Notes under the pieces: model-generated
The model's input: the letters and a program-made list of their open reading frames with translations, nothing else
Databases searched by the model: none
What the model was told of the DNA's origin: nothing
Part shown: positions 1 through 64,000 of the stretch, piece after piece
How positions within the stretch are numbered: position 1 is the stretch's first letter
How the letters are laid out: every line of letters begins with the position of its first letter
Assembly: GCF_900111275.1 (NCBI RefSeq)
Contig: NZ_FOGR01000010.1
Span: forward strand, 1-64,000
Direction: 5' to 3'
DNA from: Rhizobium sp. NFR03
GTDB taxonomy: Bacteria; Pseudomonadota; Alphaproteobacteria; Rhizobiales; Rhizobiaceae
DNA length: 64,000 nucleotides
Program-made: the position numbers and the translations under genes

Positions 1-557
1 CAAAAACGTGACCGTCGAAGTCTATTCCATGAACCGGTCCAGATCCGAAAACCCTTCCCGATCCGCGCAACATCCGCCGCCCACGTTTCTCTTTCTCATC
101 TTCAATTGTCAAAAAACCGACAGACCTAAAGCCCGTCCAAACCGCAAATGCCCAAAGCCCAAAAGCCCAAACACCGCAAAATCTCACCGCCAAGAGCCTC
201 AAGCACATCTGCCCGAAACCGCCAAGCCGCCACAAAGTCAAGAAACTTCAGAGCGAGTTCGTTGGTCGCCAGCAGCGCCGCCGCCCTCGTTGGTGTGCGG
301 TTTATAGATCCGAGCATGAGGTTTCGTCAACAGCTGTGTTTCAAAAAAATGACATTTCTTGTAACCGACTGTAATTTCATCGTTTTCGGATTGCATAACC
401 TCTTTGGCTGCGTTCAGCTTCTTTTTTGGCTGCGACAAGCTCGGGGAATCAGCTTTTCCGCGTTCGGAGGGTTGTGTCTGGCCGCATCGGTCATCAGTGC
501 TTTGGATGTGTGCGCCAGCTTCGTGCACTTTCTGTCACCTCCCTGTATTATGGCCGC
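1..557. other. Left-edge stretch without a recognisable gene
   Basis: I see no convincing gene here. Short open frames exist on both strands, but their translations are low-complexity (rich in Pro, Ser, Arg and Lys) and resemble no family I know. Part of the stretch (about 140-200) is a C- and A-rich low-complexity run. Bases about 340-410 are more AT-rich than the neighbouring genes, which would suit a promoter for hrpB, but I cannot place -35/-10 boxes with confidence. Confidence 0.4.
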
Positions 558-3032
558 ATGACCGAGCCTGTTTTTGCTTCCCTTCCCGACCTTCCTGTCA
601 AAGCCGTCCTGCGCGAGATCGGCACCGCGCTTTCCGAGAGTGGCGTTGCCGTACTCTCTGCGCCACCGGGCGCCGGCAAGACCACGCTTGTGCCGCCGTT
701 TCTGCTCGATGCTCCGTGGAGGGGAGACGGTCGGATCATTCTTCTGGAGCCGCGGCGGCTTGCTGCACGGGCTGCAGCCGGACGAATCGCGTCTCTTCTC
801 TCCGAAGAGATCGGTGAACGGGTCGGGTATCGGATGCGGCTCGACAGTCGCATTTCCGCGCGGACGCGGATCGAGGTCGTGACGGAGGGCGTTTTCGCGC
901 GCATGGTTCTCGACGATCCCGAGCTGACGGGTGTTGCGGCCGTTCTCTTCGATGAATTCCACGAGCGGTCGCTCGATGCGGATGTGGGACTAGCGCTGGC
1001 GCTCGATGTGCGCGCCGCCTTGCGGGACGATCTGCGCATTCTCGTGATGTCTGCGACGCTCGACGTCGAACGGGTAGCGGCGTTGCTCGGCCATCCCCCC
1101 GTCATCGAGAGCCATGGCCGAAGCTTCCCGATCGACATCCGCCACGGCGAACGATTGCCCAACGAGCGGATCGAGGATGCCGTGGCGCGGGCGATCATCG
1201 AGGCACACCGAAGTGAAGAGGGCTCGATCCTCGCCTTTCTCCCGGGCCAGGCGGAGATCAAGCGGACGATCGAGCGGCTGGAGGGGCGCCTGCCTGCAAC
1301 AACCGATATCATCGGTCTCTATGGAACGCTGAGCCAGGCCGAGCAGGATCGCGCGATCCGGCCCGTTGCCGGCGGACAGCGGAAGGTGGTGCTGGCAACC
1401 TCAATCGCGGAGACGTCGATCACCATCGACGGCGTGCGGATCGTTGTCGATAGCGGGCTGCAGCGCCTGCCGGCCTATGAGGCGGCAACCGGAATCACCC
1501 GGCTGGAAACCGTGCGCGTTTCCAAGGCCTCGGCCGATCAGCGAGCCGGTCGCGCGGGGCGGACGGAGCCCGGCATCGCCATCCGGCTCTGGCATCCGGG
1601 GCAGACGGCGGCACTACCTGCCTTCACGCCGCCGCAGATTCTGGCCAGCGATCTCTCCGGTCTGGTGCTCGATCTGGCACATTGGGGGGTGGCCGACCCG
1701 TCCTCCATGTTCTTTCTCGATGCTCCGCCAGCGCCGGCGTGGCGCGAGGCGCGAGCCTTGCTGGCCTCGCTTGGCGCTGTGGATGCCGAGGGGAGACTAA
1801 CGGAGGCGGGCCAGCAGATACGCAGACTCGCCTTTCCGCCTAGGCTTGCGGCCATGGCGGTGGGTGCGGCCGGCGAGGGCCAGGGGATGGCAGCCTGCGA
1901 GATCGCGGTACTTCTGACGGAGCAGGGTCTCGGGGGAACGTCGGTCGATCTGGAAGATCGGCTGCGGCAATTTCGTAGCGACCGAAGCTCGCGGGGTGAA
2001 GCGGCGCGCGGGCTTGCACGGCGCATGGCATCGGGGATTGGCGTCTCGCGCAACGCGTCGGCGGGGCCGGTGCTCGCCGGCGCCCTGTTGATCCGCGCGT
2101 TTCCCGACCGGATCGCGCTGCAACGGGGCGGGCGCGGGCGGTTCGTGATGGCGAACGGGCGCGGCGCCGAGCTTGCGGAAACCGAGCGGCTGTCCGGCGC
2201 CACAATGCTCGTGATTGCCGATGTGACCGGGTCTGCCGGGCGGCACCGGATTCTCTCGGCTGCCGAGATTCGTCTCGAGGATGTCGAGGAGCACTTGCCG
2301 TCCGCGATCAAAACCGGGAACGAGACCTTTTTCGACCGTCAGAGCCGGCAGGTGCGGGCGCGACGCGTGACGCGGATCGGCGCCATCGTGCTGGAGGAGA
2401 CGCCGATGGCGCGGCCGGCCGGGGCGGATGCGGCGCGCGCGCTTGCGGAAGGTGTGCAGATGCTGGGGCTGGACGTGCTTCCATTCTCAAAGGAGGGACG
2501 CCAGCTGCGGGACCGGATGGGGTTTTTGAACCGGACACTGGGAGACCCGTGGCCCGATGTCTCCGATGCAGCTCTTCTCGCCCGGCTTGACGACTGGTTC
2601 GTTCCCTTTCAGACGGATGCGCGAGGATTGAGCGAGATCGAGCCGGGCAGCCTGACGCAGGGCCTGATGTCGCTTGTTCCCGGCGCATCGAGAGATCTCG
2701 CAACGCTCGTGCCGACGCATTTCGAAGCGCCGACCGGCAACCGTCATCCGATCCGCTATGATGGCGACGAGCCTGTGCTGTCGATCCGGGTGCAGGAGCT
2801 GTTCGGGCTGACCGTGCATCCGTCCATCGGCGGAGGGCGTATACCGCTGCTTCTGGAACTCGTATCACCCGGCCAGCGGCCCATTCAGACGACACGGGAT
2901 CTGCCGGGTTTCTGGACGGGCTCCTGGAAGGAGGTGCGCGCGGAGATGCGCGGGCGCTATCCCAGGCACGCTTGGCCGGAAGACCCGGCACAGGCCGCGC
3001 CGACGGCGCGCGCCAAACCAAGGGGAACGTGA
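558..3032 (+). CDS. hrpB: ATP-dependent helicase HrpB
   Basis: 824-residue DEAH-box helicase of the HrpB family; its cellular role is poorly defined. Visible motifs in order: Walker A PPGAGKTT, the DEFH box (DEFHERSLDADVG), motif III SATLD, the motif V region TSIAETSITIDGV, motif VI QRAGRAGR, then the long HrpB-specific C-terminal region. The open frame extends upstream to 426, but homology begins at the ATG at 558 (MTEPVFASLPDLP), so I chose that start. The stop touches the actS start with no gap, so the two are probably co-transcribed. Confidence 0.93.
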   Translation: MTEPVFASLPDLPVKAVLREIGTALSESGVAVLSAPPGAGKTTLVPPFLLDAPWRGDGRIILLEPRRLAARAAAGRIASLLSEEIGERVGYRMRLDSRISARTRIEVVTEGVFARMVLDDPELTGVAAVLFDEFHERSLDADVGLALALDVRAALRDDLRILVMSATLDVERVAALLGHPPVIESHGRSFPIDIRHGERLPNERIEDAVARAIIEAHRSEEGSILAFLPGQAEIKRTIERLEGRLPATTDIIGLYGTLSQAEQDRAIRPVAGGQRKVVLATSIAETSITIDGVRIVVDSGLQRLPAYEAATGITRLETVRVSKASADQRAGRAGRTEPGIAIRLWHPGQTAALPAFTPPQILASDLSGLVLDLAHWGVADPSSMFFLDAPPAPAWREARALLASLGAVDAEGRLTEAGQQIRRLAFPPRLAAMAVGAAGEGQGMAACEIAVLLTEQGLGGTSVDLEDRLRQFRSDRSSRGEAARGLARRMASGIGVSRNASAGPVLAGALLIRAFPDRIALQRGGRGRFVMANGRGAELAETERLSGATMLVIADVTGSAGRHRILSAAEIRLEDVEEHLPSAIKTGNETFFDRQSRQVRARRVTRIGAIVLEETPMARPAGADAARALAEGVQMLGLDVLPFSKEGRQLRDRMGFLNRTLGDPWPDVSDAALLARLDDWFVPFQTDARGLSEIEPGSLTQGLMSLVPGASRDLATLVPTHFEAPTGNRHPIRYDGDEPVLSIRVQELFGLTVHPSIGGGRIPLLLELVSPGQRPIQTTRDLPGFWTGSWKEVRAEMRGRYPRHAWPEDPAQAAPTARAKPRGT

Positions 3033-4367
3033 ATGGCACATCAGGACACGGCCCTGGAAACCGCAGCCACCGGATCACGCGAGCCGGACGATCCGACCGC
3101 CAGCCGCTCGCTGCGGCTGCAAACCATCGTGCGGCTGCGCTGGCTGGCGGTGGCCGGGCAGTCGATCGCCATCATCATCGTGGCACTGTGGCTGCGGTTT
3201 CCGATGCCGCTGATCGCCTGTTTCCTGCTGATCGCGCTTCTTGCCGTCGTCAACATCTATCTGACGCTGCGCTATCCACCCGCGCACCGGCTCCATCCGG
3301 TCGCAGCCTTTACGCTTCTCGGCATCGACCTCGCGCAGCTGACAGCCCTTCTCTATATGACCGGGGGCATTGCCAATCCGTTCGCGCCGCTCGTCTCGGT
3401 TCCGGTGATCATCTCCTCGGCCTCCCAGCCGAAATGGTACAGTGTCGCGCTTGCGCTTCTGGCGGTGGCAGGCGTCACGGCGCTTGCCTTTTCGCCCTAT
3501 CCCCTGCCCTGGTACGATGGCGCTGTGCTCGTGGTGCCGCCGGCACTCATGGTGGGATTCTGGTTTGCCATCGTCTCGACCACGGCCTTTGCCGCCTTCT
3601 ATGCCTATCGCGTTTCGCTGGAGGCGAGCGAGCTGGCCGAGGCTCTGGCCGCAACCGAGCTTGTGCTCCAGCGCGAGCAACATCTGTCGCAGCTCGATGG
3701 GCTGGCAGCAGCGGCCGCGCATGAGCTCGGCACGCCGCTGGCGACCATCAGCGTCGTGGCGAAGGAAATGGAGCGTGAACTCGGAAACGATCCGAAATTT
3801 GGCGAGGACGTCCAGCTTCTGCGCAGCCAGAGCGAACGATGCCGCGACATCCTGCGGCGATTGACGACGCTCTCCTCCAATGACGAGGCCCATATGCGCT
3901 ATCTGCCGCTGTCCTCGATGATCGAGGAGGTGCTGGCGCCGCATCGGGAATTCGACATCGAGATCAAGCTGGTGGAGGCGTCAGGTCGCAAGGGGGAACC
4001 GGTGGGTACGCGCAATGCCGGCATTCTCTACGGTCTCGGCAATCTGGTCGAAAATGCCGTGGATTATGCAAAGACCGAGGTCGTCGTGACCGTGAAGCAC
4101 TCGGCCGGACGTGTCTCGGTGACGATCGAGGACGATGGCGATGGCTATGCGCCCGATATTTTGAGCCGCATCGGCGAACCCTACGTTACGCGGCGGCAGC
4201 GGGACGATACCGCAGGCGGGCTCGGGCTCGGGCTGTTCATCGCCAAGACGCTGCTGGAGCGGTCCGGCGCGACGCTTGCCTTCGAAAATGGCGGGCCGGA
4301 GAAGCCGGGAGCGCGTGTCAGCGTCGAATGGCCGCGGCATCTGATGGACACCAAGCCGGCGAAATGA
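3033..4367 (+). CDS. actS: Sensor histidine kinase ActS (RegB family)
   Basis: 444-residue membrane sensor kinase of the RegB/PrrB/ActS family. These kinases sense redox state or acidity and phosphorylate their ActR/RegA partner. About six hydrophobic segments fill residues 35-200. The family-specific H-box AAHELGTPLATI follows, with the phospho-accepting His at residue 230. A conserved Cys at residue 270 (SERCRDIL) sits where RegB has its redox-active cysteine. The ATP-binding domain shows NLVENAVDYA, DDGDGY and GLGLGLFIAKTLLERSG. The gene starts directly after the hrpB stop and is followed by actR, which supports the assignment. Confidence 0.93.
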   Translation: MAHQDTALETAATGSREPDDPTASRSLRLQTIVRLRWLAVAGQSIAIIIVALWLRFPMPLIACFLLIALLAVVNIYLTLRYPPAHRLHPVAAFTLLGIDLAQLTALLYMTGGIANPFAPLVSVPVIISSASQPKWYSVALALLAVAGVTALAFSPYPLPWYDGAVLVVPPALMVGFWFAIVSTTAFAAFYAYRVSLEASELAEALAATELVLQREQHLSQLDGLAAAAAHELGTPLATISVVAKEMERELGNDPKFGEDVQLLRSQSERCRDILRRLTTLSSNDEAHMRYLPLSSMIEEVLAPHREFDIEIKLVEASGRKGEPVGTRNAGILYGLGNLVENAVDYAKTEVVVTVKHSAGRVSVTIEDDGDGYAPDILSRIGEPYVTRRQRDDTAGGLGLGLFIAKTLLERSGATLAFENGGPEKPGARVSVEWPRHLMDTKPAK

Positions 4368-4437
4368 ACGGTTGCGCCTTTCCCACGGCGTAGCCGATCC
4401 TTATCTATTCCCCAAGAGAGACATGAAGGATCGCGCC

Positions 4438-5031
4438 ATGAGCGAGAGAGCCGATGCCGGGGTGGCCGGCGAGAATGTTGGACAAGCCGTTGACCAGGCG
4501 ATCGGTCCTGATCCGTCGCTGCTGATCGTCGATGATGACGGACCGTTCGTGCGCCGGCTGGCGCGGGCGATGGAGTTGCGCGGCTTTACGGTCGAGATCG
4601 CCGAATCGGTTGCCGATGGCATCGCCCAGGCAAAGCGGCATCCGCCGAAATATGCGGTGGTCGATCTGCGGCTCGGCGACGGCAGCGGCCTCGACGTGAT
4701 CGAAGCGATCCGCGGCTGCCGGGACGACACGCGCATCATCATGCTGACCGGATACGGCAATATCGCGACCGCCGTGAACGCGGTAAAGCTCGGTGCGGTG
4801 GACTATCTGTCGAAACCCGCGGATGCCGACGAGGTCTACAACGCCCTCGTCCAGAGCGATGGCGACAAGGCGGAACTGCCGGAAAACCCGATGTCGGCCG
4901 ACCGCGTGCGCTGGGAGCATATCCAGCGGGTGTTCGAGATCTGCGAACGCAATGTGTCGGAAACGGCCCGCCGGCTGAACATGCACCGGCGGACGCTGCA
5001 GCGGATCCTCGCAAAGCGGGCGCCGAAATAG
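4438..5031 (+). CDS. actR: Response regulator ActR (RegA/PrrA family)
   Basis: 197-residue response regulator paired with ActS. The receiver domain (about residues 20-135) has LIVDDDGPFVRRLARAM, the phosphorylation-site region VVDLRLGDGSGL, the MLTGYGNIATA stretch and SKPAD. A short linker leads to a C-terminal Fis-type helix-turn-helix (NVSETARRLNMHRRTLQRILAKRAP), typical of RegA/ActR. The frame is open from 4372, but the ATG at 4438 has an AAGGA ribosome site 7 nt upstream and is preferred; the ATG at 4423 is an alternative. In related rhizobia ActSR controls acid tolerance, carbon fixation and respiratory genes. Confidence 0.93.
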   Translation: MSERADAGVAGENVGQAVDQAIGPDPSLLIVDDDGPFVRRLARAMELRGFTVEIAESVADGIAQAKRHPPKYAVVDLRLGDGSGLDVIEAIRGCRDDTRIIMLTGYGNIATAVNAVKLGAVDYLSKPADADEVYNALVQSDGDKAELPENPMSADRVRWEHIQRVFEICERNVSETARRLNMHRRTLQRILAKRAPK

Positions 5032-5035
5032 GACG

Positions 5036-5566
5036 TCAGAGTTCGCCGTCCTGCGCGCCCGACATGATGTCCTGCAACGGCGAAGCATCGCCCGCGCCAC
5101 CGACGCACCATTCCGCAAGCATGAGCCGTTGGGCTGCGGCCCGGGCGAAATTGAGCGTGACCGATTTGCGTTGCGGAGCCGAGAGCCGGTGCTCCGGCGC
5201 ATCGCGGATCATGTCGGCGCCGTAGCCATCCGAGAGGAACAGGCCGCAATCGTCCGGGAAGATGTCGAGCGGAACCTCCGCATGCGTGGCGAAGAACAGT
5301 CTGTCGCAATGCAGCCTGTAATCCGGCCATTTCCGATCGACCCTGAAATCCTCGATCGACGTCTTGATCTCGACGATCCAGATCTCGCCTTTCGGTGAAA
5401 TCGAGGCAAGATCGGCCCTGCGGCCGCCAGCCAGCGTCAGTTCCGGCATGACCGCGTGTCGCAGATCATAGAGATAGCGTTGCAGGCCGCGGCGGACCAG
5501 CATCGCACGGCGGGACTGGCGTCCATCGACGAGCGGCGTGGTGGCGTGGAGCGAAACGATCGGCAT
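5036..5566 (-). CDS. mmcB: MmcB family DNA repair protein
   Basis: 176-residue protein of the MmcB family (formerly a DUF; PD-(D/E)XK nuclease-like fold). In Caulobacter mmcB is a damage-inducible gene linked to mitomycin C resistance. The nuclease-like core is visible as RRADLASISPKGEIWIVEIKTS, followed by DRKWPDYRLHCDRLFFAT, supplying the expected Asp, Glu and Lys residues. The frame is open to 5701, but the ATG at 5566 (MPIVSLHATTP) has an AGGAAG ribosome site and matches the start of the family. It converges on actR with a 4-bp gap and diverges from the L,D-transpeptidase gene. Confidence 0.82.
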   Translation of the reverse strand: MPIVSLHATTPLVDGRQSRRAMLVRRGLQRYLYDLRHAVMPELTLAGGRRADLASISPKGEIWIVEIKTSIEDFRVDRKWPDYRLHCDRLFFATHAEVPLDIFPDDCGLFLSDGYGADMIRDAPEHRLSAPQRKSVTLNFARAAAQRLMLAEWCVGGAGDASPLQDIMSGAQDGEL

Positions 5567-5783
5567 GGCATCTTCCTGTCTGGCATGCGCTTCAAACGCC
5601 GAGGATCTCAAATGCCGGGGATCGTGGCTCTTGTTGCAAAAAAACCATCCACGGCGAATTTGAATCGGCAGATCTTCGTGCTGCAGCGCATTCCCTTGCA
5701 AGGACCCGGCGAATGGAAAATAAGCGTAGTGGCTGATGGTCGAACCACTCGAGCCGTCCTTCGCTTCCTTTTAAGAGATTCTC

Positions 5784-6455
5784 ATGCGCACCCGCAACGC
5801 ATTCTTCCTGTGCAGCCTTCTGGCAAGCGTCGCTCTGGCCGGTTGCTCCACGGCGCCCGTCACCGCGTCCAATTCGCCGATCCAGCATGTCGCGACCAAC
5901 CAGATCTTCTCCGATGGCTACGGACCGGTCGAGGATCATGGTTATGCGCTTCCGGCGATCCCGATCAACCGCGTCGACCAGCGCTTCCATCGCCAGATCG
6001 TCGATTACGCAACGAACGAGCCGGTCGGGACGGTCGTGGTCAACACGCCGAACCGCTTCTTGTATTACGTGCTGCCCGGCGGCAAGGCCGTTCGTTACGG
6101 GATCGGCGTCGGCAAGCAGGGCTTCGCCTGGCAGGGCCGCGCCTATGTGGCGTGGAAACAGGAATGGCCGACATGGCATCCGCCGAAGGAAATGGCGCAG
6201 CGCCGTCCCGACGTCGCCCAATATGTCGAGTCCGGCATGGGCCCGGGCCTGCGCAATCCGCTCGGTGCGCGGGCGCTTTATCTCTTCAATGACGAAGGCA
6301 AGGACACGCTGTTCCGCCTGCACGGGACACCCGAATGGAACTCGATCGGTACGGCTGCGTCTTCGGGCTGCATCCGCCTGATGAACCAGGATATCATCGA
6401 TCTCTATTCCCGCGTTCGCCCGGGCAAGAACACGCTGGTCGTCGTTCAGCAGTAA
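5784..6455 (+). CDS. L,D-transpeptidase lipoprotein (YkuD/ErfK family)
   Basis: 223-residue envelope protein. A lipoprotein signal peptide ends in the lipobox LAGC (Cys at about residue 20), so it should be lipid-anchored. The YkuD catalytic domain covers about residues 85-220 and contains FRLHGTPEWNSIG and the catalytic signature SSGCIRL, with the nucleophile Cys at residue 196. Such enzymes make 3-3 peptidoglycan cross-links or attach outer-membrane proteins to peptidoglycan; rhizobia carry many paralogues, so the exact role is not given by sequence. It is a single gene with its own strong terminator. Confidence 0.9.
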   Translation: MRTRNAFFLCSLLASVALAGCSTAPVTASNSPIQHVATNQIFSDGYGPVEDHGYALPAIPINRVDQRFHRQIVDYATNEPVGTVVVNTPNRFLYYVLPGGKAVRYGIGVGKQGFAWQGRAYVAWKQEWPTWHPPKEMAQRRPDVAQYVESGMGPGLRNPLGARALYLFNDEGKDTLFRLHGTPEWNSIGTAASSGCIRLMNQDIIDLYSRVRPGKNTLVVVQQ

Positions 6456-6484
6456 TCCGCCGCTCGCGGCGTCTTCGCCATCCC

Positions 6485-6514
6485 AAAAAAACCCGGATTG
6501 CTCCGGTTTTTTTT
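6485..6514 (+). terminator. Rho-independent terminator of the L,D-transpeptidase gene
   Basis: An A-run and CCCGG pair across a short loop with CCGG followed by eight T residues, 30 nt after the transpeptidase stop. The A- and T-runs extend the stem, so it may also act on minus-strand transcription leaving glcB. Confidence 0.8.
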
Positions 6515-6568
6515 ATGCGCATCTCATGCCGTTGTACCGGCTGCGAACACCCCGCTCGGATGGCCTTT

Positions 6569-8728
6569 CTATTGCGAGGCCGCTTTCAGTTCAAGGCGGC
6601 GGCGGTGCAGGACAGGTTCGGTATAGCCGTTCGGCTGTTCGCGGCCCTTGAAGACGAGATCGAGTGCGGCCTGGAAGGCAATCGAGCCCTCGAAATCCGC
6701 AGCCATCGGCCGATAGACGGCATCAGCAGCATTCTGGCCGTCGACGATACCAGCCATGCGCTTCAGCGTCTCGGTGACCTGCTCCGCAGAAACGACGCCG
6801 TGATGCAGCCAGTTCGCCATATGCTGGGCGGAAATGCGCAGCGTGGCGCGATCTTCCATCAGGCCGATATTGTTGATGTCGGGCACCTTGGAGCAGCCGA
6901 CACCCTGATCGATCCAGCGCACGACATAGCCGAGTATCCCCTGCGCATTGTTGTCGAGTTCGCGCTGGATTTCTTCCGGCGTCCAGTTCGGGCGGGTGGC
7001 CACGGGAATGGACAGGATATCCTCGAGCCGGGCGCGCGGGCGGCTCGTCAGTCCCTTCTGGACCTCAGCGACATCGACCGTGTGATAATGCGTCGCGTGG
7101 AGGGTGGCTGCCGTCGGCGAGGGAACCCAGGCGGTGTTGGCTCCGGCCTTGGGATGGGCGATCTTCTGCTCCAGCATGGCCGCCATCAGGTCCGGCATGG
7201 CCCACATGCCCTTGCCGATCTGGGCATGTCCGGCAAGACCGCAGGCAAGGCCGATGTCGACATTCCAGTTTTCATAGGCCGCAATCCAGGCGGCCTGTTT
7301 CATGTCGCCCTTGCGGATCATCGGGCCGGCTTCCATGGATGTATGGATTTCATCGCCCGTGCGGTCGAGGAAGCCTGTATTGATGAACACGACACGCTCG
7401 CGGGCGGCGCGAATGCAGGCCTTGAGGTTGACCGTCGTGCGACGCTCTTCGTCCATGATGCCCATCTTGATCGTGTTCGGCGCCATGCCCAGCGCCTCTT
7501 CGACGCGCGTGAAGATCTCGCAGGCGAAGGCGACTTCGTCGGGACCATGCATCTTCGGCTTGACGACATACATCGAGCCTTCGCGCGAATTCATGCGGCG
7601 ACCGGCCGGACCGATGTCCCGAAGCGCGATCAGCGCCGTGATCACGGCATCCATGATGCCTTCGGGAACCTCGTTGCCGTCGCGGTCGAGGATCGCCGGA
7701 TTGGTCATGAGGTGGCCGACATTGCGCACGAGCATCAGCGCGCGGCCCTTCAGCGTGGTTTCGCTGCTATCGGGCGCTGTCAGGGTAACATCCGGATTGA
7801 GCCTGCGGGTAAAGCTGCGACCGCCCTTGGCAACCTCTTCGGCAAGAGTGCCGTCCATCAGGCCGAGCCAGTTGCGGTAGATCAGCGTCTTGTCTTCGGC
7901 ATCGACGGCGGCAACGGAGTCCTCGCAATCCATGATCGCGGTGATGGCGGATTCGAGCACGACATCGGAAATATGCGCCGGATCATCGGCACCGATCGCG
8001 GTCGTGGCGTCGATAACGATCTGGACATGCAGCGCGTTGCGCGTGAGGAAGATCGATGCGGGCGCTGCGGCGTCGCCCGTGAAGCCGGCGAACTGGGCCG
8101 GGTCCTTCAACGAAAGCGCTCCGTCATTGAGGACCAGACGACCGTCCGCAACCGAGATCGAGCGGAGATCGGTCCAGTTGGCACCTTCCAGAGGGGCGCT
8201 CTCATCGAGGAAGTTGCGCGCCCAGGCGATGACCTTGCGGCCGCGCGCCGGGTTGTAGGCCTTGCCCTTCTCCGCGCCGCCCTCATCGGAAATCGCATCC
8301 GTGCCGTAGAGCGCATCGTAGAGCGAGCCCCAGCGCGCATTCGCGGCGTTGAGCGCATAACGCGCGTTCATGACGGGAACGACAAGCTGCGGACCGGCGA
8401 TCGCGGCGATCTCCGGATCGACGTTGTCAGTCGAAACGGTGAAATCCGGACCGTCGGGCAAAAGATAGCCGATCTCGGTCAGGAAGTCGGTATAGGCCTT
8501 CAGATCGACCGGCACGCCATTTTCACGGTACCAGGCATCGATTTTCTCCTGCAACGCATCGCGAACCTGCAGCAAGGCCCGGTTTTTCGGCGCGAGATCA
8601 TGGACGATCGCAGAGAAGCTTTCGAAGAAGCCCTCGGCCTCGATCCCCGTCCCCGGCAACGCCTCGTTGACGATGAAGGCGTGAAGGCCCTGTTCGATCT
8701 GCAAACCCTGTATATCGATGCGGCTCAT
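6569..8728 (-). CDS. glcB: Malate synthase G
   Basis: 719-residue monomeric malate synthase of isoform G, which condenses glyoxylate and acetyl-CoA to malate in the glyoxylate shunt. The length matches the G type (about 720) rather than the shorter A type. Recognisable blocks include [80 protein letters not shown] and GKGMWAMPD. The ATG at 8728 has an AGGAG ribosome site 6 nt upstream; the frame is open a further 11 codons but lacks a better start. No isocitrate lyase gene is nearby. Confidence 0.95.
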
Positions 8729-8828
8729 GAGATCTCCTCGCTCTTTCCCCGTTGCGTGCATTGCAATGTCCGCACGAGCGCCGTGAAGTCAACGTTTTCT
8801 GATCATGAAGGAAACCCTTGCGGGTCTT

Positions 8829-10223
8829 TCATCGCCGCGTGACCCGCATGGGGATGCCGCCTTGCGGCTGCGTCGTCAGCCGTTGCACCGGCCAGGGCTT
8901 GGTTTGCGTCGTCACGTCGAAGCGGTAGGTTTTCATCAGCACGCCGAGCGCGATAACCGCCTCCTGCAAGGCGAACGTCGCGCCGATGCAGACGCGCGGA
9001 CCGGCGCCGAAGGGCAGATACTGGAAGCGGTGCAGGCTCTCGCGGTTGTCGGGCAGGAACCGCTGCGGCACGAAGGCGCGCGGCCTTTCCCAGTAAAGCG
9101 TATGGCGGTGGAGCGTCCAGGGCATGACAAGCACCGAGACGCCCTTGGCGATATCGATTCGTTCGCCGCTTGGTGACGTCCAGCTGTCGGCCTCGATGGC
9201 TGCCCGGTTGATCGAGGGCGCCGGGGGGTAGAGCCGCATGGATTCCTCAAAGGCGGCGCGAACATGCGGCATGTTCTCCAGCCAATCGACCGGGTCCGTG
9301 CCGTCTGCGACGACACGGTCGATTTCCGCCTCCATCAGCGCGCGGAATTCCGGCGCGTGGGCAATACAGTAGAACGTCCAGGCGAGCGCGCGGGCCGTGG
9401 TCTCGTGACCGGCGCCGATGAAGGTGAGAATATTGTCGGCGATCTCGTCGGCATGCAGCCCGTCCGGTCCTTCCCGTTCCAGAAGGAGCGTCAGGAAATC
9501 CTGCGGCACCGTGTCGGGGTGGGCGCTCATCTGCCGACGGCGCTCTTGCATAGTGGCCGTCACCACCGTCCCGAAGCGGCGCATCAGCTTGCCGCTGCCC
9601 CAGCGCGTGATGCGTGGAACCCAGGGCGGCGCGAGCAGCATGTCCATGGGATCGACACGACCCATGCTGCCGAGCAGCTTCTCGACATCCCTCGTAAAAC
9701 TCTCGGTTTCCGCAGCAATCTGCCCGGAGAACAAGGTCTCCGCGAGAATATCGTAGGTCAGTTCCGTCATGTCGGTGGCGATATCGACCACACCTTGCGT
9801 ATCAACGGCGCGATCGTAGCGGCTGGCGTAATGCTCGCAGGTCGAGAGCATCTTGTCGGCAAACCCCTTGGCGTGACGTGGGGTAAACACCGGCGCCACC
9901 GCCTTGCGGGTCCGCTTCCATGTCGGACCTTCGGCCGTCAGCAGCCCATCGCGCAGGATCGGCCGCAGCACGAGCCGCCGAACCTCCGACATTTCGTAGT
10001 TCGCAACATTTTCAACGAGAATATAGCGGATGAGCCCGGGATCGTTGACGATCAGCGTATCCTGGTTGACGAACCGCGTCTCGATCCAGGGCAGCGTATA
10101 GGACTGCTCGCTCCAGAGCTCGAGCGGGTTTCGCAGAACCGTCCTGAGAACCTCGAACTTGGAGAGGTCCTTCGCACGCGGCACAGGGGCCGGCGGCTCG
10201 AAGGGTCGTGAGATCATGTCCAT
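8829..10223 (-). CDS. Cytochrome P450
   Basis: 464-residue P450 mono-oxygenase. The diagnostic motifs are present in order: the I-helix oxygen-activation motif GAGHETTA, the K-helix ExxR (EESMR), and the haem-binding loop FGAGPRVCIG whose Cys is the axial ligand. There is no N-terminal membrane anchor, so it is probably soluble, and it is longer than the common ~400-residue bacterial class I enzymes. No ferredoxin, ferredoxin reductase or biosynthetic genes adjoin it, so redox partner and substrate are unknown. It lies 40 bp downstream of the DUF1402 gene on the same strand and may share its transcript. Confidence 0.92.
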   Translation of the reverse strand: MDMISRPFEPPAPVPRAKDLSKFEVLRTVLRNPLELWSEQSYTLPWIETRFVNQDTLIVNDPGLIRYILVENVANYEMSEVRRLVLRPILRDGLLTAEGPTWKRTRKAVAPVFTPRHAKGFADKMLSTCEHYASRYDRAVDTQGVVDIATDMTELTYDILAETLFSGQIAAETESFTRDVEKLLGSMGRVDPMDMLLAPPWVPRITRWGSGKLMRRFGTVVTATMQERRRQMSAHPDTVPQDFLTLLLEREGPDGLHADEIADNILTFIGAGHETTARALAWTFYCIAHAPEFRALMEAEIDRVVADGTDPVDWLENMPHVRAAFEESMRLYPPAPSINRAAIEADSWTSPSGERIDIAKGVSVLVMPWTLHRHTLYWERPRAFVPQRFLPDNRESLHRFQYLPFGAGPRVCIGATFALQEAVIALGVLMKTYRFDVTTQTKPWPVQRLTTQPQGGIPMRVTRR

Positions 10224-10263
10224 GGGCAGTTCTGGCCTTTGATTGTAGAGGCCGGCCTTACGT

Positions 10264-11214
10264 TCAGAGAAGCGCCTTCAGTTCCGGCAGCTTCTCGTTC
10301 ACCAGCCAGCCATAATAATTTTCCTCCGGCCATTCCACCGTGCCCGAGCGGTTCTTCGCTGCGAGCGCCGCTGCACGCTGGTCCGGATTGCCGATGTTGT
10401 AGAGCGTCGCGGTGATGCCGGGATTGTTGGAGATATCGATGTCGGCCACAGAACGGTAGACGTCGATGGAGTGGCGGATGACGGCGGCCATGTAGGCGAG
10501 CGACTGATCGGGATCCATGATCGCCTTGTAGACCTCGGCCGCACTGTTTTCGTCCAGCCGCTCATAACCGGATACCCGCGCAACGGTGTCGGTCATCATC
10601 AGGGCCGTCAGCGGATTGATCTGGCCGAGGCCGAAGGTCTGGCCGGCATAGAAGGGCTGGAAGAAGACAGCAGAGAATCGGTTGTTCGGAAACGATGTTC
10701 CCCCCACCGTCTCGCCGCGGAACGTCTTGTCCCAGACGCTTTCGCGGCAGCTCCAGAGGGCGTAGGACCCCTTCTTGTCCGCGCAGACGGAAAATTGCGG
10801 GCGATCAACGAAATCGGCAACCGATTCACCCTCATAGGCGAAACGGAAGCTGTCGCCGGCATAGGCCGCCGCCTTGACGTAGTAGGATTGCAGCCGGTCA
10901 TAGGCGTCGACATTATAGGTGTGTTCGCCGACGATGGCGCCGACCATATGGATCGGATCGATGCCATAGGCGCGCGCCGTGGACTTGATCTTGCCCATCA
11001 GCTTGCTGTCGGTTGCCAGAAGCTGGCGGACCTTCTCGTACTTTGCGTCGAATGTCGACTTTCCCGCCTTGGTGCGGCGAACCGATGCGCCGGGCACCGA
11101 GGGCTGCTCCGCATTGCGGTTGCCCTCCGGCATGACGCGTATCTCCGCTCTCGCCGGCGCGCCCGAGGCGATCAGGGCGGTTATGAGGGCGAGAACGGGA
11201 ACGAGTTTGCGCAA
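10264..11214 (-). CDS. DUF1402 exported protein, probable lytic transglycosylase fold
   Basis: About 316 residues with a Sec signal peptide (hydrophobic core VPVLALITALIASGAP, cleavage after ARA). I recognise DUF1402, a family of unknown function. The mature region nevertheless resembles SLT-type lytic transglycosylases: AYGIDPIHMVGAIVGEHTYN, with Glu97 in the place of the catalytic acid, and later FGLGQINPLTAL, like the SLT GLMQI...TA motif. The frame is open to 11301, but the TTG at 11214 has a GGAG site 9 nt upstream and puts the signal peptide at the N-terminus, so I prefer it. A periplasmic peptidoglycan-cleaving role is an inference. Confidence 0.72.
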   Translation of the reverse strand: MRKLVPVLALITALIASGAPARAEIRVMPEGNRNAEQPSVPGASVRRTKAGKSTFDAKYEKVRQLLATDSKLMGKIKSTARAYGIDPIHMVGAIVGEHTYNVDAYDRLQSYYVKAAAYAGDSFRFAYEGESVADFVDRPQFSVCADKKGSYALWSCRESVWDKTFRGETVGGTSFPNNRFSAVFFQPFYAGQTFGLGQINPLTALMMTDTVARVSGYERLDENSAAEVYKAIMDPDQSLAYMAAVIRHSIDVYRSVADIDISNNPGITATLYNIGNPDQRAAALAAKNRSGTVEWPEENYYGWLVNEKLPELKALL

Positions 11215-11381
11215 GGCTTCAGTCTCCAAACGGTGCGGCGGTTCGCGCACGTGATGCGGCGTAAAGGTGTCGGAATCATGCCACCGGGCATGATCCTGCA
11301 TTCCTCCGCCATTCCAGGCCTCTCTGCAACCGCTTCCTCTACGTCGATGCAGCGGCGCGAAGGTAGCGGCCCAGCGGTTCG

Positions 11382-12689
11382 TCAGAGGATGTAGCGCGAG
11401 AGGTCCGTGTTGGCAGCGAGATCGCCAACATGCTTGCGCACATATTCGGCATCGATGTTCAGTTCCTCGCCCGACTTATCCGGCGCGGCAAACGAGATTT
11501 CGTCGAGCACGCGTTCCATGACCGTCTGCAGGCGACGCGCGCCGATGTTCTCGACACTCGAATTCAGATGCACCGCGACATCCGCCAGCGCATCGAGCGC
11601 ATCGTCGGAGAAGTCGAGGACGACGCCTTCGGTTTCCAGCAGCGCCTTGTACTGGCGGATCAGGCTCGCCTCGGTTTCCGTCAGGATGCGGCGGAAGTCT
11701 TCCTTGGTCAGCGCCTTCAGTTCCACCCGGATCGGGAGGCGGCCCTGAAGTTCGGGCAGAAGATCGGATGGCTTCGACACATGGAAAGCGCCGGACGCGA
11801 TAAAGAGGATGTGGTCCGTCTTCACAGGCCCGTATTTCGTCGCGACCGTGGTGCCCTCGACCAGCGGCAGCAGGTCGCGCTGCACGCCTTCGCGCGACAC
11901 GCCGGCGCCCATGCCGCCGTCACGTGCTGCGATCTTGTCGATTTCGTCCAGAAAGACGATGCCGTCGTTCTCTGCCGAGCGAACGGCTTCGCGCTGGATC
12001 TGCTCATTGTCGAGCAACTTGTCGGATTCGTCGTCGATCAGGAGCGCGTAGGACTGCTTGACCGTCGTGCGCACCTTCTTCGTGCGGGCACCCATGGCCT
12101 TGCCGAACATTTCCGACAGGTTGAGCACGCCGATATTGGCGCCGGGCATGCCGGGGATCTCGAAGCCGCCGCCGGGGCTCGCCGTGTCCGCGACCTCGAT
12201 GTCGATTTCCTTGTCGTCCAACTCGTTGTCGCGCAGCTTGCGGCGGAAGCTGTCGCGGGTGGCGGGCGAGGCGGTGCTGCCGACCAGCGCGTCGAGCACA
12301 CGCTCCTCGGCATTCTGGTGCGCCTTCGCCTTGACCTCGCCGCGCTTCTTCTCGCGCACGAGGCCGATGCCGACCTCGACCAGATCGCGGATGATCTGTT
12401 CGACATCGCGCCCGACATAGCCGACTTCGGTGAATTTCGTAGCCTCGACCTTGATGAAGGGGGCGCCTGCGAGCTTGGCGAGGCGCCGCGAAATCTCCGT
12501 CTTGCCGACACCGGTCGGTCCGATCATCAGAATGTTCTTCGGCATCACCTCATCGCGCAGCTCGTCGGGAAGCTGCTGGCGGCGCCAGCGGTTGCGAAGG
12601 GCGATAGCAACGGCGCGTTTCGCATCGTGCTGGCCGATGATGTAGCGGTCGAGTTCGGAAACGATCTCGCGGGGGGAAAAGGTTGTCAT
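11382..12689 (-). CDS. hslU: HslU, ATPase/unfoldase subunit of the HslUV protease
   Basis: 435-residue Clp/HSP100-type AAA+ unfoldase that feeds substrates to the HslV peptidase. The N-terminus has [16 protein letters not shown], Walker A is [10 protein letters not shown], Walker B is [11 protein letters not shown], and the C-terminal tail ends in DLSRYIL, the type of hydrophobic tail that docks into HslV. Its ATG overlaps the stop of the preceding acetyltransferase gene (ATGA), so hslV, the acetyltransferase and hslU are translationally coupled. Confidence 0.97.
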
Positions 12690-13240
12690 ACTGTATCCGT
12701 TTCTTCAATCTGGGCATCCAGCGCCATGAGATGGGCCGGACCGTAAAGGCTGTGACGCTGGTCGACGAAGCGGAATCCGGCTTTCTCATAAGCCCGGATC
12801 GCGCGGGAATTCTCGGGGTGCGGATCTATGACGATGCGCTTGGTGCCATCGGCGAATAGCCGGGCCGCAAGGCTGGCGGCTATTCGGCCGCCATGGCCTC
12901 TGCCGGTTTCCTCGCCCAAGCCGATCAACATGTCGAGACCGATCGTTCCTGCCGGCTGGTCGCGATAGGGATGGTCCGCCTCGCCGTGCGGATCGTAGGT
13001 CTGGAGGTAGGCGATCGGCCGTTCGTTCCACTCCACGATCATCGGCTTCGTCTCCCCCGTCTTCATAGCTTGTGCCTTCATCGCTTGCGCCTTCATCGCT
13101 CGGGCGATGGCTGCAAGCTCGACATCCACTGCACCCCACCATTCGGTGACATGCGGCTCGCCGAGCCACTGCGCCAGCCGCGGAAAATCCTCGTGGCGCA
13201 GGGCGCGAAAGACGTAAGGGTCGCCGGGCTCAGGCGGCAT
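12686..13240 (-). CDS. GNAT acetyltransferase, AAC(6')-like, between hslV and hslU
   Basis: 184-residue GNAT-fold acetyltransferase resembling the aminoglycoside 6'-N-acetyltransferase branch: [35 protein letters not shown], the acetyl-CoA loop GRGHGGR, and [14 protein letters not shown]. It overlaps hslV by 11 nt and hslU by 4 nt, so it is an integral part of the hslVU operon. True substrate unknown; a drug-resistance role should not be assumed. An odd feature is a 15-nt tandem repeat at 13061-13096 that encodes AMKAQ-type repeats between residues 48 and 60. Confidence 0.82.
13061..13096 (-). repeat. 15-nt in-frame tandem repeat in the GNAT gene
   Basis: Two and a fraction copies of a 15-nt unit (beginning ATGAAGGC on the minus strand) encode [12 protein letters not shown]. 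The repeat stays in frame, so copy-number change would lengthen or shorten a helical linker without disrupting the protein. Confidence 0.7.
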
Positions 13241-13787
13241 CCAGCGTCTCGACGACGATATTGCCGTTGGTATAGACGCAGATATCGCCAGCGATCTCCA
13301 TGGCGCGACGGGCGATTTCCTCGGCTGTGCGATCCGAATCCATCAGCGCGCGGGCGGCGGCATAGGCGTAGTTGCCACCCGAACCGATGGCGATGGTACC
13401 GTGTTCCGGCTCCAGCACGTCGCCATTGCCGGTGATCGCCAGCGTGATCGACTTGTCGGCGACCAGCATCATCGCTTCGAGGTTGCGCAGGTACTTGTTT
13501 GTCCGCCAGTCCTTAGCGAGTTCGACGGCTGCCCGCATCAGCTGGTCGGGATACTGTTCCAGCTTGGCTTCGAGCCGCTCGAGAAGCGTGAAGGCATCGG
13601 CCGTGGCGCCGGCGAAGCCCGCGATGACCTGGCCCTTGCCGAGCCGGCGCACCTTGCGGGCATTGCCCTTCATGACTGTCTGGCCGAGACTGACCTGGCC
13701 GTCGCCGGCCATGACCACCTGGCCGCCCTTGCGCACGGTGATGATCGTGGTCGCATGCATGGTTCCGTAGGGGTTATGTTCGCTCAT
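13230..13787 (-). CDS. hslV: HslV, peptidase subunit of the HslUV protease
   Basis: 185-residue threonine peptidase of the proteasome-like HslUV complex. The sequence [25 protein letters not shown] contains the Thr that becomes the N-terminal nucleophile after propeptide removal, and [14 protein letters not shown] is typical. The frame is open upstream to 13880, but homology starts at the ATG at 13787 ([14 protein letters not shown]). It is the first gene of a coupled hslV-GNAT-hslU operon and diverges from hisB; the roughly 210-bp gap should hold both promoters. Confidence 0.96.
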
Positions 13788-13997
13788 GAACGTCCTGTTG
13801 CTTTCCGCTCCGGCACTGTTCCTGGAGCGTTTGAATGCTTGATGTCGCGATCTATGTAAGAATGGCTGCGGCGATTGCAAAGGGTGCCGTCGAGGGTGCG
13901 CGCGTGCCGTGCGGCCAGCAGCCGTACCCGGATAATCGAAGCTGGATATTTGCCGGCCGGCCTGATATCAGGCGACTTTCACAGACCGGAGTTCCCG

Positions 13998-14603
13998 ATG
14001 GCAGAGGCAGAAGGCCGCAGCGGCAGCATATCCCGCAAGACCAACGAGACGTCCGTCTCCGTGTCCGTCGCGATCGACGGCACCGGGACCTCGACCATCT
14101 CGACCGGCGTCGGCTTCTTCGACCATATGCTCGACCAGCTGTCGCGCCATTCCCTGATCGACATGACGATCGAGGCGAAGGGCGACCTTCACGTGGACGA
14201 TCATCACACTGTCGAGGATACCGGCATCGCCATCGGCCAGGCCATCGCGAAGGCGCTCGGCGACCGGCGCGGCATTACGCGCTACGCGTCGATCGACCTT
14301 GCCATGGACGAGACGATGACGCGGGCGGCGGTGGACGTTTCCGGGCGTCCGTTCCTCGTCTGGAACGTTGCATTCTCCTCGCCGAAGATCGGAACGTTCG
14401 ACACGGAGCTGGTGCGGGAGTTCTTCCACGCGCTGGCGCAGAATGCCGGTATCACGCTGCATATCCAGAACATCTACGGCGCGAACAACCATCATATCGC
14501 CGAGACGTGCTTCAAGGCGGTGGCCCGTGTCCTGCGCACGGCAACCGAAATCGATCCCCGTCAGGCCGGCCGTATTCCTTCCACCAAGGGAACGCTGGCC
14601 TAA
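13998..14603 (+). CDS. hisB: Imidazoleglycerol-phosphate dehydratase
   Basis: 201-residue monofunctional HisB, which dehydrates imidazoleglycerol phosphate to imidazoleacetol phosphate in histidine synthesis. Metal-binding motifs are clear: [28 protein letters not shown] and [12 protein letters not shown]. The ATG at 13998 has a GGAG site 6 nt upstream; the open frame continues back to 13875 without homology. First gene of the his cluster in this window. Confidence 0.96.
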
Positions 14604-14725
14604 AGCCGCACTCTTCCGCAATGTGGACGCTGGCAGGCGTGTAAACGGCCCATTCCCGAGGATGCGCCGCCACGTCGAGACACTTCCGATTGAGAGAAGA
14701 CCTATCTGTTGAGAGCAGGCTGCCT

Positions 14726-15208
14726 ATGACACCGTTTCTCGTCTATCTCCCGCCCGGCGCGCGGCGCGACAGCGCGGATGCGATCTTTGTCGCCGACCGT
14801 TTTGCCTGGCCTGCCTTCGTCTTTCCCGCCTTCTGGCTTTTCTTCAAGCGTCAATGGGCTGCCGGCATTGCCGTCTTCATTCTTCAGAGTGCCATGACGG
14901 CGGCTGGCGGACTGGCCGGTGCCGGGCTTGCCGCCATCCTCATCGAACTGGCGCTGCGGCTTCTCGTGGCGCTGGAAGGCCCGACCTATCTCGCCTATCG
15001 GCTGGAAAAACGTGGATTTACACTTGCAGCCGTCGTGCCGGCTCCTGATCTGAAAACAGCCGAGGCGATCTATGGCGCGACGCTCCAGGATCTCGCCACC
15101 GATCCCGCCTTGCCTCTGCCGCGTCTCGGGCCCGGGTGGAACAATAGCCAGACCATCGACCCTGCCAATCCGGGCTTCGGCCTGTTCGACACCTACGGGA
15201 GCCGCTGA
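14726..15208 (+). CDS. DUF2628 membrane protein inside the his cluster
   Basis: 160-residue protein that I assign to the DUF2628 group: an N-terminal TPFLVYLPPGARRDSADAIFVADRF followed by two or three hydrophobic segments (about residues 32-90) and a short polar C-terminus. Function unknown. It lies between hisB and hisH and its TGA overlaps the hisH ATG by one base (TGATG), so it is transcribed and probably translated with the histidine genes. Start set at the ATG at 14726, downstream of a short AGG-containing site; 14690 is a less likely alternative. Confidence 0.75.
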   Translation: MTPFLVYLPPGARRDSADAIFVADRFAWPAFVFPAFWLFFKRQWAAGIAVFILQSAMTAAGGLAGAGLAAILIELALRLLVALEGPTYLAYRLEKRGFTLAAVVPAPDLKTAEAIYGATLQDLATDPALPLPRLGPGWNNSQTIDPANPGFGLFDTYGSR

Positions 15209-15858
15209 TGCGCGTTGCGATCATCGATTACGGATCCGGAAACCTTCGTTCCGCCACCAAGGCCTTCGAGCGCGCCGCGCGCGAGGCCGGCATCGATGCC
15301 GAGATCGACCTCACGGACAAAGTGGACCGCGTTGCCACCGCCGACCGGATCGTGCTGCCGGGCGTTGGCGCCTATGCCGATTGCCGGGCCGGTCTCTCCG
15401 CTGTTGCCGGCATGAGCGAAGCCATCATCGAAGGTGTCGAGAAGGCGGGCAAGCCGTTCCTCGGCATCTGCGTCGGCATGCAGCTGATGGCCTCGCGCGG
15501 GCTGGAGAAGGCGACGACGCAGGGTTTCGGCTGGATCAAGGGGGACGTCATCGAGATGAAACCGGCGGATAGCACGCTGAAAATTCCGCAGATCGGCTGG
15601 AACACGTTGACCCTCAACCGGCCGCATACGCTCTTCGAGGGCATTCCGACCGGGCCGGATGGGTTGCATGCCTATTTCGTGCATTCCTACCATCTTGCAA
15701 CCGAGAATCCCGAGGACCTCGTCGCAACCACGACCTATGGCGAACCCGTGACCGCCTTCGTCGCCCATGAGAACAAGGCAGGTGCTCAGTTCCACCCGGA
15801 AAAGAGCCAGACGCTCGGCCTCGCGCTTTTGACCAATTTCCTGCGCTGGAAGCCCTGA
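15208..15858 (+). CDS. hisH: Imidazole glycerol phosphate synthase, glutaminase subunit HisH
   Basis: 216-residue class I glutamine amidotransferase subunit that supplies ammonia to HisF. Start [17 protein letters not shown], nucleophile motif [11 protein letters not shown] (catalytic Cys), and the C-terminal His-Glu pair in AQFHPEKSQ. It shares the TGATG junction with DUF2628 and is followed one base later by hisA. Confidence 0.96.
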
Positions 15859-15859
15859 C

Positions 15860-16603
15860 ATGATCCTTTTTCCCGCGATCGACCTCAAAGACGGCGCCTG
15901 CGTGCGCCTCAAGCTCGGCGACATGGCAGAGGCCACGGTTTACAATCCGGATCCCGGAGCGCAGGCGAAGGCTTTTCAGGATCAGGGCTTCGAATGGCTG
16001 CACGTGGTTGATCTCAACGGCGCCTTCGCCGGTGAGACGGTCAACGGTGCGGCCGTCGAGGCGATCCTCCAGGCGACCACCAATCCGGTTCAGCTCGGCG
16101 GCGGCATCCGGACACTCACCCATATCGAGACGTGGCTCGCCAAGGGCCTCGCCCGCGTCATCCTCGGCACCGTCGCCGTGCGCGATCCGGCACTCGTGAA
16201 GGAGGCCTGCCGGCTGTTTCCCGGTAAGGTCGCGGTCGGCATCGATGCAAAGGGCGGCAAGGTCGCCGTCGAGGGCTGGGCGGAGGCGTCCGAGCTTGGC
16301 GTGATCGAGCTTGCCCAACGCTTCGAGGGTGCTGGCGTTGCGGCCATCATCTATACCGATATCGATCGCGACGGCATTCTCGCCGGGATCAACTGGGCCG
16401 GCACGCTGGCGCTTGCCGATGCGGTCGCCATTCCCGTCATCGCCTCCGGCGGCCTTGCCTCCATGGAGGATATCCACCGTCTGGCGGCACCCGACATGGC
16501 CAAGCTCGAAGGCGCGATCTCCGGCCGGGCGCTCTACGACGGGCGGATCGACCCAACCGAGGCGCTTGCCGTTCTCAACAGTGCAAGGGGACGCGCAGCA
16601 TGA
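15860..16603 (+). CDS. hisA: ProFAR isomerase HisA
   Basis: 247-residue (beta-alpha)8 barrel isomerase (phosphoribosylformimino-AICAR-P isomerase). The first catalytic Asp lies in [14 protein letters not shown] and the second in [10 protein letters not shown]; phosphate-binding loops are GGGIRT and ASGGLAS. The ATG follows the hisH stop by one base, and the TGA overlaps the hisF ATG (ATGA). Confidence 0.96.
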
Positions 16604-17409
16604 CCCTCAAGGCTCGTGTCATACCCTGCCTCGACGTCAAGGACGGCCGTGTCGTCAAAGGCGTCAGCTTCGTCGATCTGATCGATGCCGGAGACCCGGT
16701 CGAGTCCGCCAAGGCCTATGACGCAGCCGGTGCCGATGAGCTCTGCTTTCTCGACATCACCGCCTCTTCGGACGGCCGCGACACGATCTTCGACGTGGTG
16801 GAGCGCACCGCCGAACATTGCTTCATGCCGCTCACCGTCGGTGGCGGCGTGCGTAGCGTTGGCGATATCCGCCGGCTGCTGCTGGCCGGCGCAGACAAGG
16901 TGTCGATTAATTCGGCTGCCGTTCGCGATCCCGATTTCGTGGCGCAGGCGGCCGACAAGTTCGGCAACCAGTGCATTGTCGTCTCCATCGACGCCAAGCG
17001 ACGGGTGACGCCGGGGGCGGAGGGCACCAGCGCCTGGGAAATCTTCACCCATGGCGGACGCACGGCAACCGGCATCGACGCGGTCGATTTCGCAGCCCGC
17101 ATGGTCGAGCGGGGCGCAGGCGAACTGCTTGTGACCTCGATGGATCGTGACGGCAGCAAGATCGGCTACGACCTCGAGCTGACCCGCGCCATTGCCGACC
17201 GTGTAACGGTTCCCGTTATCGCGTCGGGTGGCGTCGGTACACTCGATCACATGGTGGAAGGCATTCGCGACGGCCATGCCACCGCCGTTCTCGCCGCCTC
17301 CATCTTCCATTTCGGCACCTACAGCATCGGCGAAGCCAAGCGCTACATGGCGGAACGCGGCATTCCCATGCGGCTCGACGGCTCGGCGCAGGAGGAGAGC
17401 ATCCTGTGA
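16600..17409 (+). CDS. hisF: Imidazole glycerol phosphate synthase, cyclase subunit HisF
   Basis: 269-residue cyclase subunit that partners HisH. Diagnostic segments are [37 protein letters not shown] and ASGGVG. The length is a little over the usual 252-258. Overlaps hisA by 4 nt and hisE by 4 nt, so hisA, hisF and hisE are translationally coupled. Confidence 0.96.
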
Positions 17410-17726
17410 CAGCATTTTCGCTTTCCGATCTCGAAGCCATCGTTGCGGAGCGGGCAAAAGCCTCGCCCGAGACGTCCTGGACCGCCAAACTCGTTGAAAA
17501 GGGACAAGCGCGCGCTGCCAAGAAGCTCGGCGAAGAGGCTGTGGAAGCGGTCATCGCCGCTGTCTCCGGCGACCGCCGGGAACTCGTTTCCGAGAGTGCG
17601 GATCTGCTCTATCACCTGCTGGTGGTATTGAAAATTGCCGACGTTCCGTTACAGGAGGTCCTGGAGGAGCTTGAGGGACGCACTGTCCGGTCAGGCCTTG
17701 AGGAGAAGGCGAGCCGAAAGACGTGA
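17406..17726 (+). CDS. hisE: Phosphoribosyl-ATP pyrophosphatase HisE
   Basis: 106-residue stand-alone HisE (not fused to HisI), which hydrolyses PR-ATP to PR-AMP. The MazG-like helical core [13 protein letters not shown] and [14 protein letters not shown] are clear. Translation starts at the GTG that overlaps the hisF stop, and its own stop overlaps the GTG of coaA. Confidence 0.95.
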
Positions 17727-18718
17727 CCATTGCGGCGCAGAACAGGGGGGAAGCGGATATGCCGGACGATCTCGGCAGGCGAGACTATTCCCCGTACCAC
17801 TTCTTCTCGGCCGAAGCGTGGTCGCAGTTTCGCGCGGACACCCCGCTGACGCTGACCGGTGACGAGGTTCGCCGCCTCCGCTCGCTGAACGACCCGATCG
17901 ACCTCGACGAAGTGCGGCGGATCTACCTGTCGCTGTCGCGCCTCTTGTCCACCCATGTCGAGGCATCACAGATCCTCTACGAGCAGCGCAAGCGCTTCCT
18001 CACGATCTCCGACGAGACCAAGACGCCGTTCGTGATCGGCATCGCCGGATCGGTGGCGGTCGGCAAATCGACCACGGCCCGTATCCTGGCCGAGCTTCTG
18101 TCGCGCTGGCCATCGAGCCCCAAGGTCGATCTGGTGACGACGGACGGGTTTCTCTACCCGAACGCCGTGCTGATGCGCGAGAACATCATGAACCGGAAGG
18201 GTTTTCCGGAAAGCTACGATATCGGCGCGCTCCTGCGCTTTCTCTCCGCCATCAAGGCCGGGCAGCCGAACGTGCAGGCGCCGAGCTATTCCCACCTCGT
18301 CTACGATGTGCTGCCCGACCAGTTTCAAGTGGTGGACCGGCCGGATATCCTGATCTTCGAGGGCATCAACGTGCTGCAATCGCGCGACCTGCCCGAAGAC
18401 GGCAAGATCGTGCCGATGGTGTCGGATTTCTTCGACTTCTCGATCTATATCGATGCCGACGAGAACCTGATCCATTCCTGGTATGTCGATCGCTTCATGC
18501 GGCTGCGCCAGACAGCCTTCAAGAACCCGGACTCCTTCTTCAAGCGCTATGCGGATGTCAGCGAGGAAGAGGCGCTGTCGATTGCCGAAGGGCTCTGGCA
18601 GAACACCAATCTGAAGAACCTGCGCCGCAATATCCTGCCGACCCGGCCGCGTGCGGATCTCATCCTGCAAAAGGGTACGGATCACCTCGTCCAGACGGTC
18701 GCGCTTCGCAAGCTCTAA
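17723..18718 (+). CDS. coaA: Pantothenate kinase type I
   Basis: 331-residue bacterial type I pantothenate kinase, catalysing the first step of coenzyme A synthesis. Walker A is [36 protein letters not shown] and [10 protein letters not shown] are family hallmarks. Starts at a GTG overlapping the hisE stop, so it is the last gene of the his transcript. Its stop lies only 4 bp from the stop of the convergent TsaE-kinase gene. Confidence 0.95.
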
Positions 18719-18722
18719 CCGC

Positions 18723-20216
18723 CTAGAGGAGGCCTGCTTCCTGAAGCCAGGCCTCCAGCGGAGCAAGAGAGGGATGATCCAGCGCTTCGCAGAGATAGGC
18801 AAAGGTGCGCGGCATGTGCTTCATATAGCCGGGCTTGCCATCCCGCTGCATCAGCCGCACCCAGATGCCGACCAGCTTGCAATTGCGCTGCGCGGCCATC
18901 AGGTGAAAATGCTCAAGGAAAGATGCTTCGTCGAACGGCCCCAAGCGGCGGCGCTCGGCAATGTAGGCATCGAGAACCGCCCGACCCAGATCCGGCGGGA
19001 TGGTGACGCGCGCATCCTGAACAAGCGAAGCCACGTCATAGGCGGTGGGGCCGATCATCGCATCCTGAAAATCGATGAGCGCCACGCGGTCGATGCCCGT
19101 CCTGCCCTTACGCCAGAGGATGTTGGGCGAATGGACATCGCGGAGAAGCAGGTGCTTCTCGCCGAGATCCGACAGGTCGATCAGCCGGTCCCAGACGGCA
19201 GCGTAGCTTTCACGCTCCTCCAGCGTTGCCGGCGCGCCGCGATGATGCGGCAGAAACCAGTCGAGGAGGAGCCTCGTCTCGATTTTGATCGCCGCCCGGT
19301 CGAAGGGCGGGACGACATGGACCTGCCCGTCGGACAGCGGAAGCCGGTCTTCCGGCGCGTTCGCGTGCAGCCGGGCAAGCAGGCGTGCCGTTTCGATGTA
19401 GCGTTCCCCGATAGGCGCACCCTCTGCATCGAGGACGCCTTCGGACCCGAGATCTTCCAGAAGCAGAAGGCCGGCGTCGATATCCTGCGCGAAGATCTCC
19501 GGCGCGCCGATGCCGCGCTCGCGCAGATACAGATCGATTGCGACAAAGGCGCCGACATCCTCGGCGATATGAGCGATCTGCTGGTAGTATTTTCCGTCTT
19601 CCAAGATCGGTCCCGGAACGGTCCGGGGCGCATCCATCAGGATCAGGTCTGGTCGTTCTGCCGGGCGAATACGCTCGTAGCCGCGCACGGAAGCATCACC
19701 GTTCAAATGCCGACGCTTGGCTTCCCGATGGCCGTGATCGCTGAGAAACTGGCGGATCGCAAGGCTGCGACGAATGCGCGATAGAATGGGCTCACTGCCG
19801 GAAAAGACAGCCATGCGGCCATCGCCATCCTGCTCAAGCGTCAGGACGACACTTTGTCTTGGGAGGTAACCTTCCGCCCGTTCCGGCCACTCGATCAGGC
19901 AGATGCCGTTTGCCGAGAGTTCGTCGAGGCCGAGTTCCAGCACTTCGCTCGCATCGCCCAGCCGGTAGAGATCGAAATGGGAGACGGGAATGCGCAGGTC
20001 GTAGGACTGGACCAGCGTAAAGGTCGGGCTCGGCACCTCCAGGAAGGGATCGTCGGCAACGGCCCGTATCAGCGCCCGGGCGAGGGTCGATTTTCCGGCA
20101 CCCAGATCACCCGAGAGGGCAATGGTGTCGCCGGCTTTGAGCGCAAGCGCCAGATCTTCGCCAAGCGTCATGGTGGCAGCTTCGTCCGGCAGCGGCAGGC
20201 GCAGCATCTCGATCAT
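18723..20216 (-). CDS. TsaE / AmgK-like phosphotransferase fusion
   Basis: 497-residue two-domain protein. Residues 1-150 are TsaE, the ATPase needed for the t6A37 tRNA modification: Walker A SGDLGAGKSTLARALIR and PSPTFTLVQSY. Residues about 165-497 form an APH-type kinase domain with catalytic loop LLRDVHSPNILW and metal-binding IDFQDAMIGP, closest to the AmgK anomeric sugar kinases of cell-wall recycling. The fused form is, as I recall, normal in rhizobia. Start chosen at the ATG overlapping the divL stop (ATGA); the frame is open to 20261. The MurU-like partner is not adjacent but 12 kb away (32016-32744). Confidence 0.9.
   Translation of the reverse strand: MIEMLRLPLPDEAATMTLGEDLALALKAGDTIALSGDLGAGKSTLARALIRAVADDPFLEVPSPTFTLVQSYDLRIPVSHFDLYRLGDASEVLELGLDELSANGICLIEWPERAEGYLPRQSVVLTLEQDGDGRMAVFSGSEPILSRIRRSLAIRQFLSDHGHREAKRRHLNGDASVRGYERIRPAERPDLILMDAPRTVPGPILEDGKYYQQIAHIAEDVGAFVAIDLYLRERGIGAPEIFAQDIDAGLLLLEDLGSEGVLDAEGAPIGERYIETARLLARLHANAPEDRLPLSDGQVHVVPPFDRAAIKIETRLLLDWFLPHHRGAPATLEERESYAAVWDRLIDLSDLGEKHLLLRDVHSPNILWRKGRTGIDRVALIDFQDAMIGPTAYDVASLVQDARVTIPPDLGRAVLDAYIAERRRLGPFDEASFLEHFHLMAAQRNCKLVGIWVRLMQRDGKPGYMKHMPRTFAYLCEALDHPSLAPLEAWLQEAGLL
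18728..18756. other. Strong hairpin at the convergent coaA / tsaE-kinase junction
   Basis: GGAGGCCT-GCTTC pairs with GAAGC-C-AGGCCTCC around a two-base loop, with one bulged base. It lies inside the last codons of the TsaE-kinase gene and 10 nt past the coaA stop. There is no T-run, so it is not a standard terminator. It could slow or protect coaA mRNA 3' ends, or mark a rearrangement junction. Confidence 0.5.
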
Positions 20217-22789
20217 TCCGCCGCTGCGGCCTTCGGCAACGCGCCCGAGGGAATGCGGCAAACAACCTCTGTCCCCTCGCCTTCGCGTGTGACGATGCGG
20301 ACTTTGCCGTGGTGCAGCGTGATGAAGCTGTCCACGATCGACAGTCCAAGGCCGGCACCGCCGCGCTGGCCATGGCTTTCGAAGCGGTGGAAGACGCTTT
20401 CGAGCACATCTTTCGGAATGCCAGGGCCCTGATCGCTGACCGTGAAGACGAAATCGCTGCCTTCGCGGGCGCAGGACAAGCCGACGACGCTCCCTTCCGG
20501 CGCGAAATTGGCGGCATTGGTCAGCAGCTTGATGAAGATCTGCTTCAGCCGCTGATGATCGGCGACGAACGTGCCGAGCATATCCGGCGTGTCGATACGC
20601 AGGGTGACCGCACTTTCCTGCAGCCGATCAGCCATCTGCTGGGCCACTTCGTCCAGAAAATCCGTGAGATTGATCTCGCTAAGGTCGAGCTCGACGATAC
20701 CGGCATCGACGGTGGCGAGATCGAGGATGTCGTTGACGATGGTCAGCAGCAGCGACGAGGAGGTGGAGATGTGGTCGACATATTCCGCTTGGCGTGTCGA
20801 AAGTTCGCCGAAGGCCGGCGTCTTCAGGAGGTCGGCGAAGCCGATGATATTGGTGAGCGGCGAGCGCAACTCGTAGGAGACGTGCTGGACGAAGTCGTTC
20901 TTGAGCGAATCCGCCATCCGCAGCGCCTCGTTCTTCTCCGTCAGCGCGCGCTCGACGCGAACGCTGTCCGTCATGTCGACGAAGGTCAGCATGGTCTGCG
21001 CATTGGGTAGGGGTATGATGGCGAAGTCGAGGATGAGACCGGTGCGCAGCTCCAGCATGCCACGGCTGGACGGCCGCTCATCCTCGAAGCTGGTAATGGC
21101 ATGGGCGAACTGCTTCCAGCCATCCGGCTGATCGTAGGACACGGCGCAAGCCTGCTCGATGGCACGGATGTGCGTGCCCGGCGCAACTTCCGTCTCGGTA
21201 ACGCCCCAGAGCGCCCGAAAGGCCGGGTTCGAGAGCTTGATGCGCCCGTCCGGACCGAACACGGCAACACCTTCGGAGAGATGATCGATCGTTTCGCCCT
21301 GAACCTGAACCAGCGTGTTGTAGCGGGTCTCCAAGTCTACCCGCTCGGTGAGGTTCTCGAAGACCCAGGTTGCCCCGCCCTGTGGCCGGGCCGTGGCGAA
21401 GACGCGCAAGGTCTGCCCGTTCGGCAGATGCCACATGTCCGTCTGGGTTTCGATGGCTTGATAGACCGAGAGAGCCTGCTCCTTCCACTGCTTCCAGCTG
21501 AGCTGCTCGGGAAGACGACCGCTCTCGCGCAACTGGTCGAAGATCTCGCCATTGCCGGGACGGCGGGCGAGGAAGGCCGTGTCGAGGTTCCACAATGTCT
21601 GAAAGGCCTGATTGTAGAACTGAAGACGCTGCGAGCCGTCAAAGGTGGCAACGGCCGTCGCCAGATGGTCGAGCGTTTCGGCATGGCTCTTCAGCGTGCG
21701 CGAAAGCTCCTCGCGGACAGCCTCGATGGCGCTCACATCGAGCGCGATGCCGGCCGTGCCATAGGTCGTCTTCGCGTCGACGACGTCGAAGAAGGTGCGC
21801 TGGCCGCGCACCACGGTCGAGATCTTGTCGCGGAACGGAGAATCGTAGGTCGAAAGTGCCTTGGCTTTTTCACGTGAAACGGTTGCCAGAAGCTCTCGGC
21901 CTTCCTGAACGACCACATCCGTGCTTGGCGCCTCCACGGCGTCGCGATAGGCTTCGTTGACCCAGGTAATCTGCCCGTCACGACCGCGTTGCCAGACAGG
22001 CATGTCGACGGCATTCAGCAACGTCTGAAGGTTGGCGAGATCGCCACGCAGACGGTCGCGCTCCAGCGTCAGTTCCGCCAGTTCCTCACGCAGATTGTTG
22101 AGTGCGACGAAGCGCACGAAAGCCCGGCCGCCGGAGACGCGGCCCTGTGCTTCCAGAATTTCGTTGCGGCTGGTCTGAACGACGAGGTCGAAGCTTTCGG
22201 CATAGGTGCGCAGCCGGTCGATCGCGCGCTCGAGTTCGCTGGCCGACGTCGCCTTGATCCAGCGGCCGAAGGCCAGAAAATCCCTGTCGTCCTGCGGCGC
22301 CCCGGTTTCGGGCGGAAGCTGGCCAAGGAACTCCGGCTTTTCAGCCGGACCGTCCCAGACGACGATGCTGCGGTTCTTGTCCGAAATCAGTGCCTGGAAG
22401 CGCGAGATACTCTGGCGAGCATCTGCAAGCGCGGTCTTCAGGTCGCGATTGTCGGTCTCGACCGTGCTGCGCTGGCGAATGACCCAGACAGCGGAGATCA
22501 TGGCCGCGGCAATGGCGCCGGTCAGGAGCGAGAAGGTGATGATTTCGGAGGAGTGGAAGACGCTGGCAACGCCTTCGGCAGCCATGGCCTCGCCGGAGAG
22601 GAGCCCCAATGCGGAGCTTGCTGCCAGCCGACGAACGGCTCGGGACAAGCGATTTCGGCGTGGAACAGAGGCGGTATCGAGCACAGCGGATGTCGAGGAA
22701 GATGGGCGGACCTGTACCCCGGCGGAAACCACGCCGGTCTTTAACGGGTCAGCAGCCGCTCTTCCCGCGTACCAAAAAGCTTTCGTCAT
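20213..22789 (-). CDS. divL: DivL-like PAS pseudo-histidine kinase
   Basis: About 858 residues. An N-terminal hydrophobic stretch and a transmembrane segment (IITFSLLTGAIAAAMISAVW) are followed by several PAS repeats (for example NAVDMPVWQRGRDGQITWVN, TAVATFDGSQRLQFYNQAF, EGVAVFGPDGRIKLSNPAF), then a kinase core. The H-box reads HVSYELRSPL: Tyr639 replaces the phospho-accepting His, the hallmark of DivL, a regulator in the CckA-CtrA cell-cycle pathway. The ATPase boxes are intact (LLTNAANFAPEG, DQGPGIP, GAGLGLSI). Start set at the ATG at 22789; 22846 is an alternative. The stop overlaps tsaE (ATGA). Confidence 0.85.
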   Translation of the reverse strand: MTKAFWYAGRAAADPLKTGVVSAGVQVRPSSSTSAVLDTASVPRRNRLSRAVRRLAASSALGLLSGEAMAAEGVASVFHSSEIITFSLLTGAIAAAMISAVWVIRQRSTVETDNRDLKTALADARQSISRFQALISDKNRSIVVWDGPAEKPEFLGQLPPETGAPQDDRDFLAFGRWIKATSASELERAIDRLRTYAESFDLVVQTSRNEILEAQGRVSGGRAFVRFVALNNLREELAELTLERDRLRGDLANLQTLLNAVDMPVWQRGRDGQITWVNEAYRDAVEAPSTDVVVQEGRELLATVSREKAKALSTYDSPFRDKISTVVRGQRTFFDVVDAKTTYGTAGIALDVSAIEAVREELSRTLKSHAETLDHLATAVATFDGSQRLQFYNQAFQTLWNLDTAFLARRPGNGEIFDQLRESGRLPEQLSWKQWKEQALSVYQAIETQTDMWHLPNGQTLRVFATARPQGGATWVFENLTERVDLETRYNTLVQVQGETIDHLSEGVAVFGPDGRIKLSNPAFRALWGVTETEVAPGTHIRAIEQACAVSYDQPDGWKQFAHAITSFEDERPSSRGMLELRTGLILDFAIIPLPNAQTMLTFVDMTDSVRVERALTEKNEALRMADSLKNDFVQHVSYELRSPLTNIIGFADLLKTPAFGELSTRQAEYVDHISTSSSLLLTIVNDILDLATVDAGIVELDLSEINLTDFLDEVAQQMADRLQESAVTLRIDTPDMLGTFVADHQRLKQIFIKLLTNAANFAPEGSVVGLSCAREGSDFVFTVSDQGPGIPKDVLESVFHRFESHGQRGGAGLGLSIVDSFITLHHGKVRIVTREGEGTEVVCRIPSGALPKAAAAE
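21866..21881. other. parS-like ParB site inside divL
   Basis: TTTTTCACGTGAAACG matches the palindromic ParB site TGTTTCACGTGAAACA at 14 of 16 positions with the CACGTG core intact. It lies in coding sequence of divL, about 39 kb from the proposed origin. Confidence 0.6.
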
Positions 22790-23080
22790 CGCGTGCCTGT
22801 CCCCGTTGCACGTCGTCCCGACGATCTTCCACCAGCTGGTGTCCATCGGCAGGGCGCACGTCCGCCGTCCCGCGCGGTCTATAGGTAAGTCCGCCTGGAC
22901 GAATATCGTCTTCCTCCGGATCGTTACGCGCTTATGCTTGCCCGCCGCTTGCGGCGCGCTGCGTTCCGTCCTGAAAACCAACGCTTTTTTCCGATTCAGT
23001 CCGCGTCAGTGCCGCATCTTCGTCCCGAATCGATACAGGCAGCATACCCACTCCCCCCGCGAGCGGGAAGCGCGGAGACA

Positions 23081-23117
23081 AAAAAGAGGCCGCGCGCTGT
23101 CAAGCGCACGGCCTCTT
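23081..23117 (-). terminator. Rho-independent terminator of ahcY
   Basis: On the minus strand AAGAGGCCG and GCGC arms pair with GCGC and CGGCCTCTT, followed by a T-run; it sits about 30 nt after the ahcY stop. Confidence 0.8.
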
Positions 23118-23145
23118 CTCATCTGTGGACGAGCGTAATCCCGCC

Positions 23146-24546
23146 TTAGTAGCGGTAATGATCCGCCTTGAACGGGCCCTGCGGCGTCACGCCGATATAG
23201 GAAGCCTGCTCGTCGGAGAGGGTCGTCAGCTTCACGCCGAGCTTGGCGAGGTGCAGGCGCGCGACCTTTTCGTCGAGGTGCTTCGGCAGGATGTGGACGC
23301 CGGCTTCGTACTGTTCGCCCTTGGTGAAGAGCTCGATCTGGGCCAGAACCTGGTTGGTGAACGAGGCCGACATGACGAAGGAGGGATGGCCGGTGGCATT
23401 GCCAAGGTTCAGCAGACGGCCTTCCGACAGGAGGATCATCCGGTTGCCCTTGGGGAACTCGATGAGGTCGACCTGCGGCTTGACGTTGTTCCACTTCAGG
23501 TTCTTAAGGGCGGAAACCTGGATCTCGTTGTCGAAGTGGCCGATATTGCCGACGATCGCCATGTCCTTCATCTCGCGCATATGCTCGATGCGGATGACGT
23601 CCTTGTTGCCGGTCGTGGTGATGAAGATGTCGGCGCTGGCAACGACGTCTTCCAGCTGGACGACTTCGAAACCGTCCATGGCGGCCTGAAGAGCGCAGAT
23701 CGGATCAACTTCCGTGACTTTGACGCGCGCGCCGGCACCCGACAGCGAGGCTGCCGAACCCTTGCCCACATCGCCGTAACCGCAGACGACGGCAACCTTG
23801 CCGGCCATCATCACGTCCGTGCCGCGACGGATACCATCGACGAGCGATTCCTTGCAGCCGTACTTGTTGTCGAACTTCGACTTGGTGACGCTGTCGTTGA
23901 CGTTGATCGCCGGGAAGGGCAGCAGGCCCTTGGCATGCAGCTGGTACAAGCGGTTGACGCCGGTCGTCGTTTCCTCGGTGACGCCCTTGATCGCATCGCG
24001 CTGCTTGGTGAAGAAGCCGGGCGTTTCAGCCATACGCTTCTTGATCTGTGCGAACAGGATCTCTTCTTCTTCCGAACCGGGGTTCGACAGAACGTCCTCA
24101 CCGGCTTCGGCGCGCGCGCCGAGCAGGATGTACATGGTGGCATCGCCGCCATCGTCGAGGATCATGTTGGAGACGCCGCCATCGGTCCACTGGAAGATCT
24201 TGTCCGTGTAGGTCCAGTATTCCGTCAGCGTCTCGCCCTTGATGGCGTAGACCGGAATGCCCGCAGCCGCGATGGCGGCGGCGGCGTGGTCCTGCGTCGA
24301 GAAGATGTTGCACGACGCCCAGCGAACATCGGCACCGAGTGCAACCAGCGTCTCGATGAGCACGGCGGTCTGGATTGTCATATGCAGCGAGCCGGTGATG
24401 CGAGCGCCCTTCAGCGGCTTCGATGTGCCGAATTCCTCGCGCGAGGCCATCAGGCCTGGCATTTCGGTTTCAGCGATGGTGATTTCCTTGCGGCCGAAGT
24501 CGGCAAGGCCGATATCGGCTACCAGATAGTCGTTGGTCGTGCTCAT
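23146..24546 (-). CDS. ahcY: S-adenosylhomocysteine hydrolase
   Basis: 466-residue NAD-dependent adenosylhomocysteinase, which clears SAH to adenosine and homocysteine and so sustains methylation. Clear blocks: [26 protein letters not shown], the NAD-binding [17 protein letters not shown], and the C-terminal FKADHYRY dimer tail. The length is typical of bacterial enzymes with the extra inserted segment. A 24-bp perfect palindrome lies 131 bp upstream, suggesting control by an SAH- or SAM-sensing repressor. Confidence 0.97.
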
Positions 24547-24677
24547 GAAGCTCTCCGCTGATGGCGCGCCGGGTCGAAAGCTGCAAGCTCCGGGACCGCT
24601 GGCGAGCGTGATCTCGTTGCCCCGGCACAGCCAGGGCGCAATCCTGCTCTATCAGGAAAGCAGATCGCAGGCAACAT

Positions 24678-24701
24678 ACATATAAAGACGTCTTTATATG
24701 T
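24678..24701. promoter_or_regulatory. 24-bp perfect palindrome upstream of ahcY (candidate SahR-type operator)
   Basis: The half-site ACATATAAAGAC is followed directly by its exact reverse complement, in an otherwise GC-rich neighbourhood, between the ahcY start and the HPr stop. Its AT-rich dyad resembles motifs described for ArsR-family SAH-responsive regulators (SahR) of methionine-cycle genes in proteobacteria. The regulator match is from memory; the palindrome itself is directly visible. Confidence 0.6.
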
Positions 24702-24709
24702 TTATATGC

Positions 24710-24982
24710 CTACATTTCCTCGCCGAAGCGATCGCGCACCAAAGCATCGAGCGCTTCAAGCGCTTCCTCTGCCTGGTTGCCGCTGGCAGTGACGGAAATC
24801 GAGCTGCCGGTGCTGGCGGCAAGCATCATCAGGCCCATGATCGAAAGGCCGCCGACGGTCATGCCGTCCTTCGTCACGTGGATGTCGGCATCATAGGCCT
24901 CCACCGTCTGCACGAACTTGGCGGAAGCGCGCGCATGGAGACCGCGCTTGTTGATGATCTGAAGGTCCCGCGACAGTGTCAT
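24710..24982 (-). CDS. HPr-type phosphocarrier protein
   Basis: 90-residue HPr domain: the phospho-accepting His lies in NKRGLHARASAKF, and the regulatory serine region is GGLSIMGLMMLAAS. With EIIA immediately upstream (15-bp gap) and HprK nearby, but no sugar permease, it belongs to a regulatory nitrogen/carbon-type phosphotransfer chain (NPr-like role) rather than sugar uptake. Confidence 0.94.
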   Translation of the reverse strand: MTLSRDLQIINKRGLHARASAKFVQTVEAYDADIHVTKDGMTVGGLSIMGLMMLAASTGSSISVTASGNQAEEALEALDALVRDRFGEEM

Positions 24983-24997
24983 GAAGGAATGCGTCCG

Positions 24998-25399
24998 TTA
25001 TTTGCCGCTGAGAACGCGGCTGGCGACATTGATATATTTTCGTCCGGCCTCGGATGCCTCGATCAGCGCCTTGTCCATGTCGCTCTCGCCACGCACACCC
25101 GCCAGCTTGATCAGCATGGGCAGGTTGACGCCGGCAATCACCTCGACGGTGCCGCTCTGCATGACGGAGATGGCGAGGTTGGACGGCGTGCCGCCGAACA
25201 TGTCGGTGAGAATGATGACACCGCTGCCCTCGTTGGCGGCGATGACGGCCGTGAGGATATCCTGACGCCTCTGGTCCATGTCGTCTTCGGGTCCGATACA
25301 GACGGTCTCAATGAACTTCTGCGGCCCCACGACGTGTTCGAGCGCATGACGAAACTCTTCAGCCAGCTTGCCGTGCGTGACAAGCACAAGTCCGATCAT
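24998..25399 (-). CDS. PTS EIIA component, mannose/fructose type
   Basis: 133-residue EIIA-Man fold protein: the phospho-His is in GLVLVTHGKLAEEF, and TDMFGGTPSNLA is the family signature. The open frame reaches 25471, but the ATG at 25399 starts the conserved domain. It forms a pair with HPr and probably receives phosphate from it; as no EIIB or EIIC is present here, the output is regulatory. In other rhizobia this EIIA-HPr-HprK set is linked to ChvG/ChvI, as it is here. Confidence 0.93.
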   Translation of the reverse strand: MIGLVLVTHGKLAEEFRHALEHVVGPQKFIETVCIGPEDDMDQRRQDILTAVIAANEGSGVIILTDMFGGTPSNLAISVMQSGTVEVIAGVNLPMLIKLAGVRGESDMDKALIEASEAGRKYINVASRVLSGK

Positions 25400-25572
25400 G
25401 TGTCTTTGCTCCAACTGCCTTTTCCCTTCGGCGGACGATAGCCATGCCATGCCGCAATGCAACAATTTCATTCCACCTTGGGGCGGTCATCTTGGCGAGG
25501 AAATGCCGGAGTGCAAGTCAAAAATCCTAAAACACGGCTCACATGAGCAAAAACTGTGCAGACTGCGACATT

Positions 25573-26055
25573 TCAAAGGGTCGAAAAACGGCTGAGTGCA
25601 TCCAGTGGGTCAAGGCCCGGAAGAAGCGGAAGCCGGAGCAAAGGGAGCGCGACGGGGCCGGCTTCCCACATCTCGAGCTCGGGTGCGACCCGCATATCGA
25701 ACGGCGGGGCGACAGGCAGCACGGCATAGGACATGACGGCGGCCCTGACGGTTCGAACCGGGATCGGCCCGACACCGCGCAACTCGGCGAGGCCCGCTAT
25801 GGTTGCCGGAGCGCGGGCGACGAGACGGCCGCTCCGCAGGCTGACCATGACCTGATCGTCGGAGACGAGCGCCGCATTCCAGCCGCGACGGGCAGCCGAG
25901 GAAAGGCAGGCAAGGGCGGCGCTGGTCTTGCCGGTACCGGATGGGCCGACGAAGAGATAGCCAAGAGTGCCGAGGACGATGGCCGTTGCGTGAACGTTGC
26001 GGGGCGCGGCCTCGGCTGCAAGATCGTGGTCCGGTGCATCCAGCCTCGGGCTCAC
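25573..26055 (-). CDS. hprK: HPr kinase/phosphorylase, short alphaproteobacterial form
   Basis: 160 residues, about half the length of the Firmicutes enzyme: only the C-terminal kinase domain remains. Walker A is FVGPSGTGKTSAAL, and VSDDQVMV supplies acidic residues of the active site. It should phosphorylate the serine of HPr. The GTG start overlaps the chvG stop (GTGA), so it is translated with the ChvI/ChvG system. Confidence 0.92.
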   Translation of the reverse strand: MSPRLDAPDHDLAAEAAPRNVHATAIVLGTLGYLFVGPSGTGKTSAALACLSSAARRGWNAALVSDDQVMVSLRSGRLVARAPATIAGLAELRGVGPIPVRTVRAAVMSYAVLPVAPPFDMRVAPELEMWEAGPVALPLLRLPLLPGLDPLDALSRFSTL

Positions 26056-27833
26056 GCCGCCTCGCCGACGGGCAGCGACAGGATAAAGCGTGCGCCGGTG
26101 ACCGCGCCCTCAGCATCCGTCATGTTTTCAGCTCGCAGCGTGCCGCCATGTGCTTCGGCGATCTGCCGAGAGATCGACAGGCCGAGGCCGGAGTTTTGCC
26201 CGAAATCCTCGCCATCCGGCCGGTCGGTGTAGAAACGTTCGAAAATGCGGTCGATATCCTCGGCCTGAATGCCCGGGCCGTTGTCCTCGACATAGACGAC
26301 GCAGCGCGTACGGTTTCGCGTCAGCCGCACGATGATGTGGCCACCCTCTTCCGGCACGAAGGACCGGGCGTTCTCGATCAGGTTGGTGATGATCTGCCCG
26401 ATGCGCAGTTCATACCCGCTGACATCGAAACGGGCCTTGGGGTTGTCCTTGCGCTCCACGACGAAGTTGAGCAGCACCGTCTTCTTCTTGTTGCGCACCT
26501 GTCGCGAGATATCGACGAGATCGCCGAGCAGCTTTTCGAGATCGACCATGCGCGCATCGCTGCGGGCAAGCTCTGCATCCAGCCGCGAGGCGTCGGAGAT
26601 ATCGCTGATCAGGCGGTCGAGCCGGCGTACGTCATGCTGGATGACATCCATCAGCCGCTTCTTGGAGTCGTCTGTGCGGGCAAGAGGCAGGGTTTCCACG
26701 GCGCTTCGCAGGGAGGTCAGCGGGTTCTTGAGCTCGTGGCTGACATCGGCCGCAAAATTCTCGATGGCCGCGATGCGGTCGTAGAGCGCGCCGGTCATGT
26801 CCCGCAGCGCCACGGAGAGGTTGCCGATCTCGTCCTGACGGGAGGAAAAGTCGGGGATCTCCTGCCGCTCCTTGGCGCCACCGCGCCGCACGCGGATGGC
26901 GGCGGCCGACAGGCGGCGCAGCGGATTGGCGATCGTGCTCGACAGGAGAAGCGACAGGATGACGTTGACGAGGGCGGCGACCCCGAAGACGCGGATGATC
27001 GCCAGCCGCTCGGCATGGACGATCTTGTCGATATCGCCTGCCTGTGTTGATAGCAGGAGCACGCCGAGCACGGCCCGGAACCGCTGGACGGGAACGGCGA
27101 CGGAGACGATCAACTCCCCCTGTTCCGTGACCCGCACCACGGCGCCGCGCACGCCCGTGAGCGCATTCATGACTTCCGGATAGATCGATCCGTTACCGCC
27201 CGGCGGCTCCTTGTAGAGCGGCAGGTTGCCCGGCTGGAGCATGCGATTGTACCAGGTGTTGAGCTTGCCGGTCAGCGTCTCGTTTTCGGGCTCGATCGGT
27301 GGCAGGTCGAAGCGGAGCACCTGACCGCCGGTATAGAGATGGCGGCTGTCGAGCAGCAGGTCGGCATCCGCATCGAAAAGACGCGCGCGGGTCCGGGTAG
27401 GCGAGATCAGTCGCCGCAACACGGGCGCGACCCGCTCCTGCGTGATTGGAAATTCGAGATCCTCGTCCCGCGGCAGCGGCGTGATGCTCTGCCCGGCCTG
27501 AAGCTCGAGCAGCTTTTCCGGATCGATGGTGATGGAGTTCGTATCGACCGAGGCGGAGGCGGCGATGGCGCCGGCGATGATCTCGCCCTGCGTCAGCAGG
27601 CTTTCCACGCGCGCATCGATCAGACCCTCGCGGAACTGGTTGAGATACATGATGCCGCCGACGAGAACGACGAGCGCTACGAGATTGAAGAACAGGATGC
27701 GGCGCGTGAGGCTGGAAAAGACGGCATTGCCGAAGATGCGGCGGATCAGCGTGAAGGGATGCGCCCAGCGTCGGCCGGAGCGATAGGCTCCGTCCGCTTC
27801 CTCGATCGCCGCATGCCTCGTGATATCAGCCAC
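26052..27833 (-). CDS. chvG: Sensor histidine kinase ChvG (ExoS)
   Basis: 593-residue sensor kinase of the ChvG/ExoS/BvrS family, which responds to acidity and host-associated envelope signals. N-terminal transmembrane segment FFNLVALVVLVGGIMYL (about residues 50-66), a periplasmic domain, a second membrane segment about residue 280, a HAMP region, H-box DVSHELKNPLTSLRSA, then NLIENARSF, EDNGPGIQ and GLGLSIS. It follows chvI by 42 bp and overlaps hprK. In the cell it is held inactive by the periplasmic ExoR protein in related rhizobia; exoR is not in this window. Confidence 0.96.
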   Translation of the reverse strand: MADITRHAAIEEADGAYRSGRRWAHPFTLIRRIFGNAVFSSLTRRILFFNLVALVVLVGGIMYLNQFREGLIDARVESLLTQGEIIAGAIAASASVDTNSITIDPEKLLELQAGQSITPLPRDEDLEFPITQERVAPVLRRLISPTRTRARLFDADADLLLDSRHLYTGGQVLRFDLPPIEPENETLTGKLNTWYNRMLQPGNLPLYKEPPGGNGSIYPEVMNALTGVRGAVVRVTEQGELIVSVAVPVQRFRAVLGVLLLSTQAGDIDKIVHAERLAIIRVFGVAALVNVILSLLLSSTIANPLRRLSAAAIRVRRGGAKERQEIPDFSSRQDEIGNLSVALRDMTGALYDRIAAIENFAADVSHELKNPLTSLRSAVETLPLARTDDSKKRLMDVIQHDVRRLDRLISDISDASRLDAELARSDARMVDLEKLLGDLVDISRQVRNKKKTVLLNFVVERKDNPKARFDVSGYELRIGQIITNLIENARSFVPEEGGHIIVRLTRNRTRCVVYVEDNGPGIQAEDIDRIFERFYTDRPDGEDFGQNSGLGLSISRQIAEAHGGTLRAENMTDAEGAVTGARFILSLPVGEAA

Positions 27834-27875
27834 CTCGGACGCTCAGCCTCTCCCGCTGGTCATGTTCTTGCAGCC

Positions 27876-28607
27876 TCAGGCCGATTCGCGGAACCGGTAG
27901 CCGACGCCATACAGGGTTTCGATCATATCGAAGTCGTTGTCGACCATCTTGAACTTCTTGCGCAGCCGCTTGATGTGGCTGTCGATGGTGCGGTCGTCCA
28001 CATAGACCTGCTCGTCATAGGCGGCATCCATCAGCGAATCGCGGCTTTTCACGACACCGGGCCGCTGAGCGAGCGAATGCAGGATGAGGAACTCGGTCAC
28101 CGTCAGCGTCACCGGCTCGTTCTTCCATGTGCAGGTGTGGCGCTCCTGGTCCATCGACAGCTGGCCGCGCTCCAGAGACCGGGCCTGGATGTCGTCCTTC
28201 ATCTTCTGCAGTCCGGCGGGGCCGGCTGCCGCTGCGGCCTCCCGGTTGGCGGACCGCCGCAGGATCGCCTTCACGCGCTCGACCAGCAGGCGCTGGGAGA
28301 ATGGCTTGGTGATGAAGTCGTCGGCGCCCATCTTCAGCCCGAAAAGCTCGTCGATCTCCTCGTCCTTCGAGGTCAGGAAGATCACGGGAATATCCGACTT
28401 CTGACGCAGGCGACGCAGGAGTTCCATTCCGTCCATGCGCGGCATCTTGATGTCGAAGATCGCCAGTTGCGGCGGCCGGGCCAGAAGCCCGTCGAGCGCG
28501 GAGGCACCATCCGTGTAGGTCTCTACCTTGTAGCCCTCGGCTTCCAGCGCGATCGAGACCGATGTCAGGATGTTCCGGTCGTCATCGACAAGTGCAATGG
28601 TCTGCAT
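27876..28607 (-). CDS. chvI: Response regulator ChvI
   Basis: 243-residue OmpR-family regulator. The receiver shows [18 protein letters not shown], the phospho-Asp region [16 protein letters not shown], and FLTSKDEE; the C-terminal winged helix contains [21 protein letters not shown] and [17 protein letters not shown]. The start at 28607 has a GGAG site 9 nt upstream. Partner of ChvG; controls acid response, exopolysaccharide and virulence or symbiosis genes in related rhizobia. Divergent from pckA. Confidence 0.96.
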
Positions 28608-28991
28608 CGTATTCCGCTCCATCATATCTTCGCGCCTTCTCTCTTCAGTTGCCGCTCACACAGGAAGCGGGCATCTTCGACAGAGGCCGGCCTGGACAGA
28701 CGGAACTCCAGAACGGAGGTCGGCCGGGGCCGGCGCGCGTTCATGAGTATAAAGGTGGAACAAATTGTGGCGAAGCGAAAACGTCATTGTGATGCACAAT
28801 CGGCGAAGAAGAGTATTGAAGTGACATCTTACGAGGTTTTCAATTCCGAATTTAAACCGATTGAACATTGAACAATTTCCTTTAAATCGATTAATATATT
28901 GAATTTATTGTATTTTTTCTGGCGCCGCCTTGCGTTTTGCGTAACTCCGGCTAATGTTGCGTCATCGATACAACGCAGGGGAGCAGCGCTC
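28608..28991. other. AT-rich divergent promoter region, chvI / pckA
   Basis: A 384-bp gap with no credible gene. Bases about 28860-28920 are the most AT-rich stretch near here and include a direct repeat TTGAACA-TTGAACA at about 28861-28874. It should hold promoters for both genes; no ChvI or CRP-like operator could be assigned by eye. Confidence 0.5.
28930..28957 (+). promoter_or_regulatory. Possible sigma-70 promoter of pckA
   Basis: TTGCGT and TAATGT hexamers with a 16-bp spacer, 34 bp upstream of the pckA start codon. Weak match; offered as a candidate only. Confidence 0.3.
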
Positions 28992-30602
28992 ATGGAAGAA
29001 TTTGGCATTCGCAATCCGGATCTCGGAATCGCTGCACTGGGTTTTGAAGACCTCGTCGCCGTCCGTTACAACCTGACACCGGCAGAGCTTTACGAGGAAT
29101 CACTGCGACTTGGCGAAGCCCAGGTGACGGCGGATGGCGCGCTCCGCGCCCTGACCGGCCAGCACACGGGCCGCTCCGCAAAGGACAAATTCGTTGTTCG
29201 CGATGCGACGACGACCGACCAGATCTGGTGGGACAACAACAAGGAAATGTCGCCTGCGCATTTCGAAACATTGTGCAACGACATGATGGATCATGCGCGC
29301 GGCCGTTCGCTCTATGTGCAGGATCTGATCGGCGGCGCCGACAGCGACAACGCCCTGCCGACGCGTGTCGTTACGGAATTTGCCTGGCACTCCCTGTTCA
29401 TCCGCAACCTGCTGATCCGTCCGGATCGCGAAAGCCTGAAGACGTTCGCCCCTAAGCTTACGATCATCGACCTGCCGCACTTCCGCGCCGATCCTGCACG
29501 TCACGGCTGCCGGAGCGAGACGGTCATTGCCTGCGATCTCGTCAACGGCCTGGTGCTGATCGGCGGCACATCCTATGCCGGCGAGATGAAGAAGTCGGTG
29601 TTCACGGCCCTCAACTACCTGCTTCCGGAAAAGGGCGTCATGCCGATGCATTGCTCGGCAAACGTCGGTCCGGACGGCGACTCCGCCGTGTTCTTCGGCC
29701 TGTCGGGCACCGGCAAGACGACGCTTTCGGCCGATCCGAAGCGCACGCTGATCGGCGACGACGAGCACGGCTGGGGCAAGGACGGTATCTTCAACTTCGA
29801 AGGCGGCTGCTATGCCAAGACGATCCGTCTTTCGGCCGAAGCCGAACCGGAGATCTTCGCAACCACGAAGCGTTTCGGCACCGTGCTCGAAAACGTCATT
29901 CTGGATGAGAACCGTGTTCCCAACTTCGACGATGGCTCGCTGACCGAGAACACCCGCTGCGCCTATCCGCTGGACTTCATTCCGAATGCCAGCGCAACGG
30001 GCACGGCTGCCCACCCGAAGACGATCATCATGCTGACGGCGGATGCCTTCGGCGTGATGCCGCCGATCGCCAAGCTGACTGCCGATCAGGCCATGTACCA
30101 CTTTCTGTCCGGCTACACCGCCAAGGTCGCCGGCACGGAAAAGGGCGTGACGGAACCGGAAGCCACCTTCTCGACTTGCTTCGGCGCGCCCTTCATGCCG
30201 CGGCATCCGAGCGAATACGGCAACCTGCTGCGTACGCTCATCGCCGAACACGGCGTTACCTGCTGGCTCGTCAACACCGGCTGGACCGGTGGCGCCTACG
30301 GAACCGGACGCCGGATGCCCATCAAGGCAACCCGCGCGCTTCTCGCTGCAGCGCTCGACGGCTCGCTGGCCGAGACCGCGTTCCGAACCGATGCCAATTT
30401 CGGCTTTGCGGTTCCGGTCGAAGTTGCCGGCATCGAAGGTGGCATTCTCGATCCGCGTTCGACCTGGGCAGACGGTGCCGCCTATGACGCGCAGGCCAGC
30501 AAGCTTGCCGGCATGTTCGTGGCGAACTTCACCAAATTCGAAAGTCATGTCGATGGTGGAGTCCGTGATGCCGCTCCTGGAATGGCGATTGCCGCCGAGT
30601 AA
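28992..30602 (+). CDS. pckA: Phosphoenolpyruvate carboxykinase (ATP)
   Basis: 536-residue ATP-dependent PEP carboxykinase, the entry enzyme of gluconeogenesis from dicarboxylates. Substrate and nucleotide motifs are visible: [23 protein letters not shown], the kinase P-loop [12 protein letters not shown], and the metal site LIGDDEHGW. Start at the ATG at 28992 with an AGGGGAG site 9 nt upstream; the frame is open to 28899 but lacks homology there. Divergent from chvI, an arrangement known in Agrobacterium and Sinorhizobium. Confidence 0.97.
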
Positions 30603-30626
30603 GGCAACGCCTAACCTGCTCCAATG

Positions 30627-30642
30627 ATTTCACGTGAAACCC
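30627..30642. other. parS-like ParB site downstream of pckA
   Basis: GATTTCACGTGAAACC matches the ParB consensus at 13 of 16 positions with the core TTTCACGTGAAAC intact. It lies between pckA and arfB and runs into the pckA terminator stem. Confidence 0.5.
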
Positions 30643-30667
30643 GGCGCTGCCACAGCGCCGGGTTTTG
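30641..30667 (+). terminator. Rho-independent terminator of pckA
   Basis: CCCGGCGCTG and CAGCGCCGGG form a perfect 10-bp stem with a CCA loop, followed by TTTT, 38 nt after the pckA stop. Confidence 0.85.
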
Positions 30668-30728
30668 CCGTTTCGGATATTTGCAATGCGCGCCAAGCTG
30701 GAATAAACAGGGAACGAAAGGCGACGGC

Positions 30729-31163
30729 ATGGCGAGCGACCCCCTCTATATCAACGACCGGATCGTGATTGCCGGCTGGGAACTCAGCGAGCAGTTCGTG
30801 CTGGCTGGCGGGCCCGGAGGGCAAAACGTCAACAAGGTTGCGACCGCTGTCCAGCTGTTCTTCAATATCGCGGCTTCCCCTTCTTTGCCTGAGCGCATTC
30901 GCGACATCGCCATCGGACTTGCCGGTCGCCGGGTCTCGAAAGAAGGCGTCTTGATGATCGAGGCGAACCGCTTTCGCAGCCAGGACCGCAACCGCGAGGA
31001 TGCTCGGGAACGGCTGAAGGCGCTGATCCTCAAGGCCGCCGAGCCGCCCCCTCCCCCTCGTCGCAAGACCAAGCCGACCCGCGGTTCGGTCGAGCGCCGG
31101 TTGAAGGCCAAGAGCGGTCGCGGCGAGGTGAAGAAGATGCGCGGCCGGCCGGATGGCGAATAG
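30729..31163 (+). CDS. arfB: Alternative ribosome-rescue factor ArfB (YaeJ family)
   Basis: 144-residue peptidyl-tRNA hydrolase domain protein. The catalytic GGQ motif appears in LAGGPGGQNVNKVAT, and the basic C-terminal tail (KTKPTRGSVERRLKAKSGRGEVKK) is the segment that enters the empty mRNA channel of stalled ribosomes. Start taken at the ATG at 30729 (MASDPLYINDRI). Follows the pckA terminator, so it has its own promoter or low read-through. Confidence 0.92.
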   Translation: MASDPLYINDRIVIAGWELSEQFVLAGGPGGQNVNKVATAVQLFFNIAASPSLPERIRDIAIGLAGRRVSKEGVLMIEANRFRSQDRNREDARERLKALILKAAEPPPPPRRKTKPTRGSVERRLKAKSGRGEVKKMRGRPDGE

Positions 31164-31289
31164 AACCGCGAAGGCCGGACGATCACCTCGAAAGGCTGAA
31201 GCGTTCCCGGAACCGCCGTCGGCGCCGATCCGACTCCGGCAAAGAACCGTGCCATGAGCGGCTGGCAGCAACGCGAACAGGAGGAGGCC

Positions 31290-31901
31290 ATGCTGGTCCT
31301 GCCGAAAGGTTTCCGCCATATTCCCGGTTTTCTGGATCGCGACCGGCAGGAGGCCCTTGTCGAGGAGATCCGGACAGTCGTTGCGGCGGCACCCCTCTAT
31401 CGCCCCGTCATGCCGAAGACAGGCAAGGAACTCTCGGTGCGGATGACGAATTGCGGCGCGCTCGGATGGGTGACCGACAAGGCCGGGGGCTATCGCTATC
31501 AGCCCCATCATCCGTTAAGCCAAGAACCCTGGCCCGCAATCCCGCAAAGCCTGCTCGATCTCTGGCAGACGGTCGCGGGGGCATCGAAACCGCCGCAAGC
31601 CTGTCTCGTCAATTTCTACGCGGAAACCGCACGAATGGGGCTGCATCAGGATAAGGACGAGCAGGATCTGCAGACGCCGGTCGTCTCGGTGTCGCTCGGC
31701 GATGCCTGCCTGTTTCGTGTCGGCGGTCGCGAGCGCAACGACCGTACGGTATCGTTCAAGCTGGCAAGCGGAGATATCGTCGTTCTCGGCGGGGAAAGCC
31801 GGCTTGCCTTTCATGGCGTCGACAGGATCTATCCGGCGACCTCGACGCTCCTGAAGAATGGCGGCCGCATCAACCTGACGCTTCGACGTGTTACGCCTTG
31901 A
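31290..31901 (+). CDS. alkB: AlkB-type 2-oxoglutarate/Fe(II) dioxygenase (DNA repair)
   Basis: 203-residue AlkB homologue that oxidatively demethylates alkylated bases. The iron ligands are visible as LHQDKDE (HxD) and the distal His in LAFHGVDR; RINLTLRR supplies the 2-oxoglutarate-binding Arg; NFYAETARMGLHQD is an AlkB signature. An AGGAGG site lies 5 nt before the ATG at 31290, so I prefer it to the ATG at 31254. Confidence 0.9.
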   Translation: MLVLPKGFRHIPGFLDRDRQEALVEEIRTVVAAAPLYRPVMPKTGKELSVRMTNCGALGWVTDKAGGYRYQPHHPLSQEPWPAIPQSLLDLWQTVAGASKPPQACLVNFYAETARMGLHQDKDEQDLQTPVVSVSLGDACLFRVGGRERNDRTVSFKLASGDIVVLGGESRLAFHGVDRIYPATSTLLKNGGRINLTLRRVTP

Positions 31902-32015
31902 GAACGCTCCGAGGACATGGCACCTGAAAGGCATCCGTTTTTTAAACCCGGCTGCGTGACGGACATGATGCAGGGCGTCGATTGCGAATCACGACCCGAT
32001 TCGAGGAAAGGTGAC

Positions 32016-32744
32016 ATGCTTATTGAGAATGCCATGGTGCTGGCTGCGGGACTGGGTACGCGGCTACGCCCCATCACCGACACGACGCCGAAGCCGCTCG
32101 TGCCGATTGCCGGCAAGCCGATGATCGACCATGTGCTCGATCTTCTGGTTGCGGCCGGCATCAAGACGGCCGCCGTCAACGTGCACCATTTTGCCGACCG
32201 CATGGAAGCGCATCTCCATGCCCGCTCCGCACCCGCCATCCGGATATCCGACGAGCGCTCGGCCCTCATGAACTCGGGCGGCGGCCTTGCCAAGGGGCTC
32301 GGCATTCTCGATCCCGGCCCTGTGCTGGTCATGAATGCCGACCTTTTCTGGATAGGCGAGCCGGAAGGACGCAGCAATCTCGTCCGCCTTGCCGAAGCCT
32401 TCGATCCCGCCCGCATGGACATGCTGCTGCTGTGCGTCGATCTCGACCGGACGACCGGGCATGACGGCAAAAAGGATTTCTCCCTTCAGGCCGACGGGCG
32501 CCTCGTGCGCTACGCCGAAGGATTGCCGCAACCCGTCGTCTATGCCGGCGCCATCGCCATGATGAGCACGCTGTTTGCCGATGCCCCGAAGGACGCTTTC
32601 AATCTCAATATCTATTTCGACGCGGCCATCGCTGCCGGCCGGCTTTATGGGCTGATGCTGGAAGGCGAATGGATCACCGTGGGCACGCCGGATGCGCTCG
32701 GCAAGGCCGAAGCGCAGTTTGCGCGACTGGCGGAACGCACCTGA
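32016..32744 (+). CDS. MurU-like nucleotidyltransferase
   Basis: 242-residue sugar-1-phosphate nucleotidyltransferase: N-terminal AMVLAAGLGTRLRPITDTTPKPL with the PKPL lysine, NSGGGLAKGL, metal-binding VLVMNADLFW and the WITVGTPDAL C-terminus. Closest in type to MurU, the MurNAc-1-phosphate uridylyltransferase that works with the AmgK kinase in cell-wall recycling. Start at 32016 (GAGGAAAGG upstream) rather than 31917. It is followed by addB after only 11 bp, so it leads the addB-addA-trxA run; its kinase partner is elsewhere (18723-20216). Confidence 0.85.
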   Translation: MLIENAMVLAAGLGTRLRPITDTTPKPLVPIAGKPMIDHVLDLLVAAGIKTAAVNVHHFADRMEAHLHARSAPAIRISDERSALMNSGGGLAKGLGILDPGPVLVMNADLFWIGEPEGRSNLVRLAEAFDPARMDMLLLCVDLDRTTGHDGKKDFSLQADGRLVRYAEGLPQPVVYAGAIAMMSTLFADAPKDAFNLNIYFDAAIAAGRLYGLMLEGEWITVGTPDALGKAEAQFARLAERT

Positions 32745-32755
32745 GGGAATACATC

Positions 32756-35700
32756 ATGACACGCGCACGACAGAACGTCTTCACCATACCGGCCGGTGCG
32801 CCGTTCCTGAAGACGCTCGTCCATGCGATCTGCTACGGGACGATCGTGCCGGACTACCGGTACGATCCGGCCGATCCGCTGTCGCTTGCCGGTGTCACGA
32901 TCTTCGTGCCCACGCGACGCGCCGCACGCGTGCTGCGCTCCGAGTTCGTGGATTGCCTCGGTGCGCGCTCCGCCATCCTGCCGGTCATCCGGGCGCTGGG
33001 GGAAACGGACGACGACAGCGGCTTCTTCGATGCCGAAATGCCGGCCGTTCTCGACCTCGCGCCGCCGCTGACCGGTCCGGCCCGGCTGATCGAGCTGTCG
33101 CGGCTGATTCTCGCCTGGCGCAACACGCTGCCGCGCATCGTCACCGAACTTCACGGCGACAGCCCGCTCATCGCTCCGGCAAGCCCGGCGGACGCCTTGT
33201 GGCTGGCGCGCAACCTTGTCCAGATCATTGACGATATCGAGACGGAGGATCTGGACTGGGCGAGCCTTGGCGCGCTCAATGCCAGTAACTATGCCCAATG
33301 GTGGACGCTGACGCTGGAGTTCCTGCAGATCGCCAGCCAGTTCTGGCCGGCCCGGCTTGCCGAACTCAGCCGCTCCTCGCCCGCCCGCCACCGCAATGCG
33401 GTTCTCGAGGCGGAAAGTCACCGGATCGCTGCGGGCGCGATCGATGGTCCGGTCATCATCGCGGGTTCGACAGGCTCCATTCCCGCCACCGCACGGCTGA
33501 TCCTCGCAGTGCAGAAGCTGGCGCAAGGCGCGATCGTGCTGCCTGGTCTCGACGAGACGATGACCGAGGCGGACTGGAACCTGATCGATCCACCCGCGCC
33601 GGCCCCTGCCCGCCGCGACGATTCCGCCAGCCGCAGCCACCCGCAATACGGCTTCGTGCGCCTTCTCCGGCGCATGGGCATCGCACGAACCGAGGTCTTG
33701 TCGATCGGCACCGTAGATGCGGATCTTGCCGACAGGGCCGAGACCTTGTCGCATGCCTTTCTGCCGGTTGAGGCGACGAGTTCCTGGGATGCCGTGCGAC
33801 GCTCGCTCGATGCGCGCCGTGTCGAGGCCGCCTTTTGCGATGCGGCGCTGATCGAGGCGGTCAACGAACGCGAGGAGGCGACGGCGATTGCGCTTTCCCT
33901 GCGGCTGGCCCTGCAAAAGGACGAGGCATGTCAGGCGGCGCTGATCACACCCGACCGCGATCTCGCACGCCGGGTTGCCGCCGAGTTGCAGCGCTTCGGC
34001 ATCGAAGCGGATGACTCGGCAGGAACGCCGCTTGCCTCCACGCCTCAGGGTACGCTTGTCCGGCTCATGCTCGACGTGGCGCTGCGCCCCGGCGATCCTG
34101 TCGCCATCACCACGCTGATGAAACATCCGCTTGCTCTCTTCGGGATGCCGCCCGAACGCTTCCGCCCGGCCGCCACGCTGCTGGAGCTGCTGGCGCTTCG
34201 TGGCGGCACGGTGCCGGCCGATATTGCCGACCTCAGACCGTTGCTCGATGAAGCGGCGGTGCGTCGGCGGGCCGATCGCCATGCGCCGGAATGGCTGGCG
34301 CAAGTATCCGATGCCGATATCGAGGATGCCCGCCTCATAGCTGCCGCCATCGCCACCGCTGTCGAGCCGCTTGTCGCCATGCTGGTGCGGCGGCGCAAGG
34401 GTGCCGGTGGGTTCAGCACATCGCTGACGCTATCCGACTGGGCCGAGCGGACCGGTCGCGCGCTGGAAGGCGTGGCCATGTCGGAGACGGGTGATCTCGG
34501 CGCTCTCTGGTCTGGCGAAGCGGGTGCTGCGCTCGCAGATCTGCTGCGTGCGGTGATCGAGGTGGACGGGCAGATCGAGGCTGATGGCGGGCAGTGGTGC
34601 GAAGCGGTGGAAGCCCTGATGGCCGGTTCCGCCGTCAAGCCTCGCGCCATGCGACATCCCCGCGTCTTCATTTTCGGCGCACTGGAAGCCCGGTTGCAGA
34701 GCGTCGATCTCGTGGTCCTCGGCGGCATGAACGAGGGGACGTGGCCGGGACAGACGGCCAACGATCCTTTCCTGTCGCGCAGCATGAAGACCGGCATCGG
34801 ACTGGAGCCGCCGGAACGGCGCATCGGTCAGCTGGCTCACGATCTCCAGATGGCCTGCGGCACGCGCCGGCTCGTGTTCAGCCGGTCCTTGCGCAAGGGG
34901 GCAACGCCCACCGTTGCCTCCCGCTGGCTGCAACGGCTCCTCGCCGTCGGCGGCAAGGCGCTGGGACAGCGCCTGCGCGAGAACGGTCGTGACCGGCTGC
35001 GCTATGCCGCTCTCCTGGACACGCGTCCGGACACGCCGCTTGCCCGGCGCCCGGAGCCGAAGCCGGATTTCGCGTTGCAGCCGCGGCGCTATTCTTTCAG
35101 CGAGGTCGGTCGCCTGCGCCGCGACCCCTATTCCATCTATGCCCGGCGCATCCTGCGCCTCCAGCCGATCGACGGGTTTAATGCGGATCCGGGTGCGGCC
35201 GAGCGTGGCACGATCTACCACGCTATCGTCGAGCGCTTTGCCAAGAGCGAGGTCGACCCGGCGGGTCCGGAAGCGCAGGCCGTCATGCAGCAGCTGATCG
35301 ATGCAGCCTTCGACGAGCAGCGGCTGCCTGTGCATATCGACGTCATCTGGCGGCCCCGGTTTGCGGCGGTCGGTCGAGCTTTCATCGACTGGGAGATCTC
35401 CCGCAAGGACGGCATCCGGCAATCCTTCCTGGAGCGTTACGCCAGGTTTCAGGTCGGCGTTGCCGATATCGAGCTGACCGGTATTGCCGACCGGATCGAT
35501 ATCGGCCCCGATGGAGAAGCCGTCATCGTCGATTACAAGACCGGCGCCAACCCGTCCGTGAAAGAAGCCCGTGCACTGCTCGATCCACAGCTGCCGCTCG
35601 AAGCCGCGGCGCTGAAGGCAGGCGCCTTCGACAAGGTCGGCAGGCGTCATCCCGCGTCGCTACTTTATGTCCGGCTCAAGCCCGGAGACCGGTTCGAGGT

Positions 35701-35944
35701 GGACGAGGTCAACAACGAGGCGCGCGCGCGCGGTGATGTCGAGCCGAAGACGGCGGACATGCTGGCGGACGAATCGCTCGCCCAGTTCACCGGCTTGCTC
35801 CGCGCGCTGCAATCGGGCCAGCGCGGCTTTGCCTCGCGGGTGATCGTGCAGAAGGAGAAATCCTACGGCGGGGAATACGATCATCTGGCGCGCGTTGCCG
35901 AATGGTCGACGGCCGATGGCGAAGAGGAGACGGGGGATGCCTGA
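32756..35944 (+). CDS. addB: AddB, nuclease subunit of the AddAB double-strand break complex
   Basis: 1062-residue AddB of the alphaproteobacterial type. The N-terminal half is an inactive helicase-like region, and the C-terminal RecB-type nuclease domain carries GTIYHAIVERF and VIVDYKTGANPS (Asp and Lys of the active site). Begins at the ATG at 32756 after a GAGGGA site; overlaps addA by 8 nt. With AddA it processes broken DNA ends for RecA loading. Confidence 0.93.
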   Translation: MTRARQNVFTIPAGAPFLKTLVHAICYGTIVPDYRYDPADPLSLAGVTIFVPTRRAARVLRSEFVDCLGARSAILPVIRALGETDDDSGFFDAEMPAVLDLAPPLTGPARLIELSRLILAWRNTLPRIVTELHGDSPLIAPASPADALWLARNLVQIIDDIETEDLDWASLGALNASNYAQWWTLTLEFLQIASQFWPARLAELSRSSPARHRNAVLEAESHRIAAGAIDGPVIIAGSTGSIPATARLILAVQKLAQGAIVLPGLDETMTEADWNLIDPPAPAPARRDDSASRSHPQYGFVRLLRRMGIARTEVLSIGTVDADLADRAETLSHAFLPVEATSSWDAVRRSLDARRVEAAFCDAALIEAVNEREEATAIALSLRLALQKDEACQAALITPDRDLARRVAAELQRFGIEADDSAGTPLASTPQGTLVRLMLDVALRPGDPVAITTLMKHPLALFGMPPERFRPAATLLELLALRGGTVPADIADLRPLLDEAAVRRRADRHAPEWLAQVSDADIEDARLIAAAIATAVEPLVAMLVRRRKGAGGFSTSLTLSDWAERTGRALEGVAMSETGDLGALWSGEAGAALADLLRAVIEVDGQIEADGGQWCEAVEALMAGSAVKPRAMRHPRVFIFGALEARLQSVDLVVLGGMNEGTWPGQTANDPFLSRSMKTGIGLEPPERRIGQLAHDLQMACGTRRLVFSRSLRKGATPTVASRWLQRLLAVGGKALGQRLRENGRDRLRYAALLDTRPDTPLARRPEPKPDFALQPRRYSFSEVGRLRRDPYSIYARRILRLQPIDGFNADPGAAERGTIYHAIVERFAKSEVDPAGPEAQAVMQQLIDAAFDEQRLPVHIDVIWRPRFAAVGRAFIDWEISRKDGIRQSFLERYARFQVGVADIELTGIADRIDIGPDGEAVIVDYKTGANPSVKEARALLDPQLPLEAAALKAGAFDKVGRRHPASLLYVRLKPGDRFEVDEVNNEARARGDVEPKTADMLADESLAQFTGLLRALQSGQRGFASRVIVQKEKSYGGEYDHLARVAEWSTADGEEETGDA

Positions 35945-38900
35945 CGATCTCGCACCGAAGAGCGGCTCGCCTGCCGACTGGCTGAACTGGACGACACAAC
36001 AGCAAGCCATCGCTTCCGATCCCAAGCGATCGGCCTGGGTGTCGGCCAATGCCGGTTCGGGCAAGACCCATGTGCTGACCCAGCGTGTCATCCGGCTCTT
36101 GCTTTCGGGATGCCGCGCCTCGGCCATTCTCTGCCTGACCTATACCAAGGCGGCAGCGGCCGAAATGTCGAACCGGGTGTTCGAGCGTCTCGCGGAATGG
36201 GTGACGCTGGATGATGCTGCGCTCTCGGCGCGCATCACGGCGCTCGAAGGGCAGGCGCCGAGTGCCGCCACGGTCGCCGAAGCCCGGCGCCTGTTCGCCC
36301 GCGCGCTGGAAACGCCGGGCGGGTTGAAGATCCAGACGATCCACGCGTTCTGCGAAGCGCTGCTGCATCAGTTTCCGCTGGAGGCCAATGTTGCCGGACA
36401 TTTCTCCGTGCTCGACGACCGGACGGCGACGATTCTGCTCGCCGATGCGCGTCGCCTTCTCCTGACGGCCGCCGCGACCGAGGGCGATCCGGTGCTGACC
36501 GGCGCGTTCGAGACGGTGCTGGCGCTCGCCGACGACACCGGGCTCGAAAGCCTGCTGTCGATGATCATTGCCAACCGAACCGCGCTTCAGTCCTTTCTGA
36601 CGGAAGCCGACCAACAGGGCGGTACCGACCGCGTTCTGCGCGGCGCGCTGGGTCTGGACGAAAGCGAGACGGCGGACAGTGTCATTGCCGGCTTCTGGCC
36701 GCTCGACGGCCTGAACGGTCCCGATCTCACACGCTATATCGATCTTGCGCGGTCCTCCGGCGGCGTCAAGGTTCGGGACTTTGCCGATGGTCTCGCCGTC
36801 GCCGCCGAACTGCCGACGCCGCTTCAGCGTTATCAGGCCCTCCGCGATCTGTTTTTTTCTGCATCCAGCGGTAAGCCGAAAGCCATGTCGGGCTTCTTTT
36901 CCGCGCCCTTGCGCAAGGCCGCGCCCGAACTCGAAGACAAGGTGCAGGCCGCCTATGATGCTGTCATCTCGCTCTCCGACCGGCTGGCTCTGCTGCGCAT
37001 GTTCGAAGCGACGCAGGCCGCCATGGTGCTCGCCGAGCGGCTGACGCAGGACTATGAGGACATCAAGAAAAGCCGCAGCCAGCTCGATTTCGACGACCTG
37101 ATCAACCGGACAGCCCGGCTGCTGACCCGCTCGGATGTCGGCGCATGGGTGCACTACAAGCTCGACCAGGGCATCGATCATATCCTCGTGGACGAGGCGC
37201 AGGATACGAGCCCGGTGCAGTGGTCGATCATCCGGTCGCTTGCCGAGGACTTTTTTACCGGCGACAGCGCTCGCGGCCGGCACAGGACGCTCTTTGCCGT
37301 TGGTGACGAGAAGCAGTCGATCTACTCGTTTCAGGGCGCGCGGCCGGAACGCTTTTCCGAGGAGGAGCGCGAGGCGAGGCGGCGGATCGACGCTAGCGGG
37401 CTCGCCTTCAGCCCCGTGCAGCTACAGCTGTCCTTCCGCTCCACCGAGGACGTGCTGTCTGCCGTCGATACGGTGTTTCGCCAACCCGCCCATGCGCGCG
37501 GTCTCAGCGCGCGGAACGAGCCGGTGGTGCATGCTTCCAATCGTGTCGGCCATCCCGGTCTGGTCGAAATCTGGGATGCAATCGCGCCTGCACCGAGCCT
37601 GGAGGAAGAGGACTGGACAGCAGCCTTCGATGCGACGCCCGAAAATGCGCCTGCAAACATTCTTGCCGAACGCATAGCGGCCACGCTTGCAAGCTGGATC
37701 GGCACCGAAACCATCATCGAGAAGACGACGCGCCGCGTTATGCGGCCGGGTGACGTGATCGTGCTGGTGCGCAAGCGTGATGCCTTCGTCAACGCGCTGA
37801 TGCGTGCCCTGAAGACGCGGCATGACATACCCGTCGCCGGTGCCGACCGGCTGGTGCTGACGGCGCATATCGCCGTGCAGGATCTGATGGCGCTCGGGCG
37901 GTTCCTGCTTTTGCCGCAGGACGACCTGTCGCTGGCCGCCGTGCTGAAGAGCCCGCTTTTCGCAATGACCGAGGAGATACTGGCAGACGTCGCAACGACG
38001 CGGACTGCCGGACAAAGTCTGTGGACGGCCCTTCAGGGATCGACCGATCCCAAGCTTGAGCCTGTCGTCGCCCGCCTGGCGAACTACCGGACGCTCGCGG
38101 ACACGCTCTCCGTGCACGACCTCTATGCGCGTCTTTTGAGCGCCGACGGCGGCCGGGCAGCGTTCCTGTCTCGCCTCGGCAGCGAGGTCAGCGACATCCT
38201 TGACGAGTTCCTGACCTTCTGTCTGGAACACGAAGCCAACGGGCTTCCCGGTTTGCAGAGCTTCATCTCGGGCCTCGAACTGGAGGCACCCACGATCAAG
38301 CGCGAGCAGGACAAGGAGCGCAACGAGGTTCGCGTGATGACCGTGCATGCGGCAAAAGGCCTGGAAGCGCCGGTCGTCTTTCTGGTCGATGGCAGCGGCA
38401 AGGCCTTCAACAACCAGCATGTTCCCGCGCTCCGCATGGTGCCCTCCCCGAATGGCCGAGGGCCCGATGGGGAAACCTTGACCATCCCCGTCTGGCGACC
38501 GCCACGAGCACCCTCCAACAGCCTCATCGACAGCGATACGCAACGATTGAAGGCAAGCGCCGAGGAGGAGTATCGCCGGCTGCTCTATGTGGGCATGACG
38601 CGGGCAGCCGATCGCCTGATCGTCTGCGGTTATAGTGGCAAGCTCGACAATCCCGAGAGCTGGCACGCCATGGTGCGGGCCGGCCTTGCGGCCGATACGG
38701 AAGGCCGCCTCTTGCCCGTCGATTTCAGCGCAGGCGGCCTGCAATGGAGCGGTGCGCGCTGGCACGCCCTGACGAAGCGGACGGATTTCGACATCGAACC
38801 CGTAGAAAGCGAGATCAAGGCCGACGATGTCGGAGCCTTGCCGCCAGAGCTGCTCGAACCCCTGCCACCCCAGCGTCACCTTCCCCGCCCCTTGAGCCCT

Positions 38901-39506
38901 TCGGGTGCTGGCTTTTCCGTCGAGGCCGATGCAGCCGACACGATCACCGGTTCCCGTCTCTTTCTCGAGGACAAGCGCACCGGGCCGTCCCTGTTGCGCG
39001 GTGCGATCCTGCACCGGTTGTTGCAGGTCCTGCCCGCCCGGGCGCCCGAGACACGCGAAGCGGATGCCGCGCTCTACCTGTCGCGCGCCGTTCCCACATG
39101 GAGCGAGGCACAGCGGGCGAGCATCGTTCGCTCCGTTCTCGCCGTCATCGACGATCCCGTCCTTGCGACGCTTTTCTCCGGCAACAGCCGCGCGGAAGTG
39201 TCGATCATGGGTACGCTTCGGATTGGTGTACGCGAACATGCCGTGTCCGGACGGATCGACCGGCTGGCCGTTACAGACGATGACATCACGATTGCGGATT
39301 TCAAGACGAACCGGGACGTACCCGGCGACGCCAGCGCCATACCAATGGTATACCGGACGCAGCTTGCGATATACCGGGAGATCCTGCGGCCGCTCTATCC
39401 GGCGCATCGTTTCCGCTGCGTTCTCGTCTTCACCGAGGGTCCGTTAGCGATCGAAGTGCCGGACGCGCTGCTCGATGCCGCGCTTGTGGAACTGGCGACA
39501 AAATGA
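35937..39506 (+). CDS. addA: AddA, helicase-nuclease subunit of AddAB
   Basis: 1189-residue UvrD/RecB superfamily 1 helicase with a nuclease tail. Motifs: Walker A VSANAGSGKTHVLTQR, motif Ia LTYTKAAAAEM, DEAQD box VDEAQDTSPVQW, motif III DEKQSIYSFQGA, VMTVHAAKGLEAPVVF, RLLYVGMTRAADRL, and the C-terminal nuclease ITIADFKTNRD. Start at 35937 overlaps the addB stop, which implies coupled synthesis of the two subunits. Confidence 0.95.
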   Translation: MPDDLAPKSGSPADWLNWTTQQQAIASDPKRSAWVSANAGSGKTHVLTQRVIRLLLSGCRASAILCLTYTKAAAAEMSNRVFERLAEWVTLDDAALSARITALEGQAPSAATVAEARRLFARALETPGGLKIQTIHAFCEALLHQFPLEANVAGHFSVLDDRTATILLADARRLLLTAAATEGDPVLTGAFETVLALADDTGLESLLSMIIANRTALQSFLTEADQQGGTDRVLRGALGLDESETADSVIAGFWPLDGLNGPDLTRYIDLARSSGGVKVRDFADGLAVAAELPTPLQRYQALRDLFFSASSGKPKAMSGFFSAPLRKAAPELEDKVQAAYDAVISLSDRLALLRMFEATQAAMVLAERLTQDYEDIKKSRSQLDFDDLINRTARLLTRSDVGAWVHYKLDQGIDHILVDEAQDTSPVQWSIIRSLAEDFFTGDSARGRHRTLFAVGDEKQSIYSFQGARPERFSEEEREARRRIDASGLAFSPVQLQLSFRSTEDVLSAVDTVFRQPAHARGLSARNEPVVHASNRVGHPGLVEIWDAIAPAPSLEEEDWTAAFDATPENAPANILAERIAATLASWIGTETIIEKTTRRVMRPGDVIVLVRKRDAFVNALMRALKTRHDIPVAGADRLVLTAHIAVQDLMALGRFLLLPQDDLSLAAVLKSPLFAMTEEILADVATTRTAGQSLWTALQGSTDPKLEPVVARLANYRTLADTLSVHDLYARLLSADGGRAAFLSRLGSEVSDILDEFLTFCLEHEANGLPGLQSFISGLELEAPTIKREQDKERNEVRVMTVHAAKGLEAPVVFLVDGSGKAFNNQHVPALRMVPSPNGRGPDGETLTIPVWRPPRAPSNSLIDSDTQRLKASAEEEYRRLLYVGMTRAADRLIVCGYSGKLDNPESWHAMVRAGLAADTEGRLLPVDFSAGGLQWSGARWHALTKRTDFDIEPVESEIKADDVGALPPELLEPLPPQRHLPRPLSPSGAGFSVEADAADTITGSRLFLEDKRTGPSLLRGAILHRLLQVLPARAPETREADAALYLSRAVPTWSEAQRASIVRSVLAVIDDPVLATLFSGNSRAEVSIMGTLRIGVREHAVSGRIDRLAVTDDDITIADFKTNRDVPGDASAIPMVYRTQLAIYREILRPLYPAHRFRCVLVFTEGPLAIEVPDALLDAALVELATK

Positions 39507-39608
39507 GATATGGGACATTGAAATTGAGGGTCCGGATCATCACATCCTGATCATGCCCTGCGGGTCATCCGCATTATAGAACCCGCACATAGAAACCAGG
39601 AGCGCATC

Positions 39609-39932
39609 ATGGCGACCGTGAAAGTCGATACATCCAATTTTCAGGATGAAGTTCTCAATGCACAGGAGCCGGTTATCGTCGATTTCTGGGCAGAATGGTG
39701 CGGCCCGTGCAAGATGATCGCACCGAGCCTCGAGGAAATCTCCAACGAGATGGCCGGCAAGGTCAAGGTTGCAAAGATCAACATCGACGAGAACCCCGAG
39801 ATCGCTGCCCAGTACGGCGTCCGCTCGATCCCGACACTCGCGATCTTCAAGGCCGGCGAAGTGGCTGACATCAAGGTTGGTGCTGCGCCGAAAACAGCGC
39901 TGACCTCCTGGATCGCCAACGCTGCCGCTTAA
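39609..39932 (+). CDS. trxA: Thioredoxin
   Basis: 107-residue thioredoxin-1: active site [32 protein letters not shown] with the cis-Pro. Lies 102 bp after addA, which leaves room for its own promoter, and ends at a strong terminator. Confidence 0.97.
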
Positions 39933-39969
39933 AGATCTCGTCCAAGATCATTTGATCCGAGAATTGAAG

Positions 39970-39998
39970 AACCCGGCCTTGAAGCCGGGTTTTTTTTG
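39970..39998 (+). terminator. Rho-independent terminator of trxA
   Basis: AACCCGGC and GCCGGGTT arms around a six-base loop, then a run of T, 38 nt past the trxA stop. Confidence 0.88.
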
Positions 39999-40022
39999 CC
40001 TTCATTGCCGTTAAGCGTTTTT

Positions 40023-41363
40023 TCAGCGCGGTGGCGTGCCGTTGTCGGCAAGCACGTTACCGACGAGATAGAGCGAGCCGCCGATGAGGATGCGGGGAGC
40101 AACCGGCTGGTTCTCGAACAGGACCGACAGGATCGCGAGCGCTTCCGTGACAGAGGAGACCGGCTCGACCTCGAAGCCCTGGGCCGCCGCATCTTCCGCC
40201 AGAACAACCGGATCGATTCCGACATCCGTACCGCGGATCGGCACGGTGAAGACCTGTTCGGCAAGGCCGGAGAAGGCCTGGAAATAGCCGGCGGGATCCT
40301 TGGTGTTGATCATGCCGATGATGAGGAACAGAGGCCGCGGATCGCGCTCCTCGAGGTTCGCCATCGTCTCGGCGATCACCTTGCCGGCGCCAGGATTGTG
40401 GCCGCCATCCACCCAGATCTCCGCACCCTTCGGCGCACGTTCCGCCAGCCGTCCGCTCGTCAGCCGTTGCAGGCGGCCCGGCCATTCCACCGTCGTCAGG
40501 CCCTTCTCGATTGCCGCATCGGACGGGTCGAAACCGGCTGCACGGATGGTACGGATCGCCGCGGCGGCATTGGCATATTGATGCCGGCCGGGGAGGCGCG
40601 GAAGCGGCAGGTCGATCAGTCCGGCATCGTCCTGATAGATCAGGCGGCCGAACTCCTCATGGGCCAGAAAGTCCTGTCCGTAGACGGATACGGGGCAGCG
40701 CAGCCGCTCGGCAGTGGTGACGAGCACGTCGCGCGCCGCCTCTTCCTCCTGCTGTCCAATAACGACGGGACATCCGCGCTTCATGATGCCGGCTTTTTCG
40801 GCCGCAATCAGTTCGACGCGATCACCCAGATAGGCCTGATGGTCGAGCGAGATCGGCATTATGGTGGATACGGCCGGCGTCTTGATGACGTTCGTCGCGT
40901 CGAAACGCCCGCCGAGACCGACCTCGATAATGGCGACATCGGCCGGATGCTCGGAGAAGAGAACGAAGGTGACGGCGGTGAGAATCTCGAAGACGGTAAT
41001 CGTCTCGCCACGATTTGCGGCCGCAACCCGGCGCACCGTATCTGCGAGAACCGCATCCGTCGCATATTCGCCGCGCCCGCCCTTGAAGCCGAGGCGGTAG
41101 CGCTCATGCCAGGAGACGAGGTGCGGCGAGGTGTGGACGTGGACGCAAAGACCTGACGCTTCAAGGATCGCCCGCGAGAAAGCGCTGACCGATCCCTTGC
41201 CGTTGGTGCCCGCCACGTGAATGACGGGCGGCAGACGGTCCTGCGGATTGCCGAGCCTGTCGAGGAGACGCGTGACGCGCTCCAGCGACAGATCGAAGCC
41301 TTTGGGGTGAAGGGCGAGGAGCTTGTCGATCTCCTGCGTGGCTTCGCTTGCCTCGACGGTCAT
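40023..41363 (-). CDS. folC: Bifunctional folylpolyglutamate / dihydrofolate synthase
   Basis: 446-residue Mur-ligase-fold enzyme that adds glutamate to dihydropteroate and to folates. ATP loop HVAGTNGKGSVSAF; SPHLVSWHERYRL is the FolC omega-loop signature; later VGLGGRFDATNVI, PISLDHQAYLG and WVDGGHNPGA. Last gene of the trpF-trpB-trpA-accD-folC series, 8 bp after accD. Confidence 0.95.
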   Translation of the reverse strand: MTVEASEATQEIDKLLALHPKGFDLSLERVTRLLDRLGNPQDRLPPVIHVAGTNGKGSVSAFSRAILEASGLCVHVHTSPHLVSWHERYRLGFKGGRGEYATDAVLADTVRRVAAANRGETITVFEILTAVTFVLFSEHPADVAIIEVGLGGRFDATNVIKTPAVSTIMPISLDHQAYLGDRVELIAAEKAGIMKRGCPVVIGQQEEEAARDVLVTTAERLRCPVSVYGQDFLAHEEFGRLIYQDDAGLIDLPLPRLPGRHQYANAAAAIRTIRAAGFDPSDAAIEKGLTTVEWPGRLQRLTSGRLAERAPKGAEIWVDGGHNPGAGKVIAETMANLEERDPRPLFLIIGMINTKDPAGYFQAFSGLAEQVFTVPIRGTDVGIDPVVLAEDAAAQGFEVEPVSSVTEALAILSVLFENQPVAPRILIGGSLYLVGNVLADNGTPPR

Positions 41364-41371
41364 CGCGTCGC

Positions 41372-42298
41372 TTAAACGCTGGCCGCAACAGGCACGGCTG
41401 CCGCGGGAACCACGATTTCCGGCTCGACGGTCCGTTTGACGGCATCGACCGGCTTCTTGAGCATGATCTTCAGCACGCGGGCGAGCGTCGAGGGGATGTC
41501 GTGACGCTTGATGACCATATCGATCATACCGTGATCCATCAGATATTCCGATGTCTGGAAGCCCTCGGGCAATTTTTCACGGATGGTCTGTTCGATGACG
41601 CGCTTGCCGGCAAAGCAGATTTCGGCGCCGGGCTCCGCCAGGTGCAAATCGCCGAGCATCGCATAGGATGCCGTAACGCCGCCCGTGGTGGGGTTCGTCA
41701 GGACGACGATATAGGGAAGGCCTGCCTCCTTCAGCATCTGCACGGCAACGGTGGTGCGCGGCAACTGCATGAGCGAAAGAATGCCTTCCTGCATGCGGGC
41801 GCCGCCCGAGGCCGGGAAGATGACGAGCGGGCACTTCTCGGCAATCGCGCGCTCGAATGCCTTGATGATCGCCTCGCCGGCGGCAATGCCGAGCGAGCCG
41901 CCCATGAAGGCGAACTCGTGCACGACGGCCACGAGCTTCAGCCCCTCGACGGTGCCGACACCGGCAAGGATCGTATCCTCCATCTCGGTCTTCGCGCGGC
42001 TGTCTCGCAGACGGTCTGTGTACTTCTTCGAGTCGCGGAACTTCAGCGGGTCCTGCGCTACCTTCGGCTGCGGCAGTGCCTCATAGACGCCCTCGTCGAA
42101 GAGGTCCTTCAGACGCGCCTTTGCCGGCATCTTCATGTGGAAGCCGGAGGCGGGAATGACCCATTTGTTTTCTTCGAGATCGCGATGAAACACCATCTCG
42201 CCCGTTTCCGGGCATTTGATCCAAAGGTTTTCCGGAACCTCGCGGCGGCCGAGCATCGAATTGATCTTCGGGCGAACGTAGTTGGTAATCCAGTTCAC
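41372..42298 (-). CDS. accD: Acetyl-CoA carboxylase carboxyltransferase subunit beta
   Basis: 308-residue AccD, catalysing transfer of carboxyl from biotin to acetyl-CoA with AccA. Carboxyltransferase core: [41 protein letters not shown] and [12 protein letters not shown]. In place of the usual four-Cys zinc ribbon the N-terminus reads [19 protein letters not shown] with one Cys, so zinc binding is lost. Ends in an Ala/Val-rich tail. Encoded between trpA and folC. Confidence 0.95.
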
Positions 42299-42347
42299 AT
42301 GAAACTCCTGAAATCGTTCAGCCTGTCATTGCCCTGAATGTGGGCGA

Positions 42348-43187
42348 TTATTCGGCTGCGGCAAGACGTGCGGCCCGGACGCCGGCCGAAAGGCCGCGAA
42401 CGAGGGCTTCGACGCCCGGAACGGTCGCGCCTGTTGCCTGACCGTCTTCGGTCAGGCTGGATGCGACCTGATTGATGATGACCGTGCCCACAACCACGCC
42501 GTCTGCGGACGCGCCGATGGCACGGGCATGCTCGGCGGTCTTGACACCGAAGCCGACGCAAACCGGCAGGTTGGTATGCTCCTTGATGCGCGCCACGGCG
42601 CCACCGACCAGTGCCGGTTCCGGCAGAGCCGAGCCGGTTATGCCGTTCATGGAGACATAATAGACGAAGCCCGAGGTATTTTCGAGAACCTTGGGCAGAC
42701 GCCGTCCGTCCGTCGTCGGCGTTGCAAGGCGGATGAAGCTGATGCCCTTCTTGAGCGCGGGCAGGCAAAGTTCGTCGTCCATTTCCGGCGGCAGGTCCAC
42801 GACGATCAGGCCATCGATGCCGGCGGCGAGCGCGTTCTCGAGAAAACGGTCCACGCCATAGATGTAGATCGGATTGTAGTAGCCCATCATGACGATCGGC
42901 GTATCCGTATCCGTCTTGCGGAACTGGCGGGACAGCTCCAGCGTCTTTTCGAGTGTCTGGCCGCCGGCGAGCGCGCGCTGGCCCGCAAGCTGGATCGCCG
43001 GGCCATCGGCCATCGGGTCGGAAAAGGGCATGCCGAGCTCGATGATGTCGGCACCGGCGGAAGGCAGCGCCTTCATGATCGACAGGGACGTGTCGAAGTC
43101 GGGATCGCCGCCCATGATGTAGGTGACGAGCACCGGCCGATGCTCGGCGGCAGCCTTGGCGAAGGTCCTGTCGAAACGTGCGCTCAT
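42348..43187 (-). CDS. trpA: Tryptophan synthase alpha subunit
   Basis: 279-residue alpha subunit that cleaves indole-3-glycerol phosphate. Catalytic Glu lies in [18 protein letters not shown], and the second acidic residue in [10 protein letters not shown]; the phosphate loop is [12 protein letters not shown]. Separated from trpB by 4 bp. Confidence 0.97.
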
Positions 43188-43191
43188 GTTC

Positions 43192-44412
43192 TTACAGTCC
43201 CATTCCGAGCAGCTTGCCGACGGTGAAGATATCCTTGTCGCCGCGTCCGCAGAGGTTCATCACGATGATCTGGTCCTTGTCCATCGTCGGCGCCCGCTTG
43301 ATGACTTCGGCGAGCGCATGGCTCGGCTCCAGAGCGGGAATGATGCCTTCGACGCGGGTGAGGAGCTGGAAAGCTTCAAGCGCCTCATGGTCCATGATCG
43401 GCACATATTCGACGCGGCCGGCATCCTTCAGCCAAGAATGCTCGGGCCCGATGCCGGGATAGTCGAGGCCGGCGGAGATCGAGTGGCCCTCCTTGATCTG
43501 ACCGTCCTTGTCCTGCAACAGATAGGTGCGATTGCCATGGAGAACGCCGGGTGAGCCCGCTGTCAGCGAGGCGCAATGCTCCTCGCCGTCGAGACCCTTG
43601 CCGCCGGCTTCCACGCCGACGATCTTGACGCTGGCATCGTCCAGGAACGGGTGAAAGAGACCGATAGCATTGGAGCCGCCGCCGACGGCAGCGATCAGCA
43701 TGTCCGGCAGACGGCCTTCCATGGCCAGCATCTGCTCACGCGTCTCCCGGCCGATGACGGCCTGGAAGTCGCGGACCATTTCCGGATAGGGATGCGGGCC
43801 TGCGGCCGTGCCGATCAGGTAATAGGTGTCGTCCACATTCGTGACCCAGTCGCGCAGGGCCTCGTTCATGGCGTCCTTCAGCGTGCCGTGTCCCGCCGTG
43901 ACGGGGCGTACTTCGGCACCGAGAAGCTTCATGCGGAAGACGTTCGGCGACTGCCGCTCGACATCCGTCGCGCCCATGTAGACCACGCAGGGAAGACCGA
44001 AGCGTGCCGCAACGGTTGCCGTCGCCACGCCGTGCTGGCCGGCGCCGGTTTCCGCGATGATGCGGGTCTTGCCCATACGCTTGGCAAGCAGGATCTGGCC
44101 GAGGCAGTTGTTGATCTTGTGCGACCCGGTGTGGTTCAGCTCGTCGCGCTTGAAATAGACCTTCGCACCGCCAAGCTCTTCCGTCAGGCGCTCGGCGAAA
44201 TAGAGCGGGCTCGGACGGCCGGTATAATGCGTGTTGAGATGTTCGAGCTCGGCCTTGAAGGCGGGATCGGTCTTGGCCTTTTCCCACTCGGCTTCGAGCT
44301 CGAGGATCAGCGGCATCAGCGTTTCCGCAACGAAGCGACCGCCGAAGATACCGAAACGACCGTCCTCGTCGGGGCCGGAACGGAAGGAATTGGGTAGAGG
44401 GGTCTGATTCAC
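43192..44412 (-). CDS. trpB: Tryptophan synthase beta subunit
   Basis: 406-residue PLP enzyme joining indole to serine. The PLP lysine is in [15 protein letters not shown], the phosphate loop is [10 protein letters not shown], and [12 protein letters not shown] is characteristic. It begins with a GTG that overlaps the trpF stop (GTGA); the next residues are [20 protein letters not shown]. Confidence 0.97.
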
Positions 44413-45083
44413 GTCGTGCTCCTTGACCGGAAAGGCTCTGCGCGAGCCTGTGCAACGGCATCGAAAAACTCTTCCATCCGCCTGAGGTCCTTGACGCCGG
44501 GCGCGCTCTCCACTCCGGAGGAGATGTCGATCGCGCGCGTGCCCGTCATCTCCAGGGCCTCACGGATGTTTCCGGCGTTCAGACCGCCGGAAAGCATGTA
44601 ATCCACCTCCGCGTCAAGCGCGTCGAGGAGCGTCCAGTCGAACGAAACGCCGTTGCCGCCCGGCAGGTCCGAACCCTTGGGGGCTTTTGCATCGAACAGA
44701 AACCTGTCGGCAATGCCGATATAGGCATCCACAGCGCGCAGATCGTCGGCATCGCGCACCGAAAACGCCTTCATGACCGGCCGGCCGTAAATGGCGCGGA
44801 TGTCGAGCGCGCGGGCAGCCGTCTCATGGCCGTGAAGCTGCAGGATGTCGGGGTCGAGCGACGAGACGATTTCGTCCAGCGTGTCGTTATCCGCATCCAC
44901 CGTCACGGCAACGATCTTTGCCTGTCCCCTGATCCGGTCGGCAAGCCGTGCGGCATCGTCCGGCTCGATATTGCGCGGGCTCTTCTCGAAAAAGATGAAG
45001 CCGACATGGTTCGCGCCCAAGGCAACCGCCTTGTCGACGGCTTCGGCGGTCTTCAACCCGCAGATCTTGACATCGATGGTCAT
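44409..45083 (-). CDS. trpF: Phosphoribosylanthranilate isomerase
   Basis: 224-residue TIM-barrel isomerase: [16 protein letters not shown] with the catalytic Cys, [23 protein letters not shown], and the Asp-containing [10 protein letters not shown] and [14 protein letters not shown]. First gene of the minus-strand trp-accD-folC group. The open frame continues to 45140, but homology begins at the ATG at 45083. No leader peptide or attenuator is evident upstream. Confidence 0.95.
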
Positions 45084-45158
45084 AAGGCACCGCATTTGCA
45101 TGAATCGCTCTGCGAGTCGAGCCAAAACAAGGGCTCGCATACGCGTCGGTGCACGCGA

Positions 45159-45938
45159 TCAGGTGAAGTCGATGGCATGCAGCAGCGTACCGTTGCGCTT
45201 CAGCCAGTGTCGGGCGTCGGGTGTGCGGGGGCAGAGCCGCTCGCAGAGCGCCCAGAAATTCGGGCCATGGTTCATTTCCTTGAGGTGGGCCACCTCATGG
45301 GCTGCGAGATAATCGATGACGTAGGGCGGCGCCATGACGATCCGCCAGGAGAAATTCAGTGCGCCATCCACCGCGCAGGAGCCCCAGCGACTTCGCGTGT
45401 CCCGCAGCGTCAGAGACTTGATCCGGCGGCCGACATGCAGCGCATGAGCGGGTGCAAGATGCTCCAGATCCTTGCGTGCTTCCTTCTTCAGGAAATCGGC
45501 GATACGACGGCCGAGATGTTCCGGCGCACCGCTGACCCTGAGCACGGCCTCTTCATCGACCACGACGCTTTCCGTGACGCCGCGAAGCCGCCCCGTCCGC
45601 TCGATGCGATGCGCAACGCCACGCAGGAAGATCATGCCCCCCTCTTCCAGCACGCTTTCGCCGGAAAAGCGCGCAAGCCGGCTGGAAAGCCACGCCTGAT
45701 GACGGTCGAGAAACTGCGTAACCTCACGCTCGGGCAGGCCGGGCGGAATGGTCATCTTGAGCGCACGGCCGCCGGGCTCTATCCGCAACGTCATCCGCGT
45801 CGCCCGCGGGTTCTGCCGGATCGTCAACGGAACCGCTCGCCCGTCGACGGTCAGCGTCTTCACGACAGCCTTCGTCACCGGCCGGACAGGTGCGACCGGC
45901 TTCTTCCCGCGAACAGGCTTGAGCAACAGAGGAAACAT
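45159..45938 (-). CDS. YgjP/DUF45 family zinc metallopeptidase
   Basis: 259-residue protein with the DUF45 (M48-like, WLM-type) zinc signature: YLAAHEVAHLKEMNHGPNFW provides HExxH and the third ligand His; RIKSLTLRDTRSRWGSC is the other conserved block. Cytoplasmic, function unclear. The frame is open to 46349, but that extension is antisense-like read-through of the upstream DUF2852 coding region; the ATG at 45938 has an AGGAA site and starts the domain. Confidence 0.85.
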   Translation of the reverse strand: MFPLLLKPVRGKKPVAPVRPVTKAVVKTLTVDGRAVPLTIRQNPRATRMTLRIEPGGRALKMTIPPGLPEREVTQFLDRHQAWLSSRLARFSGESVLEEGGMIFLRGVAHRIERTGRLRGVTESVVVDEEAVLRVSGAPEHLGRRIADFLKKEARKDLEHLAPAHALHVGRRIKSLTLRDTRSRWGSCAVDGALNFSWRIVMAPPYVIDYLAAHEVAHLKEMNHGPNFWALCERLCPRTPDARHWLKRNGTLLHAIDFT

Positions 45939-45986
45939 GGGTTCCTGATAAATGATTCGCGGGTCTTTTTCCCGGGCAAGGAAACG

Positions 45987-46018
45987 AAAAAACCGGCCCT
46001 CCCCACAGGGAAGGCCGG
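45987..46018 (-). terminator. Rho-independent terminator of the DUF2852 gene
   Basis: On the minus strand CCGGCCTTCCC pairs with GGAGGGCCGG across a short loop, followed by six T residues, just past the DUF2852 stop and before the metallopeptidase start. Confidence 0.8.
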
Positions 46019-46065
46019 CCTGGTCTTTGTCAATGAGCGCCTGAGGTTTCGAAGCGCTCGATGCA

Positions 46066-46500
46066 TCAGTTGCCGGTGTAGCCGGTAACCGGGCCATTCG
46101 ACGGGTTGTTGCGTTCGCGCATGAAGCGGTCGAAATCGTCCTGGTCCTTGGCACGGCGCAGTTCGCGGACATAGGCGTCGAAGTCTTCGCGCATATCGTC
46201 CAGACGGCGGCGCTCTTCATCGAGCCGCGCCAGTTCCGCCTCGCGCCAGTCGTCGAAGGCGACGTTGCCGGTGCGGAACGTGCCTCGCGTGAACCCGGTC
46301 TTGCCAAAGCCACCCTTGAAGGTGGAGAACACGGTATCGACGGACGCATTTGCGTCTCGCTTGAAAGCTTTCAGTTTTTCGCCGAAGAGAATGTAGGCGA
46401 GCATGGCAAGGCCAAGCGGCCAGAAGACGACGAAACCGAGAACCATCAACGCAATGGTCGCGGGCGTCCAGTCAGGACGGATCAAGGCATTTTGATTCAT
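46066..46500 (-). CDS. DUF2852 membrane protein
   Basis: 144-residue protein of the DUF2852 group. One N-terminal transmembrane helix (TIALMVLGFVVFWPLGLAMLAYIL, residues 15-38) is followed by a charged coiled-coil-like region (DDWREAELARLDEERRRLDDM) and a Gly/Asn-rich end. Function unknown. The ATG at 46500 (MNQNALIRPDWTP) is preceded by GAGGA about 10 nt upstream. Confidence 0.8.
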   Translation of the reverse strand: MNQNALIRPDWTPATIALMVLGFVVFWPLGLAMLAYILFGEKLKAFKRDANASVDTVFSTFKGGFGKTGFTRGTFRTGNVAFDDWREAELARLDEERRRLDDMREDFDAYVRELRRAKDQDDFDRFMRERNNPSNGPVTGYTGN

Positions 46501-46593
46501 GGGAATTAAGTCCTCGTCAATGAGGGTCCGATCGTCGAACCCGCTTCCATCGATGTGGGAATAACGCCATTCCATCACAAGACGAGGTCATGG

Positions 46594-46618
46594 AAAATCG
46601 GGCAAGGGCTTGCCCGAT
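46594..46618 (-). terminator. Rho-independent terminator of the PHA depolymerase gene
   Basis: Perfect 10-bp stem ATCGGGCAAG / CTTGCCCGAT with a two-base loop and a short T-run on the minus strand, 38 nt after the phaZ stop. Confidence 0.72.
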
Positions 46619-46656
46619 CTCACCATTTTTTGATGTTTCCATTCGCTTTCTCAGGT

Positions 46657-47928
46657 TTAAGCGGTTTTACCACCCTTGATGACCTTCACCGTCGTCGCCT
46701 TGCGACCGTGTTCTCGCTGGAAGGCCGCGATGCGGGGTGCGATCTCGCGGCGGAAGCGCGAACCGTTGAAAACACCGTAATGGCCGACATCCGGCTGCAT
46801 GTAATGCATCCGCATATGGTCTGGAATATTGGAACAGATAGTCTGTGCCGCCTCCGTCTGGCCGACGCCGGAAATGTCGTCGTTTTCGCCTTCCACCGTC
46901 AGCAAGGCCACCTTGCGGATCGCTTGCGTATCCACGCGCTCGCCGCGATGCATCATCTCGCCCTTCGGCAAAGCGTGCTGCATGAAGACGACGTCCACCG
47001 TCTGGAGGTAGAATTCTGCGGTGAGGTCCATTACGGCGAGATATTCGTCGTAGAACTCCCGATGCTTCTCGGCGGCGTCACCGTCATGCTTGACCAGGTG
47101 GTCGAAGAATTCCTTCTGGGCGTTGATATGCCTGTCGAGGTTCATCGACATGAAGCCGGAGAGCTGGAGGAAGCCGGGATAGACCGGCCGCATGAAGCCG
47201 GGCTGCGGAAAGGGAACAGGCATCACGACATTGTCGCGGAACCACTCGATCGGCTTGTCCTTGGCCAGTTTGTTCACCGCGGTCGGGTTGATCCGCGTAT
47301 CGATCGGCCCCCCCATCAGCGTCATCGAGGCCGGCGAGAGCGCGTCGCCCCGGGCTTCCATGATGGCGACGGCTGCGAGAACAGGAACGGCGGGCTGGCA
47401 GACCGCGATGACATGCGTATCGGGACCCAGGAAATGCAGGATCTCGATGACGTATTCGATGTAATCGTCAAGGTCGAACGTCCCCTCGGTCAGGGGCACC
47501 ATGCGGGCGTCGATCCAGTCCGTGATATAGATGTCGGACGTCGGAAGCAGGGCTTCCACAGTGCCGCGCAGCAGGGTCGCGTAGTGGCCGGACATCGGCG
47601 CGACGATCAGGACGCGTGGATCGGACTTGGCCGGCTTTTCGAGGATACGCTCGAAATGAATGAGATTGCAGAAGGGCTGCCGCCAGACGATCTTCTCGTC
47701 GATCGAGATCGGCTGGTCGCCGATGATCGTTTCATGAAGGCCGAATTCCGGCTTGCCGTAGCGGCGGGTCGAGCGTTCGAAGACCTCAAGACCGGCGGCG
47801 GCAGTACGGCCGAGATAGGTTTGCGAAAGCGGATTGAGCGGGTTGCTATAGGCCAGACGCATGGCGTCGGCTGCGGCACGCCAGGGAGCCATGATCGCAT
47901 GGTTCAGTTCGTAGAATTGGTAAAACAC
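46657..47928 (-). CDS. phaZ: Intracellular polyhydroxyalkanoate depolymerase
   Basis: 423-residue alpha/beta hydrolase of the intracellular PHB depolymerase family, which mobilises storage polyester. The nucleophile elbow region reads HVIAVCQPAVPVL with Cys instead of Ser, as in the Ralstonia PhaZa1 type; GGPIDTRINPTAVN, VEGENDDISG and DVGHYGVFNG (catalytic Asp and His regions) follow. The start is a GTG at 47928 with AGGAG 10 nt upstream; the TTG three codons earlier lies too close to that site. A possible 18-residue peptide gene lies about 110 bp upstream. Confidence 0.92.
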   Translation of the reverse strand: MFYQFYELNHAIMAPWRAAADAMRLAYSNPLNPLSQTYLGRTAAAGLEVFERSTRRYGKPEFGLHETIIGDQPISIDEKIVWRQPFCNLIHFERILEKPAKSDPRVLIVAPMSGHYATLLRGTVEALLPTSDIYITDWIDARMVPLTEGTFDLDDYIEYVIEILHFLGPDTHVIAVCQPAVPVLAAVAIMEARGDALSPASMTLMGGPIDTRINPTAVNKLAKDKPIEWFRDNVVMPVPFPQPGFMRPVYPGFLQLSGFMSMNLDRHINAQKEFFDHLVKHDGDAAEKHREFYDEYLAVMDLTAEFYLQTVDVVFMQHALPKGEMMHRGERVDTQAIRKVALLTVEGENDDISGVGQTEAAQTICSNIPDHMRMHYMQPDVGHYGVFNGSRFRREIAPRIAAFQREHGRKATTVKVIKGGKTA

Positions 47929-48039
47929 TGGATGCAAACTCCTTTTTACCGTGAGCGGAGACGTCTCTGGCGTAAAGTCCCCGTTCCATATTCCTCTAAT
48001 ATTTCAGGCTACGCTTTATTGTGCAGTGCGGCAAGTGTG

Positions 48040-48096
48040 TTAGAGTATCATGGTTGGCCGGTGCGAAACTGTAGCAAGACCTTCCTTCTCCATCAT
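48040..48096 (-). CDS. Possible 18-residue peptide upstream of phaZ
   Basis: A very strong ribosome site (AGGAGGA, 48104-48110) stands 7 nt before ATG-ATG and an 18-codon frame, MMEKEGLATVSHRPTMIL, ending at TAA. It is by far the best start signal in the 234-bp phaZ-aldolase gap and lies on the phaZ strand, 111 bp upstream of the phaZ start. It may be a free-standing small protein or a leader peptide regulating phaZ. I do not recognise a family with certainty. Confidence 0.45.
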   Translation of the reverse strand: MMEKEGLATVSHRPTMIL

Positions 48097-48162
48097 CTTG
48101 AAATCCTCCTACATTCCCGGACGAAGTGTGCGCCCGAAGGCATTGACAAGTCGATAAGCCCC

Positions 48163-48966
48163 TCAATATCCCGACGATCCTGCGGGAGCGGAAGTTTCAT
48201 CGTTCTGATATTGCATGCGGAGCCGGGTGGTTGCTTCCACGAGCGTCGTGACATCCGTGCCGATCGCCATGAAGTCCGCGCCGAGTTCACGATAAAGCCG
48301 CGCCTGATCGAGGTTCAGCGTCATGATTCCGGAAGCCTTGCCGGCTCGGGCGATCCGCGTGAAGGCATCGCCAATGGCCTCCGTCACATCGGCATGACCG
48401 GGCTGCCCGAGAAGACCCATGTCGGCGGCAAGATCGGACGGACCGATAAACAAGGCATCCACACCATCGACGGCAGCGATCCCGTCAAGAGCGGCCAGAC
48501 CGGCGCGGCTTTCGATCTGGACGATCAGGCAGATTTCGCGATCCGCCGTTTCCAGATAATCACCGATGCGGCTGAAGCTGGAGGCGCGGCCGAGGGCAGC
48601 GCCGACGCCGCGGTCGCCATGCGGCGGATAGCGCACCGCCCGGACCAGACGCTCGGCTTCCTCGACGGTTTCCACCATCGGGATCATGACCGTCTGGGGA
48701 CCGGCGTCGAGGATCTGCTTGATCATCCATGTCTCACCCACCGGCAGTCGCACGACGGCGTGACTTTGCGAGCCTTTGAGCGCCTGCACCTGCGCTGCGA
48801 GCAAGGGAATGTCGTTCGGGGCATGCTCTCCGTCGATAAGCAGCCAGTCATAACCGCTGCCGGACAGGACCTCGGCGGCATAAGGGCTGGCGAGCGCCAC
48901 CCAGAAACCGAGCTGGAAGCGTCGCGCCTTCAGCGCCGCCTTGAATGGGTTGACCGGTGCCGGCAC
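48163..48966 (-). CDS. HpcH/HpaI family class II aldolase
   Basis: 267-residue metal-dependent aldolase related to 4-hydroxy-2-oxoheptanedioate aldolase. Family blocks: LGFWVALASPYAAEVLSGSG, DWLLIDGEHAPND with the acidic residues, MIPMVETVEEAERL, IVQIESRAGLAALD (metal Glu), LFIGPSDLAADMG. The start is a GTG at 48966 with AGGAGG 8 nt upstream; an in-frame ATG at 49008 is weaker. No aromatic degradation cluster surrounds it, so the natural substrate is open. Confidence 0.9.
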   Translation of the reverse strand: MPAPVNPFKAALKARRFQLGFWVALASPYAAEVLSGSGYDWLLIDGEHAPNDIPLLAAQVQALKGSQSHAVVRLPVGETWMIKQILDAGPQTVMIPMVETVEEAERLVRAVRYPPHGDRGVGAALGRASSFSRIGDYLETADREICLIVQIESRAGLAALDGIAAVDGVDALFIGPSDLAADMGLLGQPGHADVTEAIGDAFTRIARAGKASGIMTLNLDQARLYRELGADFMAIGTDVTTLVEATTRLRMQYQNDETSAPAGSSGY

Positions 48967-49169
48967 GTCGCTCTCCTCCTCACCCCTGATCCGCTTGAGA
49001 TAGGGCATGTGACAATCGTCTCCATGGCGAAGACACTGTATTCGCCAAAAGCATCTTGTCGGGAACGGCATGGACTTACTAGATGGTGGCGTGCGCACTC
49101 CCACGCGCCCGCGCTTTTCCCATCGGCGATCGCTGGCACAGCGGCCGACACACTGGAAGGACCAGAACC

Positions 49170-49772
49170 ATGACCACGTCGAGCAATTTCCGACAGGCCG
49201 ACTATCCGATCGAAGCAAGCTTTCTCGACCGGTGGTCGCCACGCGCCTTCAAGGATGAGACGATGGGCGAAGCCGAGCTTCTGACGATCCTGGAAGCCGG
49301 CCGCTGGGCACCGTCAGCCTTCAACTCCCAGCCATGGCGTTTCTCCTACGCGCTGCGCGGCACGCCGGAATGGGATACGCTTCTTCCGATCCTCAACGAT
49401 TTCAACCAGAGCTGGGCGAAGTCCGCCTCCGCTCTCGTGATCATCATTTCGAAGACGCATTTCACGGCACCGGGTTCGACCGAATCCAAGCCCTCCTATA
49501 GCCATAGCTTCGACGCAGGTTCGGCCTGGGGCGCCATTGCCCATCAGGCGATGCTTCTGGGCTATCAGGCCCACGGCATGACCGGCATTCACTTCGACAA
49601 GGCTGCCGAGATTCTGGGAATTCCCGAAGGTTATCGCGTCGAGGCCGCTGTGGCGATCGGCCGGGTCGGCGACAAGTCGGTGCTGCCGGAGGGTTTGCAG
49701 GCCAAGGAAACACCCAGCCCGCGCCGTCCGCTCTCCGAACTTGCTTTCAACGGCAGCTTCAAGGCCAACTGA
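49170..49772 (+). CDS. Nitroreductase family protein
   Basis: 200-residue FMN-dependent nitroreductase-fold oxidoreductase: DRWSPRAFKDETM, EAGRWAPSAFNSQPWRFSYA, AWGAIAHQAMLLGYQAHGM and VEAAVAIGRVGDK. Probably a dimer reducing quinones or nitro compounds; the substrate cannot be told. The ATG at 49170 follows a GGAAGG site. Divergent from the aldolase gene. Confidence 0.92.
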   Translation: MTTSSNFRQADYPIEASFLDRWSPRAFKDETMGEAELLTILEAGRWAPSAFNSQPWRFSYALRGTPEWDTLLPILNDFNQSWAKSASALVIIISKTHFTAPGSTESKPSYSHSFDAGSAWGAIAHQAMLLGYQAHGMTGIHFDKAAEILGIPEGYRVEAAVAIGRVGDKSVLPEGLQAKETPSPRRPLSELAFNGSFKAN

Positions 49773-49806
49773 TCGGCTCAGGCCTTATGTCCTAGGTCAA
49801 TGTAAC

Positions 49807-49842
49807 AAAGCCCTCGCAACCGGATGGTTGCGAGGGCTTTTC
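49807..49842. terminator. Bidirectional terminator, nitroreductase / gyrB
   Basis: A perfect 15-bp stem (AAAGCCCTCGCAACC and complement) with loop GGAT between two convergent genes; T-runs on both sides serve both directions. Confidence 0.88.
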
Positions 49843-49870
49843 GATGTCCGTCTCCAAGGAATGGAACTGA

Positions 49871-52576
<2,706 letters not shown>

Positions 52577-52954
52577 TCAAGAACCTTCTTTAGCACCCTT
52601 CTGTGCATTGTCCAAAAGTTGCGTGATATCCACAACCGTCTGGTCGGGAAGATGTCGGATCCGGGCTGCCAGAAGATTGGCAAGGATCGTATGGCCTGGT
52701 GGAAGGCCCGATGTATCGACGGTGACGCGCGGGTTCGACTGCGCCGCAAGCGCGAACAGGGCATCCGCTTCATCCCAGATAATGTGGAAGTACCCGGCGA
52801 CCCGCTGGAGGAAATCGAAACTCGGCGTACCGCGCTTTCCGTGCTCCAGCGCCGAGAGGTAGGCAGCGGACACGTTGAGCGCCTTCGCCATCTGCTTCTG
52901 CGTCACCCCCCGCTCGGCGCGCAGGCGGACCATTTCTTCACCGAAGGGTGTCAT
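52577..52954 (-). CDS. XRE-family transcriptional regulator
   Basis: 125-residue protein with an N-terminal XRE/Cro helix-turn-helix (MVRLRAERGVTQKQMAKALNVSAAYLSALEHGKRGTP) and a short C-terminal domain (FHIIWDEADALFALA) of unknown ligand. It starts with ATG overlapping the stop of the Smr gene (ATGA). The Tim44, MltA, Smr and XRE genes lie head to tail on this strand, the last three with overlapping ends, suggesting one transcript. Confidence 0.88.
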   Translation of the reverse strand: MTPFGEEMVRLRAERGVTQKQMAKALNVSAAYLSALEHGKRGTPSFDFLQRVAGYFHIIWDEADALFALAAQSNPRVTVDTSGLPPGHTILANLLAARIRHLPDQTVVDITQLLDNAQKGAKEGS

Positions 52955-53520
52955 GCACTGTAGCCGGAGCCATGTCGCGAGACGCCATGCCGCGAGAGGC
53001 GAACATAAAGAGCGCCCTCGCCCCCATGATTGCGGGCAGCAGGCTCGTAGGAGGAAATCAGAGGGCGAAAATCGGGCAGCGAGAACCAGAGCGGCACCGC
53101 CCGCCTCAAGACGCCTTCGCTGCCCATCGACGTGCCCTTGCCGGTGATGACGAGAACATGGCGCAAGCCATGATCATGCGCACGGGTTATGAACCGCAGC
53201 AGGAGCCCATGCGCCTCCGACTGCGCCATGCCGTGAAGGTCGATGCGGGCATCGATCGGCAGATGACCCTTGGCCAGCTTGCGCTTGACCGGCTTTTCCA
53301 GCGGCTGGTGACGTCTCGCAGTTTCGACCTTGACGACAGGTGCCGGCTCGCGCGTCACCTTCGCTACGGGAACAGGTACGGGTTCGGCGGGCTTTTTCGG
53401 CGCTTCATCCCCTTCGAAGAGCGCAAGCAGTTCCATGCGTCCGGGCAGCGCGCGCGTCGAGCGGGCGACCTTGCCCCAGAGAATGCGGTCCTCGCTCGAT
53501 AGCGTCTTCTTCCTCGTCAT
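52951..53520 (-). CDS. Smr/MutS2 C-terminal domain protein
   Basis: 189-residue protein: a Pro/Val/Lys-rich N-terminal linker (about residues 38-85) and a C-terminal Smr domain with IDLHGMAQSEAH, VLVITGKGTSMGSEGVLRRAVPLWF and GEGALYVRLSR. Smr domains are nicking nucleases or RNA-binding modules; the specific role here is unknown. Overlaps mltA by 4 nt and the XRE gene by 4 nt. Confidence 0.9.
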   Translation of the reverse strand: MTRKKTLSSEDRILWGKVARSTRALPGRMELLALFEGDEAPKKPAEPVPVPVAKVTREPAPVVKVETARRHQPLEKPVKRKLAKGHLPIDARIDLHGMAQSEAHGLLLRFITRAHDHGLRHVLVITGKGTSMGSEGVLRRAVPLWFSLPDFRPLISSYEPAARNHGGEGALYVRLSRHGVSRHGSGYSA

Positions 53521-54623
53521 GTCTCGTATCTTGCTGCCGCCGCCTTCGGAATCAAAATGAAAAAGTCCGCATCGTTGCGAACCGCGCCCGCCCGCTCTCC
53601 GGCTTCATTCCCCGAACCGGTAAAGATGTCACCGCGAGCCGGGCCGACGATGGCGGTGCCGGTGTCGAGGGCGAGCATCAGCCGGCGGAACGGCTTCCCG
53701 TCGTCGATGCGGGTCAGGCTGTCGCTTGCGATGAAAAACGGCACGCCAAACGTATGGATCAGGCGGTCGATCGCCAATGAACGTCCCGGCTGCAAGGGCA
53801 CCTTGGCGGCGGCAACGGGTCCAAGCTCGGGATCCTCGACCGCAGCCTCCCGAAAGAAAATGAAGGAGCGGTTATGCCACATCACCGCATCGGCTTCCTC
53901 GGGATGCGTATCGAGCCAGGCCTTGATCGACTGCATGGATACGGTAGCCGCATCGATGTCGCCCCGGTCGATCAGCAGCCGGCCAATGGCCGAGAAGGGA
54001 TGGCCGCTCTTTGCGGCATAGGTAACGCGCTGCGAAGAACCGTCCGGAAAGACGAGGCGTGCGGCACCCTGAACATGGGCGAAGAAGACATCGGTCTTTA
54101 ATCGGGCATAGGCGATCTCCAGCCCGCGCCCGGCAAGAAAGCCGGTCTCGATCGCTTCACGGTCCGGATATTCCTCGAAGAGACCCTCGACCTTTCGGGC
54201 AAAGGCAAAGCTTTCGTCCAGAGACGCCGGGCGGTTGGTTGCATCGAGATCGATCAGATCGTCGGGACGGCGATAGAAGGGATAGGTGTATTCGCCGGTG
54301 CGCTCGCGGCTGACGGCGACGGTCGGCTCGAAGAAGGCGGTGACGAAGCCCGCCTTTCCATCCCGACGCTCTATGGCGAAGGGCTGAAAATTTTCCTCGA
54401 AGAAGGCGCGGGAGGTAGCGGCATCAGGCGCGTCGAGGTCATCGGCGGCACGATAGGCGGGCAGGAGATCTTGCGAGGATATGCCGAGCGATCCGGTGCG
54501 GTGGTGCTTGACCGTCTCGACATGGTGCCGGCACCGCCGGAGTGCCGGCAGCAGAGCAGCCGGATCATCCTGCGCCCAGCCGGGCAGATCCGAAAAGGCG
54601 ACCTTGCGGAGCGCGAAATCCAT
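53517..54623 (-). CDS. mltA: MltA-type membrane-bound lytic murein transglycosylase
   Basis: 368-residue MltA homologue: TAFFEPTVAVSRERTGEYTYPFYRRP, the barrel region VFFAHVQGAARLVFPDGS, and the 3D domain with MLALDTGTAIVGPARGDIFTGSGNEA that carries the catalytic Asp. No signal peptide or lipobox can be seen: the ATG at 54623 has an AGGA site 6 nt away and no earlier in-frame start exists. Either export uses an unusual route or family members of this group lack a classical signal. Confidence 0.87.
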   Translation of the reverse strand: MDFALRKVAFSDLPGWAQDDPAALLPALRRCRHHVETVKHHRTGSLGISSQDLLPAYRAADDLDAPDAATSRAFFEENFQPFAIERRDGKAGFVTAFFEPTVAVSRERTGEYTYPFYRRPDDLIDLDATNRPASLDESFAFARKVEGLFEEYPDREAIETGFLAGRGLEIAYARLKTDVFFAHVQGAARLVFPDGSSQRVTYAAKSGHPFSAIGRLLIDRGDIDAATVSMQSIKAWLDTHPEEADAVMWHNRSFIFFREAAVEDPELGPVAAAKVPLQPGRSLAIDRLIHTFGVPFFIASDSLTRIDDGKPFRRLMLALDTGTAIVGPARGDIFTGSGNEAGERAGAVRNDADFFILIPKAAAARYET

Positions 54624-54705
54624 CGGCGATCCTATCTCTCTGCTCGGCTGACCGGCATGCTCGTTCGTGTTTGCATCCCCGCGAAACCGCCAGGACGCAA
54701 AGCAC

Positions 54706-55404
54706 CTAGTTTTCGGATTCGGTTGCGATCAGCTTCCAGTTCGGATCGCGCGAACGGGTGTCGCGGGCGAACGTCCAGAGATCGTTGACCTCGGACACGG
54801 CTTCCGCATCGCCATCGACGACCGTGCCGGCCTTGTTAAAGGTCGCCGAGATCAGCTGGCTGAAGATCCGTACGGTGATGATCGCTTCGCCATCCTTCAG
54901 GTCCGCCGAGACGATGTCGGATTTCTCGATGCCGACAAAGGTCGATTTGACCGTTTCTCCCTTGGCCTCGCGGTCGGCGATCGCCGCTTCGAAGCCGTCA
55001 TAGACTTCCTTGGAGAGGAGCGACTTCAGCGTCTTCCTGTCGCCGTCCGCAAACGCGGTCACGATCATCTCATAGGCCATCCGCGCGCCGTTCACGAACT
55101 CCTTCGGAGTGAAGCTATTGTCCGCATCGGCGATCTTGCGAAGCGAGGCGTTCAGCGGGGTCTCGGGCTTGGCGAATGCATCGATCGCAGCATAGCGCGC
55201 CGCCTCGTCCACGACGGTATCACGACGCGGAAGCTGGACCACCTTGCCGGTGGGATCGGCGCTCTCCACGGGTTCGCGGGCAGAAAAGGGATCGGATGGC
55301 GGGCGTTCATTGCCTGTCCGACGACCCAGCACGCTGCGAAGCTGGATGAAAATGATCACCGCGGCGACAAGAAAGAACAATGTTACGAAGTCGAAAGATC
55401 CCAT
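54706..55404 (-). CDS. Tim44/TimA-domain membrane protein
   Basis: 232-residue protein with one N-terminal transmembrane helix (GSFDFVTLFFLVAAVIIFIQL), a polar linker, and a C-terminal Tim44-like domain (about residues 90-232: FVNGARMAYEMIVTAFADGD, LLSKEVYDGFEAAI, DLWTFARDTRSRDPNWKLIAT). Related to mitochondrial Tim44; bacterial members are thought to be membrane-associated scaffolds of unknown function. The ATG at 55404 starts the helix. Heads the mltA-smr-xre series. Confidence 0.9.
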   Translation of the reverse strand: MGSFDFVTLFFLVAAVIIFIQLRSVLGRRTGNERPPSDPFSAREPVESADPTGKVVQLPRRDTVVDEAARYAAIDAFAKPETPLNASLRKIADADNSFTPKEFVNGARMAYEMIVTAFADGDRKTLKSLLSKEVYDGFEAAIADREAKGETVKSTFVGIEKSDIVSADLKDGEAIITVRIFSQLISATFNKAGTVVDGDAEAVSEVNDLWTFARDTRSRDPNWKLIATESEN

Positions 55405-55624
55405 TTCCACCAATGCCGCTTTTATGATGTATCTTAGAGACCCATATAGACGTGATGAACCCATCATTCAAATGGCTACGAGCAGATTGCCTGACCGCCA
55501 AAAGCAGAACGGCAGAGGTATCGAAGCAGATGATAGCCGGGGGATGATCCGGTAACGCTCTATAGCTCGGTTGCCGCACGGCTACCCAGCGGACGACAAC
55601 CCTTCCAACGAACACGTGGACCGA

Positions 55625-56116
55625 ATGCGCCTTTCCCTGATCCCGCTCTTCTTCCTGCTCCTGCCGATGGCGGAAATCGCCACCTTCATTGTCGTCGGGC
55701 GCGAGATCGGCGTGGGCGCCACGCTCGGCCTCATCCTCTTGTCTGCCATCGTCGGTGCCCTTCTCCTGAGGGCGCAAGGCCTTGGTGTCCTGCGGAAACT
55801 GCAATCCGCATCGCGCACGGGCGAGAATCCCGGCCGGCAGATCGTGCATGGCGCGATGATCGTGGTCGCCGCCTTTCTGCTGATCCTTCCCGGTTTCCTG
55901 ACGGACGTCTTCGGCATCCTTCTCTTCATTCCGGCGGTGCGGGAAGCCGTGTGGCAGTTCCTGCGAAAGCGGGTCACCGTGGTCACGCGGACAAGCCGTC
56001 CCCACCCGGATCCCGCCAGCACCCGACCACGCTCCATCCCCGGCGTGATCGATCTCGATGACGCAGAATTTACCAGAGATCCCGACAGCAGCGGCCCGAA
56101 CGACCGATTGCGCTGA
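55625..56116 (+). CDS. fxsA: FxsA family membrane protein
   Basis: 163-residue inner-membrane protein of the FxsA family (phage-exclusion suppressor in E. coli). Hydrophobic segments are LIPLFFLLLPMAEIATFIVV, GATLGLILLSAIVGALLL and MIVVAAFLLILPGFLTDVFGILLF; the family features GxxxG-type residues and LPGFLTD are clear, with a polar C-terminal tail. Start at the ATG at 55625. Divergent from the Tim44 gene. Confidence 0.9.
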   Translation: MRLSLIPLFFLLLPMAEIATFIVVGREIGVGATLGLILLSAIVGALLLRAQGLGVLRKLQSASRTGENPGRQIVHGAMIVVAAFLLILPGFLTDVFGILLFIPAVREAVWQFLRKRVTVVTRTSRPHPDPASTRPRSIPGVIDLDDAEFTRDPDSSGPNDRLR

Positions 56117-56250
56117 TCGAACGGCGATCGCCAACGCCCGACCCGACCGCTCGGGTTGTAAGGGCATGCCTGAAATGATAGATGCGCTCGACCGATGAAC
56201 CGCTCCCGTCAACGCATCATTCTATCGAACGCCTCCAAGGAACGCGCCTC

Positions 56251-56742
56251 ATGACCGATACAGCAGAACCCACGAACGGTGGCACTGGCGAAAATCCCTC
56301 GCTCAACATTCTCGCCCAGTACATCAAGGACCTCTCGTTCGAAAACCCGGGTGCGCCGCGCTCGCTTCAGGCCCGCGACAAGGCTCCGGCGATCAACATC
56401 AACGTCAATGTGAACGCCAATCCGATGACGGATACGGAATTCGACGTCGTGCTGACGCTGAATGCCGAAGCCAAGGATGGCGACAAGATTCTGTTTGCCG
56501 TCGAGCTGACCTATGGCGGCGTCTTCCGCGTGACGGGCTTTCCGCAGGAGCACATGCTGCCGCTGCTCTTCATCGAGTGCCCGCGCCTGCTGTTCCCGTT
56601 TGCCCGTCAGATCGTGGCCGACGCGACGCGCAATGGCGGCTTCCCGCCGCTGATGATCGACCCGATCGATTTTGCGCAGATGTTTACGCAGCGCATGGCC
56701 GAAGATCGTGTCCGCGCCCAGGTTTCGACCACGCCGAACTGA
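56251..56742 (+). CDS. secB: Protein-export chaperone SecB
   Basis: 163-residue SecB that keeps preproteins unfolded for SecA. Core: [86 protein letters not shown]. The ATG at 56251 follows AAGGA by 9 nt. Ends at a terminator shared with dnaQ. Confidence 0.97.
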
Positions 56743-56766
56743 TCGGTCATCACCTTAAACGTTCGG

Positions 56767-56799
56767 AAAATGCCCGGTCTGACAAGGCCGGGCATTTTT
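56767..56799. terminator. Bidirectional terminator, secB / dnaQ
   Basis: AAAATGCCCGG and CCGGGCATTTTT arms separated by ten bases between convergent genes. The T-run continues on the plus strand, and the A-run gives Ts on the other. Confidence 0.87.
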
Positions 56800-56802
56800 C
56801 GT

Positions 56803-57501
56803 TCAGACGTCGTAGTGCGACCAGATAGCTTTTGCGCCGATCTTCTCGATCAGGGCCGCATGTGCGGCGACATCGCTTTCGCCAAGGCGCGGGCGCAAGG
56901 GTGCCGGGCGCTCGCGCGGCACGACGACGAGATCGTCCGAGGCCTCAGTCTGCGCGCGACTTTCCTGCGTCGTCAGGCCAAGAGCCGCCTGCCGGCCCCC
57001 GATCATCTCGATATAGACTTCGGCCAGAAGCTCGGAGTCGAGCAATGCGCCGTGCTTCGTGCGGTGGGTGTTGTCGATACCGTAACGCCGGCACAGCGCA
57101 TCGAGCGAATTCGGTCCCATCGGATGTTTTCGGCGGGCCATTGACAGGGTGTCGGTCACGAGGTCCGGCGAGACGGCCGGGCGATCGAGACGTGCCAGCT
57201 CCGCATTGATGAAGCCCATATCGAAGGTAGCATTGTGCGCGACCCAGCGGGCGCCCTCGAAGAAAGCCATAAGCTCTTCGACCACCTCGGCAAAGACCGG
57301 CTTGTCCTTCAGAAAATCATCGGTGATGCCGTGCACCGCAAGCGCATCGGGATGGACCTTCCGGTCGCCCGGGTTGATGTATTGATGGAAGGTCCGGCCG
57401 GTCGGAAAATGATCGTTGAGCTCGATGCCGCCAATTTCGATCACACGATCCTGGCGATTGTCGAGACCGGTGGTTTCCGTATCGAAGATGATTTCCCGCA
57501 T
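56803..57501 (-). CDS. dnaQ: DNA polymerase III epsilon subunit (proofreading exonuclease)
   Basis: 232-residue 3'-5' exonuclease. DEDDh motifs: IFDTETTGL, HNATFDMGFI and the C-terminal His-Asp in RTKHGALLDSELLAEVY. Complete. First ORF left of coaE on the same strand, separated by 42 bp. Confidence 0.95.
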   Translation of the reverse strand: MREIIFDTETTGLDNRQDRVIEIGGIELNDHFPTGRTFHQYINPGDRKVHPDALAVHGITDDFLKDKPVFAEVVEELMAFFEGARWVAHNATFDMGFINAELARLDRPAVSPDLVTDTLSMARRKHPMGPNSLDALCRRYGIDNTHRTKHGALLDSELLAEVYIEMIGGRQAALGLTTQESRAQTEASDDLVVVPRERPAPLRPRLGESDVAAHAALIEKIGAKAIWSHYDV

Positions 57502-57543
57502 GTCCCTTATCCTTCCGTCGATGCGATCTCTACCGGTGAGCCG

Positions 57544-58134
57544 TTATCCCGCCTGGGCGCTCAGAGCACTTACAATCTCTTCGACCCTTTGACGCGCGGC
57601 GTCCAGCCCATGACCGGTGTCGATCACATAGTTTGCACGCGCGCGCTTCTCGCTGTCCGGCATCTGCCGCGACAGGATCATGGCGAATTTCTCCGGCGTC
57701 ATGCCGGGTCGAGCGAGAACACGCTCTCTCTGGATGTCGGCATCGCAGGTGACGACCACGACCGCGTCTACCCTGCCCTCGCCACCGGTCTCGTAAAGCA
57801 AGGGTATATCGAGAAGCACGAGGGACGTGTGCGCTTGCTTCTCTCTCTCCAGAAAGACCCGCTCCCTTTCCCGGACAAGAGGATGGACGATGGCTTCCAG
57901 TGTCTTGAAGCCATCCGGATGTTTCGCCAAGGCTGCGCTGAGGGCTGCGCGGTCGACCACACCGTCTTTCGTGGAACCGGGAAAAGCCGCCTCGATGGGT
58001 CGGACGGCGTCTCCGCGATAGAGATCGTGAACGACGGCGTCGGCATCGTTGACCGGGACGCCCAATGCCTTGAACATGTCCGCCGTCGTGGACTTTCCCA
58101 TGCCGATCGATCCTGTGAGCCCCAGGACGATCAT
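57544..58134 (-). CDS. coaE: Dephospho-CoA kinase
   Basis: 196-residue kinase for the last step of CoA synthesis. Walker [18 protein letters not shown], then [11 protein letters not shown] and [16 protein letters not shown]. The ATG at 58134 overlaps the aroE stop (ATGA); the frame is open to 58206 but homology starts here. The window also holds coaA, so both ends of CoA synthesis lie near the origin. Confidence 0.95.
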
Positions 58135-58994
58135 GCGTGGGCCGCCATGTCGGCGATGACGAGCGCGCGCAGCGTCTCGTCCACGCAAGGTTTCTCTCCG
58201 AACCATTTCTCGAAACCCGGCGCGGCCTGGTGCAGCAACATGCCGAGCCCATCGACGATGGTGCGGTCCTGCATTTTCGCCTGCGCCAGGATCGGCGTGA
58301 CGAGGGGGATATAGACGATATCGGTCACGACGGCTTTGCCGGGCATGCGGGTGAAATCGAAGTCGGGAACCGGCGTGCCGTCCATACCGAGCGATGTCGT
58401 GTTGATGAAGAGGGTCGCTTCGGCGAGAAGCTCCGGCAATGCCTCCATGCCGTGCGCGAGAACGCGTGTCCGCCCGAAGCGGTCGGAGAGTTCCTGTGCC
58501 CGGGGTAGCGTGCGGTTGACCACATGGATGGTGCGGACGCCGCGATCGCGGACGGCCTGAATGACTGCGCGGCTGGCACCCCCCGCACCCAGCACAATGG
58601 CAGTCTCGGCCGTGTTCCAGCCAGGCGCCCGCTCGTCGAGATTAGCAGCAAAACCGATTCCGTCGGTATTGGTCGCCTTCAGCCTGCCCTCCTCCAGCCA
58701 GACCGTGTTGGCGGCGCCGATTTCCCGGCTCAGCGCATCGGCCTCATCGACATGCGCAATCACCGTCTCCTTGTGCGGAATGGTGACGTTGCCGCCAATG
58801 AAACCGGACTGGCCGGATTTGAGAAGCGCGATGAAGTCCGGAAAAATGGCGGGCGTGACCTCTCGCGTTGTATAGCTGCCGTCCAGACCCAGTATTTTCA
58901 GCCAGTGCGCATGGATCAGCGGCGATCGCGAATGGCGAACCGGATAGCCGGCAACGAAGGCATGGTTAACAAATGTTTCACGTGAATCATGCAT
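58131..58994 (-). CDS. aroE: Shikimate dehydrogenase (NADP)
   Basis: 287-residue AroE reducing 3-dehydroshikimate. Substrate site [12 protein letters not shown] and [10 protein letters not shown] (catalytic Lys), NTDGIGF, then the nucleotide fold [12 protein letters not shown] and [11 protein letters not shown] chose the ATG at 58994 ([13 protein letters not shown]), which matches known rhizobial AroE starts; a GTG at 59003 is possible. The first codons overlap both maf and a parS-like site. Confidence 0.95.
58974..58989. other. parS site overlapping the aroE start and the maf stop
   Basis: TGTTTCACGTGAATCA matches the ParB consensus TGTTTCACGTGAAACA at 15 of 16 positions, the best such site in the window, 1.5 kb from the proposed oriC. 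On the minus strand it encodes part of the aroE residues DSRETF. Confidence 0.75.
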
Positions 58995-59613
58995 CGATGA
59001 CACTCAATCTTCTCAGTTCGCTCAGCAGCGGCAGGAGCGGCAGTCCAAGGATCGTGAAGTAATCGCCTTCGATCGCCTCGAACAGCTGGATCCCCTCTCC
59101 TTCGAGCTGGTAGGCACCAACGCTCGTCAGAGCCTTCTCTCCGACCCGTTCGAGATGCCGTGCGATGAAGGCATCACCGAGCGAGCGCATTTTCAGGCGC
59201 GCGGTGGAGACATGCGACCAAAGGGTCCTGCTATCCTGATGAAGTGCGATGGCGCTGTTGAGCCGATGGGTCCGGCCGGACAGGGCTCGCAGGTGCTCAT
59301 GCGCTTCTTCCATCGAGGCGGGCTTGTGAAACACGCGGTCCCCGAGCGACATGGTCTGATCCGAGCCGATAACGACCGGGCCGGTTCCTCCCGCCTCCCC
59401 TTGCGCCTCTCGCAAGGCAGCGGCGACCGCTTCGGCCTTCGCCTGGGCGAGAACCGTCGCCACCCGTTCCGGGGAAGCGCCTTCAGCCGCAAGTGGCGCT
59501 TCCAGCGCGCGCTCGTCGATCTCGGCCACCTGCCACGTGAAGGCGATGCCGGCATTCTGAAGCAGCATGCGCCGGAACGGGCTCGCGGAGGCGAGGACAA
59601 GCTGATGCGTCAT
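58987..59613 (-). CDS. maf: Maf-family nucleotide pyrophosphatase
   Basis: 208-residue Maf/YceF-like nucleoside triphosphate pyrophosphatase, a house-cleaning enzyme on modified nucleotides. N-terminal [26 protein letters not shown] and the C-terminal [25 protein letters not shown]. Overlaps aroE by 8 nt. Second gene from the origin on this side. Confidence 0.93.
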
Positions 59614-59639
59614 GGATGATCTCCCTATCGCGATGCGGA

Positions 59640-60461
59640 CTAGCGCAGGCGCGGCCTCAGGGCAACGATGGCCGCAGCCGTTTCCTCGATAGAGCGCCGC
59701 GTGACGTCGATGATCGGCCAGTTGTTCCGGGCGCAGAGCGCGCGCGCATATTTCAGTTCCTCGGCAATCGCTGCCCGATCTGTATACTCCTGCCCGTGAA
59801 ACCCGTGGGTCGTGCCGAGCACCCTGTGTTCGCGCACCTGGGACACACGATCGGCCGTCGCGATAAGACAGACCACCAACGGCTTCGTTGCCTCCAGCAA
59901 TCGCTCCGGCAGGGGCACGCCGGGCACGATGGGGATGTTGGCGGTGCGGATGCCGCGATTGGCAAGATAGATACTGGTCGGCGTTTTCGATGTGCGACTG
60001 ATGCCGATCAGCACGACATCGGCATCGTTGAAATCAGCCGGAAGCTGGCCGTCGTCATGATCCATCGTGAAGTTCAGCGCGTCGATGCGCGCAAAATAAT
60101 CTGCATCCATCACATGCTGGGCGCCGGACCGCCGACGTGAGGATGTGCCGAGATAGGTCTGGAAGAGGTCGATGATCGGCTCCAGAACGGATACGCAGGG
60201 GACGCCGATCTGCTGACACTGGGCGTTGATGATGTCGGACAGTTCGCGATCGACGATCGTGTAGAGAACGATGCCCGGTGCGGTGTCGATGGATTCCAGC
60301 ACCTGCATCAGTTGCTTGCGATTCCGGATCAGCGGATAGACGTGCTCCAGCGCATGATAAGTCTGGAACTGGGCAGCCGCGGCCCGGCCCGCCGCGATCA
60401 GTGTTTCCCCTGTCGAGTCGGAGATCAGATGCAGGTGGAAATAGTTTTTGTGATTGTCCAC
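59640..60461 (-). CDS. ppsR: Pyruvate,phosphate dikinase / PEP synthase regulatory protein (PpsR, DUF299)
   Basis: 273-residue bifunctional kinase/pyrophosphorylase of the DUF299 family, which phosphorylates and dephosphorylates PPDK or PEP synthase. N-terminal [12 protein letters not shown], and the P-loop-like [18 protein letters not shown]. It borders the origin-like gap, as its homologue does beside the Caulobacter origin. Confidence 0.93.
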
Positions 60462-60867
60462 GCTATTCTCGGCCGCCTGTTGATGATGGTGGATAAGGTG
60501 AGCCTAGGGGCGAGCCGGCCCGGCAGGCAAGGGGAAAACCTCCGACTTATTCACAAAGAGGCCCGTGCTCGCGATCTTTCCGGAGAACTTGTGAAAAAGA
60601 CTCGCGATGCGACGGATCGCCGCCGATCCTCAACAGGTCATCCACAGGCATGAGACATATCATGCGACAGCCAAGTTGCTCGAATAGCGGGATTTTTTCC
60701 AGTTGCTCCCTATGTTGTCCCTGAAGCGCGTCATCATCACCCTGTCACTTCGGGCGAAATGTTGTTCTGGGGACAAAGGGCCGACAACCTTTAATCCTTG
60801 ATAGTCACCGACTCTAAGAAATAGAAACCCTTAGATTCAAGATTCTATTTTAAGAGGGAAGCTGTGT
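60462..60867. other. Candidate chromosomal replication origin (oriC)
   Basis: 406-bp gene-free gap between ppsR and hemE, the place of the origin in Caulobacter and, as I recall, Sinorhizobium. DnaA-box-like 9-mers: TTATTCACA at 60547-60555 (plus), TTTTTCACA at 60590-60598 (minus), TCATCCACA at 60638-60646 (plus), TTATCCACC at 60488-60496 (minus). Bases about 60785-60855 are AT-rich, a possible unwinding element. No full CtrA motif (TTAA-N7-TTAA) is present, only isolated TTAA at 60791 and 60850. Confidence 0.78.
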
Positions 60868-61899
60868 GTGACGTCTGAAAACCGCAAGCTCGTCCGGGTT
60901 CTGAATGGGGAGACGCTGACGCCCCCGCCGATCTGGCTGATGCGTCAGGCCGGGAGATATCTGCCGGAATACCGTGAGACACGGGCAAGGGCCGGTAGCT
61001 TTCTCGATCTGTGCTACTCCCCCGACTTCGCTACGGAAGTGACGCTGCAGCCGATCCGGCGCTATGCATTCGACGCGGCAATCCTGTTTTCCGATATCCT
61101 CGTCATCCCTGATGCCCTGAAGCGGAATGTTCGCTTCGAGGAAGGCAGCGGACCGAAGCTCGACCCGATCGATGTCGATGGCATCAAGGCTCTCGATGGA
61201 AGGCCTGTGGCCGATCATCTGCGTCCCGTCATCGAAACGGTCGCACGACTGCGGCGGGAACTTCCGACGGAAACGGCCCTGCTCGGTTTCTGCGGCGCGC
61301 CATGGACGGTCGCGACCTACATGATCGCCGGGCACGGAACACCGGACCAGGCGCCGGCACGTCTGTTCGCCTATCGCAATCCGGAGGCCTTCGACGCGTT
61401 GCTGGCCATTCTCGCCGAACTCTCGGCAGACTATCTCGTCGCACAGCTCGATGCGGGTGCGGACGCGGTGCAGATCTTCGACTCCTGGGCAGGCGTTCTC
61501 GGGGAGGATACGTTCGAACGGTTTGCGGTTGCGCCCGTGCGCCGGATCATCGACAGCGTCCGGGCTCGCCGACCGGATGCAAAGATCATCGCTTTCGCCA
61601 AGGGAGCAGGTCTTCTCCTGAAGGAGTATCGCCAGAAGACGCAGGCTGATGCCATCGGTCTCGACTGGTCGGTTCCGCTATCATTCGCGGTCGATCTGCA
61701 AAAGGACGGCCCGGTTCAGGGAAATCTCGATCCGATGCGGGTCGTTGCGGGTGGAAGGGCTCTCGAAGACGGCATCGACCAGATCCTCGATCGTCTCGGA
61801 CAGGGCCCTCTGATCTTCAATCTGGGCCATGGCATTACACCGCAGGCCGATCCTGCCCATGTCGCCGATCTCGTGGCGCGCGTCAGGAAACCCGTGTGA
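60868..61899 (+). CDS. hemE: Uroporphyrinogen decarboxylase
   Basis: 343-residue HemE, converting uroporphyrinogen III to coproporphyrinogen III. Signatures: [17 protein letters not shown] and [15 protein letters not shown]. Begins with a GTG at 60868 after an AGAGGGA site. First gene right of the proposed oriC; its stop overlaps the hemJ GTG (GTGA). Confidence 0.96.
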
Positions 61900-62459
61900 G
61901 TACCCCGGAGCGCGATGACGGGGGTGCTCGGCAGACCGATGCCCCGGCAGGCCGTAAAACGCGTGTACGGGCCTTTGTGGCGCTTTCGGTGCTTGTCGCT
62001 GTTATCGTCGGTCTGATGGTCTGGCAGCCGGCCGATCTCATTCTCTGGATCAAGGCGCTGCACGTCGTGGCCGTCATCTCGTGGATGGCCGGCCTCCTCT
62101 ACATGCCGCGCCTGTTCATTTACCACACGGACGCCGAGCCGGGATCGCAGACGTCCGAAACCTTCAAGGTGATGGAACAGCGGCTCATGAAGGTGATCAT
62201 GCGTCCGGCCATGATGATCACCTGGGCGCTCGGACTCTATCTCGCCTGGAGCGTCTACGGGTTTCAGGGTGGCTGGCTTCACGCCAAGATTCTTGCCGTG
62301 ATCCTGCTGACGGGCGTTCATGTGCACTATGCCGATGCGGTCGGTCGCTTCTCACGCGATGGCGCTCGCCGCACCGCGCGCTACTGGCGGCTGATGAACG
62401 AGGTGCCGACCGTTCTGATGATCGTCATCGTCATTCTCGTTATCGTAAAACCATTTTAG
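61896..62459 (+). CDS. hemJ: Protoporphyrinogen oxidase HemJ
   Basis: 187-residue membrane protein of the HemJ family, the haem-b dependent protoporphyrinogen oxidase of many alphaproteobacteria. Four or five helices; conserved [27 protein letters not shown] (haem-ligand His), [32 protein letters not shown] and [25 protein letters not shown] start overlapping hemE, so the two haem enzymes are translated together. The first about 25 residues are polar and not conserved. Confidence 0.92.
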
Positions 62460-62700
62460 AGGCTCTTCGGACATACGGCGACGGGGAAGCGGCGCCGCGT
62501 TATCCGGCATCCTCCTCGCCATCACGGACATTTTAGCGTCCTGGACCGTGAGCCCCCTTGCGGCGCATGCCGGAAGTCGCTACCTTATGACATCCCATCT
62601 TTCTGGCGCGCGTTAAAGTTCGAGTGGCTACCCCCCTGCCGCTCCCTTGACCCACACAGCGCCAGCCCTTCCATTCCCTCTGCAAGTGTGATTTTCCTTC
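62460..62700. other. hemJ-rho intergenic region
   Basis: 241 bp, GC-rich in its first half and C-rich near 62640-62690. It should hold the rho promoter and a leader. No terminator hairpin with a T-run and no credible gene are visible. Confidence 0.4.
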
Positions 62701-63966
<1,266 letters not shown>

Positions 63967-64000
63967 TCTGATATCGGGAGACTAGCGCTCTCCTGCTCGG

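Follow-up and report, generated by a model that had tools for sequence, protein, structure and literature searches.

Genomic setting

The window analysed here, 64,000 nucleotides of DNA, corresponds to bases 1–64000 of contig C22 (168,444 bp) in a genome of 5.40 Mb and 34 contigs. Near its right end, a gene-free gap of 406 bp (60462–60867), the candidate oriC, separates two divergently oriented genes: ppsR, a Kinase-PPPase (DUF299) gene on the minus strand (59640–60461; Pfam PF03618, E 1.2e-89), and hemE, the uroporphyrinogen decarboxylase gene on the plus strand (60868–61899; PF01208, URO-D, E 1e-108). The minus-strand genes run dnaQ, coaE, aroE, maf and ppsR up to the gap, the name dnaQ resting on an Exonuclease match and on position; on the plus strand, hemE is followed by a UPF0093 gene, which we take to be hemJ, and by rho. 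The dnaA gene is located on a separate contig (C20); besides it, a partial match to the C-terminal domain of DnaA was seen at 687558–687695 of contig C17, in a 193-aa frame. The ppsR–hemE order is present in 24 of the 29 class-wide loci that were fetched, out of 49 other genomes having a hemE match. In the counts below, "family" denotes the Rhizobiaceae in the wide sense, as judged from the best HemE relatives, which among named records include Rhizobium, Shinella, Neorhizobium, Ochrobactrum, Mesorhizobium and Aminobacter.

Alphaproteobacterial origins of the hemE type are known (PMC1914354), as are GANTC sites in Caulobacter-type origins (PMC3973325). Cori of Caulobacter crescentus and the hemE-COG1806 origins have the same boundary genes, DnaA boxes, an AT-rich stretch and GANTC (PMC1914354, PMC8959179, PMC3973325).

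DnaA boxes and the AT-rich stretch

The two exact TTWTNCACA sites claimed by the initial annotation are indeed there, TTATTCACA on the plus strand (60547–60555) and TTTTTCACA on the minus strand (60590–60598), and they are the only exact sites of the 64-kb window. The near matches, also confirmed, comprise TTATCCACC (60488–60496, minus strand) and TCATCCACA (60638–60646, plus strand), each with one mismatch, and TCATCAACA (60478–60486, minus strand) with two; in an alignment with relatives, the CTGTTGA segment of TCATCAACA is mostly kept and the ATCCACA segment of TCATCCACA is kept in most rows. A weak site, TTGTCCCCA (60768–60776, minus strand, two mismatches), may be due to chance. Since 17 of 100 shuffles give at least two exact sites per 64 kb, the number of exact boxes is unremarkable by itself. 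Their arrangement is distinctive: among the 81 exact sites of the genome the gap pair, 43 bp apart, is the closest, and the 168-kb contig has only one other, at +38.9 kb. When up to two mismatches from TTATCCACA are allowed, the gap holds six sites against 0.58 expected, and the densest 406-bp window for such sites within the 64 kb starts at 60441 and contains seven, the next best containing four.

The AT-rich stretch recorded before hemE (60785–60855) was likewise recovered, with 67.6% AT against 37.6% in the window, and is the probable duplex-opening region. Equally AT-rich 71-bp windows amount to 0.12%, so that the stretch is unusual, yet not the richest (maximum 80% at 28848).

Chromosomal position of the probable origin

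Sites resembling parS, defined by at most two mismatches, gather around the gap. All six of the 5.4-Mb genome are on contig C22, where they span −38.8 to +32.7 kb relative to the gap, against a single match for the reversed control; the window includes TGTTTCACGTGAATCA, with one mismatch (58974–58989), 1.7 kb from the gap middle, and a site with two mismatches at 21866–21881. In genome G006 all six such sites are within −2 to +77 kb of hemE, in G028, which represents another genus of the family, five of five are within about 26 kb, and in the congener G002 six of seven are near hemE, the remaining weak site being on another contig.

Over 200 kb of G028, cumulative GC skew traces a clean V whose minimum falls 1.2 kb from the gap, with a parS 0.3 kb away, and in twenty 20-kb samples of G002 the octamer GGGNAGGG switches from the minus to the plus strand at 0.64–0.82 Mb, an interval that contains hemE (0.68 Mb), and back at 2.3–2.5 Mb. 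The initial annotation had named a skew minimum elsewhere as evidence against its proposal; G028 has its minimum close to the gap, but in the genus of the window (C22, G002 and G006) the check does not come out cleanly. The local cumulative minimum in the C22 and G002 stretches is about 60 kb left of the gap. In C22 the skew, uninformative at contig scale, rises mainly beyond 90 kb, its minimum being near the left end of the stretch, and the octamer GGGCAGGG changes strand near 97–99 kb, about 37 kb right of the gap. Two-boundary fits of GC skew to coarse samples miss hemE, placing the origin at 1.37–1.56 Mb in G002 and at 0.32–0.54 Mb in G006; the best octamer fit in G006 (0.11–0.32 Mb) misses it too, the hemE interval (3.96–4.17 Mb) ranking fourth, and finer samples around hemE in this genome are of mixed octamer strand. 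Strand-balanced third-position skew in 20-kb samples is noisy. In the genus of the window, skew places the origin at best "around here".

A true origin elsewhere on the contig or chromosome, at the octamer flip about +37 kb away or at a repABC locus, would suit the flip at 97–99 kb, the late rise of the skew from a minimum near the left end and the coarse fits that do not pick hemE, but is highly improbable given that two of the three exact TTWTNCACA sites of the contig are in the gap, that all six parS-like sites surround it and that the G028 minimum falls so close to it. With the DnaA-box cluster, the parS setting, the G028 skew, the G002 octamer and the gene order all in support, the gap is very probably the chromosomal oriC of the hemE type, as originally proposed.

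CtrA and GANTC sites

The absence of a complete CtrA motif, which the initial annotation considered notable, is real but not notable, being usual among relatives. TTAA-N7-TTAA is absent from the gap, as are its one-mismatch forms, of which the window has three at other places; nor does any of 23 family gaps contain a complete motif, in contrast to the five CtrA sites of Cori (PMC1914354), and a full motif within 450 bp of hemE was found in 2 of 31 genera. A 2010 paper already states that CtrA of Brucella abortus does not bind to the origin (PMC2877005), so that the interest of a CtrA-free origin is not new. Among Rhizobiales a hemE-type origin that lacks CtrA sites is ordinary, and it raises the question of how these bacteria restrict replication to once per cycle.

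GANTC, the target of CcrM, is some five times rarer in the window than in shuffles (81 sites against a mean of 388), yet the gap has four sites against 0.51 expected from window density (P 0.002), and 23 family gaps have 10.5 per kb against 2.0 in their flanks, an about fivefold enrichment. One site is beside the DnaA box at 60590 (60599–60603), one is part of the block described below, and two are in the AT-rich stretch before hemE (60834–60838 and 60841–60845). Three further sites were observed inside the 5' end of ppsR (60292, 60320 and 60415). The gap and the start of ppsR make up the densest 554-bp GANTC stretch of C22, with seven sites against five in the next, for a width chosen post hoc; with 406-bp windows the contig maximum, five sites, falls at 68.5 kb, and the gap has four. 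That cluster, outside the window, is near the parS-like sites at 65.4 and 67.4 kb.

A RAMA-domain protein, which we take as the marker of CcrM, is encoded on contig C20 of the genome, in 60 of 60 relatives and, among 14 control genomes, in one (Caulobacter). The genome thus has both GANTC sites and the RAMA-domain protein, which by sequence qualifies the former as candidate CcrM sites. Family genomes lacking CcrM, sought by this domain, were not encountered in either of two sets (60/60 and 46/46, 45 of the 46 above the cut-off).

A conserved block upstream of hemE

When the gap was aligned with those of 12 relatives, the strongest conservation fell not on the boxes singled out initially but on a 38-bp block before hemE, TTTAATCCTTGATAGTCACCGACTCTAAGAAATAGAAA (60790–60827, plus strand), which ends 40 bp 5' of the hemE start. 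It can be described as a candidate unwinding module composed of DnaA boxes, a GANTC site and DnaA-trios: two degenerate boxes with four mismatches each, TAATCCTTG (60792–60800, plus strand) and ATAGTCACC (60801–60809, plus strand), are followed by GACTC, a CcrM site at the putative box/trio junction (60810–60814), and by the four triplets AAG AAA TAG AAA (60816–60827, plus strand). Distant genera display the same order of two DnaA-box-like nonamers end to end, GA[C/G]TC, one base and triplets with a middle A. Their boxes can be closer to TTATCCACA, the best of each module having no mismatch in L061, one in L066 and two in L017: the second box is TTATCCACA itself in L061 and CTATCCACC in L017–L019, and the triplets of L017 are AAG AAT CAT CAA. 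In L066 the nonamers are TAATCCACA, at the place of box 1, and CTACTCACA, GACTA replaces GANTC, and AAT AAT AAG follows.

The arrangement resembles the basal unwinding system (BUS) of Pelliciari et al., which consists of a box, a spacer of at most 16 bp and DnaA-trios of the form (.A.){3,} (PMC8287927). Shared with the BUS of Bacillus subtilis and Helicobacter pylori are the box, the short spacer, the NAN repeats on one strand and the tandem boxes (PMC8287927); in the window, four NAN triplets, all on one strand, follow the end of the box at a distance of 6 bp. It differs in that a GANTC site makes up the spacer in most of the family, whereas PMC8287927 as consulted mentions no GANTC, and in that the boxes of the window, both with four mismatches, are more degenerate than the strict rule of at most two mismatches from TTATCCACA allows. 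With three mismatches allowed, 14 of 31 family loci conform to BUS (shuffles: mean 2.0, maximum 5). According to the same paper, DnaA-trios were not found in 15% of the bacterial genomes examined (PMC8287927). We found no publication that brings DnaA-trios and GANTC together, in a search that leaves out the bulk of subscription journals, the S. meliloti oriC paper among them; the accessible parts of papers on GANTC and DnaA boxes (PMC8959179, PMC2217572, PMC6090056) place no GANTC at the junction.

One imperfect match to the IHF site overlaps the block. A search of Rfam with 59600–62000 returned nothing above gathering score, with one chance match (E 0.98); the Caulobacter non-coding RNA CcnA was considered as an identity for the block and was rejected for want of an Rfam match. 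A CcnA homologue was not clearly detected in S. meliloti, according to PMC8959179.

Conservation in the family and the order

Conservation was measured with the anchor AC[AC]GA[CG]TC, which leaves the triplets unspecified, in 31 family genera represented by one locus each. The anchor has a single match on the plus strand, 58–114 bp before hemE, in 29 of the genera, and none on the minus strand. At offsets 7, 10, 13 and 16 from it, A is present in all 29 anchored loci, as it is at offset 9, whereas offset 15 is A in 86% and offset 6 in 76% of these rows, which share ancestry and hence are not independent trials. The combination of GANTC, one base and four NAN triplets occurs in 29 of the 31 loci on the plus strand and in none on the minus strand (shuffles: mean 0.26, maximum 2). 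Within GANTC itself, the G, A, T and C are invariant in the 29 loci, 18 of which have C and 11 G at the centre; a central T was seen once, in L269, which is not one of the 29.

A 20-letter pattern derived from the block, ACMGASTCWWAKAANNANNA, matches 331 of the 393 family genomes, in 85 of 99 genera, the 331 being a genome-wide count and the place before hemE having been verified in individually examined loci. It is in single copy in every matching genome except G159, which has two, and the reversed control gives 8 matches; with its one match in most family genomes, it may aid origin prediction. All 15 loci from named records chosen as family-like by name and identity (L171–L184 and L186) have the block. 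Among the 62 family genomes without the pattern, 30 were searched and 27 had hemE; 20 of the latter retain GANTC at the spot and have a small change elsewhere. Genome G218 has two hemE copies among the loci examined, L276 and L291, and the GANTC site is found at L291. In six family loci (L066, L272, L275, L281, L289 and L290) GANTC has been lost while box and triplets are kept and the RAMA domain is present in the genome, which indicates that the junction GANTC is dispensable in some lineages.

Beyond the family, a box with at most three mismatches, a spacer and at least four triplets were found on the plus strand in 10 of 21 unselected loci from other families of the order, and on the minus strand in 2 (shuffles: mean 2.5, maximum 6, with 0 of 200 reaching 10), leaving 11 of the 21 in which no box and trio module was detected. 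This repeat replaces an earlier count of 16 of 29, inflated by eight named loci picked by eye, and omits L072 (150 bp only), G038 (no hemE match) and G045. GANTC followed by one base and four NAN triplets was found in 1 of the 21 (L073), although GANTC near a box also occurs in some other members of the order (Bradyrhizobium type, L187 and L205). Because the box and trio are found in 10 of these loci and the GANTC form in one, the former seem older, and the junction GANTC seems to be an addition, nearly fixed in the family. When the class-wide loci (29) were searched with the Rhizobiaceae core, no convincing matches emerged, and by eye three Hyphomonadaceae loci (L237, L248 and L250) differ from the family in having no GANTC at the box/trio junction.

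Genomes with relocated hemE

Is the block simply the promoter of hemE? The hexamers TTGATA (at 60798) and TAGAAA (at 60822), spaced by 18 bp, could serve as −35 and −10 elements, and the block ends 40 bp before the gene; GANTC could then be read by GcrA and CcrM to time hemE, given that promoter binding by GcrA depends on GANTC methylation (PMC3667746) and that replication in Caulobacter is affected by hemE transcription (PMC8959179). A simple scan of 60440–60900 with the sigma-70 consensus, weak evidence in itself, revealed no promoter-like site. Also relevant are eight genomes, mostly Bradyrhizobium, in which hemE has moved away (L191, L193–L196, L200, L202 and L210) and the ppsR gap now faces hemJ. 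Box and GACTC are kept in the ppsR gap of seven of them (L251, L254, L256–L258, L260 and L262), where AGACTC occurs together with two halves, one of them ATTCAC, ATCCAC or AATCAC, the exception being L252, without the GACTC block; within 400 bp upstream of the relocated hemE the block was found in none of the eight. Upstream of relocated hemE in L191, one match to GANTC with four NAN triplets does not fit the anchored block. The eight were drawn from 13 genomes, four being excluded because hemE is still by ppsR or the contig ends (L253, L255, L259 and L261) and the thirteenth, L263 (G125), although hemE seems to have moved there too.

As box and GACTC stay in the ppsR gap when hemE moves, the block is not simply a hemE promoter; hemJ, to be sure, could use it. 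In 10 of the 21 order relatives, moreover, the sequence changes and yet box and three-base phase stay, which also speaks against a promoter. All in all, we regard the promoter reading as unlikely. The triplet phase of the Bradyrhizobium-type gaps is not clean, which counts against a uniform reading of the triplets as trios.

The region upstream of ppsR in L263 reads ATCTCCACA GGCATC CACTACTACAACAAC, a box and five triplets without GANTC.

Proposed mechanism

We consider it probable, overall, that the gap is a DnaA-dependent oriC in which the block is the unwinding element and carries a CcrM site at its junction, a reading that draws on the position and parS setting of the gap, the conservation and triplet phase of the block, the fixed ends and variable centre of its GANTC and the retention of box and GACTC in the ppsR gap. 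The use of the block by DnaA as an unwinding element, predicted from these sequence features, is itself likely. DnaA would load on the boxes that occupy the left two thirds of the gap and on the degenerate pair at 60792–60809; its filament would extend rightwards over AAG AAA TAG AAA of one strand and open the AT-rich DNA towards hemE. Opening would start at the box/triplet junction, that is, at the GACTC site, and because this is a CcrM site its two adenines would go from fully methylated to hemimethylated when the origin fires, and would remain so until CcrM returns late in the cycle. N6-methyladenine weakens base pairing. Full methylation of the junction could therefore favour opening and hemimethylation disfavour it, with a delay of the next round until CcrM is back.

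CcrM is indeed reported to appear late in the cell cycle (PMC11514494), and a 2008 model of the Caulobacter cycle assumed the requirement for a fully methylated origin (PMC2217572). The enzyme opens a bubble in DNA, pulling the strands apart at GANTC (PMC6787082), and it may act physically at the junction too. That methylation makes the junction easier or harder to open, or alters the loading of DnaA, is nevertheless a tentative part of the proposal, held low chiefly because of a result from Agrobacterium tumefaciens that bears most directly on the family: depletion or excess of CcrM hardly altered ori1 there, but altered ori2 (PMC11514494). In Caulobacter, CcrM is reported not to be required for the control of initiation (PMC3973325).

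The chances are about even for an alternative in which the gap is again oriC, with the block as unwinding element, but GANTC is only spacer sequence and methylation has no role in initiation. The nearly unchanged ori1 under CcrM depletion fits this, as do the GC-rich region among published BUS spacers (PMC8287927), the central C or G of GANTC in all 29 loci and the six family loci that keep box, triplets and RAMA protein without the site. What speaks against such a spacer is that the outer G, A, T and C are fixed in 29 of 29 loci while the centre varies between genera, which fits recognition of GANTC better than a merely GC-rich sequence, and that the pentamer is avoided in the window and enriched in family gaps, about fivefold each.

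Relation to known systems

The origin of E. coli, oriC, is controlled through adenine methylation by Dam and through SeqA. The role of Dam there is also covered in PMC3973325. The E. coli origin likewise has adenine-methylation sites that become hemimethylated after firing, but Dam is another enzyme with other timing than CcrM, and the gap has one site at a fixed spot inside a predicted unwinding element. GANTC at a rhizobial origin is found as well in repABC/ori2 of A. tumefaciens, where single GANTC changes alter replication (PMC11514494); repABC origins depend on RepC, whereas the gap is of the DnaA-dependent hemE type.

A methylation site that most of the family keeps exactly where opening is predicted would offer a five-base target for experiment and could tie the copying of the chromosome to the methylation clock. 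CcrM is reported to be essential in other alphaproteobacteria, though not in Caulobacter (PMC6090056), and A. tumefaciens with little CcrM lives in minimal medium (PMC11514494); the junction GANTC is a candidate in cis for the essentiality of CcrM outside Caulobacter.

Variants in related lineages

Four genomes of one genus within the family, of 1.0–1.5 Mb, differ in the pattern ACMGASTCWWAKAANNANNA, which is present only in the largest (G199); the RAMA domain remains in the smaller three (G012, G264 and G313), and the hemE locus of G012 (L062) has no block before hemE. A hemE match is absent in the family genomes G182, G167 and G235, the first two of which are reduced; the origin of these two, if of the hemE type, must have other boundary genes. 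Locus L077 (G049), from a different family of the order, has a similar block of GAGTC and A-rich triplets on the opposite strand some 50 bp upstream of hemE, as if the module were inverted. Finally, in L207, L220, L073 and L086, hemE is preceded by runs of CAA or AAC triplets that lie close to a DnaA-box-like site or follow it directly, L207 being an example, which suggests that the DnaA-trio takes a CAA form in some members of the class.
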